Program-made: the position numbers and the translations under genes
Origin: Pomacea canaliculata
Taxonomy: Eukaryota > Mollusca > Gastropoda > Architaenioglossa > Ampullariidae
NCBI RefSeq assembly: GCF_003073045.1
Contig: NW_020229206.1
Span: 1-64,000, forward strand
Direction: 5' to 3'
Length of the DNA stretch: 64,000 nt
In this document: positions 1-64,000 of the stretch, in pieces
Layout of the letters: each line of letters starts with the position of its first letter
Numbering within the stretch: the first letter of the stretch is position 1
The notes under the pieces: generated by a model
Databases searched by the model: none
The model's input: the letters and a program-made list of their open reading frames with translations, nothing else
Told to the model about the DNA's origin: nothing

Positions 1-149
1 ACATAGGACAACGTAAGATCCTTCAGTTCCCCGTGTCAGGGTCCCGTGCATGGGATCTTGTGCTGGTGTTTGTGATGTTTCAGATGTGTGCGTGCTGTGC
101 TGTCATTTCTTCGTTGGTTGTGTGTCATTTTTAGTAGTGTTGTGGTGTG

Positions 150-480
150 CGTGGTGGCTAACGCTATGTGTGTGTGTGTCTGTATGTGTGTCTGTCGTGT
201 GTGTTTGTGTGTATGTGTGTGTCTCTGTATATGTGTGTGTCTCTGTATGCATGTGTGTATGCATGTGTGTATGCATGTGTGTCTGTGTGTGTGTGTCTGT
301 ATGTGTTTGTGTACGCGTGTGTGTGTCGCTGCATATATATATGTGTGTGTGTGCATCTGTATATGAGTGTGTCCATGTGTGTGTGTGTCTGTATGCGTGT
401 GTGTATGCGTTATGTGTTCGTAATGATGTGTGGCTCCATGTGTGTGGTGGTGTTGTCTGCTATAGCGTGTGTGTAATGCT
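150..480. repeat. TG-rich microsatellite tract
   Basis: Long impure TG runs with interspersed TC, TATG and GCATG units. Several open frames cross it on both strands, but their translations are only Cys/Val or His/Thr repeats, so they are not genes. The flanking sequence to about 1,850 stays TG/TA-biased and shows no gene signal. Confidence 0.9.
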
Positions 481-849
481 AATGTGTGTCGAAAGAGTGT
501 GATGTGTGTGGTTGTCTGTAGCATTGTGTGTATGCCAATGGTGTCTCCTACCATATATGTGTGTGTGTGTCTGTATACAGTTGTCCTGTGGGTGGTGTTT
601 GAATGACATGTGTGTTATGTGTTGTGGTGTCTCTGCAATGATAATACTGTGTGGTGTTGTGCGACGTCGTATATGAGTGTGTCATGTGTTGAGCTGTCTC
701 AAGTATGTGTGTGAGTGTCTGTTAATATAGTGGTCCATGGTATTGCTGTACCAGTTAATGATGTGTGTGCCACAAATCACATTGCTGACTGTCAGGGTGA
801 CCAGGCTGCGTGATCAACAGCCCATCGTTCACGTGTATAGTTTTGTTTA

Positions 850-2900
850 TTCAAACTGTTTATGTGTCACACACGGCATTAAAGCATGGTCAAATGGTTT
901 ATCAAATAATCGGCCTGCCACATTGATTCAGTTTCGTTACTGGTGTATCAAATAAACTACATGTAGGTATGGGTGTTCACTAAAATAATAGTAAAGTGTA
1001 TGTTATGTATTAACCCAGCTACTCCAAAGTACATATGTAAGTTATCCAATGTACCATTTGTGTGCAGGTATAGCAATAGTGTTCACATTTTGCCTTGCTA
1101 CATGTTTGTTATTATGAGTGGATGATGATAATTGTATACCCACCTACCTGTATAAATGTGTGTACATATCGGCTTGAATGTACAGTACTCGTGAATGATA
1201 AATGTTTGTATTCTGCAAGTGTGTACAACTATCGGATGTGTATGTTTAGCATTGTACAAAGCATGATAAAAACCATTGCCAATTATATTACTTGTCTGTT
1301 AATGCCAATAGTGTCACATGTGTACATATAATTTAAACGTGTTGTATAACATGTTGCCTTGTGTGTCTGATGGATAGGTGAGCTTAAGTGTGTTCAACGT
1401 GATAATGCTGGTATGTAAACACATGCATATCCTGTGGGTATACTTGCATACTGTACATATCAACCTGTATAATACTATGAAGTGGTCTTTACAGATGTCA
1501 TCCCTGTGTATAATTGTGCTTAAGCTGTAAATGATTATTGTTCTGTGTTCCTTGGCGTACTTGCTACTGTAATAATGTAAGCACCTGTGTGAACGTGTGA
1601 TGCCGCACACAATGTATACATATAGCGGCTTTATGTGTAGATTACATTGGTACATCGTGCTTTCCTTGGGTAGATCTTAGTACTATGTACACACTGTGCA
1701 TGATTCGTATGTACGTATGTATAATCACTTGTGTATGAGCACACGCATTGTGTGGTGTAGTATGACACCATGCGTGTGTGAATAGGATGTGTGGGTAGAC
1801 TTTGTACCTGTGTGTAATTGTAGGGGTATGTCACAGGAGTGAAATGTCTACATGTTTATGTACATCCCATGTAATGTAAGTAATAAGGGATCATTCAAAA
1901 CAGATAACAGAGAAGAAGCACACTCAGAAGAAGGCATTGTTGTAGCTTTATGAAGATGCTATGTCACACTAAGTCCAATTTGCACTGCCTCCTGCTGACT
2001 GCACGCAGTCATCTCTACCACAACATACAATCACTGGGCTAAACTGCTCACGCACTCTGTCGTCTCTCCACAACTATCCACTGGTACCCTCTGACACCCT
2101 GCATTCTAGTCTACACAACCAAATCACTGGCTACTGCTGACCCACCTTCTCTCCATCACTAACCTATCACGATCGCTATCTGCTCACCACCCTGTCTCTC
2201 TACTCACAAGCTCTGTGTATTAGTCGGCAGAAATCTAAAACTCCACAGCCATGCAACCCAGAAGATTAGGATGGCGAGAAATGGATGGTGTGGTGTGTGT
2301 GGGGGGAGAATGGAGGACATTGGAGAGGAGCCTGGCTGCACTTGTCACACATTCATTATAATACACGGTGAACTGTCAATGGCACAGCGATCGTTGAAAT
2401 TCGCGGAAGAAAAATATGTCAGTAACCAGACCAACACTGATGAAGTAGTTCATTAAGTTTGTTACTGGTCACAATAAATTAATAGTGATATATACAGTTT
2501 AAATACATTTCTATACATCAAAGACACCGCATAGACTTCAAACTGTAGACTAACACGGATATTTAAACTCCCACCGGTTACTTCAATACAACTAAAATTC
2601 AAAACACAATGTTCAAGTTCCCTTTTCAGACAATAGAAAGGAGGAGAAAGGACAGAAAGAAAATGTTTAAACAGAGACCCTGAGAGCCGAGTAGTGCATG
2701 TCCTCAGGGAAGTTGTCATAGTAACGCCCTGCCACCATCTTCTGGTGAAAGCAAAAGATAAGAAGAAGGAAGACTTACCTTGTGCCAGGCTGCCCGCTGT
2801 TTGTGCAAGAAAGCTGCAGTAGGTGTCATGGTGTTATGTCCGCACTGCACATGTAGATATAAATACCAGCACAGGTAAAGGCTATTTTTAGAGGCGCACT
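850..2900. other. Non-coding stretch, no recognised feature
   Basis: AT/TG-rich sequence without a domain-like open frame on either strand. The short frames at 2.27-2.46 kb and 2.46-2.72 kb have no recognisable family and no convincing splice context. Confidence 0.4.
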
Positions 2901-2906
2901 GTCCAC

Positions 2907-3022
2907 CTGTGTGTGTGGCTGGCGCCTGGCCTGACGACTGAAGCCAAGACAAGTCCAGGAAGCAGGAGCAGCAGTCGACTTCCCAATACAAGCGGCGAGT
3001 GGCGTGCAAGCTGCTCTCCCAT
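2907..3022 (-). CDS. Possible first coding exon with signal peptide (unrecognised secreted or membrane protein)
   Basis: Read on the minus strand, an ATG at 3022 opens a 38-codon stretch. It starts MGEQLARHSPLVLGS, followed by a leucine-rich hydrophobic core and an Ala/Gly/Ser region that would suit signal peptidase cleavage. It ends at a possible donor CAG|GTGGAC (phase 2). About 80 bases upstream on the same strand is a TTTAAATA motif that could be a TATA box, and a GC-rich block (GGGCGGG on the plus strand) lies nearby. No downstream exon was recognised between 1 and 2,900, so the gene, if real, continues outside the window or in exons I cannot identify. It could equally be a chance open frame. 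Confidence 0.25.
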
Positions 3023-3269
3023 TGGCTGTGTACCTCGTGGGCCACTCACACCGCAGTGGGCGGGAAGGGGGATAGCTGGAGAGATGGGTGGGGGGATTCT
3101 AGCTTCTCGATATTTAAAGCCCCACCTACTCCACTGCAACACTCATGGATATGATGCAATAATAAAACTGGTCCGATGTATTCAGTATTTGCATGTACAT
3201 CACACCTTCCCCGCCACAGGACATCCGGGACACAAACATCTTTGTAAGTGTGAGTTGATGCTAACTGTG

Positions 3270-4305
3270 TAATGACTATTGTGTACATAACACTGGGTAG
3301 TGTAAATTAACACTGGGATATGTGTAATACAAACCACAGGGATATGCTGTAATAAATGCACAACACTGGATATGCTGTATAAAACAACACAAGGGATATG
3401 TGTAATAATCACAACAGGGATATCTGTGTAATAACATGGGATTCTCTGGAATATGGTTAACACAACAAACTGGGAGTATATGTCTAGTAATAACACAAAC
3501 ACTGGGATCAGTGTTGTGAATAACACAACACTGGGGTATGTGTAATAACACAACACAGGGATATGTGTAATAACACAACACTGGGATATGTGTAATAACA
3601 CTGGGATATGTGTAATAACACAACACTGGGATATGTGTAATAACACAACACTGGATATGTGTAATAACACAACACTGGGGTATGTTGAAATAAACAACAC
3701 GGGGTATGTGTAATAATCACCAACACCAGGGATATGTGAAACACAACCTGGGAATGTGTAATAACACTAACATGGGATATTGTTTAAAAACACAGACACT
3801 GGGAATAATAACACAACCAACACAGGGATATGTGTAATAACACAACACTGGGATATGTGTATAAACACAACACTGGGATATGTGTAATAACACACTGGGA
3901 TATGTGTAATAACACAACATTGGGGTATGTGCTAGATAACACAACACAGGGAATACTGTGTAATAACACACACTGGATATGTGTGTAATAACACAACACT
4001 GGGATATGTGTAAAAACTCTGGGACATGTTGTAACACACAAACAGGATAATTGTGTAATAACACAACACTGGGGTATGTGTAATAACAGAACACTGGGAT
4101 ATGTGTAATAACACAACATTGGGATAAGTCTAATAACACCGGGATATGTGTAATAACACAACATTGGGGTATGTGTACAAACACTGGGATATGTGTAATA
4201 ACACTGGGATATTAGATAATAACATCACATGGGTATGTGTAGTAACACTGGGAAATATGTGTGTAATAACACGGATACACAACACCTCGGGATATGTGTA
4301 GACAC
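3270..4305. repeat. 25-bp minisatellite (about 40 copies, strongly degenerate)
   Basis: Unit close to GGGATATGTGTAATAACACA plus ACACT. Many copies carry one- or two-base insertions and deletions, so spacing drifts. Minus-strand open frames across it (repeats like CYYTYPSVV) are products of the repeat. Confidence 0.92.
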
Positions 4306-4319
4306 AACACGCATTCAAC

Positions 4320-5110
4320 TGGGAAACGCAATCGCTCAGGCGTGGTAAGACTGGCGTGTGTGTGAAATGTTATAACAACCACTTGTTTGTAGATAACTCG
4401 TCATCACACCGCCCTGGAAGAGATTTTAAGGTGAACGGTACGGCAGTCTCTTTCTTTCTCGTCTTCGTTCCAGGATCAAGCCCTATGGGCCCATGTTCTC
4501 AGAACTACCCGGTCTTATTCATGTCTTCCGTGTTGTAACGGTCACGTGACCAGTCCAACGCCTCTCCCAGTCCTTCCCGGTTGCCTTATAAGGAAATCCC
4601 ACTATCTCCTGCACCGTTGTGAATGAAGGGCTGAGACACGTGATCTGACAAACAGCAGGCCACCACCTCCAGACCTCTGACCTCCTCTAGTGATGAAGCG
4701 CCTGTGTTTTTAGTGGTTTGCATCCAACGGGTGGGTGGGTGACAGGTGGATGTCTACAGGGAAGACGCAGGCGAGTGTCTTGTTACACATTTTGTCAAAG
4801 TGCCACACACCAATCAGTCATGTCTGCTGTTAAAATCAAAATGTCAGCTATTGCAGCAGATAGACAGGGAGCGGAGAGAGAGAGTTAAGTGCAGATGTGA
4901 GGAGAGAATACGAGGGGAATCCCCTTGCTCCCCTTCCTGCTGTGGCCGTCAGATCCTGTTGTGTAGCAGATGACTGGAGTACCGGCCACCACCCTGACGC
5001 AGCTGTACGTGCATGTATATGTGTGTGTGTGTCCTCGTCCAGAAGGTTTTCCTAAAAATACTTCAATGAAACACATTCTGCAAAACTGAAAACGGCAATC
5101 ACGATACTTC
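4320..5110. other. Spacer between two minisatellites, no recognised gene
   Basis: Mixed-composition sequence with short frames only. A TGTGTGTGT run lies at about 5,020. Nothing with domain or splice support was found. Confidence 0.4.
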
Positions 5111-5119
5111 GAGTAGCTT

Positions 5120-6408
5120 TCAGTTCCACACACGATGCTTGTGTACATGAGACCTGTAGTCACCCACAGTTGTACACACGATACTTGAAGTCACCCACAG
5201 TTGTACACATGAGACTTGTAGTCACCCACCATTGTATACACGATACTTGTAGTCACCCACAGTTGTACACACGATACTTGTAGTCACCCACAGTTGTATA
5301 CACGATACTTGTAGTCACCCACCATTGTATACACGATACTTGTAGTCACCCACCATTGTGGTACAACGATACTATGTAGTCACCACAGTTGTACACATGA
5401 GACTGTAGTAAGCACCCACAGTGTGTACACACGATACTTGTAGTCACCCACCAATTGGATACACGAATATGTACGTCACCCACCATTGTGTACACGATAC
5501 TTGTAGTCACCCACAGTTGTACACATGAGACTTGTAGTCACCCACAGTTGTACACACGATACTTGTAGTCACCCACCATTGTATACACGATACTTGTAGT
5601 CACCCACCATTGTGTACACGATACTTGTAGTCACCCACAGTTGTACACATGAGACTTGTAGTCACCCACAGTTGTACACACGATACTTGTAAGTCCACCA
5701 CCTTGTATACAGAACTGTAGTCACCACACCATGTTATGATACTTGTAGTCACCCACAGTTGTACACATGAGACTTGTAGTCACCCACAGTTGTACACACG
5801 ATACTTGTAGTCACCCACCATTGTATACACGATACTTGTAGTCACCCACCATTGTATACACGAAACTTTGTATCACCCCACCAGTTGTAACACTGACGAC
5901 TTGTAGTCACCACCATTGTACACCGATACTGTAGTCACCCAGAATTGTACACACGATACTTCTAGTCATCCACACCAGTTGTCATTACAACGATACTTGT
6001 AGCACCCACAGCTTGTACACACGAGTAGTCACCCACCGATTTGTATACACGATACTTGTAGTCACCCACCATTGTACACACGATACTTGTAGTCACCCAC
6101 CATTGTACACACGATACTTGTAGTCACCCACCATTGTACACACGATACTTGTAGTCACCCACAGTTGTACACACGATATCTTCTAGTCACCAGCACGTGT
6201 ATACATCGATACTTGTAGTCAACCCAGTTGGACACACGATACTTGTAGTCACCGACCATTGTATACACGCATAACTGTGTCCACCACCATTGTATTCACG
6301 ATACTGTTTAGTCACCACCATTGTATAACACGACTACTTTGTAGTCACCACGTTGATTAACACACGATTACTTGTAGTCACCCACAGTTGTACACATGAG
6401 ACTTGTAT
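5120..6408. repeat. 31-bp minisatellite (about 40 copies)
   Basis: Unit is CACCCACAGTTGTACACACG followed by ATACTTGTAGT, alternating between CACAG and CACCATT variants. Runs of near-perfect units alternate with scrambled copies full of single-base insertions and deletions. There are no unique spacers between units, so this is not a CRISPR array. Confidence 0.92.
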
Positions 6409-6819
6409 AAAACTCAAAAGTGATGCTCTTTCTCTCTCACACACCACATCACACAACATAAACAGTTAAGGAGACTTCTAACCCTGGAGGTCAGTTTACA
6501 CGTGGACCTGTTTGACCCGACCCCTCTCCCCACCTTGTCAAGCGTGACACGTTATTATTCATTCATTTAGTGTCGCTGTGCTGTACAGGTGTACACTGTT
6601 AGTTAGTATTATCGTGCTGTCCAATCTCAGTATGTCTCTACTGTACGATGTGTGAAGGGCTCGGTGTCCACTCCATGGTGCGGTCAGTTGTCAGTTTGTT
6701 ATACTGCGGTCAGTCCGTTTCTTCATCTTACAATCACATAGCTTTATGGTACGGCAGATACACTCCCTCACGTAACGATCACTCTTTGTGTTATGCTGAG
6801 TCACGTGATTGTCAGACAG

Positions 6820-7700
6820 TTCTTCCTCTGCCCACCATCACCATCACCGTCACCATCAGCCTTATCAGCCACTCCAGTCACGCTGAAAGTCCTCCAGAAC
6901 CGCATCCCCTCCACCACAACTTCGCAGACTTCAAAGACGATTTTAGACAGAGGCAGGCACGGGTGGCTGTGGATGTGATGAGAAAATCGAAGAAGACCTC
7001 GTTCAAGTCATCGAAGCGCTGAGCGACAGCTCAACGACTACAGCACTACTGGACTTACTATGTACATGTTCAGCTGACGTGCGTCAGGGCGCCCCCTATC
7101 GCTTGTAATGTTTGACATCTTTGTGGAGAACATCAAGTGTTAAACAACCCTCGACCATCACACCACCATTCCCATTCGTGAAAGACCGATCGTCAACCTA
7201 AGCTTCGCAGACGACAGACTTATGACCGGGGTACAGGTGCAAGAGGTCAGCAGCTTCCAGTACTTGGGAGCCACCCTCTCCAATGGCTAGACTGGATAGG
7301 ACCTGGCATAGCCATCAGATAAGGTGACTACTAGTACCAGCTGTACAAACAGGTAGTGTCCATCCTGCTCTACGGATGTGACACATGGACTCTGCGCGCC
7401 GAGACGGAGAATCCGGGTAGTTGAGAGCAAGTACCCCGGCTGTCGTACAGTGAACAGAAGGCTGATGTCTTTGTAGTAAGCACGGAGGCCATACTTGTAG
7501 GACATGCAAGCTCTACTTACAACAGATAAACCACGTAGCCCTCTGTCCAAGGTACTCTGGAGGGTAGTGGACGTCGCGGTGGTCAGAGGAAGAACTGACA
7601 CAAAGGTGAAAGACTGGACAGGTCATCCTGCTGACTGTCGCCCACAATAGACAAGATGGCCGCCTGTCAGCTGCCGCCTCTATCATGTCATCCCCCCAAC
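6820..7700 (+). mobile_element. RTE-like LINE fragment (reverse transcriptase to C-terminus, decayed)
   Basis: In order along the plus strand, in shifting frames, pieces match a molluscan RTE-type reverse transcriptase: an ISLISHSS-like segment, LKVLQNRI, a VRQGAP segment (template-binding region), LSFADD (catalytic YXDD-like box, here FADD), VSSFQYLGATLSN, then SILLYGCDTWTL and a C-terminal tail ending near 7,690. Several frameshifts, stops and an internal deletion after the FADD box break it, so it cannot be active. Confidence 0.75.
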
Positions 7701-8019
7701 TACAGTTCAAGGGGCGAATAAATCAATGAATAAATTGCATGATTAAATTTGTAAGCGTGTTTGCCATGTGGAGGTGAGCTCAAAGGCTGCCTCCATCATC
7801 CCTTGTGTTGTCAGTATTTTGTTCATCAAGAGCAAACCTGGGCAAACGCCGGCCCGCCTCCTGTCTCTGACCGGCCCGCCCGCTGGCACGCCTGCCAGTA
7901 TATATACTAAATATACAGCATTGGGTAAAGCTGAGTTAACTATATTAGTCCGGCCCTCTAGAATCATCCCAGTTTCTCATGCGGCCCCTTGGGAAAATTA
8001 ATTGCCCTCCCCTGATCAA

Positions 8020-8165
8020 GAGGATGGGCGAGTGGTTAAAGCTCTAGTGTCCGAACAACGAGGCACGCCGGATCGAAACCCGCATGGCACAACGACTAAG
8101 TTGTCGGGAAGGACCTGACCATACATGATAGAGGAAGGTAAAGCAGCGAGGTGAGGTGTGACGGA
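8020..8165 (+). mobile_element. tRNA-derived SINE
   Basis: A box-like GGGCGAGTGGTTAAAG and B box-like GGATCGAAACCC lie about 35 bases apart, as in a tRNA-derived pol III promoter. A tail with GGAAGGTAAAGCAGCGAGG follows, shared with the SINE copies at 8,990-9,200 and 28,195-28,430. The head does not fold into a complete tRNA, so this is not a tRNA gene. Confidence 0.7.
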
Positions 8166-8455
8166 CACCCTTAGATATAAAGATGGTGACTGAGATCTGT
8201 AGATACTGAAATGTGACAGAGACCTCTAGATACTGAGGTGTGACAGAGATCGCTAGATACTGAGGTGTGACAGAGATCGCTAGATACTGAGATGTGACGC
8301 TAGATACTGAGATATACAGGTGGTGTCTGATCTCTAGAGACAGACGTGGTGCCAGATGTCTAGATGTAAAGGTGGTGTCGAATCTCTAGATATACAGGTG
8401 GTGTCACATGTCTAGATATAAAGGTGGTGTCAGATGTCTAGATATGAAGAATGAG
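8165..8455. repeat. About 29-bp degenerate tandem repeat
   Basis: Repeated units built around CTAGATACTGAGGTGTGACAG that drift into CTAGATATAAAGGTGGTGTC. About ten copies, and the family changes gradually along the array. Directly abuts the SINE tail. Confidence 0.8.
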
Positions 8456-8989
8456 TACCGTTTGCCTCCAGTGGTTTTGTTTCTACTTTCTGTCTTTACA
8501 TGTGTACCTCGCTATCTGTAGACAAGCATTTTTATGACAGTTTTGCCGATGTACGGTGCTGTGGGTGGTGACCTTTTCCCCGAAGGTCGCATTGTGGTTC
8601 TCTCAGTTTTTCCAAGTGAAGGCTGATGTGGTGAATGGTTACATGGCCTTTTGTCTCATCTTTCTGTTTTACATTGGTTAGGACAATATGTGGAGGCTGC
8701 TGTGTTCTGCACGTGAGGTTTGTTTTGACAGTATTGATGGCAGACGTGAAGAACTCTGGAAGAAGTTATCATTTGGCTAGGGACCCACCCGTCTGTACAA
8801 TAGCAAGTTGCTGTTGTTCATTCCTCGTGGTGAAGGAGGGTATTGGCTAAGGTGAATTTGATAGCTCTGTGCAAACTCCAGGAATCTTCGGCCGCTGTCG
8901 TCAGTTTTTCTTGTTCTTCCTCCCTATTGTTAAAAAGCATCTGCGGTCCACTAACCACGCGCCACGAGGATGAAAAAGTCGTCCCTGAC

Positions 8990-9200
8990 CTGAAGTTCAG
9001 GGTTAGAGACCTTGAGACCTTCATTATCTCAAGGCCGTGGTACTGGAGCTCAGTGTTTGAGACCTTGAGACCTGCATTATCTCAAGATGGGGCCACAATC
9101 CACCCTCTACCCCCACATCCCACCTCGCTGCCCTGCTTCCCCAAACCCACATGGCAACCATGTTTTGTTGATTGCGACCTTTATCAGTCTGGGAGTCAGG
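8990..9200 (-). mobile_element. SINE body fragment (same family as at 28.2 kb)
   Basis: On the minus strand it reads TTGGGGAAGCAGGGCAGCGA, then segments rich in AAGGTCTCAAGGTCTC and CTTGAGATAATG, which parallel the body of the 28,195-28,430 SINE. The tRNA-like head is not clear, so this is a partial or diverged copy. Confidence 0.5.
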
Positions 9201-9249
9201 TCCTTGTTGTGGTCGACTTGTCCCGCTTGCTTTTGTGTTGTCGTATGTC

Positions 9250-10036
9250 ATCCTCTGCTGTGTACGTGTGTGCGTGTGTGCGTGTGATATTGTAACATCC
9301 TCTGCTGTGTACGTGTGTGCGTGTGTGCGTGTGATATTGTAACATCCTCTGCTGTGTACGTGTGTGCGTGTGTGCGTGTGATATTGTAACATCCTCTGCT
9401 GTGTACGTGTGTGCGTGTGATATTGTAACATCCTCTGCTGTGTACGTGTGTGTGTGTGATATTGTAACATCCTCTGCTGTGTACGTGTGTGAGTGTGTGC
9501 GTGTGATATTGTAACATCCTCTGCTGTGTACGTGTGTGAGTGTGTGCGTGTGATATTGTAACATCCTCTGCTGTGTACGTGTGTGCGTGTGATATTGTAA
9601 CATCCTCTGCTGTGTGTGTGAGTGTGATATTGTAACATCCTCTGCTGTGTACGTGTGTGCGTGTGTGCGTGTGTGCGTGTGATATTGTAACATCCTCTGC
9701 TGTGTACGTGTGTGCGTGTGATATTGTAACATCCTCTGCTGTGTACGTGTGTGTGTGTGATATTGTAACATCCTCTGCTGTGTACGTGTGTGCGTGTGTA
9801 CGTGTGTGCGTGTGATATTGTAACATCCTCTGCTGTGTACGTGTGTGCGTGTGATATTGTAACATCCTCTGCTGTGTACGTGTGTGCGTGTGATATTGTA
9901 ACATCCTCTGCTGTGTACGTGTGTGCGTGTGATATTGTAACATCCTCTGCTGTGTACGTGTGTGAGTGTGTGCGTGTGATATTGTAACATCCTCTGCTGT
10001 GTACGTGTGTGCGTGTGATATTGTAACATCCTCTGC
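9250..10036. repeat. 38/46-bp compound minisatellite (about 18 copies)
   Basis: Constant core GATATTGTAACATCCTCTGC plus TGTGTACGTG, with a variable number of 8-bp GTGTGTGC subunits, so copies are 38, 46 or 54 bp long. Minus-strand open frames of 231-374 codons span it; they are long only because the repeat lacks stops in those frames. Confidence 0.93.
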
Positions 10037-10209
10037 TGACCATCTTTCTTTCTGCGGGCTTGTATCCTTGGTGGCGCCATCTCCTGTCTGAGTGAAATAC
10101 TAGTGACGGACTCCACTGTCTGTCTTCCGCTGAAACTCGCAGTCTCACGGGACATCAGAAGTTTACACACTTGACTACTCTTGTGGTCCAGCCGTCTGCC
10201 TTTCCCGAT

Positions 10210-10452
10210 TGTTTACACACACACACAGACACACAGATATACACAGACACACAGACACACAGAGACACAGATGCACACAGACATACAGATGCACACACAC
10301 AGACAAAGACATACACACACAGATACACACAGACATACACACACACACACACGCAGATACACACAGGCATACACACAGACACACACACACACAGATACAC
10401 ACAGACATACAAACAGACAGACACACACACACACAGCACACACACACACAGA
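10210..10452. repeat. CA-rich microsatellite
   Basis: Impure (CA)n with CAGA and CATA interruptions. All six frames are open over much of it, and none is a gene. Confidence 0.93.
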
Positions 10453-10459
10453 AGTCTTA

Positions 10460-11350
10460 GTATCCAGTAAAGCTGCAGGCCGTGTTTGTGCAGATGTCGG
10501 CGGCTGGTGTGAGCTCAGGCAGGACTTGATGCGACTGTAAACAGTGAAAGCACCAAGTATGAACACCTCTCGCTGTGAGCATGTTCACTCCACTGTACAT
10601 CTGAAGCAATACACGTGTCTAGGCAAATGTCTTACTTCAGGCATGGACAGATTCACGTGCGCACACATATATATATATACAGATCACACACACACACAAG
10701 AGTGGAAGCCTGTGTTAGGGTCTCCTCCCAAACAAGGATGTGGCTCGCAACTGAATGAAGAAAATGTAGAAAAGATTTTGAGCAAAATAAAGTTTTAAGC
10801 AACACACTTGCTACTAAAAAAATTGTGTCTCCCGTCCATTGAAGAAATGTGAACATTGCAGCGTTACTTATTTTAAACATATTAAAAAATGTAAACACTT
10901 TGGTCTTTAACCAAACGCGGTACACAACCCAACTGGTTATAAGTAACTTAAATAAGATAAAACTGCGTAAACCAGACACGCTGGCATACAAATGGTGGAA
11001 AGACAGTGAAAGGAAAACTTTAATTAAACAAGGAGGGCAGACCTACTGAGTGGACAGTATACTCGTCCAATTCAAGACTTGCAACAGAATAGTCAACAGC
11101 ATTTCTTGTTTCCTTATAAATACCTCAAGTTGCGACCATACTAACTGCTCTCCTCGCGGTAAAAACTGATGTAAGCAGTTTACAACTGCTCCGAGCTGCT
11201 GTACAAGACCAGGTCGCTTTTAATGGTTCCTGAAACTCTCGTTCAACGGAGCCATTATTATTTGCTTCTTTATAACAGATTTAAGTTTTAGAAACGTTGT
11301 GCAACTGGCCCCAGAACATTAGATTCTAGATGTCAAGAACTAAAGAGCAG
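10460..11350. other. No recognised gene; 3' flank of the MAM-protein gene
   Basis: Lies downstream of the stop of the minus-strand gene that ends at 11,357. It may hold the 3' UTR. Plus-strand AATAAA-like motifs are not in the right orientation. No other domain is seen. Confidence 0.4.
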
Positions 11351-11356
11351 GGTGAG

Positions 11357-14002
11357 TCAGATTCTCAAAATAAAACTGTGAGCAGGCTCTTTCTTCATGC
11401 TTGTGCTGCCCTCCTGTGTCCTCAAGCACTCGGCGCTCCTTCCGTTAGTCTTCTCCAGTTTGTGTCGACTAAGTCGGACAACTCGACTCTGACTGCTGTC
11501 CTTGCCTCCCTTGTCTTCAATGACGCTAGTGACGAGGCTAGTCACGTGACCTTTTCTGCTGCCGAGAAAAGTGTGGAAGGTAGCGCCCCCTGGCAGCTCC
11601 GCTGGAGTAGCAGAGACTGGTAGCGTCTTACTCCCGGGGGACGCCAGCAGCTGCAGCGCGCTGTCCCTATGAGCACCGGACACCACCTGTGGCGGACTTC
11701 CTTCAATGCGAGCAGACAACTCTCGCGGCATACCTGTTGAGTTGTCTGCAAAGGAAAGGTCGCTGCTCCACTTTGGCGGTTGAACAGTCTGTCCCACCTC
11801 CTGGCTGGGTGGGCGTAACTGCCTGGTGTCAATGCCGTTCACAGACGACCCAACACTCGGCGTGAACGTCTGAACATTTCCGTAGATAACTTCCGGCTTC
11901 TGTCTCTTGGCTTCCCAACTACCATTACCATCAGCGACCGGCAGGTTGTCCACAGGTGAGGGCGGGTCCAAAACTGAGTTTGGTGCAGGGTAGCGGGTAC
12001 CCCTCGTCACAGCTACCCCCCGTTGAAATCTTCCACGTTTCTCTCCCTTGGCGCTGAGTGACGTTGTGGTTGAGGTGGGAGTGGTCCCGAGTAACCACTC
12101 ACTGCTAGCCGGCTGTTGGCTGGCAGATACAGCGTCTTGATCATGGGTGGTCCCCCTTGGTGCCAGTGAGGGCCACGGGCCAGGATTGGGCGCAAGCTGA
12201 GACCAGTCTCTGAGAGAGGACACTAAGAGACAGTTGGGCGCACCTTCTCTGTAACCCCATGTCTACAAGAAAGGAAAGAAAACAATTGTCATCAAACCAG
12301 TGACGACGATGATCATGATGATCATGATGACGACGCAAAAAGGAATCAAACTATTATTATTCCAATGAATGTGGGATGATGAGCCGCGAGCTATGTGGAA
12401 CCAGCGTGTTACCTGGGCGCCTTGTGACTTCAGGTGTGTGGTGGAGGAATAACTAGGGTCCACGTGTGACGTCGTCTCAATCTCTTCCTCATCGCCATCA
12501 TCGTCGTCATTGCCTACTTCTGCTTCATCTTGTGAGTGGCATGCGTCTCCCTCCTCATGTCTGTCTGTGTCCAGCTCATCCTCATGGTGGAAACACGTGG
12601 AGCGAGACCCATTGTCGTCGCGTGCATGGCTGACGCTGGAGTAGTTGCTCTGGTCAACAAGTTACAAGGACCAACTCGTTAAACACTCGGACCCTCAGCG
12701 GGAGCGAGTAAGGTCGTGAAAAAGTATTAATGTTCTGGAAGAGGTTTCAAGTACAATTAAGTGTTGGAAAGGAATGTTAACGACATGTTGACATTTGTTT
12801 ATTAAGTTTACAATATGAAGCCTGCTATTTTTATCTGATAATGCAGCTATACGTTGTTAGGTGAATTTGTGGGTGTTGTATGCTACGTCACTTCATCCAT
12901 GTACAGGACAGGCTACAAGATGTGTGTTTGTACTGTACACGTGTACACGTGTCCCTTGTATCTCGAGCTGATTTCTCTGCCTCGGTGTGTGTGTGTGTGT
13001 GTATATATGGTTTGTTTTTGGTTGTTGTTGTTTTTTTTGGGGGGGGGGGAGTTGTGTGTTTTATGTGTGAATGTCACAGGCGAAGGGTTCAGCTGTGATG
13101 TCACAGCTGTATGATTTACCCGTGGTGATGTGATGCTGAAGAAGGAGTCCTGTCTCTCGGTCATTTCTGTGTTTCTGTGTTCGCTCCCTTTGTATGTCAC
13201 CACCACCCGCCCTCTCAAAGCTTTGCGCTGCCTGTTCACATGATAAAAATATTATGAACGACATGTAGTTTCTGTCCACACGGCAATGGTATGAATGCTG
13301 CTGTACAATAAACACTGGAAGTTCATATATCAGCTTCAATCATGACCAGCTTTGGTCCACCCAACCACAACGACCACCCCGTATTCCCACGTCAGCCTCT
13401 CTTTCGTCTAGACTGTCCCTCTCCCTGCTACCAGTTCTTGACACGCTCATACCATCACAAATCACACGAAGCTCACGCCATCACAAATCACACGAAGCTC
13501 ACGCCATCACAAATCACACGAAGCTCACGCCATCACAAATCACACGAAGCTCACGCCATCACAAATCACACGCTCATACCATCACAAATCACACGAAGCT
13601 CACGCCATCACAAATCACACGAAGCTCACGCCATCACAAATCACACGAAGCTCACGCCATCACAAATCACACGCTCACGCCATCACAAATCACACGAAGC
13701 TCACGCCATCACAAATCACACGAAGCTCACGCCATCACAAATCACACGCTCACACCACCGAGTAAATATTGACACAGTCAGACTCCCAGCTTCAGTGAGG
13801 AAGTTCGGAGTGACTGCTGTGGGCGGAGGTAAAGGTGGTTACTTGTAGAGATTCACTCTGTGTCGCTTACACCAGTGCAACCACAACACGGCCACAAGGG
13901 TCGCCAGCAAAAGAAGACCTAAAGCAATAGTTGAAATCTGCCAGGCAACTGAAACACACGAGAAGAAATCGTCTGAGACACATTAATATTGCCCTCTCTT
14001 TT

Positions 14003-14038
<36 letters not shown>

Positions 14039-16861
14039 TCTCTTTCCTTCTCTCTCTCTCTGTGAGAGGATCCCCTCGTTCCTTGTCTGTTGGGAAGCAA
14101 GGATCCATTACTTACTTTTCTCGCTGTCTTCCTGTGAGTATCTCGTCATGTGACTGTCGGTACTCATGGCGACTGCAGCCACAACTTCACTGGTGACGTC
14201 ATTGTGAGAGCTGTTGAGCGGTTTGGAGCCGGTGTTGGTCACGGCTGGAGAAAACTCTGGCATGGTGGTCATTTCTTCTGCCATCCTGGCTGTCCCGCTG
14301 AAGACTTCTGCTGATACAGGAGACAGACTGAGTGATACAGGATGAGGCTTTAGAATCGCCCATTATTCTCTCCTCCCCTACTCATTGTGTGTGTGCGTGT
14401 GTGTGTGTGTGCGCGTAAAACAATATTATACGAATCAGAGATTTTAAAAAATATCGGAAACGTTGGTTAGAAAAAAGAATGGACTTAAACACTTATATGT
14501 TTCTTGTTCCTTGAAAAAGACATTTGACTTCTTGTTAAACTTGCTGTATCAGATTTAGCAAGAATGGTCGTGTATATATATACTGTATATAATTATATAT
14601 AATGACAGACGGCCAGCACTCTGCAGTGACCTCACCAGTTGTGTTTGGGGTCACTCCTGTGATCTCATGAAGGTCTGGCAGTGTAGTCAGCCGGCCTGTG
14701 CCGCTGTACTTTGCTGTCAAGTAAGATCGTCTGTCACCGGTGGACGGTGTCCACCACTCACCAGGTGACCCTCTAAGAGACCTTGTGGCTGCCGACATTG
14801 GTGGTGTGGCGTGTCCAGGTGCGGGGGAAGTGGGTGTCAACATCAGTCGTGTGCGAGACTCAGGTGAGACTGACGCCAAGTATGCAAAGTCCCGACTCCT
14901 TGTTCCTGAACTCCACTCCTCTGTTGAGGTCATCACTGGTTCCTGGGAAACCACTGGACAAGCGTACGTCACGTGTATAATACTGGCGGTAGAGTGATGC
15001 TACATATCGTAGACGGTAACAGTGTAAATAGAACAATGACACAGAATAGTGTAGATGATGATAAGACAACAGGTGTATAGCGGGGACGCTACAGCGTGTA
15101 GATGATAACAAGACAACGGACAGTAGAAAATACATTGTTACATCACACATCGCTCAATCAATATTGTTACATCACACACTGCCGACGAATGAGATTTCAT
15201 ACCTGACAGAACACATGAGCCTGATGTGACGGTGAGGTCATCGATAGCCAAGAAGCCTGAGGTTCGAGTCTTGGTGCCGTTGAAGACGACGTTGAAGCTG
15301 GTGTTTGAGGTCAGCGTTGTTTGAACCAGAGTCCATTGCGTGACCTCAGACCTCGGCTCATGCCACACTGTCCTCTGTGTGCTCGCAGACTTCGTGGAGA
15401 TCTCCAAGTGAACAGAGTTGTAGCCACTGATGAAGTAGAAAAACCTCAGACAGACAACGCCCGTGAACAGCCTGGAAGACGTAAACAGGTGTGAGCCGAC
15501 CCTCAGGTGAAGAAACGTACCACCTGCAGACAAAATGTCAAATTAAATAATTTCAGGGCAGGAGTAGGCGTGAAGAAGACGGAGGCCATAACCACCTCTT
15601 TGTCTTTGGACTTCCTATGGCAGTATGGCAACAAATGCGTTCAGCGGGTATCCACACCAAGTCCAGCACACTCAGATCGTCATTTGGCCCTTGACTGGTG
15701 TCGGTCGTTTGACGAGAACGTGGACAAGGCCGCAACTCTCGCTTGTCTTTGGCGATGGTGAGAAGAACCTGCACGGGACGACCAGTCCACTCATTTACGT
15801 TCATAAGCCAGCTCTTCCTCTGACCACCGCAGTGGCGACGACTCTCCAAGATACCTTGAAGGGCAGTCTTGGACAAGGAGTCGTGCAGGGTCACGTGACC
15901 AAACCAGACCAGCTTACACCACTTGACTTGTAAGTAGAGTTTCTGGTGTCCTACAAGTGTGGCGACCATGCTTCCAACTTCAAGAAGATGGGCGCCATCA
16001 AGTGAGTAAACTCAGAGACGAACAAATATGTTCCCTTCATAAGGAACTCCGTTCTGCATAGGTCGATGCCTGGATCAACAACGACCGCGCAACCTACTGG
16101 CAGACTCCAGGGAGGAGACAGCAAAAATATGCTACTGTAACCAAAGCAGATATAAAGTTGAGAGAAGCAACATCCATTGGTACGTGGAACGTCCGCATGC
16201 TACACCAGTGTGGCAAAATGAAACAACTCGCCCGTGAGCTATAAGGGTGCAGGGGAAAACATAGTGTGACTGATGAAAGTAAGATGACCAGGAGTCAGGG
16301 AGACAGCGCCTGAAGAGGGCCACAAACTTTGGTACATCGGGAAGATGCCCGACAGGAGCTGGGTGTGGGCTCTTTGTACAACAGCAACAACAACAACAAC
16401 AGATTTTATTTAAGTGTCGTGCTTCAGACTTCAGACTTAAGTACTTTCTGTTCTTGCTGATGCAGCTAGCCCCATCACTTTCTTACTGTCGCCACCACCA
16501 CAACGACCACTGCTGTTGATGACGATAAGGATGCGGACTGTACGTTTCCGCAGGGACTGTATGTTGTATTATTAACATCGTCACTCTTACCGACGCACCA
16601 CTTGCTCCCTTACAAAATTTACCCTCACTACCGCTTTTTCCACCTCACCTTCCACCCCCATTCCCTCACACACACCCCAGTCCACTCACCCGCTCACTCT
16701 ACACTTTGATTGGCTGGCTGACTCACCCCCTGTGTGGTCAGTTCGTGGTCCGCGGTCAGCAGCAGGACTCATTTTATTCCAGCCTCCCGCACTGTGAAAC
16801 GAACACAAGCTGTCTGCCCTCTCAAACGAGCACAGCTCTCTCACCTGGTCTGTGGTCACTG
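11357..16861 (-). CDS. MAM-domain single-pass membrane protein (5' partial)
   Basis: Seven exons join in phase (high to low): 16861-16727, 15523-15203, 14953-14636, 14307-14116, 13948-13843, 12647-12413, 12262-11357 with stop, about 736 codons. Exons 1 and 2 form one MAM adhesion domain: LCSFERADSLCSF, ADRGPRTDHTGG, then GGTFLHLRVGS, LEIST and SGFLAIDDLTVTSGSC. Exons 3 and 4 are a Ser/Thr/Pro-rich stalk. Exon 5 has a transmembrane helix (ALGLLLLATLVAVLWLHW) followed by basic CKRHR. The roughly 380-residue cytoplasmic tail opens with an acidic run (DDDDGDEEE) and has no recognised domain. The family suggests a cell-surface adhesion or receptor role; the ligand is unknown. The signal-peptide exon was not found and should lie above 16,861, possibly beyond the 40-bp repeat. 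LINE pieces and minisatellites sit in its introns. The exact acceptors of the first and sixth exons are uncertain. Confidence 0.62.
12650..13840 (-). other. Intron of the MAM-protein gene
   Basis: Intron between the transmembrane exon and the acidic cytoplasmic exon. It contains a TG run and T/G homopolymers near 12,985-13,050 and the 26-bp minisatellite. The exon 13948-13843 could instead read on to a TAA at 13,841-13,839, giving a short-tailed form; the phase fit to the downstream exon favours splicing. Confidence 0.45.
13445..13758. repeat. 26-bp minisatellite (about 12 copies)
   Basis: Unit CATCACAAATCACACGAAGC plus TCACGC, nearly perfect, with some units shortened to CATCACAAATCACACGCTCA. 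The plus-strand frame (repeats like HHKSHEA) is a by-product. Confidence 0.93.
13995..14062. repeat. TC microsatellite
   Basis: (TC)n with TTT interruptions in an intron of the MAM-protein gene, between the stalk exon and the transmembrane exon. On the gene's own strand it reads GA-rich. Confidence 0.9.
15553..15965 (-). mobile_element. RTE-like LINE C-terminal fragment
   Basis: The minus-strand frame contains LVWFGHVTLHDSLSKTALQG and then RRHCGGQRKSW and NEWTGRPVQVLL, the signature C-terminal segment of molluscan RTE-type LINE polyproteins (WFGHV...SLSK...GRRRGRQRK...EWT). It lies in the intron between the two MAM exons, in the same orientation as the host gene. It is 5'-truncated and keeps only the C-terminus. 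Confidence 0.75.
16135..16385 (+). mobile_element. RTE-like LINE endonuclease fragment
   Basis: The plus strand encodes ATSIGTWNVRMLHQCGKMKQ and LAREL, the N-terminus of the apurinic endonuclease domain (GTWNVRTL motif). After a stop and a frame change come EEGHKLWYIGK and a short tail, matching the next endonuclease block (EEGHK.WYSG). It ends at a CAACAACAA tract. Opposite orientation to the C-terminal piece at 15.6-16.0 kb, so this is a separate insertion or an inverted remnant. Confidence 0.7.
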
Positions 16862-16868
16862 CTGAGGC

Positions 16869-17212
16869 TGATGGCACTGTCCAGACATAAACACAGGTTT
16901 ACGAGTACTGATGGCACTGTCCAGACATAAACACAGGTTTACGAGTACTGATGGCACTGTCCAGACATAAACATATGTTTACGAGTACTGATGGCACTGT
17001 CCAGACATAAACACAGGTTTACGAGTACTGATGGCACTGTCCAGACATAAACATATGTTTACGAGTACTGATGGCACTGTCCAGACATAAACACAGGTTT
17101 ACGAGTACTGATGGCACTGTCCAGACATAAACACAGGTTTACGAGTACTGATGGCACTGTCCAGACATAAACATATGTTTACGAGTACTGATGGCACTGT
17201 CCAGACATAAAC
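16869..17212. repeat. 40-bp minisatellite (9 copies)
   Basis: Unit ATGGCACTGTCCAGACATAA plus ACACAGGTTTACGAGTACTG. Copies alternate between ACACAGG and ACATATG variants in a higher-order pattern. It starts at the upstream edge of the first recognised MAM exon, so the candidate acceptor lies at the repeat boundary. Confidence 0.95.
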
Positions 17213-17264
17213 TATACAAGCTTTTAAATTGCTGAGGATGCGGCAGTGCAGAATCCATGCAGTG

Positions 17265-17470
17265 TGCGTGGGCGCGTGTGTGTGTGTGTGTGAGAGAGGG
17301 CACACGTACGTGTCTGTGTACACGTATAAACGTATGTATGTACAGGCGAACGTGTGTATGTGTGTGTGTGTGAGAGGGCACACGTACGTGTCTGTGTACA
17401 CGTATAAACGTATGTATGTACAGGCGAACGTGTGTGTACATTATGTACGCGTGTATGTACGTGCGCACAA
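17265..17470. repeat. 78-bp tandem duplication in a TG/ACGT tract
   Basis: A TG run followed by GAGAGGGCACACGTACGTGT and ACACGTATAAACGTATGTAT is repeated after 78 bp, then decays into GTACGTG simple sequence. No gene. Confidence 0.85.
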
Positions 17471-17570
17471 TAACAAACGTCTCTGTACACGTATGAATGT
17501 GTATGTGCGTGCACACGGATCTCTGTACATGAGTTTGATATGTGTGTGTGTTACTGTGTGGGGACATCTA

Positions 17571-17928
17571 CAGTGGCGTAGGAACCAGGGGGGGAGCGGG
17601 GGCAGCCGCCCCTCCAAGCAAAATACAGGGGGGGCAGGAATATCCTTTTGCCCCCCCCCCCCCCAATATTTGAGACGTAATTCCTCACAAAGAGCAAAGA
17701 ACTGAAGAAAGGTAGGGGAACGTAGAGAGGAGACGGTCATCATCGTCACAAAAGCGAGCCCTGAGGCAAGTGGAGGCTCTAACACCTCTGACGATCAGAT
17801 CGTGCGTGCGTGCAGTACCCCCCCCCCCCCCCCATCCATCCTTTTTTACGAAATGTGCGAGTGCGAACGCCGTTCACTGTCAGCAGGGAGTTTGCCCCCC
17901 CAACGCCGAACATCTTCCTACGCCACTG
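17571..17928. mobile_element. 358-bp non-autonomous DNA transposon (MITE)
   Basis: Ends are CAGTGGCGTAGGAA and its exact inverse TTCCTACGCCACTG (14-bp terminal inverted repeats), flanked by a direct repeat ATCTA at 17,566-17,570 and 17,929-17,933. The interior has G- and C-homopolymer runs and no coding capacity. The CAGTGGCGTAGG terminus resembles several animal hAT-type or related cut-and-paste families, but the 5-bp duplication leaves the superfamily open. Confidence 0.8.
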
Positions 17929-17939
17929 ATCTATAGGTC

Positions 17940-18840
17940 TTTGTCTTCACATATCTCTCTACAGGTATGAACGCGTGCGCGTGTATCTGTGTGTGGACTT
18001 GTATGTATGTTTCTTTGTAATGAGTGCATGTTTGGCAGGTAGTAAAACACTGCTGACAAATTTAGTAAACTTCACCCAATAGCGTGGAGCTATACTTAGT
18101 CCAGTCAAGAAGTGATGGAAGTGGGGACAGACATGATGTCCTCCTTCAAAGTGAAACACCGACACCAGACATCAGCAACATTTGTCAAACGGCTGAAGGC
18201 ACTGTCTCGTCAAGTGAGGTCAGAACCATTGCAGGTTTTCCCGGCAAAAACTTGTGATCTCATGCTGCGTGAAACTGCTGACCCCACCCGATGCCAATAA
18301 CGATGGGGGAAAAAAACTCCAGAGAAGGACAAGTTCCAGCCGCCGCTCATGTACATATGGTTGCCATGACAGCCATCAGTGTGTAGCTTTGACCTCCTGA
18401 TAAACGGGTTGCTCGGATCCTCTGCCTACTGTGCCAAGGCTCCAGGCTCCCAGCCTAATCTTCAGGGTGCGACCAATAAGTTCACCAGAAATCGGGCAAG
18501 AAAACACAAGATTTACAAGACTCACCACAGGTGCTCAAAAGCAGGCTTGTTAGCAGCATTTCTGTGGACACCATCATCCACACCAGCGGCGTATTTGTGT
18601 GTCGACTGGCTATCGGGGAAGGTATGTGTCGCTATTTGTCACCACCGTTTTCCTGCCCTGCGCCTCTGCTTTGTCAGTTTGATTAGCATAGGTTATCACA
18701 CGCTAGGGGGTTGGTGATAAGGCCTTGTGATATTCACTTGTACTGCATCATCTGCCGATACACCTACTGCTTCAGCCACCACCACCACTGTGTACAGTCA
18801 TCTGGTCCTTTCCAACATATCAGGCAATTCAAACAACTAC
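17940..18840. other. No recognised gene
   Basis: Mixed sequence between the MITE and a CA-rich repeat. A 112-codon plus-strand frame at 18,379-18,717 has no recognisable domain. Upstream exons of the MAM gene could be hidden here, but none was identified. Confidence 0.35.
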
Positions 18841-18844
18841 ACAG

Positions 18845-19175
18845 TCATGTTCTCTCTCACACACACAACCAGGCAATTTCAAATACTATTGTCATGCTCC
18901 CTCACACACACAATCATGCTCTCTCTCACACACACACACAACCAGGCAATTTCAAATACTACTGTCATGCTCCTTCACACACACACAATCATGCTCTCTC
19001 TCTCACACACACACAACCAGGCAATTTCAAATACTACTGTCATGCTCCCTCACACACAATCAGTGTTCGTGAACTACTACACAGTACACAGTCGTTTTCC
19101 TTCTCTCTCATACACAGACACAATCAGGCGATTTCAGCTACTACAGCCATGCTCTCTCTTTCACACACACCCACA
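18845..19175. repeat. About 70-bp CACA-containing tandem repeat
   Basis: Repeats of AACCAGGCAATTTCAAATAC followed by TACTGTCATGCTCC and variable CTCTCTCACACACA blocks, four to five copies, with a diverged last copy. Confidence 0.85.
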
Positions 19176-19328
19176 CACACATATGAATGCACTCACAAAA
19201 CCCTTTTCAGCAGCAACACCATCATAAAGTTTCCTTCAGTGATTTTAGTTTGGATCATATGTTAGTTTCTCAATAACTTCAGAATCAAGGCAAATAACAG
19301 CTGAAGACTTCGTCACTCTTCTGCATGA

Positions 19329-19334
19329 TTTATT
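19329..19334 (-). terminator. Candidate polyadenylation signal of XRCC4
   Basis: AATAAA on the minus strand, about 830 bases downstream of the XRCC4 stop. It would give a 3' UTR covering the AT-rich stretch 19,310-20,162. Other nearby signals cannot be excluded. Confidence 0.4.
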
Positions 19335-20162
19335 GTGAAACAGTATTATAAATTTGAAGTTTGTCAACGATAAAGTATGCACAGTGATACTGTATTTTAA
19401 ATGCATTTTACACGCAATTAAAGGGACAGCACTACTTTTTCCCCACTTTAATCAAAGTCTTGTTCAAAAACATAAAGTCCACCACAATTAGTGCAACAGT
19501 TTCTTCTCTACAAATGTTTCATAACTGTGTGACACACAGGTATATCATGACAAATCTCCAATTAAAAATTTCATCAAATGCAAATACATTTGACCATACA
19601 GCCTGGTGATAACCATTAAAAGTTTCACTTAAATTCAAACAAATTTGCTGACATATCATTAAAATGCTCACTAAATATAAAACTGTTGAAATTAGTGTAT
19701 TAGCAACTGAAATGATTACAACTTAAAAGTTGTAACCACTCTCTAATTACCTCCTCTTTTGGATCAAGCTTGATTAACACTACCATCAATATGACCGGCA
19801 ATTTAACACTACCGCCAAGACTACAGGAAGCATGGTATTGTCACTAAATTGCAGGTTTGATGGCTCAAACTTAGAAAACATCCAGGTAACATGATGCCAG
19901 TACCTAACGGTCTCTTTCTGTTAAGTTCCAAGTTCATTCTTCCATGCAGCATTAATTTGAGGGTTAAAGGTGATGGTAAACTTCCTATGTGACTGTAAAT
20001 AAACTTAGCTGCACCTATACCACTCTTTATGATATGGAATGCCCATTTATACTAATTTTCATCACACTTTACAAGAAAACTGAAGCCAAACACCACACCT
20101 GGTGATTCATTCTGACTCTAAATGCTGCCTATGCACAATCATACTGACAGTCAAAATACAGG

Positions 20163-23100
20163 TCAAAAATCATTCAACAGGTCATCTGTGTCAAGGTTAT
20201 CTCCTGACCGGTCTAACTGACCAGACCCACTTTTTCTCATGTTTGATCTGTTGGATGTTCTGGAACTAAAAATTAAAAAATCACCACACTGAAAGTGAAA
20301 GACAAGGAGAAATTGGTAACACCGTCACACATAACCACATGGTATACATAATGACAAAATGTGTTAATCTATCACACATAGCTTTTACAGCATATTTTGT
20401 AAGAATTCATGTTGGAAACTGGCTGCATGAATCAAATATATTATCTGAGACATTTAATACTTTGAATGATTACAGATTTTTTTTTTACCTTGACAATGCA
20501 TACCTGCTTCCAACTCCTGAAGACAGAGAGGACAGTTTTGGTAGAACAGTCCTAGCAGGTCTAGCCAGTGGTTGCTTACCTCTTCCCCTGTTTCTGACAG
20601 GTCTGAAAAGAAAAATATTCTCAACTTCACGTTCACCTTTCCATTGAAACTAGAAAAAAGAAGATTTTAAAACAAATAAAATACTGTTCTCACCAACTGA
20701 GTAAAGGTTAGAAAGAAAATCTTTTACCGAGTTACCCGTTTTTCCTTCTCCTGGTTGTTGCCACCATCATCACCAAGAACAAGTGATGACTCTCCATCTC
20801 CTGCACTCTGGTCAACAGGCCCCCTTTTCTTCTTGGCCGGCTTCTGCACAACAGTTTGATTTTTACATGAAAAATACTAAGATAAACAAACCATGATCAC
20901 ATCACAGACAGAATAAAACACAAGACTCAACAAAAGTGACATGTTACTATGACCACTGGGTGAAACAAAAAATCAAATCACAACAATGATTGATACATGA
21001 TCATACCATGAGATGTTTACAATCTAATGTGCATTTGTAGTACAATGGTCACGCACTATGTGTTTTTAACTACCATCAAATGAAATGCCGGGAAAAAGTG
21101 ATTTAACTTGCCTCATCATCTGTGTCTCCAGCTCTGTCTTCTTCACTGAAAACATCGATGAGATCAAACAATGAGATTTTGTGACATTATAGTCTTCTTC
21201 TGCACTATATAAACAGATTATACTTGTACTTACCTGCACTGGTATTTCAGGCAGATATTTCAGTAATGTGTTAACAAACTGATCCTGTTTTCTGACAGTT
21301 CTCTCATATTGTATTGATGACCTAGCACTATCCTCCTAATGACTCTGCCAGTTTCTATTAATGGTCTGATCCTATCTTTTGATAATTCTATCAGTTTCTA
21401 CAAAGGCTCTTGGTAATATGGGAGATGGCTCACTTAGCCACATCATTTCCTTGAGAGAAGAGCTGTAAAAGCACACACAAAAATTTGCCCCCCTGCCAAT
21501 CAGTTCAAAAGAAAAAAAGAAATCAGCTATGACATTATGACATCACATGACATTATGACCACCAATGAGGGTCTATTTTCTAGATTATAGCACTGAATAT
21601 TGAATTCAGCGTTGTACAAACTTCATCAACTGCTGTAGGTGAAAATTGCAAATATAGATATCAAAAGGAATTGTGTGGTTAATTCTTATCCTCTTATGTT
21701 TTATTAAGACAGCACTAAATCAGTTGATATTGCATGTTTTTTCTTTTGTCACTTTTAATGTATATTGAAGCTTTTTATTTAGAATGATTATGTCAGTTCA
21801 GGGTACTTTTTCATTAGGATAAATTTATATTGTAGGGCTTTTTGCATTAGGTGATTAGGATAAATACCATAGGAGTTTTTTAGTTGGGGGAGGAAACTTG
21901 GCATAAGACAGTACATCAGTTATTTTGTAATGTAGCCTTTGTTCATTAGGACAGTATGTCAGTTTTTATTATAGCTTGAGTTGATTAGAATAGTACAATG
22001 TCAGTCTACATTATAAAGATAGTACACATCTATATCATAGTGCGTTTGTTGTATGATAGTACAATGTCAGTCAATGTTATAGCACTTTTGTTGTTTAAGG
22101 ATGGTTCATCAGTTTATATTGTAGTGCTTTTGTTGTATTAGGATAGCGCAACATCAGTTTATAGTATTTTTCTTAACTGCTTATGATACAACATTCATGC
22201 TTCCTGCATTTGAAACAGTGATATTATTTGCCTGTGTCTGTTCATGGCTGCTGGTAAGCCATTTTGTTTTGCATGCCTATTGGAAGGGCACTCCTGTCAT
22301 GTCTTACATATCTCATATCTCTTTCCAGAAAAATTTTTGTATGACATACTTGTTTGAATAGGGGCTGTCATCACCTGGAAGACTTTTATCAAGGTTAACT
22401 GTAGAAGATGTCTTGTTGACTCTGCTCTTTTGGCCTCTAGAAGATGTGTTTGAAGTCTCTTCTATAACTCAAATTTGAATAAATCAATCACAGTTCAACA
22501 GTGTCATTATAGTCAAAAATGTTACCATACAGTTCATTACCACAGATGTAAATGCCGCAATTTAAAGTCAACAGCATGTATAAAATTGGAAATACAACAT
22601 TAATCTGGCAGCGATCAGTGACATGCTTTTGACAGTCTTGGAGAAGTCATTAGTGAGGGTGCACCAGAGTTTTGCAAGTCAGTTGCATAAACAATGGATA
22701 TAAAAGTGATTCAATAACAAAGCTTTTTAAGGTGTAACATGGCTGCACCATGCTCTGATAAGATTCAATATATTTACAAGACATGGGATGTAGCTGATGA
22801 AAAACAATAAAAATAAAGAAATTAACACAAAAATTTGGAGAATGAGCAGTCATCATATTGACTGCAAAGGATTTCTTTTGTAAGTTTGCTTACCATCCAT
22901 GATTTCTTCATCACCTACAAAAAAAATTTTTTTTAAACTTTTCTAAGTCTAATTTTTTTATTCAAATCCAAATTTCTATGCTGACATCATATCATCCTTA
23001 CCTCGATCACAAAACTGCTAACAGAAACTTAGGTAATATAGCTTTCAAATCAAAAGTAGATTCCTCCCATTAATTATTGTTACTAACAACATGCAAGGGA

Positions 23101-26100
23101 GTGTATCTCAGTTTAACAGTGATTGGTCACAAATTCAGTCTTGAAATATGAGAGGGATCAGCTACTTTTATTATAAAAGTAAAATACGGCAGCCCATAGC
23201 CTAGTGTTCCTGAGCTAAGCAATGACATGACTTTATTTATCCCAGAGGACAATTAGTAGCAGCTCTATAAAGAAGCAAGGGTTAACACCACACAACACAA
23301 CAACAATCAACAATACCATGAAACATTTGTAACCGAGTGGTGTTGTGATTGAGGGGAGTCTAACAGTCACCACAACAGTCCAGCACTCAAACCAGAAGGC
23401 TGGAGCCTGTCAGCAGTTACACAATTCTTTTAATGTCAATAGATCTACAGTCACGGCTGCGTCGCTTGTCTCGCGTCTTCTCTTCGTAGTTTTCTCCCCT
23501 GTCCTTACGTTTCAGCTCTGCCCTTGTAGCAAGATAGGACCTCTCCTCAAGATCCGAAGTTCCTCGAGGTATGCAGACGCTGGGTTTTCTAGTGTTGCTG
23601 AATGGATTAGCAGACATTTTCGTGGTATTTTTTTATCAAAACCAAAAATAAAGCGTGAGTTGTATGTGTTTAGCTTTTTTCATGTTATTTTTATTTAAAT
23701 TTGACTTGTAGTTACTCCTTAGCAGACGATCAAACACCCACTCGCGCAGTGATATCAAAGAAAAATAGTCCCACTATACATATTTCTTTGCAAGCTGTAA
23801 TTATTTGAAACTAAAAGTTTTACGTGTTTCTCTACTGTTAACTTTAACTTTGTAGTATGCACAGACCATTGGTTCTCGCTGAGAGCTCGGTTCTGTCCTT
23901 ACAACACCTTGAGGGGAGTTCGAATCTTGAGGAGAGGTCCTATCTTGCTACACCCTTATATACCTCGCGGGTGGGTTACTTTTCGCGCTCTTTTGCATCA
24001 GCGTACTTTTCGCGCTCTTTTGCATCAGCGTACTTTTCGCGCTCTTTTGCATCAGCGTTATTTTCGCGGTCTTTCACAATCGTACCTTTACTTACTGGCA
24101 TGCATCAGCAGATCTATCTAACAAGCGCTGGACTACCGGCCCTCTACATCCCCGCCGACTCTTTCTCTAACAGCGCCCTCGCTGATGAGCTTTTGCTAGC
24201 AATACTAGGGCTGGTATACAAGCTCGCCTAATATGCTTACGACGGTGGGGCAGGTATCTTAAATATTTTAAATCAAGAAACATCTGTTGCTGCTGAGGCA
24301 CAATGTGTCTATAAGGGCAGGCATTCCGTCAATGTCTCGTGTGTCATCCCTGTCAATGACATTTGGTAGGCGCAGCCGTGGCAAAACAAGAAGAAAAATA
24401 AACAAAATATCAAGACAAACTAATCAATGCTTACACCACATCTATGTTATCTACAGTCTCAATGAATAGTGTCATACAACCGTTTTCTCCCCATGTGAGT
24501 TTTAGGCCTGTCTAACAGCAAACCGCGGCTGGAATACTGCAGGCACTGTCCCTTCTGGAATCACACTTACTGTCATATCAGGCACCACAGATACTGTCAT
24601 TTCTGAAACCACAGGCACTGTCAGTTTTGGTACTGTCATATCTGGCACCGCACACACTGTCACTTCTGGCACCACAGGCACTGTCACTTTTGGTATTAAT
24701 CTTGTTCTGGCTTGATGGGGTGGAAGAGTACCATACCAGAACGGAGTTTCTTCGTCACTGTCGTAGTCCTGACAATTCTGTGTCTCCGGCAGTTGAATGT
24801 CTTCTAACTGCAGAGACGACTTCGCTGCTCTGTTGTCGCTATTGAGGGTCAGTGCAGGGCCGTCAACAAGGGGCCTGACTGTATACACAGCACTGTCATC
24901 AACTGGCCGGCTGGAGATATTACAGGTACTCCGGCCGCTCCGCCCATGGAATCTGTCCCGTTGCAGTTCTGCTTGGCTTTGCCGTCGCTGTGGTTGTCGC
25001 TGTTGTAGTTGCACCACTGGCTTGTTTTGAAACTTTTTCTTTGAAATCGGCCGGCGATCACTGCCCCGGCATTTCACTCCTCCGATACCACAGACGAACG
25101 TTGCTTCAACACCCTTGTATGACAGTCTGGGTTCAAATTCCACCACTTCACCTTTGCCGAGGCTGCGAAAGCCTGCCTTGTGAATAACTGAATGGTGGAC
25201 AAAGACGTCTTGATCGCCATTATCAGGTGTGATGAATCCCCATCCCTTTGCCACGTTGAACCACCTGCAGAAACCTCGCCTTCTGCCCCCTCCACCATCG
25301 CTGTCATGGGGAGTTGCTGGTCGCTGGCCGCTCCGCTGTCTTGTCTGCTGTCGTCGCATACATTTCTGTTTGTGCTGACGATCAGCCTCGAAGGGGAAAT
25401 CACGTTGCTGTGTCGTATGAAGCCGGGAGGCCGCCTCCATCTCCAGCTGTCTGACTCGTGCAGTCAGACGATCTATCTCATCCTCCCTGTCATTACACAT
25501 CTCCTCTCTCTCTACACGTCGGGCCGTCTTGAGGAGATCAGCAAAAGAAGACCCATGGTCGGCCAGCTGTCTGGATGTTTCACGTCGGACCTGGCTGTTT
25601 CTCAGTCCTTTTACAAAGCGTGTCGCCAGGTGTGTACTGGATATGGCGTCGCTCAGCAGGCGATTTGCTTTCGCCTGTAAATTTCGCAGGGTCGCAGCAT
25701 ATTCAATGACCGCCTCCTTACTCTGCTGTCGGCGGTTATAAAAACTGGCAACAATGTCTATAGCATCTCTCCGCTCGCCGTATGCCTCTCTCAAAATATC
25801 CAGAATCTTTTCCGGCGTGTCTATCATGTCATGAGGGAACATCAGAACTCGCCGTCTAGCAGGTCCCTCCAGCGCGTTGAGAACATAGACACACGCCGCA
25901 TTCTCAGGCATCGGGCTTAGGGCAAGACCTATCTCCACCTCTCTTTCAAACTCGTCACTTGGCCCTCCGGCAAACTTCTGAAGACGGAATAAATGACCTG
26001 TTCGTACAGCCTCTGCTGTAAGATCGCCATCTGCAGCCATTGTGTGCACTTCTCTGCTGACACGGATCCTGCTCGCAGCGCCAAAAGATGTAACCGAGTG

Positions 26101-29100
26101 GTGTTGTGATTGAGGGGAGTCTAACAGTCACCACAACAGTCCAGCACTCAAACCAGAAGGCTGGAGCCTGTCAGCAGTTACACAATTCTTTTAATGTCAA
26201 TAGATCTACAGTCACGGCTGCGTCGCTTGTCTCGCGTCTTCTCTGCGGAGTTTTCTCCCCTGTCCTTACGTTTCAGCTCTGCCCTTATATACCTCGCGGG
26301 TGGGTTACTTTTCGCGCTCTTTTGCATCAGCGTACTTTTCGCGCTCTTTTGCATCAGCGTACTTTTCGCGCTCTTTTGCATCAGCGTACTTTTCGCGCTC
26401 TTTTGCATCAGCGTACTTTTCGCGCTCTTTTGCATCAGCGTACTTTTCGCGCTCTTTTGCATCAGCGTTATTTTCGCGCTCTTTCACAATCGTACCTTTA
26501 CTTACTGGCATGCATCAGCAGATCTATCTAACAAGCGCTGGACTACCGGCCCTCTACACATTCATACCCACCACACCACACAGACTGCCATACAGTCACA
26601 TGGCTAAAACAACAGAGGGTTAGGCAAGCCTCAATCTGTTGGTCCTGCATGCAGGCACACAAAATCAGCAGTCCAGTGAAAGCTGACAGAACTCTCCTGA
26701 TAGGACACATTATTATCACATAGAATTGAATAAACTTTTAAAAAATATCTTCCTGTTTCACAGAGTCTGAAGGTCACTTAGGGTTGTCCCAGTAGCTTTT
26801 GGGTAGGTGTATACAACATGATTCAAACTATTCTTGTCCATATCAAATTACATGATACAAAGATTTTATACTTCAAACTGTCACTTTCAATACATCAGTC
26901 ATTTTCCCCGTCAGTTACTGAGTAACAGCTCAAGTTCCTGCACTCCAAGCATACCTTTTATCTTAATAATCAGTTAACTTTGAATGTCCCCTACAAAGGT
27001 TTATTTTTGTCAGGTGTTTATTATCCCAAAGGTTTTACTGACCTTGTTTCAGGGCCCTGATCTTAGCCTTCTTGCTGTTAAGAACTGTCACAAACTGAGA
27101 CACATTATTGAGAACAAACATTAGTGATGAGTGTCACACTGCATAACCTAGAGTCTCCTGTTTAATGTTAATCTCTCCTTACCAGGTAATTCTTGACTGC
27201 TGTTTAACAGAATATTAGAAAGTGGACAAAACACACATCTGTGAATGTTTTCAATGGAAGAAGAGGTACATATGTAAGTGTTTGTCTATAAATGCAAGTG
27301 CACACACATGCAAGCCTGTGTGTGTGTGTGAGTGTGTTAAAATAAGCATACATCTATGGGTGTGGTATGAGATCACACTAATGCTCTCAGGTATACGCTA
27401 TTCTTGCTTGCTCTGATGAGAATTTAGCTTATTTGAATAGCACTCATATTATGAACATAGAATCTTTCTCTTTCTGAAAAATACTAGTACTAAAATTTCT
27501 CAAACATTTGATGCAATGAACAGACACTGACCTTGGAGTACAAATCTCTTTCCAGCTCCTCTTTAGCACTCACACACTTTTCCAGACGCTGCAACAAAGC
27601 AGCACATATTGCAGTCTATTTGCCTTCACAGTGCAGGATACAGCGATAAATTACTCCACTAGACAATGTGCAGGTAGCAGTAAGTACATCTCATGTGCAA
27701 AACTGCTCTGACAATTAATTTCACAGTCAAATAAGATTAACAATGTACTATCTACTGTAAAACAAAACAAATGCAGCTGTTTAGAAATGATGGCAACTTA
27801 TGCTTCAAAACAGTGATAAAAAGATGTCTTGCACTCCATGGAAATCATGATTCATGAGTACAGAACTATAATACATTCATTTGCTGAGGGATGACTATAA
27901 TAGTTGAAAACAACATCCTGTTTACAACCAGAATAAATACTTAACTCTTACAACCATACAAAAATCTCAATACAGTGTATTAAGATTGGAGATAAGTCTT
28001 TAAAAGGCATTTCTACCCCTTAAAGGTTAACCTGAGTAAGACATGAAAGTTACCAGGAAGTTAAACAAAACATACAACATTCATTAGTTTATTACAAAAA
28101 ATACACTGTACATTTTTAATTACTATTGCACATGATGCAAGAGCTCAGATCACATGGTTATAGGGGATTGCTCAGTCAGTCAGCTGGCTTATAAGGTAAG
28201 GTAAAGGTCTTTTGAGATCCTTGAGGAGTGAGGTGTTAGAGACCTCAGGACCTTTATGTGAGGGTGGTGCCCATCTCATCTCCCTCACTGCCTTACCTTC
28301 CCCAACCCTCTGTGGAGTCAGGTACCCATTCCCACCAGTCGACTAAGGGAAGCTTGCTGTTCTACCCAGGTATCGTACCAGCATGACTCTCAGTTTAGAC
28401 ACCAGCCCTCTAACCGCTCGGCTATCTCGCTTAGGTTAGCCTCAAACTTTTGTGAATATTTTTTTTATCAAAATCTTAGACATTATGTCAGTACCAACAG
28501 TTTTATCATGCCTATTTTTAAGTTAAAATGTTTAGATAATGTGACCATTGTTCTGTCAATGATATTCCTTTTAAATCAAGCATGGCTTGTCATCACCTTT
28601 AGTGCATTTTGTCGTTCTTGTGACAGCCTCTGGTTTTCAGTCTCTAAAGAGTGAATTCTGTTGTGTAATTCTTCTGCTGAGCCAATGCAGGCATCAAATA
28701 TATGGGCAAGGGCCCTAACTGCATCTGTTTGGCTATGAAGAAGCACACTGCCCATAAGTATCTGGTACAGAAATGGCAAAGATATATTAAAAGTTGACAA
28801 CATTGTTTATCTTCAAATAAATAAATTTGAATTTATGCAAAGGCCTTATATGGACAGACAAAATATCATTTTAGCATAGTACTGATAGCCCTGTACTAGT
28901 AAAGTTTGTAATTTTTCCAAGAAAATTGATAGGATATGGTAGTGATAGTATGAAACATTTGTATGTTGCTTTTTAATTAAAGGGATTCTAAAGGCAAAAT
29001 AAAACTGCTTAGAATCGCGTAAAGAGTAGGATAAATTTGAATCTCGTCTATTTATATGTGTGTTCATGTGGAAAACGTTGAAGGTTTTTAGTAGATTTTT

Positions 29101-30601
29101 GTGTTTAATTAGAAAAATTACACGGGACTCTTTTTTTGCTTCCACGAAGTCTCGTTCTCCGTCACGTGACCCTTTGACGTGTGGTTTCCATAGTGAGAAC
29201 CATGCCTTGAAAATGTGCTGCACCCGATTGCCACAAAAAGATGGAAAAAGATTCAAAATTTTCTTTTCATCAGTTTCCGAAAGACAGAGCCTTACAAGCC
29301 TTACACACAGAGTGCATCATACAAATAAACAGACAACTACAAATCTTCGCAATGACCACAGACACTTCCTGTGCGTGTGACATCATAAGGAGACTGATGT
29401 CACAAGGAGACTCGTCTGCTTCACCATCTCAGGAAGATATCGTGGTTACTCAGCGGAAGGACACAAGGGTCGATTTCACTGGATTTTTTCAATGTTTATA
29501 AACATCGGCAATCGAAATAGTGCTAATAAGTGGTAATTAAGTGAGAAACGAATCCTTTATTTCTCCTGTGTTGCTCTCGTGCTCTGTAATTGTAACTAAA
29601 TATAGTTTTGAAACGTTTGACCGTTGCCAGAGCCTTATCACAAGCCTTGAGTATCCCTTTAAGCTCTAATAGGTGAAAAAAGCACAAAAAAATATGTATC
29701 ACCTTTCATAAAAACTAGCATAATTAAGTAACAATGAATTAAGAAAGAACAGCACACTTCTATAATGACTTGAAGCAAAACTGTGCAGTATAATATCTTG
29801 CAACATTTCTCAACTGTATAACAGCTTTATATGATGCAGAAATCTCATTTCCTCAAATATTAGCTATACCTTGATATCTTCTGTTGCTGCCTTCTTCCAG
29901 AGGAAGTCCACCACCCCTTCTGCTTGCTGTTTAAGATGGTAGGCAAAGCTGAACTCACTACTATGAGGTTTTGTCAAAGCCATGACAGTTTGGCCGACAT
30001 AACTGTTGAAATCCATCTTCAGATTAGAGCTCAAAGAATCAAGATCCTCCTCAGTTACTGAAATCAAAATTAAATTTTTTTATGACTACCATTTATCTAA
30101 TACACAGTTCTGCATTCTCAAAAAGATGACAGAGTTGTGATCATGAAGCTAAGCAGTTTTGATGATCACTTGTTGCCTGTGATGAAGTTTACCTTTAATA
30201 ATTTGGGGGAACAGCCATCTTCAGCATATTAGATACTGATTGAGATTTGAATCACAAAAATTGAAGCAATTAACTGTTGAGTGCCATTTCGTAATGCATT
30301 CCCTTTGCTAGTTTTATGTTGTGGTGTTAAATTTACATCTTGAAAAAAAAGTTGAACTAAAGAGTAAATGGATAAATCGATCCAATATACCGTTATTTCT
30401 TCACAAACTAAATTAAAATATTTTACAAAGGTTTGCTAAAAATGTCAAAGAACTCATCTTACACTCCCCCTCCCAAAACTGTTCTCCATCGGTAAGCATC
30501 AAATGCAATCCTTCCTTGCCCTCAGATTTTAGACGAGTCAGAAGGAAACATGTCTTGTTCCTCCAGTCAGTTAGCTGCAGTTTCACAAATGATGTATCCA
30601 T
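20163..30601 (-). CDS. XRCC4: XRCC4, DNA ligase IV cofactor in non-homologous end joining
   Basis: Eleven exons join in phase (high to low): 30601-30463, 30057-29870, 28761-28597, 27588-27532, 27094-27043, 22914-22894, 22461-22350, 21145-21112, 20843-20728, 20602-20504, 20265-20163, giving 361 codons plus stop (human protein 336). The globular head is exons 1-3 (LHLMLTDGEQFWEGE). The stalk is a coiled coil: NRIHSLETENQRLSQERQNA, then RLEKCVSAKEELERDLYSK and FVTVLNSKKAKIRALK, the conserved segment that binds the ligase IV BRCT linker in vertebrates. The low-complexity tail carries KPAKKKRG (possible nuclear signal) and ends NLDTDDLLNDF, like the acidic vertebrate end. It should act in the nucleus, bridging DNA ends with XLF and ligase IV. 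The start at 30601 is the first ATG of the head; a TTCCAG acceptor just upstream suggests a 5' UTR intron. Exon 6 is a 21-nt microexon, and the intron after exon 8 begins GC. Confidence 0.92.
21146..22349 (-). other. XRCC4 intron with a degenerate tandem repeat
   Basis: AT-rich intron. From about 21,770 to 22,175 it holds loosely repeated units with GTACAATGTCAGT, TTATATTGTAG and GCTTTTGTTGTATTAGGATAG, roughly 50-60 bp apart. No coding signal. Confidence 0.6.
22894..22914 (-). CDS. XRCC4: XRCC4 microexon (7 codons)
   Basis: A 21-nt exon bounded by TTTTTGTAG and GTAAGC. It joins phase 1 to phase 1, producing GDEEIMDEE between the end of the ligase IV-binding helix and the Ser-rich tail. The length is a multiple of three, so it could be skipped without a frame change. 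Confidence 0.75.
23328..24148 (-). repeat. 3' LTR of the Gag-CSD element, with nested insertion
   Basis: Shares ends and sequence with the 26,089-26,558 LTR but carries three instead of six full copies of the 27-bp U3 repeat, and a 428-bp inverted-repeat element at 23,525-23,952. Confidence 0.85.
23525..23952. mobile_element. 428-bp inverted-repeat transposon (MITE) nested in the LTR
   Basis: Ends are mirror images for about 33 bp with one mismatch (TGTAGCAAGATAGGACCTCT inward on the left, its inverse on the right). It is flanked by a 4-bp direct repeat CCCT at 23,521-23,524 and 23,953-23,956, while the intact LTR has a single CCCT at the same place. The interior is AT-rich without coding capacity. 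Superfamily not determined. Confidence 0.85.
24502..26049 (-). CDS. Gag protein with LIN28-like cold-shock domain (LTR-element gene)
   Basis: Open frame of 515 codons inside the LTR element. Residues about 20-175 look like a Ty3/gypsy-type capsid (FEREVEIGLAL, LNALEGPARRRV, TPEKILDILREAYGERR, FYNRRQQ, FVKGLRNSQVRRE). Residues about 175-210 form a coiled coil. A basic Gly-rich linker leads to a cold-shock domain at about 258-323: CRWFNVAKGWGFI (RNP1-like), DVFVHHS (RNP2), HKAGFRSLGKGEVVEF and a GIGG end, in the same order as animal LIN28. No CCHC zinc knuckle is present, so the cold-shock fold probably supplies RNA binding in its place. The C-terminus has repeats of the TVPVVPEMTV type. The cold-shock part is likely host-derived (inference). 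The family assignment rests on motifs only. Confidence 0.85.
   Translation of the reverse strand: MHTMAADGDLTAEAVRTGHLFRLQKFAGGPSDEFEREVEIGLALSPMPENAACVYVLNALEGPARRRVLMFPHDMIDTPEKILDILREAYGERRDAIDIVASFYNRRQQSKEAVIEYAATLRNLQAKANRLLSDAISSTHLATRFVKGLRNSQVRRETSRQLADHGSSFADLLKTARRVEREEMCNDREDEIDRLTARVRQLEMEAASRLHTTQQRDFPFEADRQHKQKCMRRQQTRQRSGQRPATPHDSDGGGGRRRGFCRWFNVAKGWGFITPDNGDQDVFVHHSVIHKAGFRSLGKGEVVEFEPRLSYKGVEATFVCGIGGVKCRGSDRRPISKKKFQNKPVVQLQQRQPQRRQSQAELQRDRFHGRSGRSTCNISSRPVDDSAVYTVRPLVDGPALTLNSDNRAAKSSLQLEDIQLPETQNCQDYDSDEETPFWYGTLPPHQARTRLIPKVTVPVVPEVTVCAVPDMTVPKLTVPVVSEMTVSVVPDMTVSVIPEGTVPAVFQPRFAVRQA
26089..26558 (-). repeat. 5' LTR of the Gag-CSD element
   Basis: 470-bp LTR. Read on the minus strand, six full copies of a 27-bp unit containing GATGCAAAAGAGCGCGAAAA lie just upstream of GGTATATAAGG, a good TATA box, so the array is placed like a U3 enhancer. 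Transcription of the element would then run into gag, in the same direction as XRCC4. Confidence 0.85.
28195..28430 (-). mobile_element. tRNA-derived SINE
   Basis: The minus strand starts GCGAGATAGCCGAGCGGTTA (A box in a Ser/Leu tRNA-like head), then a B box-like GGTACGATACC, then a body with GGGGAAGGTAAGGCAGTGAG and an AAGGTCTTTT-type end. The body is shared with copies near 8.0 and 9.1 kb. It lies in an XRCC4 intron, same strand as the gene. Confidence 0.8.
28977..29662 (+). mobile_element. Non-autonomous DNA element carrying a partial THAP domain
   Basis: About 686 bp bounded by imperfect inverted ends TTAAAGGGATTCTAAAGGC and GCCTTGAGTATCCCTTTAA. Inside, the plus strand encodes CAAPDCHKKMEKDSKFSFHQ then FPKDRALQALHTEC, the start of a THAP zinc finger (CxxC region and the FHxFP motif), continuing to a stop at 29,501. 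The second half of the finger and any transposase are not seen, and an in-frame stop lies just before the first Cys. THAP fingers belong to P-type transposases and domesticated host proteins; a P-like origin is likely. No clear target duplication was found. It lies in an XRCC4 intron, opposite strand. Confidence 0.6.
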
Positions 30602-30998
30602 CCTTTTTCAGAAAATCTCTGGAAAAAATCTACTTTTACTCACATTCCAAGGTCTCGAAGAACTGTTTCTCAAAAAATAAATGAAGAGTTAACTGGAAGA
30701 GTGCAGCAAATTAACCTAACATAAACCTCAGTATCTGCTAAAGACAAAGGGAGATGATGTTTGCATGTTTAAATATAGTCCAAATAACGGCCTAATTAGC
30801 GTTTCGAAACGGGTGGGACTTTTAAAAAAGAAATCCACGCTCTCTCGAGGAAGGCGATAGGAACCTTTTTCTATCAGTAACATCATATGCAAGGGTATAA
30901 TTTATTTCAGAGAGTCAATCAGACACTGACTCCAAAATGACGCCATTGGTTTCTTACAGGTTTCAAACCGAAGAGGGCAGAGCACAGATCATAGAAGC
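30602..30998 (-). promoter_or_regulatory. Putative XRCC4 promoter and 5' UTR region
   Basis: The 397 bases between the stop of the upstream minus-strand gene (30,999) and the XRCC4 ATG must hold the XRCC4 start site if both models are right. A pyrimidine-rich TTTTTTCCAG just before the ATG may be a 5' UTR acceptor. No TATA box is obvious. Confidence 0.35.
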
Positions 30999-32296
30999 TC
31001 AGACGTATATAGGGGATATCAGTTCGTGATAGAAGTCGATGGGGTAGAGGCAGCGCACGGACACTACCGGAAGTTTACATTCATCGACAAGCCTTTGGTG
31101 TAAGAGGGATTCTAATTGGTTGTTGCAAAGGTCAAGATCAATTCGGGCCACTTCCGTCAACACGTAGTCATGCTGTGAAAGATCTTTAGAAATGGTTAGG
31201 AAATTCTTAAACCTTTGACCTTCTCTATATTCTTTTCTGATGCATAGAAAATTACTTCTAAATGAAATTTTTCTAAAGACTGTTTTTTCATCAGACTCGT
31301 ATATTTTAACTATAGTGCAATTGAATTGCAGACGCATTTTCACTTCTGCCAGAATCCCAGCAGGAACCATGTCGGGTGTAATGCTAGTTGACATTAAAGA
31401 GTTAGATGTTCCCATGTATTGTTTATTCTAGTATTGACGATACATTTATATATTTGATAAATATAGGTGTTTCTTTCGTCATGCAGTATTAAAAAAAAAC
31501 TATGTCACAAGCAATATGCTAAAACTTACCAGGTCTGGCTGTAATGAAAACGTGTATTTTTGATTCTCTCATATATTTTACTAGCTTTCATAAAGTGGAC
31601 CTTATATTTTTCAGTCTGGCTGTAATGAAAACGTGTATTTTTGATTCTCTCATATATTTTACTAGCTTTCATAAAGTGGACCTTATATTTTTCAGTCGGC
31701 TCTTTTTAATTTTCAAAGTCTACTGACGGTGATCCTGTTGTTGATATGTACCTGTGCATATCTACGGTCTATAGCCCCATCACTTCTGGACCGACACAAG
31801 ACAGGGTAATGCTTACTTTTTATTTCATCTCTCCTAAAAAAAAAAGAAAAATAAAAAAAACAACAACTTTGAATCTGTCATTGCTCTCTCTTTCTCTTGT
31901 TAATTTTATAGAAAATTTGTGTGGGAAGACAATCTTTTAAACTTTACTTTTCTATGCTGTTTCTTCTTGCAAGTATACAATTTTCATGAAATAAACTAAA
32001 ATCATTAATAATATTCTTACCTGGCTCCTTGGCTTGACATCAGCATCAGGTGTGTCTTGGAGTTGTTTGAGTGACTGTATATGCAAAAACTGTCTTTGGC
32101 CACTTCTTGTGTACCAAATGTTTTCTTTCATTATAGTCTTCACCATTAAATTCATTTCAAACAAATTTTTCACACGATACACAAAACAACAAGGGTGTAT
32201 CCCTACCAAGGCAAATGTCCCACATTGTTTTGCTTTGTGGAGAAAGCTGTCATAATAGGTCAACATTGAAGCAGATAACAAAGCTACAGTACACAA
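30999..32296 (-). CDS. Unrecognised gene, terminal exons (hypothetical protein)
   Basis: No family recognised. The last exon, 31383-30999, is open for 127 codons to a stop ([17 protein letters not shown] at its joined start, [11 protein letters not shown] at the end). It joins in phase to an exon ending at 31530 with a good donor (TG|GTAAGT). That exon runs from about 31,700 and encodes [20 protein letters not shown] plus RFHYSQT twice in tandem. Its acceptor is weak. Further exons are possible: 31833-31752 (strong poly-T acceptor, [15 protein letters not shown]) and one ending at 32021 ([17 protein letters not shown], donor GTAAGA) that opens at or before 32,290. The phases of these two do not fit each other directly, so an exon is missing or one call is wrong. 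The protein is hydrophilic, with no signal peptide or membrane segment in the seen part. It lies head-to-tail with XRCC4. Confidence 0.42.
31533..31694. repeat. Exact 81-bp tandem duplication inside a predicted exon
   Basis: Two copies, 31,533-31,613 and 31,614-31,694, identical by eye at every base. 81 is a multiple of three, so the minus-strand frame gains 27 residues without a shift. The identity implies a very recent event, or an assembly duplication. Confidence 0.9.
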
Positions 32297-32844
32297 AGAG
32301 ATAACTTCTAAAGATACAGTTGCTCTAACCTAATGCTTACATTATATTTCACTCATACAATTTGAATATCACCCTAATTATTTTTATTTATACTTGTTTA
32401 TAAAAGTAATGATTAGAACATAAAAGCATACTTTTGAAAATGTAAATGTATTATGGTATTGATATAACAGTATTACGGTGTTCATATGACACTATTATTG
32501 TGTTGATGTAGCTCATAAGCCATGTCAGTTTACTTTTAAGTGCTGACTTCATATGCTATGTTTAACTATTTCCTTACATTTCTTACTCCTGAATATGAAT
32601 GTCTTCATAGCCATAGTTCAGTTGCATCAATACATTTGTAATGAATGAGTTATAACATTGTGAACCGCTTATACTTTCCTGCACTAGCTTAACAACCACT
32701 GTTCCTTGGGAACTGTTGCATTACTTTCTTTTTTCCACTACCATGACTACCACCATTATTCATTGGGTCATGGGACCTTTATCATCCTTTCTCGAAATAA
32801 TAGTTGATTGGCCTGAAGAAGCCTACAGCTACAGCTTTCCACAT

Positions 32845-33115
32845 TTTTAGATAGTGCTTTATCCCTGACCAGGCTTAAAGTGTTACAAGCACAAGCACAC
32901 TTGTTTATTGTAAATGAAAATGTAACTATCATACACAAACATGCACACACTACATAACCTTCAATACACAATATTGAGGAAACAATGTACTCAAGAAAAC
33001 TACTGATTGTCAGACCTGTAAACAAGTGTCACATCCAGAGAGAAGTATGGCAGAGCTGAGATTTGAACCCATATGTGATTCTCACTGTCATATTGAAAGA
33101 TGCCTTAACCACTGT
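32845..33115 (-). mobile_element. tRNA-derived SINE
   Basis: The minus strand shows an A box-like TAGTGATACAGTGGTTAAGG and a B box-like GGGTTCAAATCTC about 40 bases on. The far end, GGATAAAGCACTATCTAAAA, resembles the ATAAAGCGCTATATAA tail shared with L2/CR1-group LINEs. The ends are approximate. Confidence 0.6.
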
Positions 33116-33239
33116 ATCACTAACCACCTCCATGCTAATAACTATCTTCCATTTTCAAGACTGATTGCTGAAAGAATTTTTTCTACATTGCAGATTAATG
33201 GGCACCTTTTGGAAATGTGCAAGAATAGGTGAGAAAAAT

Positions 33240-35110
33240 AAGACCATCTTTTGTTGCTTTGTATCTGAGTGACTTTGAATTTGTAGACGTTACTTGGCCT
33301 CAGTAAATCTTAGAATGCTGACAAAGAAGTATTACATATGTATATTCATAATAATCATACCAGCTGCTGATCTTAATGTGTGTGCATTGTTGAACAGGCG
33401 AGAGAAAAAGCCCTTGGGTAGCTGCCTGCTGCATTGCCATGGCTTTCAGCATCCTCTTTTGGTCATGAAAAATTGGGACAGTATTCGTCTTTAAAAATAT
33501 ATAAATAGCAGGGTGTGGAAAATGCTGCATTAAGTGAACTCATAATTTTAAAACTGCTTTTCTTTAGTTGTCATGCAGGTTTAATGTGCTTAAAAAAATT
33601 TAGTGTATCTTTGGCATCTTCCTGTTTTGCTTTCTTGTGAAGCTAGTGCTGTTAAATAATGAGCACAGCTAGACAAATAAAGCGAAAATCTGATTTTATC
33701 ACCCTTGTGCGGTTGTGTATATTTCAAAATATTAGAAATTATGTTGGTGTGGAAGGGTGCAAGAAATATACAACTTCTGACATTCACATTCACCATTTCT
33801 AATGTTGGTATTCATTCACATCATTTATGAAAAGAGTAAAGAGAATTTGGAATGGTACCCAAAGACTGTTGTTTAAAAATTGTGTATAAAGGGTCTTGTC
33901 ATGAAATTTGTGAATGTTTTTGTGTAAGACCTTCAGAACATTAGCAACCATGTTGAGCTTAAATTTGGTGGCATTTGTGTAGAAATGCGGTCTTTTGCAA
34001 AGAGAATGAAAGGAAATAATGGGAGATGATCTTATAGTGATAAATGGCTATGTACCTGTGTGATATCAAAAGCACATTCAAGTAAAATTAAAATTACAAT
34101 GTGCTGCAGACACGAGGGAACCAGGGGGAGATAATAAAGCATATGCAGGTCACATGCCAGTAGATCAGTTCACATGGCTTGTTCACGTGTGCATAGTGAA
34201 ACTTTGTCCATGACAGTTTTGATACATTATTACTGTTTTACTTGCTGTTTGCACAGTTGCTTGCATCTCTGAGAAAATAAATATTTAAAACAGATGTCTT
34301 TTAAAAAAAATTTAATGACATTTAGGCAGACTGCAGTGTTTTGCAATAATGTTTAGATTACATTATGATGTAAAAAAATTTGGCAATATACTCAAGTTTT
34401 GCAAATTTCACTGCACAGCATACAATAATCACACTTCTGACTTCATGGTGAAATAAGTATATACAAGCCATTGTATGTGGAATGAATAAGCATAAAAGAA
34501 TGGACAAAGTCAGGGCTTTTAAAAGTCATCTCTCTAATCTCTACTGTTCAATCTTTGCAATAAGGAGCTAACCATACACCACATGAGCATCAAATACACA
34601 TTATCATTATTCATTCAAGAGCAGCCTTAAACATTTGGAGAGTTTTCTAAATGTGTGCTGCGAACATAGAGCTAAACATTAATTTGATAAAACCATTATT
34701 TCACAACATGCAGCCAGGAAAATGCATCCTCTTTTAGGCAGTCATAAACAGGTGCTGCTAGAAGTTTTCTTGACAGCTACATGATGTTCAAAGGCAGGCT
34801 GCTTCTTGTGTAATAAATGTAAAGGGCTCGGTTTGAATAAAGTCACACAAAACACTAGGTCTGCCAGTTTTAGAGTTTCATTTACCATACTGATTGGCTG
34901 TACTGCACATTTGCATGTACATACCAATAAAAGGATGAAGACAGAAGACATACAAAAATTACACTTTTTTAAAACTTAACCAAGAAAAGCAGCAGCTGGA
35001 TAGACATTACTCTGCATCCTGAGTAAGGCTAGGCTTTAAGGCGGCAACATCATCCTATGCTCGACTGACAGAAATCACATCCTCTCTCTCCCTGCTGTCT
35101 GTTTTGAAAA
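33240..35110. other. Intergenic, no recognised gene
   Basis: AT-rich sequence between the unrecognised gene and the 3' end of IMMP1L. Short frames only. It should include the IMMP1L 3' UTR at its right end. Confidence 0.5.
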
Positions 35111-35111
35111 C

Positions 35112-37628
35112 TTACATCCCTTTGTTCTCAGCAGAGAGACCAAGGGATCCTAGTCTGCCAAAGGGCCATAACTGCAAAGGACAACATAATACTAGGACAA
35201 GCAAAATCAACTTCAGCTACTTTTATTAATGCACACATTAATTCACATTTGATTTACAAATTGTATTCAATTTTTTTCTTTGAGGCTAAATGAAATATTG
35301 GGGAGAAAAAACTCACCACAAAAAAGACGCGACCCCTTAAAAGGCCATAAGGCACCTGGCCATAACTGCGTGAGTCTATACTGTTCGTCTTGTTGTCCCC
35401 TTCCAGCCACACATGACCACGTTTTATCTGACAATAAGACAAGCCACTGTTCTAATTACATCTCTTTGTTTTATCAGGTGTTATGTAAGGAGAGCAGAAT
35501 AGATCATTTGACACTCCGTTCTGCCTGTCACTGTGACAGAAACTTTAATTTTCTCTATTTTCATTCCAGTTATAGCACAAATTATGAATATCACATCACC
35601 TTAGCTATAATTGTGATTTGAAAGGCTTCCACTTTTACAGTCAAGGAAAATATAATCCCTTTATTCTGTACCAGTGATTTTGTCCTATATAAATTTGTTA
35701 GACATTTCATAGCTTAGGGGGAGTTGTAGTAAACTTAGTGGTTCAATATGGTCATGGCATGGCTAGTGGAAATCTGAGACATGCTGTCTCACTTTCTGCT
35801 GCCATAAAAATAAATGTCACATGGCTGCTACTATGTTTTGTTTCTTCCCTAGTTTTGAAGCTTTCAAAATACCTATTGCTGAGCTCCATACCAAATCAGC
35901 TTTTAAGAATCACAAGGCAGCTCTCACCATCTTTAAATAAACACATTAAATACAAATACTTCTTACACTGATGATGGAGTTGTCCTCTGTGTTAATGATG
36001 CAGTCTCCCTCCATTGCAACCACTCTCTTACAGATATATTCTTTAGGTGCTTTGGGAGATTTGCTGATCACAATATCACCCCTGAAGTGCAGTGAGCACA
36101 CAAAGAAAAATGTGTTTTAACAATGGTTCACATACTCTTAGTAAAAAGAAAGCAGTCAGTGGTGGTACCCTGAAGCTTGATGACCTGCTTGAAAACACTG
36201 CAACTGCTATTGTTAATAATGACCACTGTTGCTGTCAAACTAAAGTAAGCAGACTCGCAAATTAACTTGGTGAAGAAAAAAACAAAGCAAACTTTGTTCA
36301 CCAGAGGTTTACGTCTATCTTGTGGGAACAGAAAGGAGGCGAGTATCTGTAGAAGTATGGATCTGCCTGCTAGGAGTTTTGTGTTTGGAGTTCAGAGAAA
36401 TTTACATAAGCAAAGCCTGCAAAAAAAGCTAAAGCTAAGTTCAGCAAGTTTATATCCTGTTTGAGCCTGGACATGAAAACAATGGAGAACAGATAGAAGA
36501 AGTTTTGCAGGATCTCATCTGCATGCTTGGAGTATATGTTGTACTGCAGAATTTTGTAGCTGTTGGAGTTTGTAAAGATAGAGAGGACAATCAGACAAGA
36601 CAGAATGACAGGACTTAAATCTTGATAAAACAAAGTCCCATTCTAAACGGAAAGATACTAACAGATGGTGCTGATACTGCAACTTGTTAGAAGAAAAATG
36701 GCCTTTTTCGTATGACTGGCCTGTTGTGTCTGTAGAATTATATTCTGAGAACAAACACATCTGAGTAAAGGCATGAAAACTAATTACTGATGGTGCATTC
36801 TAGAAGTTTCCTAAGAAACTGTATTCTGAAAATTCATCAGTCAGATGGCATAAAAGCCAAACTGTGAAATCAACTTTCATTCTAAGGCTCCTCAACCTAT
36901 AGGTTTAAAGCTGTGTTAATAACTTGTAAACAGCTTTTCGAAAAACAAATTTATCTAAATATTTCTACAAAACATACTAAGTTTTGCAAAAGACTGCTCA
37001 CTTCTGAATTTTGTTGAACATGACGCTGATGTGTTCAGTGAGAACAACATCCCCTGACTGGATGGTTGGCTGCATGGATGGTCCACTACACTGAAAAGTA
37101 TAATAATTTAGTCATTTTGAGCATAGGGAAATCTTTTTAGCTTTATCCTCTTTTTCATTACGTAATCGTGCACTAAGTGTACATGCCTACATATGTGTGT
37201 GCTTGTTTGTGAACCCAAGAACTAGACTAAAATGAAAGGTCTGGGTTAGTTTAAGGTAATGGATGCACCATTAAGTATGCTACTTGTTTCAATATCTACA
37301 AGCATTGTCACTGTTTAAACAGTTCAATCCATTTTATGTGGATGATGAAAAAACCTTCAGTGACAGCATTCAGCAAATAAGAAAATTTTTCATATTGCTT
37401 TAATCATTTAATCATTTAAACCTTTTAATACTTATTGTTTGCAAAGCATAAATGAAACTCTGTTCGGTTACGGTATTACTGGAGATCAAGTCAAAGAAAA
37501 TCCTTTTTACTCACTACAACAAAGTCTGCCACAAATTCCAAGGTACAGTAGACCAGAGATCCATACTGAATGATCTTTAGCGCGGACTTGCCCAAAGCTC
37601 GCACCAGTACATGTGGTGTCAGTGTCAT
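35112..37628 (-). CDS. IMMP1L: Mitochondrial inner membrane protease subunit 1-like
   Basis: Five exons join in phase (high to low): 37628-37515, 37090-37002, 36081-35967, 35427-35317, 35171-35112, giving 162 codons plus stop (human 166). It is a signal-peptidase I-type Ser/Lys protease of the inner membrane that cleaves sorting signals facing the intermembrane space. The nucleophile serine is in CSGPSMQPT at the start of exon 2, and the lysine general base in ICKRVVAMEGD in exon 3. Exon 4 carries GHVWLEGDN, DSRSYGQVPYGLLRGRVFF, the family's most conserved block. The last exon reads LWPFGRLGSLGLSAENKGM, like the human WPLSDFG end. The N-terminal GKSALKIIQYGSLVYCTLEF aligns with the human membrane anchor. 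All splice sites are GT-AG. The start is the ATG that gives the usual family length. Confidence 0.93.
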
Positions 37629-38039
37629 GACAAGGAACTAAACATCTGGACATCAGACGCCCGGAACAGACTGTACTGTCATTTCAAAACGTCTCCCTCG
37701 ATCTCCTGCAGCATTCCGTCTATCTGTAGATACAGACTTGTTTATATATGATAGTCTTTCGCCATTAATTTTGATAATTTTACACAAATTATTGCCATGT
37801 GAGTTGACTTAACTTATACTATTATAAAATATATTACATAATTTACGTCTATCGATATATTCCTGCTTCAAAAGGTAATTAAAACTCTCCATCCTTTGTT
37901 ATGTTATTTCAACGACGATATTTCAGATGCCTGTAACCCTTAGATACTTAAGAACATAAGTATTGCTGGAAAATGTATCCAATGTATTTGAACAAGCATA
38001 CAACAAATATCCAGACTTAGTCACGAATATAGCACCATT

Positions 38040-38300
38040 TCAATACAAAGCAGAGCCTAACATTACGCATATCTTGGAATTGTCAAGAACGTTACAATGT
38101 GAATGAATATCACCTTGCGGCTTGCCTTCGGCAACTATGCAAGGGAAATAACTGGTGTAATTGTGTTTAACATAAGAGTGAGTGCCCTTGGCAAGATGGC
38201 GACTGCACCATTGACGCGTGAGGAAATAAATATGCATGTGTTTTTCCCATACGTCCGTGAACATACGAATTGCAAATGAACACACACACACACACTGACA
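38040..38300 (-). promoter_or_regulatory. Possible IMMP1L promoter region
   Basis: Upstream of IMMP1L, AAGATGGCG at about 38,194 matches the YY1-type motif common at TATA-less housekeeping promoters. The position, about 560 bases before the ATG, implies a 5' UTR intron or a long leader. Speculative. Confidence 0.25.
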
Positions 38301-38587
38301 CATACAATGACGATTTACGGTTTTGACAAACGACCCTTCTACACCCTCCTTCGCTGGAGGATGAGAGAGAGAGAGAGGCTGACGACCCGGATTACGCTCG
38401 GAATCCGCCGGACAGTACCGAATGGGCTCGAAATTCGTTTATTCTGTAAACGCCTTTGCAGAAAATCATTTAGGGGAGGGTTAAGGTGCGCAGGGTGCCC
38501 GGCCGTCTATAGGAGGACAGCTCCGATTGTGCTGCTGGGGGTCCGCCAAGTGGCTGGGTGCGGCCTCCTCCATCCTCTCTGGACAGC

Positions 38588-39730
38588 ACAAACGTGAGGC
38601 ATTACAGAAACCTTATGCTCCTGATGGCTTCGGATTCAACTCGGAGAAGAGCTTTAATCGTCATCCCATGATCTCGTTCTTCGGCAGCATTTACACGAAA
38701 GATGGTCCTGGTCCAGCTAAAATCCACGGCATCCAGAGCATGTGAGTCCCACAAGACAAGGAAGATCTGCAAAGATTCACAGGGATGAGTTACCTCTCAT
38801 TGTTATCACAAACTTTGGCATCGAGCCACAAACCCCTCAGGAGCCAATGAATAAAGATATTCCATCCGAGATATCAGAAAAGCATAGTCCATGTTTTGAG
38901 AGATTCAAATCATTAGTATCCGAAAACATGACTTCAGTTTTACGATGCCACAAAATCAACTATACTTGCAGTGGACGGCTGTAGGAAAGGCTTTGATTCA
39001 GTAATTATTCAAAATGGTTTTCCTGTGACTTTCGCATTTTTGTCCGTCGATATGCAGAGCGAAGATCCCAACATAGACCATTAGCTGTGGTCTTTGGCAT
39101 CACCAATATCTCACGAACCTAAGTAGACAACCGTTTAAGGTCATCACGGATCACAAGATATTGGAGAGGATTTACAAAAGCTCTTAATGAAAGCACCCCC
39201 TCATCTACTGTGCTGAAGACACGTGGATGTGATTTTGATATGAAGTAAGGATCTCGTCATTTTCAAAGGACATGAAATGATCATCCCTACATCCGTTACA
39301 CCAATCCCACCAAGAGATGGATGGAGAAGACAAGCTTACTAGACAGAGAATGTGCATATTGGCCGAACATCAGGAGCTGTCGACCAGCTGACCTAGTCTT
39401 GTGACACAAGCAAATGATTGGCAAATGCAAATCCCAGAGAGGCAATAATACTCCATGACATTCCCATGAGCTCACGGAAAAAGCAACCATCGATTTTAGG
39501 TCAGTGGGAAGCCCTTCCTGCTAATTTGACATCGTGTCACATATGACCAAAACAACAAGTGAAGCTCTTTAGAAGCAGAAAAGACCGGTACAATGTTTAG
39601 AAGACTAGATATAAAAAGTCAGTGACCGTGAATTGCGATACCAAGGGAAAACATCCAAAGATTTCCTCAGGCAGTGTGGCCTCTGTTACACATCATCCCC
39701 ACCGTGTCGAGTGGTTTCATTGAGAGATAT
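38588..39730 (+). mobile_element. Decayed Ty3/gypsy pol fossil
   Basis: Plus-strand pieces in changing frames match the reverse transcriptase connection, RNase H and integrase of a Ty3/gypsy polyprotein: an ISFFGSIYTKDG block and the following GMSYLS region, then LRC and AVDGCRKGF, the TDHK region, and an integrase-like part after about 39,280. It is old and heavily broken, with many interruptions. No LTR was identified with confidence; a related remnant may continue to about 39,960 and beyond the hAT insertion. Confidence 0.65.
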
Positions 39731-40057
39731 AAGTACAGATTGTCAAAACATGAAATGACAAAAGATAGAAACGATTTTCACAACGCCATGATATGAACCT
39801 TAGAACCAACCCAGTTGACAGCAAACTGCCTTCACCAGCACAAATGTTGTCAGGAAAGCCCATGTCGACTATGAGTCCTTCAGGCTGTAGTCCACGTCCT
39901 GAATACCTATAGTTCTCTAGGTTTCCGGGAATCTCCACAACTACTAATACAGATAACTACTGAATGTATTCCTACCCCTAGTTAACACACTGCACGCTAC
40001 ACTTACATTAATCCGCTCTTTAGCTGTGTATTGCCTGTTGTCTCTTGCGACCTAGAC

Positions 40058-41150
40058 CAGGGGTGGGCAACATACGGCCCGCGGGCCGGATCCGGCCCGC
40101 TACGGGATTTTGACTGGCCCGCAGACTGTTTCTGGTCGTACATGATAATGTGGCCCGCGGCCACATTCTGCCGCAATCTCCCACTACTAATTACTTGCTT
40201 ACTGCGTCGAATACTAGTGACTGTTAGTTATTCTTTGGTTCTTTGTTTTCAGTTAGAATTAGATTTAGAAGTCGGCAAGAAAGCAGTATGTTTGTTGTGC
40301 AGTGAAAGTGTTGCCGTGTTTAAAGAGTACAACGGTAGCCGCCATGATGCGACGAAACGTGCAGGCTATGGCAGGCTATGGCAGGTTTTTATCAGCAGCG
40401 GACCGGCAAACAAGAGCAACAGAACTGGACAGAAAACTTGTAAAGCAGCAGAATGTATTCGTAAAAACCAAAGTAGCCCAGAAAGCTGCTATTCATGCCA
40501 GTTTGTGGTCGCATACAACATTGCCAAGCACAGCATATCGTTCAGTGATGGTGAATTTGTCCACAAGTGCATGCTCCATGTAGCTGATCAAGTCTGTCCA
40601 CAACAAAGAAAGAAGTTTGAAGAAGTCAGTTTGTCGAGAAGAACTGGGGTTCGCCGCATTGAAGCAATTGGTGAAGACCTGACATCACAACTGAAAAAGG
40701 CGGGTACCTTCATTTCAGCTGTTTTCTTTGGCATTGGATGAAAGCACTGACATCGATGACACTGCACAGTCGCTCATCTTTGTACGAGGCATTTCAGAAA
40801 ACTTTGAAATCACAGAAGAATTGCTGTCAATGGAATCAATGAAAGACACTACTACCGGAGAAGATATTTTTAGATGTGTGGAAAATACAATGCAATTACC
40901 ATGGCATAAAATGGCCAGTAGTACTACGGATGGTTGTCCATCTTTGACAGGAAAGAAAGTTGGTCTACTGAAGAGATTGGGTGACCGTGTTGCAGAGGTC
41001 GATTGCACCAGGGAGTTTTACATTAAACACGATTTATTCCTTGCATATGTAGATAAATACGCGATTAAGGTATTGATTCAGTAATCTGGCCCGCCAAGGA
41101 CTTCATTTCCCCATATTCGGCCCGCCGACCGGAGAAGTTGCCCACCCCTG
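40058..41150 (+). mobile_element. hAT DNA transposon, GTF2IRD2/ZBED-like transposase, internally deleted
   Basis: 1,093 bp with 14-bp inverted ends CAGGGGTGGGCAAC and GTTGCCCACCCCTG and a perfect 8-bp target duplication ACCTAGAC (40,050-40,057 and 41,151-41,158). The transposase pieces read KKAVCLLCSESVAVFKEYN (BED-like N-terminus), HSISFSDGEFVHKCMLHVAD and SLSRRTGVRRIEAIGEDL. After a one-base frame change come LALDESTDIDDTAQSLIFVR and TTDGCPSLTGKKVGL, the start of the RNase H-like catalytic core with its DEST motif. The rest of the core and the C-terminal dimerisation domain are deleted, and the right inverted end follows soon after. Closest in type to the hAT-derived part of vertebrate GTF2IRD2 and ZBED5. 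Non-autonomous. Confidence 0.92.
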
Positions 41151-41159
41151 ACCTAGACG

Positions 41160-42640
41160 GTCCTCCCGATGTTTGTAGAAGAGTTGGTAGAGCACGGACT
41201 GCTGATCTTTGTTGACCGTGGACGCCTTCCGACCTACACTCAAACACGCACGTGGTGTTGGGATTGTTACCGACTGCCCATGACCGACGTCAGCACGTGT
41301 GCTTTTTGGTCTCCGCCGTAACTACTGACAGCAAGAGCACTTTCACACCATGTAGCCTCAACTCCGCTGCTGAGAACAGACGGCCTCTGGTGAGAAGGGT
41401 ACCCAGCACTGACCGAAGCGACCTCACACATACAGGTCGTACCGGAGCAGTCATTATACATTATAATTAGACCCTTAGACAGCGGCTCCACACTCGCAGA
41501 AGAGATTTGGCATCCTCTAGTCTCATCACAGCCTCTCTTTACCACATACACCTCCCAAGCGTCATTTGGAGGTCAGGTACGTCTTCCAAATTTTCGCGGC
41601 ACCCAGTTGGTCATTTATACTCACACCCAGTACTGTACGTCGATCCATCTTCAAGAGAAACACCGTAGATTTCTGAAGTAATTCTTAATAAAGTTGAGTG
41701 AAAGATGCCATTAAAAACCTGTACTTTATAACAGTGGATAGTCATGAATAATTTATGATCATATATAAGTATTGTAGTGCTTTTTGTGAAATGTTTCACG
41801 TGTTGTACCCGGCAGGTCTCACACATACATCCGCTAGCAACTCACTTTTACATGACACTGTCTTCTATATGTGCTGTAAATAATTTAAAATGTTTAACCA
41901 TATCCTTCTAGCTGTAAATAATCAAATTGTTTAATTGTATCTCTTGCTTACTAATTGCACGTCTTTACCGAAATCAAATGTTAAGAGCACGAAGACGATT
42001 GGTGGAAGCAAGATGACAACCAAGTGCATGATGGGTTCAAATTAACTAATCAATAAGCAAAGCACGCGCGTGCGCGCGCGCACACACACACGCTCACATA
42101 TTTGTGTACTATTGATAGTTAACTTCGAAGTTGAAATCTATGAATTGAGCTTATTGAGCCATGCTCGAAATTTGTAATCTGCTTTCTCAATAACAGTGGC
42201 GCAGCCATTACCAAACGTTTGAGTCCATCTTGGTGCATTCTGGGGGAAAAGCAACAAGACAATCACATTGCTTTCTGAACAACTAAATTTTTGGAAAATT
42301 AATGCAAAGCAAAAGAAAGAATTTTTTTGTGTAATTATACACTTTGAAATTAAAACAAAATGTATGAAATACAAAGCTATGCAATGAACTTTGCCAAAGT
42401 CTGTCATTTTTCTCTTGATTTTACATGATTTAAAGAAAGAACTAATTATAAAAATCTTTAATTGCAGATCACACTGACTTTAGGTCTGGCTCAGTGAATT
42501 TTACCAGTAAGTTTATTTTGTCTCCCTGTATGATTTCATGATCACTATACCAGCATATGTTTTGTGTTTTTAATGGTCTACATGCACATCCTTATTAAAT
42601 CCATCTAAATATATTCTGCTAATTAAAAAAATTGTCCATA
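41160..42640. other. No recognised gene
   Basis: Holds a CG/CA microsatellite at about 42,064-42,095. Short frames only, with no domain or good splice pair. The part just right of the hAT copy may belong to the old retroelement it hit. Confidence 0.4.
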
Positions 42641-42720
42641 GACTTACATCCATAGTTTAGTTTTGTCATTACTTTCAAGACTAAAGGTAATATTTTGATT
42701 TCAAATAAATTACTGAACAG

Positions 42721-42840
42721 AGTTCTCAGCAAAGTTGATGAGCAGAGCAAAGCACTACAGAATGTGGTTCACAAACTGAATCAGGTCACCCTGCTTCTTC
42801 AAAATACGGAGGAAAGAGGAGCTGAGGGAGAAGGGATTTA
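42721..42840 (+). CDS. Possible terminal coiled-coil exon of an unrecognised gene
   Basis: After an acceptor (AAATTACTGAACAG) the plus strand encodes VLSKVDEQSKALQNVVHKLN, then QVTLLLQNTEERGAEGEGI and a stop. Heptad spacing of Leu/Val (VLSKV, ALQNVV, KLNQV, LLL) predicts a short coiled coil and an acidic end, as in small scaffold or vesicle-complex subunits. No upstream exon was recognised, so this could be a lone chance frame or an exon of a small gene in 42-43 kb. Confidence 0.3.
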
Positions 42841-42849
42841 GAACAAAAG

Positions 42850-44180
42850 TGGTATGTCATCTAAATATAATGTGTTGGTACTAGGCACCATTTCTAAGTG
42901 TAACCTTTAGCTTTAACTAATATATCAGTTAATATATATGTTATGCTTTACAGTCTTGATGAACCATTTAACAAACAGGCAGGCATAGCATTGGCTTACA
43001 GGTTAACTCTTCAGACAAGGATCTGTGGTCAGTGTAATATTTGTATTAACAAATAATACACATTTTATGAAGTACAAAATAATTAAGTTTTTATATGCAT
43101 AGAATATGCAATTTATTTATAAAATAATTCTGTCACTTGCTTTTCATAGTGTCAAAATGAGCAGTCTGTGTGAGTGTCTATTAATTATGGCCACTAAAAT
43201 TGTTCTACTTTCCTAAAGAACAGCTTGGATTAAACTCTTAATTAACTTGGTCATTTGAGTCAATGCCATTATTTTCCCTGAAGTCCCGCTAGGGTTTATT
43301 TAAGAGAGTGGGTCTGGTTTGGTGCTATGTTCATCATGCAACCATTGATCACTCATCAGTGGAGTAGGGTTCAGCATTATGTCTGAAACTTACCCAATCC
43401 AGTGAATTAATTTATTTTGCATTTGTATTGTAGTTTTTTACTTGTTGGAAACAACTACAGATTTTTTTTTTTAACAGGTTCAGCACCTCTCGTGCACGGA
43501 GAATTTTAAAATAGTTGTTTTCTTCAGAGCTGGTTCAAAAATACAATTTCAGTGGAACCAAAGGGAAAAAAGTTTCCAGTCACTTCAGCTGACAAGTATA
43601 TTAATTGGTGCGTAGTTTTTGTTTGGCTTTGATTTCTTTGAGGTGTACATCAATCTGTACTTAAAAGGACAAAGTTTCGGAACTATTTAAAAAATAATTG
43701 GATGAATGCTTGTTGTATCTTCAAAAACAATGAACTTTAATGCTTTAGATAGCATAAACTGTTAAAATAGATTTTGTTGTAAATAATAAAATTGTTTTAT
43801 CATATCTCTTGCCTACTATTTGTGTGTTGTGAGGAAACAAAGAGATTTTGAAAAGCTGTTGAATGTTTTCTTCATGGCGTGCCAGTGCGTGTAAAAGTGT
43901 GAGATAGGGTGAGGGATGCAGCAAGCGGGAGTGGGGAAGTTGATGGTGCTTTCGTGGGAAACAACGAATGTTCATAGGGGATTGGTGGGTTTGCTATGGG
44001 GCTTTCGTGGGAAGGATAGTGGGGCTTTTCGTGGAAAATGGGAGCTCGTGGGAATTCCCAGCAGGGTCCCCTGAGGGTAACAGCTTTGTTTTCATCCGGG
44101 TCCCATGAGGGCCCCACGAGTTCTTGAAGGCTGCATTGGCATGGGGATCTCCTATATTGTAAAATCCCAGTCAGCCGACG
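42850..44180. other. No recognised gene
   Basis: AT-rich stretch with poly-T runs. Minus-strand frames near 43.75-44.35 kb look like random translation running into the 77-bp repeat. Confidence 0.4.
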
Positions 44181-44261
44181 CCCACGTGTACTAAGCAAAA
44201 CGCAAGCGAACATACTGGCCGTGCCACGCTGGTTTCTTTGGCAATGTTGGCCAGAGTCTGT

Positions 44262-44900
44262 GGTGATTTCATCAAGACTACAAATTTCAGTTTCTTGTGA
44301 GTGCTTGTATGACATAAACATTGTGTTTCTATCATGCCCTCCCATGTACAAGTGTACTCTGTTTCAGTTCCTTGTGAGTACTTGTATGACATAAACATTG
44401 TGTTTCTATCAGGCCCTCCCATGTACAAGTGTACTCTGTTTCAGTTCCTTGTGAGTACTTGTATGACATAAACATTGTGTTTCTATCAGGCCCTCCCATG
44501 TACAAGTGTACTCTGTTTCAGTTCCTTGTGAGTACTTGTATGACATAAACATTGTGTTTCTATCAGGCCCTCCCATGTACAAGTGTACTCTGTTTCAGTT
44601 CCTTGTGAGTGCTTGTATGTAATAAACATTTTGTTTCTATCATGCCCTCCCATGTACAAGTGTACTCGATCTTCCTCTTCCCATCTGAGTGCTTGTATGA
44701 CACAAACATTGTTTTTATCAGGCCCTCCCATGTACAAGCTATAGTGTACTCGATCTTTCTCTTCCCATCTGAGTGGTTGTCTAACATAAACATTGTGTTT
44801 CTCTCAGGCCCTCCCATGTACAAGTGTACTCTGTTTCAGTTCCTTGTGAGTGCTTGTATGTAATAAACATTGTGTTTCTATCATGCCCTCCCATGTACAG
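44262..44900. repeat. 77-bp tandem repeat (about 8 copies) upstream of calumenin
   Basis: Unit includes CCCTCCCATGTACAAGTGTA, CTCTGTTTCAGTTCCTTGTG and TTGTATGACATAAACATTGT. Copies starting near 44,338, 44,415, 44,492 and 44,569 are almost identical; later copies swap in a CTCGATCTTCCTCTTCCCAT variant. 77 is not a multiple of three, so the minus-strand frames rotate and are not coding. Confidence 0.93.
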
Positions 44901-45050
44901 TCATGCTACTTTCTGTTCCCATCTTTAAAACATGATTTGAATGACAACTATAGAAGTCTTTGGTTCTAGCATTGGAAATCTGTCAGCTTGAGACCGATAA
45001 TCCAGTAGACATCACGCAGCCACCAGCCTGCCTCTGGAATGTGTCATCGT

Positions 45051-45218
45051 CCACGTGGAAGAGGTTTGCGGTACTTGTATTACATTTCTTGCCACGCTGC
45101 TGCTGCTGGTCCAGCATCCCACACCTCTCTCATTGGCTTACGTTTGTCGGCAGCCACGTTGGCACAAGTTTCATTGGCTAACGAATGTCACAAGGTATAA
45201 GTTTTCGGTTCTCATTGG
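45051..45218 (+). promoter_or_regulatory. Calumenin promoter with E-box and three evenly spaced inverted CCAAT boxes
   Basis: A palindromic CCACGTGG at 45,051-45,058 is followed by ATTGG (inverted CCAAT) at 45,132-45,136, 45,173-45,177 and 45,214-45,218, each 41 bp from the next, or close to four helical turns. A CCACG lies at 45,154-45,158 between the first two. Multiple NF-Y sites next to CCACG are typical of ER-chaperone promoters in animals, and calumenin is an ER protein. No exact ERSE (CCAAT N9 CCACG) was found. Confidence 0.55.
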
Positions 45219-45240
45219 TCAGAGTTCTCCACTGTTTTAA

Positions 45241-45447
45241 GGAGCGAAGAGTGGTTTTGGCCGCTTACGTGTGATATTGTGGAAAGGATCGCAGGAACAC
45301 AGGGTATTCCCAATCTTTATCGATTGTGGCGCACTAAGACCAGGAAATAGATCGATAAGAAAAGAAGGAATCCAACAGCTGATTGAAGCGAAGCCAACAG
45401 TGTTTAAAAGTTTCTGTAGATCACGGTTGGAATAGAGGATACAAAGG
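45241..45447 (+). other. Candidate 5' UTR exon of calumenin
   Basis: Sequence after the CCAAT boxes ends at a good donor ACAAAG|GTGAGA. The first coding exon starts with an acceptor directly before its ATG, so at least one untranslated exon must exist; this is the best candidate. The transcription start is not determined. Confidence 0.45.
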
Positions 45448-46280
45448 TGAGATTTCGTCTGCTCCACATTAACCTTCGCTGATTTGGTTTGTTTCAGTAA
45501 ATTAGACATCTCCTCTCACTAGCCATGTATTTAGGTGCTATATTTTAAGACCATTCAGTTTTACTAATCTCTTTTAGACAGCTATCTGCATTAGGTTGAA
45601 TATCTAATTTGAAACAACACTTTCCTTTCCATTTATAAATCTAGAAGACAAAGTGGGGGAATTAAGAGAGAAGTAGTATCTGCCACGTCGACAAGTTTGT
45701 AGGCATTTGTATTTCATCTTGATTTTACAATAAAGATTCATAAAATGCCTGTAAGATATATCTTTAGTCGGTATCAGTCAGTGGAACAGTAATTTAGAGA
45801 GATACAAAACATTTTAGTGAAATCATAGTGCCTAGGTGATCATGTCTTTCACCATTATTGGCTCCTCGTCAAAATAATGGTACAACAATTGTAATAAACG
45901 TAATAATATTCATAATTAGCTTATTTGTTTAGCTTTAAGGTATCGTGAATCATGATCACACCCATTTGTTGTAGAATGTAGAAGTACATATTAAAAATGC
46001 AGTATATCATCATCACAGTATTTACAAACTCTTATTTTTACAGTATTTATAAACTCTTAGTGAAGATATATGCTAATCTGTAGCAGAATAACACACCAAA
46101 ATGTGTTAACTTGTAGGCGAATACATATTTATTTCACAGACATTATGATACTAGATTCTTATCTTAGATGCAAAGACTATTATTGATTTGCATGTCATGT
46201 TGTGTGCATCCCTTTGTCTGTAAAGTGACTGGATATTGTGCTATACAAGTTAACTTTATTATAACTTAATTATTTTGCAG

Positions 46281-49200
46281 ATGGTGTGTTGGTCAGTATT
46301 TCTAGCACTTCTCATGGTGCTGGCCATCTGTACTGGTGTCCCAACTGACAAAAAGCAAAGAACTGTTGACAAGGTGGGATGTTTGTCATTATGAATCCAT
46401 ACAGTCCAGAGTGAAACTTGTTGATTTACCACATCTTGTGATGAAAATGATTTTAAGTTGTTGACTTACTAGTTCATGGCATTGGAAGCATTGGAAATAA
46501 TTAAACCTGCAGTTGTTTAATACCTAAGCTAGACATCTTTGGCATTGTTTATTTTGTAGCCTTTTGTTTTTCTTGAAAGTGGTATAGATTAATAAAAGTT
46601 GTTTTAAGATGTAAGGTGGGATTCTTATTTCTATTATCAGCTTAGAAATTAGTATGCAGAAGTTTAGTTTTGGTTTGTCTCTTATAACTTCTGATACCAA
46701 GCTTCTTCAAGTCCCACTAAGATGGCAATTATTGGACAGAGGTCTTCTAACCTTCCAAGCCCCTTCAACTTGGAACAGATTACCGATCACTCTGATTCTC
46801 TTAATACCTTTAAGTCTAAACTTTGGACGCATCTTTTCAGAACAGTGATACATAGGAAAGTGTCTTATAAAATAACAGTAAATACTCTTCTATTCATGAC
46901 AGACCTTGAGTGATATTGACCATCAGACAGATGGAGAACATAATGCTGACTATGATCACGATGCTTTTTTGGGCCATGAAGATAAAGCTACTTTTGATCA
47001 GCTGTCTCCTGAGGAGAGCAAAGAGCGCTTAGGGTAAGTGTTAACTGAAAATACTAAAAATGTTAACATATTGCCAGTGTAACCGCAACACTAATTTCAA
47101 GCATTTTTAAAAAGTATCTTAATCTGTAACTAATCATGATAGTTAAGAACAAATAAAAATGCTAAAAGCATGCAGTCATCAACTGTTCCAATTTCAGGCC
47201 ATGATGAAATACCCCTTCCATCTAAACCTGAAGGAAATAAGTACACCCAGTGGCATTTCTAAAAATATCACAAAATATGTTATCATTAGACCGTCTGTTC
47301 CTGCAGATAAGTGCAGTCCGGTGGCGCATCGGTTAGGGTCTGTCACCAATACAGTAAAGGTTGGCTGCCGTAGGTTCAATGTTTGTCTCGGGATTACTGT
47401 TCTTTCTCTACTTGTGGCATCTGTTTACAGGGTTGGCTGCATTGCGGTGATATAGCCTCTAGTTGCTGGCTCCATGTAAAACACTAAGCCTTCCCCAACA
47501 CCCCCACGCTGCAGATGAGTAGTTCAATGCAAAAATCAATGTCAAGCTTGTCTGATGATTCTATCTATTTCTCTTCGTGCATCAGGTTTCACATAAGGCC
47601 TCAACCAGAGTCTGAATCGATCGACTGAAACCTGCTCCAGGTGACCCCATGTCCAGCCCTTTTCTTTCATCTCCCTTTCCACTGTTCTTCTCCAAGTTAC
47701 TTTTGCTCGGCCTGGTTTTCTTCGGCCATCTGGAGTCCATCATAGGGCGAGTCTGGAGAGGTCTGCTGTCTGCTGGCGGAGCACATTTCCAATCCATCGC
47801 CAACACCTTTGTTGAACCTGCTTGGTGATGGACTCTGTTTCAGTTCTTCGGTGGAGTTCTTCGTTGCTGATGGTGTTTAGATGTTAAGTATGCGCCTGAG
47901 GCATCTGTTTTGGAAGACGTCAAGCTTGTTACTGATGGTTTTGGGCATCTTCCATGATTCTGATCCATAAAGGAAGGTGCTGATCACATCTGACTTGAAG
48001 ATTCTCAGCTTGATCTGACTGATGTTTTTTGCCTTCCATGTGCCCCTGGGTGAGGCGGAGGCGTGGCTGGCTTTCGCCAGTCAGGCTCAAATCTCCACCT
48101 CCGCATCCCTGGTGTTTGACATTTTGGACCCAAGATAGGAGAAACTGTCAACTTCCTCAATCTCATCTCCATTTATAGTTTGATGCTGTTTTGGACTCTG
48201 GCGTTTACTCTCATACTTTTCGTTTTCTTTGCGCTGATCTTCAAGCCAAGGTTTTCAGCAGTTACTGAGAAGGCATTTATTTTTTCCTGCATGTCTTTGT
48301 TGTCATCTTTTTTTTTTTTTTTTTTTTTTTTTAAACAAGAAAGGGACATCTGAAAAAATTTTAAGTTTTTATAAAATACCTTCCTGCTCCAGTTCTAAAG
48401 GAAATTTAGAAATGCTTTAACAATTTATATGACCCAGCTAGATCAGGTTTTGTTAACATAGTTGTGTTAAATTATTGAATGTTGCCTGTACCTGATGTTG
48501 CACATGTTAAATAGTCAGCTTGCTAACAGCCATCCTTAACTTTGGGTAAGTATTTACAGGAACATGTGTTAGCCAAACTTAAAGATTTATTAAGCTTGTT
48601 AGCAATAAACCCTGACTTTCGATAAGTGTTCATTGGAACATGTATTAACAATGCTAAAAATACGAATAGTTGATCTGCTCATAACAAACTTTGACTTAAA
48701 ATATATATTAACTAAGCTGAAACTATTGTCAGTGGGCTGGCCATGAACCCTGAGTTGAGGTAAATATTCACTAGAACAGGTAGTAACTGAACTGAAAATA
48801 TCAACTGTTGGCTTGCTGGCAGCAATCCTTCAAAGGCGTTTGTTAAAATCTAGTACTGCAAGTAAATGCATATCTAATAATAATAAAACATTCATTAATA
48901 GAGCACCTTACTCCACCAGCAAAGGTGAGCTTAAAGGGTTTGTTGAACATATGAAAAAATATATACATGTGTGTGTTGAATATATTAAGTCACACAAGCA
49001 CACTCATCAGTAGGCATCAGATGCATCTTACACATTGATTTACCATCATTCACTCTTTCTTACTCTCTCTCTCACACACACATAGAGGGTGGAGGAAACT
49101 GGAGAGCACTGACAGTCAGCCCAGGAAAAAGATGTCACATATTACTAGACTGCTATTAAACAAAAACTTGCCTTAAACAAAATAAATTGTATAGATCCCA

Positions 49201-52200
49201 AAGTACATATATAACAGAATTATTTTATGTTTTGTTGAAAACTTGGCCTGCATGGTAAAAGTGGCATTAATTCTGTATAATAATCAAATGCTTCCTTTTA
49301 CTTTACATGGATAATACCTTCATAAATGTTGTTTTATGTTGCTACAAACGAGGAAAATTTACTTTTAAGTCTAATCAATGATAACCCAACACAATGTTAC
49401 GTCAGTCTTGTGTCACAAGATGAAGATTTAGATTGGAGATCTCAAGACATTATATAATAAATCAAACACATGAAAACTAATATTTTCTTATTGTTATCAA
49501 GCACCATGACACAATTTTACATGTTACTCATATTTAAAACAGTTACAAGGTTCAAGATATTAATACATGTACATTGATGTGTACTTTTTACCTGCAGCAG
49601 GTAAAATAAAAACTTTTCATAATGCTTACCCAGCAAAAATAACCTAGTGTCTGATGCCCTTAACAATTTCACAGAGATGTCTGAAGTGCACTGCATTTTA
49701 GGGATTTGACAAGTATTAATTTTTGTGCTGCTTTTTTCCAGAATAATTGTTAGTAAAATTGACAAAGATGGGGATAGCTTGGTGACGGAGCAGGAGCTGA
49801 AGGACTGGATTCGTTACGTGCAGACACGCTACATCGTGCAGGACACCGACCGCATGTGGAAGGATCACCAGCCTGATGAGGACAATGCCTTGTCTTGGAA
49901 GTCCTATCAGAAGAGGACTTTTGGCTATGATGATGGTGAGTAGGAAGAGAAATAAGGAATGATACTGTTCAGTTATTGGGGTTCACTATCATGAAGTTAT
50001 GATAGTGTTCAACTGTTGAGGTTCACTATTGCGAAGTTATGATAATGATCAATTGTTGGCATTCACTGCAGTGGTGGTCAGTTGTTGGTGTTCGCTATTT
50101 GTGGTTGTTTGCCACGTTTTATTACCAATTGCATGGACATAAGATAGATTCAAAATTAATTCAGAATTGTCAAGAAAGGCAGCTCCATAGTGAATTTTTC
50201 TGTTTCACTAAAATGGGTATTAGGAGATGAATTTATCCTGACATATCATCTACTTTTCTGTGTAGATCCAAACGAGAAAGGATCTCGTACTGAAGCATAT
50301 GCAGAGATGATTAACAGAGATCGTAGACGATGGAAGAAGGCTGATAAGGATGGCGATGATCGCCTTAGCAAGGAAGAGTTCATGGACTTTTTGCATCCAG
50401 AAGATGCTGAGCACATGCGTGATATTGTTGTAATGGTGAGTAATGTGGGAGGCACTGGCCTGTGCTGACCAGCTATCTTTACTGTAACATATTTGTCTCA
50501 TGAAAATCATTTGTATCTATCTGTCCTAAATGGAATGCTTGTCTCATAAAAATCACTTCTTTAATATCATGTTCTGACTTTGATGTGTACTTGCATCAGT
50601 CAAAGAGCTTGAAGTATGGGTTTGCATAATGACTGCATGTGCTTGTACATGATGAAGCATGTCACAGTAAGCAAAGGGTCTGTATAGTGCAGTTAGCATT
50701 GTGTTATATTTATTATTTTGATGTTGCTAATATGTTTCAGGAAACATTAGAGGATATTGACAAAGACCATGATGGCTACATCAGTATGAAAGAGTACATT
50801 GGTAAGTTGTTTGCTCTCCCACCATCAGTACAGAGGAAGTGGGAAGTTTTCAGTTAGGATATTTAGTATGAACAGAGTACAGTACTTCACAACATACTGC
50901 TCTTGTAAGCTTACTGTTTCTTTCTTACAATATTTGCAAATTCTGTTTTTCATTGCTTACATGACATTGCATTGAACTTTGAATGAGATAGAACCGTAAC
51001 AACACTTCAACTGTTTTTGATGCCTCATAGTTCTTCCCCCCAAATCATTTTTCACTTAAATTTTGTATGCGATGTGATAGTAAAGATCTTTGATGACTAT
51101 ACATATATATAAAATGGATAATAAATATATAAAATGTAGATACTTTGTAATACATAGTTCATATGAAAAAGAATTTTATAAGGTGAAAATTGCGATAGAA
51201 GTAAAAAGTGTTATAGCCACTAAGGATTCTTATCAGTATTACTGTAGTGTACTTGATTTATTATTTGATTGTATGAACTATGCTGGAAAGGCTGTTAAGC
51301 ATAAAGCTAAGGTGACCAGACATTTTGGGGGCGAAAGCGTGACACGTACCGATGATGGTGTTGTCACCGTCAAAGAACGCCGAAAAAAGTGATTTTTAAA
51401 GACAACCGGGACATTTGATGGACTTGCCAGAAAGCCAGAAAGCGGGACATTGGGCGTTCCGCCCGATATTCAGGCGGGACACGAGGTCAAAAGCGGGACG
51501 TCTGGTCACCTTAATAAAGCAAATGGCACTGCTACTTGACTGACTTGAGTAAATGGTGATGTCTGATGCTGTAACCTGATTGGCTCGTGGTGTTTACACA
51601 CTTTGCTGAAAGTCCTTTTGTTGGCCCTATTTGATAGTCAAAGCAGTCGCATACAACAGCCATTCGTCATCATTACAGCTTTTTTATTGTTATTACTTGC
51701 GCACTTTTGTCTCAATCAAACAATGTGTTTGGGCACAGACTGAATGAAACTCTGGGGAGGAGTTGATTTAAAAACAAAGTATCGTTTTAAATTGACCACC
51801 ATGTGCACGATATTTGACTACAGCCAGAAACATAATGGGCAGGTGCCAAGGAAGCTGATATTAGAGGAAATTTACTCCATCAAACTTTGCCACAGGTACT
51901 AAAAGAGAAGTAAAGCCTTGTGTGGCCCAAACATTTTTGCTATAGCTTTCTCATTAATTAGTTTGTTTTTGTCCACTGCTTTCCATCAGCAGATCAAGTG
52001 GGCCATCTTATGCCATATCCAGCAAAATATGAAAATGTTTTTTAACAAAGTGAAATAGAAAAGAGGCAACTTTTTGTATGAAGAACAAGCAGGCCTTAAG
52101 TGATAATGGTACCTCATGGTAGCAGTACCCGTATAGATAGCAGTACCTATGTATCATCTTTTATTTGCTTTGGAAGGAGCACATTCTTTAAATGATTGAC

Positions 52201-55200
52201 AGCTTTTTGTTTTTTAATTTAGTTTTTGAAAAGTTCATGGTGCACTAAAGAAAAGCAACACTTTTAGTGTATGAAATGCTTCTACTCTGGTCATTGGCAT
52301 TTACTTATGAAAGGTGGCAGTCTGTAGGTTGTAATTCAGCAGTGTCTGTGTTGAAAGTGGGTAACATTTAGTTCATAATGGTGTCCAGAAAAACCATTTC
52401 TGTATGTTTTAGCATATTTTTTAAATGAAACAGAGTCTTAAAATCACAGCCTCTGTAACAACAGGACCAATCATCTGTGTTAAGATAGCTCAGTAGTGAC
52501 TAGCAGCTGAGTGCAAGGATTTGCAACATAATTAAGATTCCTAATAAGATTAGTAATTAGCATAACATGATGTAAGTTGTAGATGTTGACATGACTATCT
52601 CGTACAATAGATGACATATGGGGAGATGACGATGATGATGAGGATGATGATGATGAAGACAGAAATGAGAATGGTGAACCTGATTGGGTTCAGAGTGAGC
52701 GAGATCAGTTCACCAACTACCGTGACAAGAACCAAGATGGACAGCTGGACACTGATGAAATCAGAGAGTGGATCATTCCAGAAGATTATGACCATAGCTC
52801 AGCTGAAGCCATACATCTCATTAAAGCTTCTGATAAAGATGGGGTTGGTAGAAAAAAAAAGGGGATATTTATTCCCATTTATAGATCAGTGAAACTTGAT
52901 GTCAGCTACCATTAAGTGTAGGCACAGCAAGAGGATTTTGAGGGTGCCTGTAGTTGTGAGGAATTGCTTAATCAGCCTTTAATTAACCTGTAGTGTGGCC
53001 CACCACCTCTTATATCATTTTCTTATGTTCTTGTGATGAGGATTGTGGGTGGTGGGGAAGAAGGTGCTGATGGTGTTGACTCAAGTTTCGCTGGTCTGTG
53101 GCTAAAGAGCTTGCCTGACTTGCTAAACCACAGTCCCTTCCCTTTCTCTGTTTTGCAATACTAATAAAAATCTAGATGACATGTGGCCAAATCGAGAAAA
53201 TGCAGACGAGGAGCCTGATTGGGTGAAGAACGAGCGCAAGCAATTTGCCGATTTCAGAGATAAGAATGGCGATGGCAAGCTGGACAAAACTGAAGTCAGG
53301 GAATGGATTATCCCAGAAAATTTTGATCATGCAAGGGCAGAAGCCAGGCATCTCATTTTTGAGTCTGACCGCGACAAGGTTCGTCTCTCCTCCTGATTTC
53401 TCTTTTTATTATTTTTTTATTTTTTGCTATATATTCTGATGTTTTTGTTTTTTCTATGATTTTTAATTTTTATAGGGTCTGAGCATGCCTTAGATTTTTT
53501 TTATATTGGGTTTTTTCCCTAAGTGTTTTTTCGGTCACCATTCTGCACACAAATTTAGTATTGTACCATTAGGAGTAGAGATGAATCCCTTACATTCTGC
53601 TTTGATATATATATATGAAAAAATTGATGAATGTCTTTGCAGTCTCAGAACACTGGTTTTACAGCTAGTATATGATTGCAAATACTCATTCTTGAGTTGT
53701 GATTAGGGACCCTTGTATGTGGGCACCTGATACCTCATGCCTTGGCAGATGGGCTATTTTCATTCATCACACTCATGATTAGCATGTGACATGATGCTTG
53801 AAGCTCATATAAATGTATACTTTCAAGATTTCAAAACATTAGACAGCTGACTTTATTCTGTCAGACTTTAAGCATGCCTCTTTCCAAGATAAAGCAACAG
53901 AAATATAATGCAGTATTAGCTATGGCTTCCAGAACTTTGGACATAGATCCGAAATGAAATTCTAGTACCTTGCTACTTCTCTCTTTCCAGAACTTCTTAA
54001 CCTTAAGACACTTCATATGCTTGGCAGTCTTTGAAATTTAAAATTGAGCTTCCATAATAATACACTGTGGAAATAATCGTATTATTATTATTGATGCTAA
54101 AGACAACAGGCATGTCAAAGACACTCTCAGAGGATCATGTTGTCTTGACCCTCCTGCTTTTTTCCTTTAGATAGGTTTTTGCATTTATTTTTGTTTTTTT
54201 AATGAGGAGGAGGGATCCTTGTCTGTGAAATTTAGTTGCTTGATTCTTGGCGCAGTTTTGTCTTCATAAGATAATGAGGGGTTTGTGTTCACAGCTGACC
54301 ACGCTTGTTTGCTTGCTTGTGCAGCAGGTCATCACAAGCTTTGTTCACTGGGTTTTCCATATTTTATTTATCTCACACAGGGGCATTGAGATTAGTTATA
54401 TGCAGACTAGGGGACAGTTTTTACATGATATTGTATGCAGAGTAGGTGACTGTTTTATGGGATATCACGTGTTGTGAGCACACTATGGTTACAGTTAAAA
54501 ATATGTCTATTCTTTATCAGCACATGTATTGTTGCCATTAACAACTTCAGCATCAACCTCCTTTGTTAGAAAACCCTCCTAAGCTTTATACTTTATCCTG
54601 CATGCCTTCAATGTTACAGATAGTACAAGTTGTTAAACATGGCCTCATAATCTGGTACTAGACTAGGATTTACTTGTTTAGAAAAACCTAGTCACCTGAC
54701 TTTATAATAGGCAGTCCCTGTATGTAGCATATTTAGATTGCTAATGCTAAGTCTAACAACATCTGTACATCCATAAAGTATGTAATATGCACTGATGATT
54801 AGCTTTCAGTTTTGCACTGACTGCCCTCAGCATGCATGTCTCCCTGTACACATTAGCCAGCTCAAGCTCTTGCTGCTCTCATTACATTTGCTTGCTGTTT
54901 TACTGTCCATTTGTTTTCTAACTCTGCACTTCTTTCCTGAATGTTTATATGATTGCCTGGATGGCCTCACTTTTGTTTGTTCATGCACCCTTATACTCTG
55001 ACATATCTCCAACTTTACCCGATTGCAGATTTGTCTTTTTATGTCTAGTCTGTTCCAGCTAAATTTAGGATAATCATTATTGGGAATCATTATAAGATTC
55101 TATATTATAACATTGTATGGTTTTGTTGGCTTATTCTTTTTTTGCCTTTTTAACTTAAGGTTTACATGAAAGTAACACCCAACTCAGGGCATTTACAACC

Positions 55201-55342
55201 ATAGGTAACTGGTGTCTTTTTATGTTTGACCCTGCAGGATGGCAAGTTGACAAAACAAGAGATCCTTGACAAGTATGATCTCTTTGTTGGAAGCCAGGCA
55301 ACAGACTTTGGAGAAGCATTGGCTCGTCATGATGAATTCTAG
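46281..55342 (+). CDS. CALU: Calumenin/reticulocalbin-type EF-hand protein of the ER
   Basis: Coding exons: 46281-46373, 46903-47033, 49742-49935, 50266-50435, 50741-50801, one of 52611-52843 (6a) or 53176-53378 (6b), and 55238-55342. All phases agree: 318 residues with 6b, 328 with 6a (human 315). The start is the ATG at the exon 1 acceptor. An N-terminal signal peptide ([14 protein letters not shown]) is followed by DYDHDAFLG and [14 protein letters not shown], calumenin landmarks. Six EF hands: [12 protein letters not shown], a degenerate second ([11 protein letters not shown]), [24 protein letters not shown], a fifth in exon 6, and a sixth split across exon 6 and the last exon. The end [11 protein letters not shown] carries the HDEF retrieval signal. 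Expected role: calcium-binding chaperone-like protein of the ER and secretory pathway. Both exon 6 copies end at unusual GTTNGT donors. Confidence 0.93.
46665..46862 (+). mobile_element. L2/CR1-type LINE C-terminal fragment
   Basis: In calumenin intron 1, plus-strand pieces [19 protein letters not shown] and, in a second frame, [14 protein letters not shown] match the C-terminal block of L2/CR1/Rex-type reverse transcriptases (R...F.APS.WN.LP...S...FKS.LKTHLF). One frame change separates them. Inactive. Confidence 0.7.
47312..47500 (+). mobile_element. tRNA-derived SINE
   Basis: A box-like TGGCGCATCGGTTAGGGTC, then B box-like GTAGGTTCAATGTTTG, then a body ending CTCCATGTAAAACACTAAGC, a tail form common in molluscan SINEs. 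In calumenin intron 2, sense orientation. Different family from the 28.2-kb SINE. Confidence 0.65.
47580..48307 (-). mobile_element. RTE-type LINE 3' part, reverse orientation
   Basis: Minus-strand copy of the LINE that also occupies 62,999-64,000. It encodes the region from after the catalytic box ([21 protein letters not shown]-like) to the C-terminal tail ([20 protein letters not shown] and [15 protein letters not shown]-like). The 5' truncation point abuts a T25 run on the plus strand. Stops and frame changes make it inactive. It lies in calumenin intron 2, antisense. Confidence 0.82.
48308..48332. repeat. T25 homopolymer
   Basis: 25 consecutive T on the plus strand at the 5' truncation edge of the minus-strand LINE copy. 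It is on the wrong side to be that copy's own poly-A tail. Confidence 0.95.
48480..48850. repeat. Degenerate tandem repeat of about 80-110 bp in calumenin intron 2
   Basis: Four loosely related units, each with a GGCTTGCTAGCAG-like segment, a CCTTAACTTTGGGTAAGTAT-like segment and a GGAACATGTATTAAC-like segment. Heavily diverged. Confidence 0.6.
49965..50105. repeat. Degenerate 40-45-bp tandem repeat in calumenin intron 3
   Basis: Units with TTCAGTTGTTGGGGTTCACT and ATCATGAAGTTATGATAGTG, about three copies. Confidence 0.65.
51308..51513. mobile_element. 206-bp non-autonomous DNA transposon (MITE)
   Basis: Inverted ends TAAGGTGACCAGAC and GTCTGGTCACCTTA (14 bp) flanked by ATAAAGC at 51,301-51,307 and 51,514-51,520. 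The ends and duplication fit a hAT-type element, though 7 rather than 8 bases match. The interior has repeated GCGGGAC segments. A second copy of the family lies near 59.93-60.10 kb. In calumenin intron 5. Confidence 0.82.
52611..52843 (+). CDS. CALU: Calumenin alternative exon 6a (acidic form)
   Basis: Starts after ACAATAG and encodes [17 protein letters not shown], then [14 protein letters not shown]-hand [12 protein letters not shown] and the first half of the sixth EF hand (SDKDG). Donor GGG|GTTGGT, phase 0. Joined to the last exon it completes loop [12 protein letters not shown]. It is ten residues longer than 6b because of the acidic run. Confidence 0.8.
53176..53378 (+). CDS. CALU: Calumenin alternative exon 6b (standard form)
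   Basis: Starts after AATCTAG and encodes [22 protein letters not shown]-hand [12 protein letters not shown] and the start of the sixth loop (SDRDK). Donor AAG|GTTCGT, phase 0. Joined to the last exon it gives loop [12 protein letters not shown], closest to vertebrate calumenin. Its entry phase is the same as 6a, so including both would shift the frame. Confidence 0.85.
53400..55230 (+). other. Calumenin intron 6, no further exon recognised
   Basis: T-rich intron between exon 6b and the last coding exon. Short frames only, with no EF-hand motif. Confidence 0.5.
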
Positions 55343-58300
55343 ACTGGTCAAGTCTAGTGTGCTCTTCCGTCCCCTGTTGTGTAAATGGTGACTGTTCAAC
55401 ACATGGAGAAGGCCAGAGTCCTGAGATGGACAGTGTTCATGCATCTTTCATCAGTCATGATCTTTCTTGGAGTCTTTGGTAGTCAAGTGTTTTTGTGCAT
55501 CCAGTCAGCTGTAGGACAGAGTACACTAGAGTTTCGAAGGCATTTGCATTTATTTTGTAACTGCTGTTGATATTCAGGTTCTGATAAATTGTACATCAGG
55601 GACACTGCTAATTTAAAACAAACTGGTTGAAAGTGCTACAGTCTTTGTTGACAATGATATCGGGAATACTGAACATGGTTTTCTCACTCTGAGATCTTAC
55701 ATAAGCTTATGAAAGGAAAATAAAATCCAAAATGAGACATAACTATGCCATTCCAACCAGCACCCTCAGAGTACTTGAAGTAAACAGAACATAGTTTGCC
55801 CCTGTGTCTGCAGTGGATATGTGTAAGTTCCAGCAATATTGGATATATTTTTACTGAGGGACCTATAGAAACAACATGCCAGGCATAGGGTTGAATGTGT
55901 ATGGCAAAGATGGATGTGTGAGTGACTTGTGATATGTTCAAAATGTAACCCATTAACACTTGCACCTACACTTGATCTTTGTGCCTCCCATCCTCCCCAA
56001 AATCACACCCCAGCATTCAGTATTTATCCTGTCATAAGCTATCATCATTACGGTCAGTAAGGCCAGAAAATGATCAAGTTGTTTTATCTGTGTCTGAACA
56101 AATAGTGAAGGTCTTTTGTGGACTGTTACATGGTCAAGTCAGTTTGGTTTCTAGTTCATGCTTTTATTGACTGCTTGTGTAACTTCATTGTACCTTAAAC
56201 TGACATTTATAAGCAAGACATGAACAAAAGAATGTGTCATCTTTACTTGCATAATATTTATATTTCATAATATACCAAGGATGGTTAAGATAAGAGGCAA
56301 TGTTCAAGATCAGCTGTTTTAGATTCCACGTTATCTTAAGTAAGGGGTATCTACCCACACTTCATTCCTCACTTCACCAGCCTGTTATGGACAGTCAAAG
56401 ATCGCTATTTTCATTGACTAAAGAAATTGTTATTGACAGCTTCCTGGCACTACATGTCCCAGCTCAGAAATGGGGGCCAACCACAGTCATCGGGGCACAG
56501 GCCAACCATCTGCAGAATAATGAAGTTTGTGCACACTTAGGCAGCGGCAAAACTTAATCAAAATTGTATTTTTCTGGTGACTTCAAGAAACTTTTTCATG
56601 TGTTTTGCAGTTAAAGTACAAGTTTTCAACAATTTCTTAATTATTTTTTTAAATTTTACTTCAAATTTGTTTTCATGCACATGAATAAGATTGTAACTTT
56701 CACCAAAACAGTTTGAGAAGCTTTCTCTTTACTAACTACCATTTCAGCTATTCGCTATCTTCCCTACAAAAACTATATTAATTTTGGTCTTGACTGAAAG
56801 CTCAAGTGTACTAGAAATAGTGTTTTGGTTAATTTGTGGGAAGGGTTAAGACCACTTTTGGAAAATGTGACCTTTATCTATGTTAATAGCATATTTGAAG
56901 CTATCCCCCTCAAAATTTCAGGATCTACAGCTTCAAATAAATGATTTGTTGAATTTTCCTCAGTCAAAATTATATTTGTAATTTTTAAATGCCACAGCTC
57001 ATTGTCCTGTTTCATCTTACACCATGTGTGTACATGCTGGGCAGATCTCGTTCGTCTCCTTTAGTTTGACAGTATTTTCTTTGTTTCAAACATTTTCAGA
57101 TGTTAAAAAAATGGCAGTGACTACTGTAATATTTGCTGCCTACCTTAATAATAAGACATACAACCATTTGTAAAATCTGCCATGATGGCAGTATTCAGGT
57201 CACATGAAGCTTGGGATAAGGCTGTCAGAATCTACAAGTAGGTGATCATAACCATGGAGATCCTGGCCTTCATCTGAAATAAGTATTCATGACTCCTGTA
57301 AATGAGTCATTTTCCACATTGAAATATTTTTAAAAATTATGATGTCCAGCATATCTGTGAGTGTGTGAAAGTATTACACTATATAGTTCCTGCCTTTTAG
57401 AACAGCTAAACATGGGCTTGCAAGGATGCTGGAAATTTTTTGTTTTTGCTTTTAAGACATTAAATCAAACATATCTTTAATCATACTCAATTTTATAAGA
57501 GATTTTCTTGCAGTTGTTGTTTAGTCTGAGATTTTCAGGTCAAATTTTTAATATGCGTTTTGTCCAGAAGTGCCAATAACATTTTTCTCCATTTTCTTTT
57601 GATAGTGATAGTTACTTTCTTTGGTTTTGTTCCTGTTGTCACATTGCATAGTTCTTTGACAAATTGCCATGTAGTATGTTGCTCCCATTTCAAATTACTA
57701 AATTGTTGATTTAAAGGTTCTCACCTGAAAGTGTTATCACTCTCTTGCTTCTGCTTGCAGTATTTTGTAGGTCACTAGAATATTTGTATGTAGAATATTT
57801 TTCCAAGGTAGATTTTAGTCATATGTTCAGGACTCTCAAAGATTAGCAGTAGATGCTGCCAACCAGAATATTAGAGCACTGTTTCCCTAGTCTCTTGTAG
57901 CATTTGAAGAGGAGTTTTTAGTATGACCAGAGGGGTCTAGAGTTGGACATCAGACAGTACAATCGCCCACTGTTGTTCAGTAACTATTTTCTACTGTTGC
58001 TTTCCTGAAGTGATTGGTTAGCCTGCACATCCTAGTAGACAAGTAGCATAGCTGGTTCAGGGGAGTGCAGCTAGTAAAATGCCAATGAGTAGTTTGAGGA
58101 TGCAGTAGAATTTAAAGGAATTATGCCCAAGGCTGAAATTGGGGGTAATTGCCACAGCACTGAGCTGGTGCAGGAAAGAACAGACTTTTTGAAAGACCTC
58201 CACATACAAACAACTCTGTTGTTGCTCTATCCTCCATCTTAAAACTGTAGACGTTTCACACGATCATTTTTTCAAATGTGTGCAGTTTTCATAGCTTTAA

Positions 58301-58640
58301 TTAAAAAAAAAATTTTTTTCTTGCACAGTCTGAATGGTTTAAGACTGTAAAAATTCGTCAATATACACCAGTGTATGTCTTTAAGCATTTGTCTTTTTGC
58401 AGAAGCATTTTGGTTGCATGTATGTACTGATATCCTTTCTTGCTGGTCAAGTAGAATTATTGCAAATTTTAGTTTTGATTCACTTGTCCCTATGTCCTAC
58501 ACAAAAGTTTGCAGCTTACAATTTTTACAATTTTTATTGGCTAACTAATCCCTTCCCATAGTGTTTTCTCATGCTATGCCACATGAGCTGATGCTTGTGC
58601 TGTTGTAATAGTTTTGTAATAAAGTTGATGTTTGATAAAA
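55343..58640 (+). other. Calumenin 3' UTR (candidate)
   Basis: After the TAG at 55,340-55,342, AATAAA motifs on the plus strand occur at 55,719, near 56,936 and at 58,618. The last is followed by a GT-rich GTTGATGTTTGAT, a good downstream element, so a 3' UTR of up to about 3.3 kb with alternative shorter ends is plausible. No other gene was seen in this stretch. Confidence 0.5.
58618..58623 (+). terminator. Candidate distal polyadenylation signal of calumenin
   Basis: AATAAA followed within 20 bases by a GT-rich segment. Confidence 0.45.
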
Positions 58641-58649
58641 ACAGTTTTG

Positions 58650-59920
58650 CTTTATGATCTGGAACATCACCATTATGCTCTAAAGACCTTTTCAAATCAA
58701 CTTGCTTTGCTCAAGATGTAAAATGTGTTAGAAGTACACTGGAAATTATTCCCAATCATTTCCAAGTCCCAGTTATTGGTCCTCTTGCTTTTGATAGCTT
58801 ATCAACTGTTAATTGCTTTTCTAAGCATGCCTTCTCATCTAACATTTTCATTTCTCTTTAAGTCCTTTCAAATAAAAATCTTTCATTCATGGTTTCTAAA
58901 TGACTGAAGCTGCAATGTGCCAGCAGGAAAGCTTTATTTCTTTATCTGTCTTACTGCTCGTTATCCCCTCACACAAGTTCCTCTCACTCTCTCCACACAG
59001 ATAGCAGTGAAGTATGTTTAAAAGACAATACTGAAAGGGAAACTGTCAGAGGTGATGGTGATGCACATTCGGTGGCAAGATAAACTTCATGAACAAGTCA
59101 ACTTGTCCATGCCAAGAACCAAGATCAGTATAGCATGATGATCCACACAGCAATGAGTGCATTCAAAAAGCCTACCAAACATTACTGCCACATTGTTTGA
59201 CAAGAATAGTAAAATTTTATGTGTACCACATATACTGACATTTCACCAATGCAAGTCATTGAAAAGACACCAAAAAAAAATTGTGGTGGCAAAGTTATTG
59301 GTAACACACAGAACCTGATCCCTACATTGTTTTTAAACAAGGTATTAGTCATAAAAGCTAGCGCATGGACTGGGCAATGCCAATGTGTTAACAATATTAA
59401 AGACACCAGCAGCACAGCAAAGCATTAACGAACTGAATTTATATGGCGTGATCACTACATATTGCTGAAATACATGACTTGTCTATAAGATCACTGGTAA
59501 ACATCAATCTTAAATGATGGCACAATATAAAACTTATTTTTAACAACCGATTTTTTTTCCTCTAAAAATCCTGTGAATAAATATACATAATGCAATGTTC
59601 CATCACAAACCAAACAGTTGACTGAAATTCTGTTAAAAGCCCTGTCAATGAAAATCTTGTACCGGCTATAAAAATCTTCTGTCACAGTAGGCACTGGCTG
59701 TCAAATTGTTTTTCTCATCTTTGATGCATTGAGACAGGCAAACCCTGTTGTTTATGTGTGCCGACCTCTTTGTCTACAAAGCAATCTGTTCAGATTCTCA
59801 CAAGATTACTTGCTCTTCCCCTACTGTGATGTCCACAGAGGGATGGGGTCTGTGCCTGCAAGTTTTGAAATACAAATCCTACTGCACTGTAGATGTAAAC
59901 TGTTTTTGAAGAGGTCTTTT
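58650..59920. other. Intergenic, no recognised gene
   Basis: AT-rich, short frames only. Confidence 0.5.
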
Positions 59921-59924
59921 TAAG

Positions 59925-60103
59925 TGGGACACGTGCCGATGATGGTATATCACCGACAAAGAGCATCGAAAAAGGAGGTGGGGGGAACCTTTCCTCTGAC
60001 TTTGCCGAGTAGTGGTGCTTTCAACGGCAGATCTGGTGAAAGCCAGAAAGCAGGACATTGGGCGTCCCGCCCCATGAGCAGGCGGGATACGAGGTCACCT
60101 TAA
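59925..60103. mobile_element. Partial copy of the 51.3-kb MITE family
   Basis: Shares GGGACACGTGCCGATGATGG-type and AGAAAGCAGGACATTGGGCG segments and the GAGGTCACCTTA end with the 206-bp element at 51,308-51,513. The outer left inverted repeat is missing, and a G-rich insertion sits in the middle. Confidence 0.7.
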
Positions 60104-60109
60104 AAGTTT

Positions 60110-62990
60110 ATGGTATTTGCTATGAGAGATTCCCAAAACTCTTCAAGGCAGTCACAAAATATCGAGTATCTGCACTGTAACATTGTGCCAGCTGCCTGTA
60201 AACACCAATCCCAGGGATGAGTGCTTTTGTAGATGTGCACACTATAGCTGTCAACAAAGTATCTGCTGCTATTACTATTTCAGTAATATGTGTGTCAGTA
60301 TACAGTAATATTTCAGTACTATTTCAAAAAAGCCGACTCAGTACGAGTTTATGTTGAACTCACTATAAGACCATAATTTATTAACTCACTAAAAACCCAT
60401 ATTAAAGTCACTAAACAGTCACTAATGAAAGAAAAGTACCTTAAATTTACTCCTTTTGGCCCATGTCTCACCTGATATTTCCTATTGGTGTAACTACCTG
60501 TTGAATATGTGTGTGTGAGAGGCTGTGCAAGTGATCAGAATACTATTGTCTAATAGTTAAAGATATGCTACAGGAGTACTGATAAAACAACTTTTACGGA
60601 TAAGATTTTATAATCTTAAAATAATAAATGACCAGTCATGTTTGCAGTCTTCAGCATTAACCAAGCAAACTCTCAAAACAAAATACTGTACACTCAGAAA
60701 ATAGGTACTGGAATACTGTATGACCAATAAAAGTAAAATAAAGATGACATGCTATGAAGAACCACGGTGTGTAATAAACAGGTTCATTATCTCGATGACA
60801 AGCACCAACTGTAAATCAAGATTTTGGCGTTATAAGTTATGCCAAGTGATATTTCTGATATTTAGCATCGGATGAATGGTAGTATATACATTTATCTTGC
60901 CACAATCCCTGCAATGTTAATGTCTTTTACATGGTCTTTAGAGCTTGACATATTGATGCACACACTCTCTGACAGTGCTGGGATTTTGATATCAACAATT
61001 GAGCTACTGAGCCCACATTCAATTGCCACTACTTATTATATCATTACCCATTATCAAGAGTAACACAAAAAAAAAAATGTTTCATTCATTTTTAACATCA
61101 CCATCATTATTAACAGAATAAATATGCACAAATAAGCATACATCTTCATACACCACACACACCTGTCTATGCAAAAATAGATTACAACTTTATCAAATAA
61201 AATGTAGTGATCCTGACAACTGTGGCCTAGTCTCAACCATCTGCCAACACAACAGAGGTGTGGTAAATAAAGAGATAGATATGGTTCCCTATAAAGAGTG
61301 ACAACATTACATGATCTCAAACTGTGTAGTCCTGCACAAGCACCATAATGCAGCTTGCATCAATTCTGCAGACAAGACCCATTGCTCTTCCTCAAAAAAG
61401 GTGTGTTTTCACAAGTAGATGTCAACAAAAATGTCTGCAGCAGAACCAATAGTCTTTAGGCATGGATTGCAGGAGATAATCTCTGTTGCATCAAAGCAGT
61501 GCCAAAGCTCAGGACCATGACAGCATTTAATCCAAGCTCATTTCTGCATGTGAGTGTATGATATATAGCCTATCGAATCCATGGGAATAGCAAAGCTGTA
61601 ATTTTGGAAGTGCGTATCATACCAAAATATTAAAGTCAAACACCAAAAGCCAGGGTAGTGGTCACAGAATAAAGTCAATAACACATTTTTATCCAAAACA
61701 CATTAAGGATAGGAGAACAAAAATAACAAAATTTAAAAAAACAAAAAGCCTATTTTCTTACCTGCTTGTCATGTATTCACATTCACAGACCAAGCATGTG
61801 TTATTCATGGAACTCAAGGTGTGAAATCAGAAAACCCTCTCAAACCATTGTTTGGCCACTTAAAGGTATTTCATACATATCCACAGATGCCATGCAGCTA
61901 ACACTGCATTACAACACTCATAAAATTATGGAGCATAATGTTACTATTCTCCTGCAAGTTATAGTTTTATTGTTGCTTTAACTTTACTACATGTTCTCCA
62001 TGTCTCAAATTTTCTGTTATTCTGCAAGTTATTTAAGTCATAATGTTACTGCTATCATCTATGTTCTTCAAGCCATTTAAGCTACTGCTTGCTGATCTTC
62101 AATTTCAGAACACACAGTCTGACGGTTGTCAACAACCATTTCCTGCTTAGAGCTAAGTATCACTTTTCTTTCAGGTGTTAGTGTACCAGGCATCAATGTC
62201 AACAGTTGCACCTAATTATGATGCTAATCTAATGAACACATGTTATGCCAACCCAGCTATAGTGAGTCACAACAGTGTCCATTCAGGTTATAACTTCTGC
62301 CTCTGCCTGGAATCTACTCTCCAATGCTCAAAACATCTTTGCATCGAGCTGAACAGTAGTTCCCAACCTGTTCTAAGGACCACACCCATAGGAAATGTCT
62401 CATTAATGTTCACACTCCTTACAAAGTAGCATCACATTTGAAGATGAAGGGATCTAATTTATTATTTTTGAATCACACACAGGGGAACAAACTGAACTTT
62501 AAAAAATAAGCTTTTTATTTAAAAAGCAAATATAACAATTGATTGGAGTCTAATTTATTCAGAAAAGTTGCTGACAAGGCCACAAGCCAATCTTTGTCAC
62601 ACCTGTCTCAAACTCTTTTCTTATTGTTTGGATGACAACAGGAAACAAAAGGTGGGCAGATGGTGAATGATTTGTGTATCATGACAGCTGCTTTTTTTCT
62701 TTGATGTAACAAGGTTAAAGAAAGCCTCCACTATAATAAATAGTGAAGATTAGAGCTGAGATGAAAACAGAGTGATTTTAGAGGTATGTCCTTGACTGGA
62801 ACAGCGGGGAAACCTGACAGTTTTCCTCAGTGATGTTTGGTGAAGTCCTGACCAGACATGTTAAAAGTGTAAACTATTTACGTGAAACCCAGCTGAGGTG
62901 AGTTTGTGTTTCAATGCATGTAAATGTTCACACAGAATGTAACTGAGGTATATTAAATGAGTACTGCAATAATTGGAGGGGTATAACACT
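60110..62990. other. Intergenic, no recognised gene
   Basis: AT-rich. A tRNA-like stretch on the minus strand at about 60,930-61,010 (GCTCAGTAGCTCAATTG, ATATCAAAATCCC) may be a worn SINE head. No coding or structural RNA gene was identified. Confidence 0.4.
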
Positions 62991-62998
62991 TCTTTACC

Positions 62999-64000
62999 TC
63001 ACCAGGAAGGTCTTCAGTAAGATTGTTTTGTCAAGACCTCCGACCACAGCAAGCAGGATTTCACCCTGGGCGATCCTGCTCTGAACACATCTTCATTCTG
63101 CGACAGATTCTAGAGCAGAGCAACGAGTGGAACACACCAATGTACATCAATTTCATCGACCTGGAGAAGGCTTTTGACAGCATTCACCGTGAGTCCTTAT
63201 GGAAAATCCTGAGGCATTATGGAGTCCCTGCAAAACTTGTTCAGGTCTTTGCAATGCTGTACAACAATTTCTAATCCCAGGTTGTCTGTGACACTGAGCT
63301 CACAGACCCCTTTAACGTCATTACTGAGGTGAAGCAGGGCTGAATTCTGTCGCCGTTCCTCTTCATCCTGGCCATGGACTGGAGCATGAAGACTTCCACC
63401 GACAGTGAGAAGAGAGGGATCAGATGGACTACGACTATGACAGCAACAACAACGCTGGAAGACTTAGACTTTGCTGATGACATTGCCCTGCTGTCACACC
63501 GCCACCAAAACATGAAGGAAAAAAACAAATGCCTTCTCAGTAACAGCTGGATACCTTGGCTTGAAGATCAGCGCAAAGAAAACGAAAAATATGAGAGTGA
63601 GCGCCAGAGTCCAAGACAGCATCAAACTAAATGGAGAAGAGATTGAGGAAGTTGACAGTTTCACCTATCTTGGGTCCAAAACGTCAAACACCAGGGATGC
63701 GGAGGTGGAGATTTGAGCCCGACTGGCGAAAACCAGTCAGATGTGATCGACACCCTCCTTCATGGATCAGAATCATGGAAGATGCCCAAAACCATCAGTA
63801 ACAAGCATGATGTCTTCCAAAACAGATGCCTCAGGCGCATACTTAACATCTAAATACCATCAGCAACGAAGAACTCCGCCAAAGAACTGACACCAAGTCC
63901 ATCACCAAGCAGGTTCAACAAAGGTGTTGGCGATGGATTGGAAATGTGCTCCGCCAGCAAACAGCAGACCTCTCCAGACTCGCCCTATGATGGACTCCAG
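62999..64000 (+). mobile_element. RTE-type LINE, 5'-truncated, running off the window
   Basis: The plus strand encodes the reverse transcriptase: KVFSKIVLSR, then QAGFHPGRSCSEHIFILRQI, INFIDLEKAFDSIHRESLWK (first catalytic Asp in FIDLEKAFD), WKILRHYGVPAKLVQ, and DFADDIALLSHRHQNM (catalytic FADD box). Past the RT it continues [27 protein letters not shown] and the tail that matches the 47.58-48.31 kb copy in reverse. Several stops and frame changes interrupt it. It lacks the endonuclease. The window ends inside the C-terminal region. Confidence 0.88.

What the first reader, a model, noticed from the sequence alone, without database searches (positions are those of the whole stretch)
24502..26049. 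Gag protein with an embedded LIN28-like cold-shock domain
Seen: a 515-codon frame between two LTRs has a capsid-like N-terminal half, then CRWFNVAKGWGFI, DVFVHHS and HKAGFRSLGKGEVVEF, which follow the LIN28 cold-shock domain in order and spacing, and no CCHC knuckle. Known: gypsy Gag normally binds RNA through CCHC knuckles; LIN28 pairs a cold-shock domain with CCHC fingers. Inference: an element captured a host cold-shock domain and uses it as its nucleocapsid module. I do not know of a described family with this layout but cannot search.
Basis: partly seen in the sequence, partly recalled or inferred. Interest (0 to 1): 0.88.

Follow-up and report, generated by a model that had tools for sequence, protein, structure and literature searches.

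The report
Snail retrotransposon Gag carrying host LIN28
A jumping element in what looks like an apple-snail genome carries part of the snail's own LIN28 RNA-binding gene inside its coat protein, where selection has kept it while the element spread to dozens of places, so this may now be how the element grips RNA.

Summary
Confirmed and extended. The frame is on the minus strand (24502-26040 from its first ATG, 512 aa) in an LTR insertion with a 4-bp duplication (AATG). Pfam CSD matches residues 258-320 at 8.7e-20; no CCHC knuckle is present. The domain is the snail's own LIN28: over 272 nt it is 82% identical, without a gap, to two host exons 17,524 bp apart, and a second 75-nt stretch (81%) matches downstream of the host's knuckle exon. 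So a spliced LIN28 mRNA was captured and its knuckle part is missing. In front lies Gag, behind it the C-terminal end of Pol: the layout of a gene transduction. At least 37 loci in the genome carry the fusion. The element has no pol; pol-bearing relatives without a CSD share its polypurine tract and (3 of 4) its primer-binding site. Among open copies, capsid and CSD are under purifying selection (pN/pS about 0.28 and 0.18-0.26) while the Pol tail drifts (0.84-0.98, wide limits). Two copies are mosaics with both CCHC and CSD. A nucleocapsid-like role is the best reading but is inferred. No description of such a Gag was listed in the open-licence searches made; other molluscs could not be searched.

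The parts
26089..26558 (-). 5' LTR of the window element (TGTAG...TTACA), with 27-bp tandem repeats
23328..24148 (-). 3' LTR; matching stretches 98.5% (201 nt) and 99.4% (172 nt) identical to the 5' LTR, plus a nested insert
26559..26562 (.). 4-bp target-site duplication AATG (element strand), upstream copy
23324..23327 (.). 4-bp target-site duplication AATG (element strand), downstream copy
26066..26083 (-). primer-binding site TGGCGCTGCGAGCAGGAT, same 18 nt in pol-bearing relatives L010, L015, L016 (L009 has one extra base); looks like a tRNA-Ser complement (recalled)
24502..26040 (-). Gag-LIN28-Pol-tail fusion frame, 512 aa from ATG, stop included
25405..26040 (-). matrix/capsid-like part, residues 4-215
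25297..25404 (-). basic linker, residues 216-251; the CCHC knuckle of relatives lies here and is absent
25025..25296 (-). stretch 82% identical over 272 nt to spliced host LIN28 exons; exon junction falls at 25191/25192
25090..25278 (-). cold-shock domain by Pfam, residues 258-320
24925..24999 (-). second LIN28 stretch, 81% over 75 nt to C6:6924347-6924421, downstream of the host knuckle exon
24697..24918 (-). tail from the C-terminal end of Pol (matches L015 8241-8351 and an open 1118-aa frame at C10:1040148)
24544..24693 (-). degenerate in-frame repeats (TVPVVPEV-like), length varies between copies
24149..24167 (-). polypurine tract GAGAAAGAGTCGGCGGGGA, also in front of the 3' LTR of the four pol-bearing relatives

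Best explanation
It is a Gag-only, non-autonomous LTR retrotransposon of Ty3/gypsy type that once copied a spliced LIN28 mRNA of its snail host in between gag and the end of pol, in frame on both sides (shown). The pol genes and the LIN28 zinc knuckles are gone. Its Gag therefore has a capsid part followed by the LIN28 cold-shock domain. Most likely (inferred) this Gag assembles particles, alone or mixed with the related Gag of pol-bearing elements; the cold-shock domain does the RNA-gripping job of the missing CCHC knuckle; and protease, reverse transcriptase and integrase are borrowed from pol-bearing relatives through the shared primer-binding site, polypurine tract and LTR ends. Mosaic copies suggest that the two kinds of RNA have been reverse-transcribed together (inferred; DNA-level recombination is not excluded).
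For: Host source: gapless 82% match to two exons 17,524 bp apart; 73 of 89 residues identical; 11 element rows one clade 95/94, joined to snail LIN28 96/90; second LIN28 stretch. Multicopy: 37 CSD loci; 13 of 95 matches to the frame cover 440 or more residues with no stop. Recent mobility: LTR pairs 97.5-100% identical in 11 of the 13 CSD elements with a pair found; L012 84-85%, L013 92-97%. Exact 4-bp duplications in 9 of 12 CSD elements and 2 of 4 pol-bearing ones. No pol: internal regions 1.9-3.0 kb in 12 CSD elements against 4.4-5.3 kb in 4 pol-bearing ones. Helpers: L009 protease, RT, RNase H; L010 protease, RNase H; L016 RT, RNase H, integrase; same PPT, same PBS in 3 of 4. Selection, 7 open copies: pN/pS CSD 0.18 (0.08-0.35), capsid 0.29 (0.19-0.43), Pol tail 0.98 (0.49-2.45); 9 copies: 0.26, 0.28, 0.84. 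Positions equivalent to LIN28 W46/F53/F55/F73/H75/F84 (numbering recalled) hold one residue in 23 of 23 ungapped rows, 22 loci. Mosaics: L011/L012 capsid 94% to L009/L010, CSD to Pol tail 98-100% to the window copy.
Against: No RNA binding, particle or mobilisation was tested. All four pol-bearing copies read have broken pol frames; an open 1118-aa frame at C10:1037979 exists but was not read. One host genome only, so breadth is unknown. Selection was measured in 7 or 9 copies I had chosen as open; the tail's limits are wide. Constraint on the CSD could reflect solubility. The basic linker (pN/pS 0.45-0.74) could bind RNA without the CSD. CCHC hits of relatives are below Pfam's cut-off. Structure predictions were too poor to use. 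L006 and L007 show no duplication.
Confidence: 0.7

Rival explanations
1. Host-directed effector: as with captured cellular genes of transforming retroviruses (recalled), the LIN28 part acts on the cell, binding pre-let-7 or YB-1-packaged mRNA so that host or element RNAs are translated better, and its place in Gag is incidental.
For: LIN28's CSD mixes with YB-1 on mRNA (PMC7979924, abstract seen) and let-7 restricts human LINE-1 (PMC7658363, abstract seen). The CSD is under purifying selection.
Against: The LIN28 zinc knuckles, which known LIN28 needs for let-7 work (recalled), are missing; the CSD is fused to the capsid part in the 8 CSD frames aligned.
Confidence: 0.15
2. Passenger: a chance transduction that spreads with the element and does nothing.
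For: Some copies have a damaged CSD in an open frame (L002 shifted; C2:26819293 with 19 gap positions). 9 of 32 CSD rows were gapped or incomplete.
Against: CSD pN/pS is below that of the Pol tail in the same frames (in 99.9% of bootstraps for 7 copies, 99.2% for 9), and mean host-versus-element dN/dS is 0.08, to which host constraint contributes.
Confidence: 0.1
3. Two unrelated sequences put side by side by an assembly error or a single insertion.
For: None found.
Against: 37 loci on many contigs, the same bases at the old exon junction in 23 of 23 ungapped rows, 22 loci, exact target-site duplication around the window copy.
Confidence: 0.01

Closest known systems
TR-GAG elements of plants (PMC8704663, passages seen)
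   Same: Two LTRs, a single Gag frame, thought to use the enzymes of relatives; transposition of one reported in Arabidopsis in that paper
   Different: Plants, ordinary Gag; no captured host domain in the passages seen. Here an animal, Gag fused to LIN28 and a Pol tail
Bs1 of maize and retroviral oncogene transduction (Bs1 via PMC7264820, passages seen; retroviral oncogenes recalled)
   Same: Host gene sequence carried inside a retroelement; here intronless, between gag and the end of pol
   Different: Here the captured domain is a nucleic-acid-binding one behind the capsid, the family has at least 37 loci and the domain is under purifying selection. PMC7264820's abstract says transduced frames are in one or a few copies
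Extra frames captured by bdelloid rotifer LTR elements (PMC5408684, listing and start of abstract only)
   Same: LTR elements of an animal that gained additional coding sequence
   Different: Described there as additional frames; no LIN28 or CSD in what I saw
LIN28 (host gene at C6:6.893-6.924 Mb)
   Same: 82% DNA identity over the CSD, same exon order, GSDRRP motif after the CSD
   Different: No LIN28 zinc knuckles; fused to capsid; 2 mosaic copies carry the element's own single CCHC in front of the CSD, the reverse of LIN28 order
Pol-bearing relatives with CCHC Gag in the same genome (L009, L010, L015; L016 with a truncated Gag frame)
   Same: Capsid part, PPT, LTR ends; PBS in 3 of 4
   Different: They keep pol domains; L009, L010 and L015 keep the CCHC motif; no CSD was found in their Gag frames

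Membership tests
LIN28 protein family | Cold-shock domain of LIN28 type | tested here: met
   DNA match to host LIN28 exons; clade with host LIN28 96/90 and, less firmly, human LIN28A 82/79
LIN28 protein family | Pair of CCHC knuckles after the CSD | tested here: not met
   No knuckle motif after the CSD in any of 10 CSD frames
Gag-only LTR element (TR-GAG type) | LTR pair, PBS, PPT, target-site duplication | tested here: met
Gag-only LTR element (TR-GAG type) | Gag frame and no pol domains | tested here: met
   Pfam of the frame shows no protease or RT; internal region 1.9 kb. The published group is from plants, this is not
Ty3/gypsy LTR retrotransposons | Pol with RT, RNase H, then integrase in this order | tested here: met
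   Met in the relative L016 (RVT_1 in 4816-5766, RNase H in 6047-7114, rve in 7309-7590). The window element itself has no pol and is filed by its Gag, PBS and PPT
Ty3/gypsy LTR retrotransposons | RT falls in the Ty3/gypsy clade of a reference tree | not tested
   No reference RT set was at hand
Host-gene transduction by a retroelement | Intronless host segment, gag before, retroelement 3' part behind | tested here: met
Nucleocapsid domain | Binds and packages element RNA | not testable with these tools
   Only position, residue conservation and selection were examined

The most novel reading that the evidence does not exclude
A retroelement swapped its viral zinc knuckle for a host pluripotency RNA-binding domain and thereby gained entry to germline mRNP stores (YB-1/LIN28 targets) or release from let-7, so that its capsid now packages or commandeers RNA by host rules.
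Probability: 0.2. Interest if true: 0.92.

Novelty: new variant of a known kind. Interest (0 to 1): 0.74.

Why it matters
Nucleocapsid is usually the element's own CCHC knuckle or basic tail (general knowledge). Here an identified host gene, still present in the same genome, supplied a nucleic-acid-binding domain to a Gag, and selection has kept it. That gives a case with known donor of a capsid protein changing its RNA-binding part, a test bed for how Gag chooses its RNA, and the mirror image of hosts domesticating Gag.

Tried and rejected
Y-box or bacterial cold-shock origin: rejected, element rows join snail LIN28 (small tree, long outer branches). Relatives in IMG/VR: 37 pattern stretches, none confirmed. 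L011/L012 as ancestral intermediates with CCHC plus CSD: rejected, their capsid part is 94% to the pol-bearing relatives and 77% to the window copy while the CSD is 98%. Capsid part against PDB by profile: no meaningful match (3 chains at E 1.1-1.2). AlphaFold of the whole frame and of the CSD alone: mean pLDDT 33 and 41, not used, no fold search made. Rfam in the window: none. Papers: 'cold shock domain'+retrotransposon+gag (19 papers), LIN28+retrotransposon+capture+gag (49, 15 listed), 'LTR retrotransposon'+captured+host gene+gag+mollus (7), 'cold-shock domain'+'LTR retrotransposon' (5, 4 listed), transposable element+LIN28+snail+domain (32, 8 listed) listed no title on a Gag-CSD family; a six-term search found 0 papers. 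The snail genome paper has no 'retrotransposon', 'gag', 'cold shock' or 'lin28' in its main text. Bs1 and a DOI I believed to be the first TR-GAG paper were not held.

Full report
What is there. The frame reported is on the minus strand. Its listed start is GTG; the first ATG is residue 4, so the protein is 512 aa at 24502-26040. It sits in an LTR insertion: 5' LTR 26089-26558, 3' LTR 23328-24148, ends TGTAG...TTACA, and a 4-bp duplication AATG. The two matching stretches of the LTRs are 98.5% (201 nt) and 99.4% (172 nt) identical; the 3' LTR holds a nested insert.

The cold-shock domain is real. Pfam CSD, residues 258-320, E 8.7e-20, 70.8 bits with cut-off 27. PDB search: cold shock protein 2 at 2.4e-17 and LIN28A at 2.8e-17, the LIN28 match running on through the GSxRRP motif behind the domain. 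The capsid half alone is weak by profile (Retrotrans_gag 0.0077, below cut-off), and a profile of 8 family members finds no meaningful solved structure, but the same protein is the Gag of pol-bearing elements in this genome, where an aspartic protease follows in the same frame. No CCHC motif is in the window frame.

Where it comes from. I take the host to be that snail (inference). The CSD model finds 46 matches in it. By position I assign 8 rows to ordinary host genes (five on C6 at 28.43 Mb, C6:6893357, C1:22377574, C2:28263930) and 38 rows at 37 loci to this element family. Each of the 37 is also hit by the whole frame, three of them (C12:18712095, C10:19663604, C3:38225700) without a clear capsid part in the list. 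The tool calls such counts lower bounds; protein queries add C10:17517.

C6:6893357 is an exon of LIN28. A second exon is at C6:6910968-6911140, and a match to LIN28 zinc knuckles lies at C6:6924186-6924305, E 2.5e-5 (exon edges are my reading of the splice sites). The two CSD exons are 17,524 bp apart; joined, they match the window element over 272 nt at 82% without a gap, straight across the exon junction. Protein identity is 73 of 89. So the source was a spliced mRNA. A second LIN28 stretch, 75 nt at 81%, matches C6:6924347-6924421, downstream of the knuckle exon (by protein 56% over 36 residues with one stop in that host frame). The knuckle part between the two is missing in the element.

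In a protein tree, the 11 element rows given (of 23 ungapped rows) form one clade (95/94), joined to snail LIN28 (96/90), then human LIN28A (82/79). Shared junctions and the shared missing knuckle point to one capture (inference). Synonymous divergence from host LIN28 averages 1.0, so the capture is not recent and cannot be dated well.

Both flanks of the LIN28 piece are retroelement. In front is Gag. Behind, residues about 378-451 match the C-terminal end of Pol: 57% over 37 residues in L015 and 65% over 74 in a 1118-aa open frame at C10:1040148, a frame that also matches the RT/RNase H query at C10:1037979. That is the layout of a gene transduction: gag, host cDNA, end of pol. Degenerate in-frame repeats end the frame and vary in length between copies.

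The family. Of 95 matches to the frame in the genome, 13 cover at least 440 of 515 residues without a stop; of those, L002 has a shifted CSD, C2:26819293 has 19 gap positions in it and C9:4090999 a 3-nt gap. Internal regions of the 12 CSD elements with measured LTR pairs are 1.9-3.0 kb, against 4.4-5.3 kb in the 4 pol-bearing ones. LTR pairs are 97.5-100% identical in 11 of 13 CSD elements with a pair; L012 is at 84-85% with a large gap and L013 at 92-97%. Exact 4-bp duplications flank 11 of 16 elements: 9 of 12 with CSD and 2 of 4 with pol; 3 more match 3 of 4 bases (L004, L010, L016) and 2 do not match (L006, L007).

Helpers. L009, L010, L015 and L016 are longer relatives. Pfam finds protease, RT and RNase H in L009, protease and RNase H in L010, RNase H and weak integrase pieces in L015, RT, RNase H and integrase in that order in L016. 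The CCHC motif is in the Gag of L009, L010 and L015, below Pfam's cut-off; the L016 Gag frame is truncated before it. No CSD was found in their Gag frames. Their LTR pairs are 97.7-100% identical and their polypurine tract is that of the window element; L010, L015 and L016 have the same 18-nt primer-binding site, L009 one extra base. I read the site as complementary to a tRNA-Ser end (recalled). All four have broken pol frames; the open 1118-aa frame on C10 was not read.

Mosaics. L011 and L012 are 94% identical to L009/L010 in the capsid part and 77% to the window copy, yet 98-100% to the window copy in the CSD, second LIN28 stretch and Pol tail. They keep the CCHC motif in front of the CSD. 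Among 29 CSD-element loci scanned for this knuckle in six frames only these 2 have it (decayed copies included; L050, a host gene, left out). L014 has the LTR of the pol-bearing kind (87-89%), a window-like capsid and CSD, and a different coiled-coil end. Template switching between co-packaged RNAs is the simplest source of such mosaics (inference); recombination between DNA copies is not excluded.

Selection. I used 7 open copies without knuckle whose frames I had fetched (of the 13 above): pN/pS capsid 0.29 (95% 0.19-0.43), linker 0.74 (0.28-3.08), CSD 0.18 (0.08-0.35), second LIN28 stretch 0.27 (0.11-0.70), Pol tail 0.98 (0.49-2.45). With L011 and L012 added: 0.28, 0.45, 0.26, 0.25, 0.84. 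The tail exceeds the CSD in 99.9% and 99.2% of bootstraps (L014 left out because its tail is not homologous, L002 because its CSD is shifted). In one search, with L014 included, the JC-corrected ratios are 0.19 for capsid, 0.24 for CSD and 1.01 for the tail. Among 22 distinct CSD sequences mean dN/dS is 0.27, and 0.08 against the host. Of 32 CSD rows aligned, 9 were dropped as gapped or incomplete, and 2 of the 23 kept are one locus (L017 and L034), so 22 loci. Six positions that contact RNA in LIN28 (recalled) hold one residue in all of these. So the CSD is kept much as the capsid is, while the Pol remnant drifts.

Mechanism. Shown: capture from spliced LIN28, in-frame fusion, absence of pol and of LIN28 knuckles, many insertions, constraint on the CSD. 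Inferred: the fusion protein assembles particles, the CSD holds RNA in place of the knuckle, enzymes come from relatives. LIN28's CSD binds single-stranded RNA cooperatively and mixes with YB-1 on mRNA (PMC7979924, abstract), so RNA binding is a fair expectation. The main rival is action on host RNAs; PMC7658363 (abstract) makes let-7 a plausible target, but the LIN28 knuckles are missing.

Known or new. Gag-only LTR elements are known in plants as TR-GAG (PMC8704663, passages) and gene transduction by LTR elements is known, e.g. Bs1 (PMC7264820, passages). No listing for a Gag with a cold-shock or LIN28 domain came up in the searches, which cover open-licence papers only; the lists were shorter than the number of papers found. 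I call it a new variant of a known kind. Other molluscs could not be searched, so whether the family is confined to this snail is open.

Noticed in passing
window 23526-23952: A 427-bp insert with 46-47 bp inverted ends (89% over 47 columns) sits in the 3' LTR only, flanked by CCCTT repeats: a MITE-like nested insertion.
   Followed up: partly
L014 4043-6319: A CSD-Gag copy whose Pol tail is replaced by a coiled-coil stretch; the stretch has 88 matches in the genome counting itself, e.g. 84% in a 585-aa frame at C12:14952894, so it looks like part of another repeat family.
   Followed up: partly
window 3309-4272, 5155-6407, 9249-10064, 13441-13757, 16868-17212, 44285-44899: Dense minisatellite arrays, units about 25-78 bp and longer; many of the long frames in the first 20 kb lie on such arrays.
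   Followed up: no
window 31533-31701: An 81-bp tandem duplication, two identical copies.
   Followed up: no
G000 C2:39669981, C7:27460306, C7:26384832, C9:10251905: Gag matches covering residues 3-182 only, 66-70% identical, with 1-3 TAG stops each: perhaps an older related repeat group.
   Followed up: no
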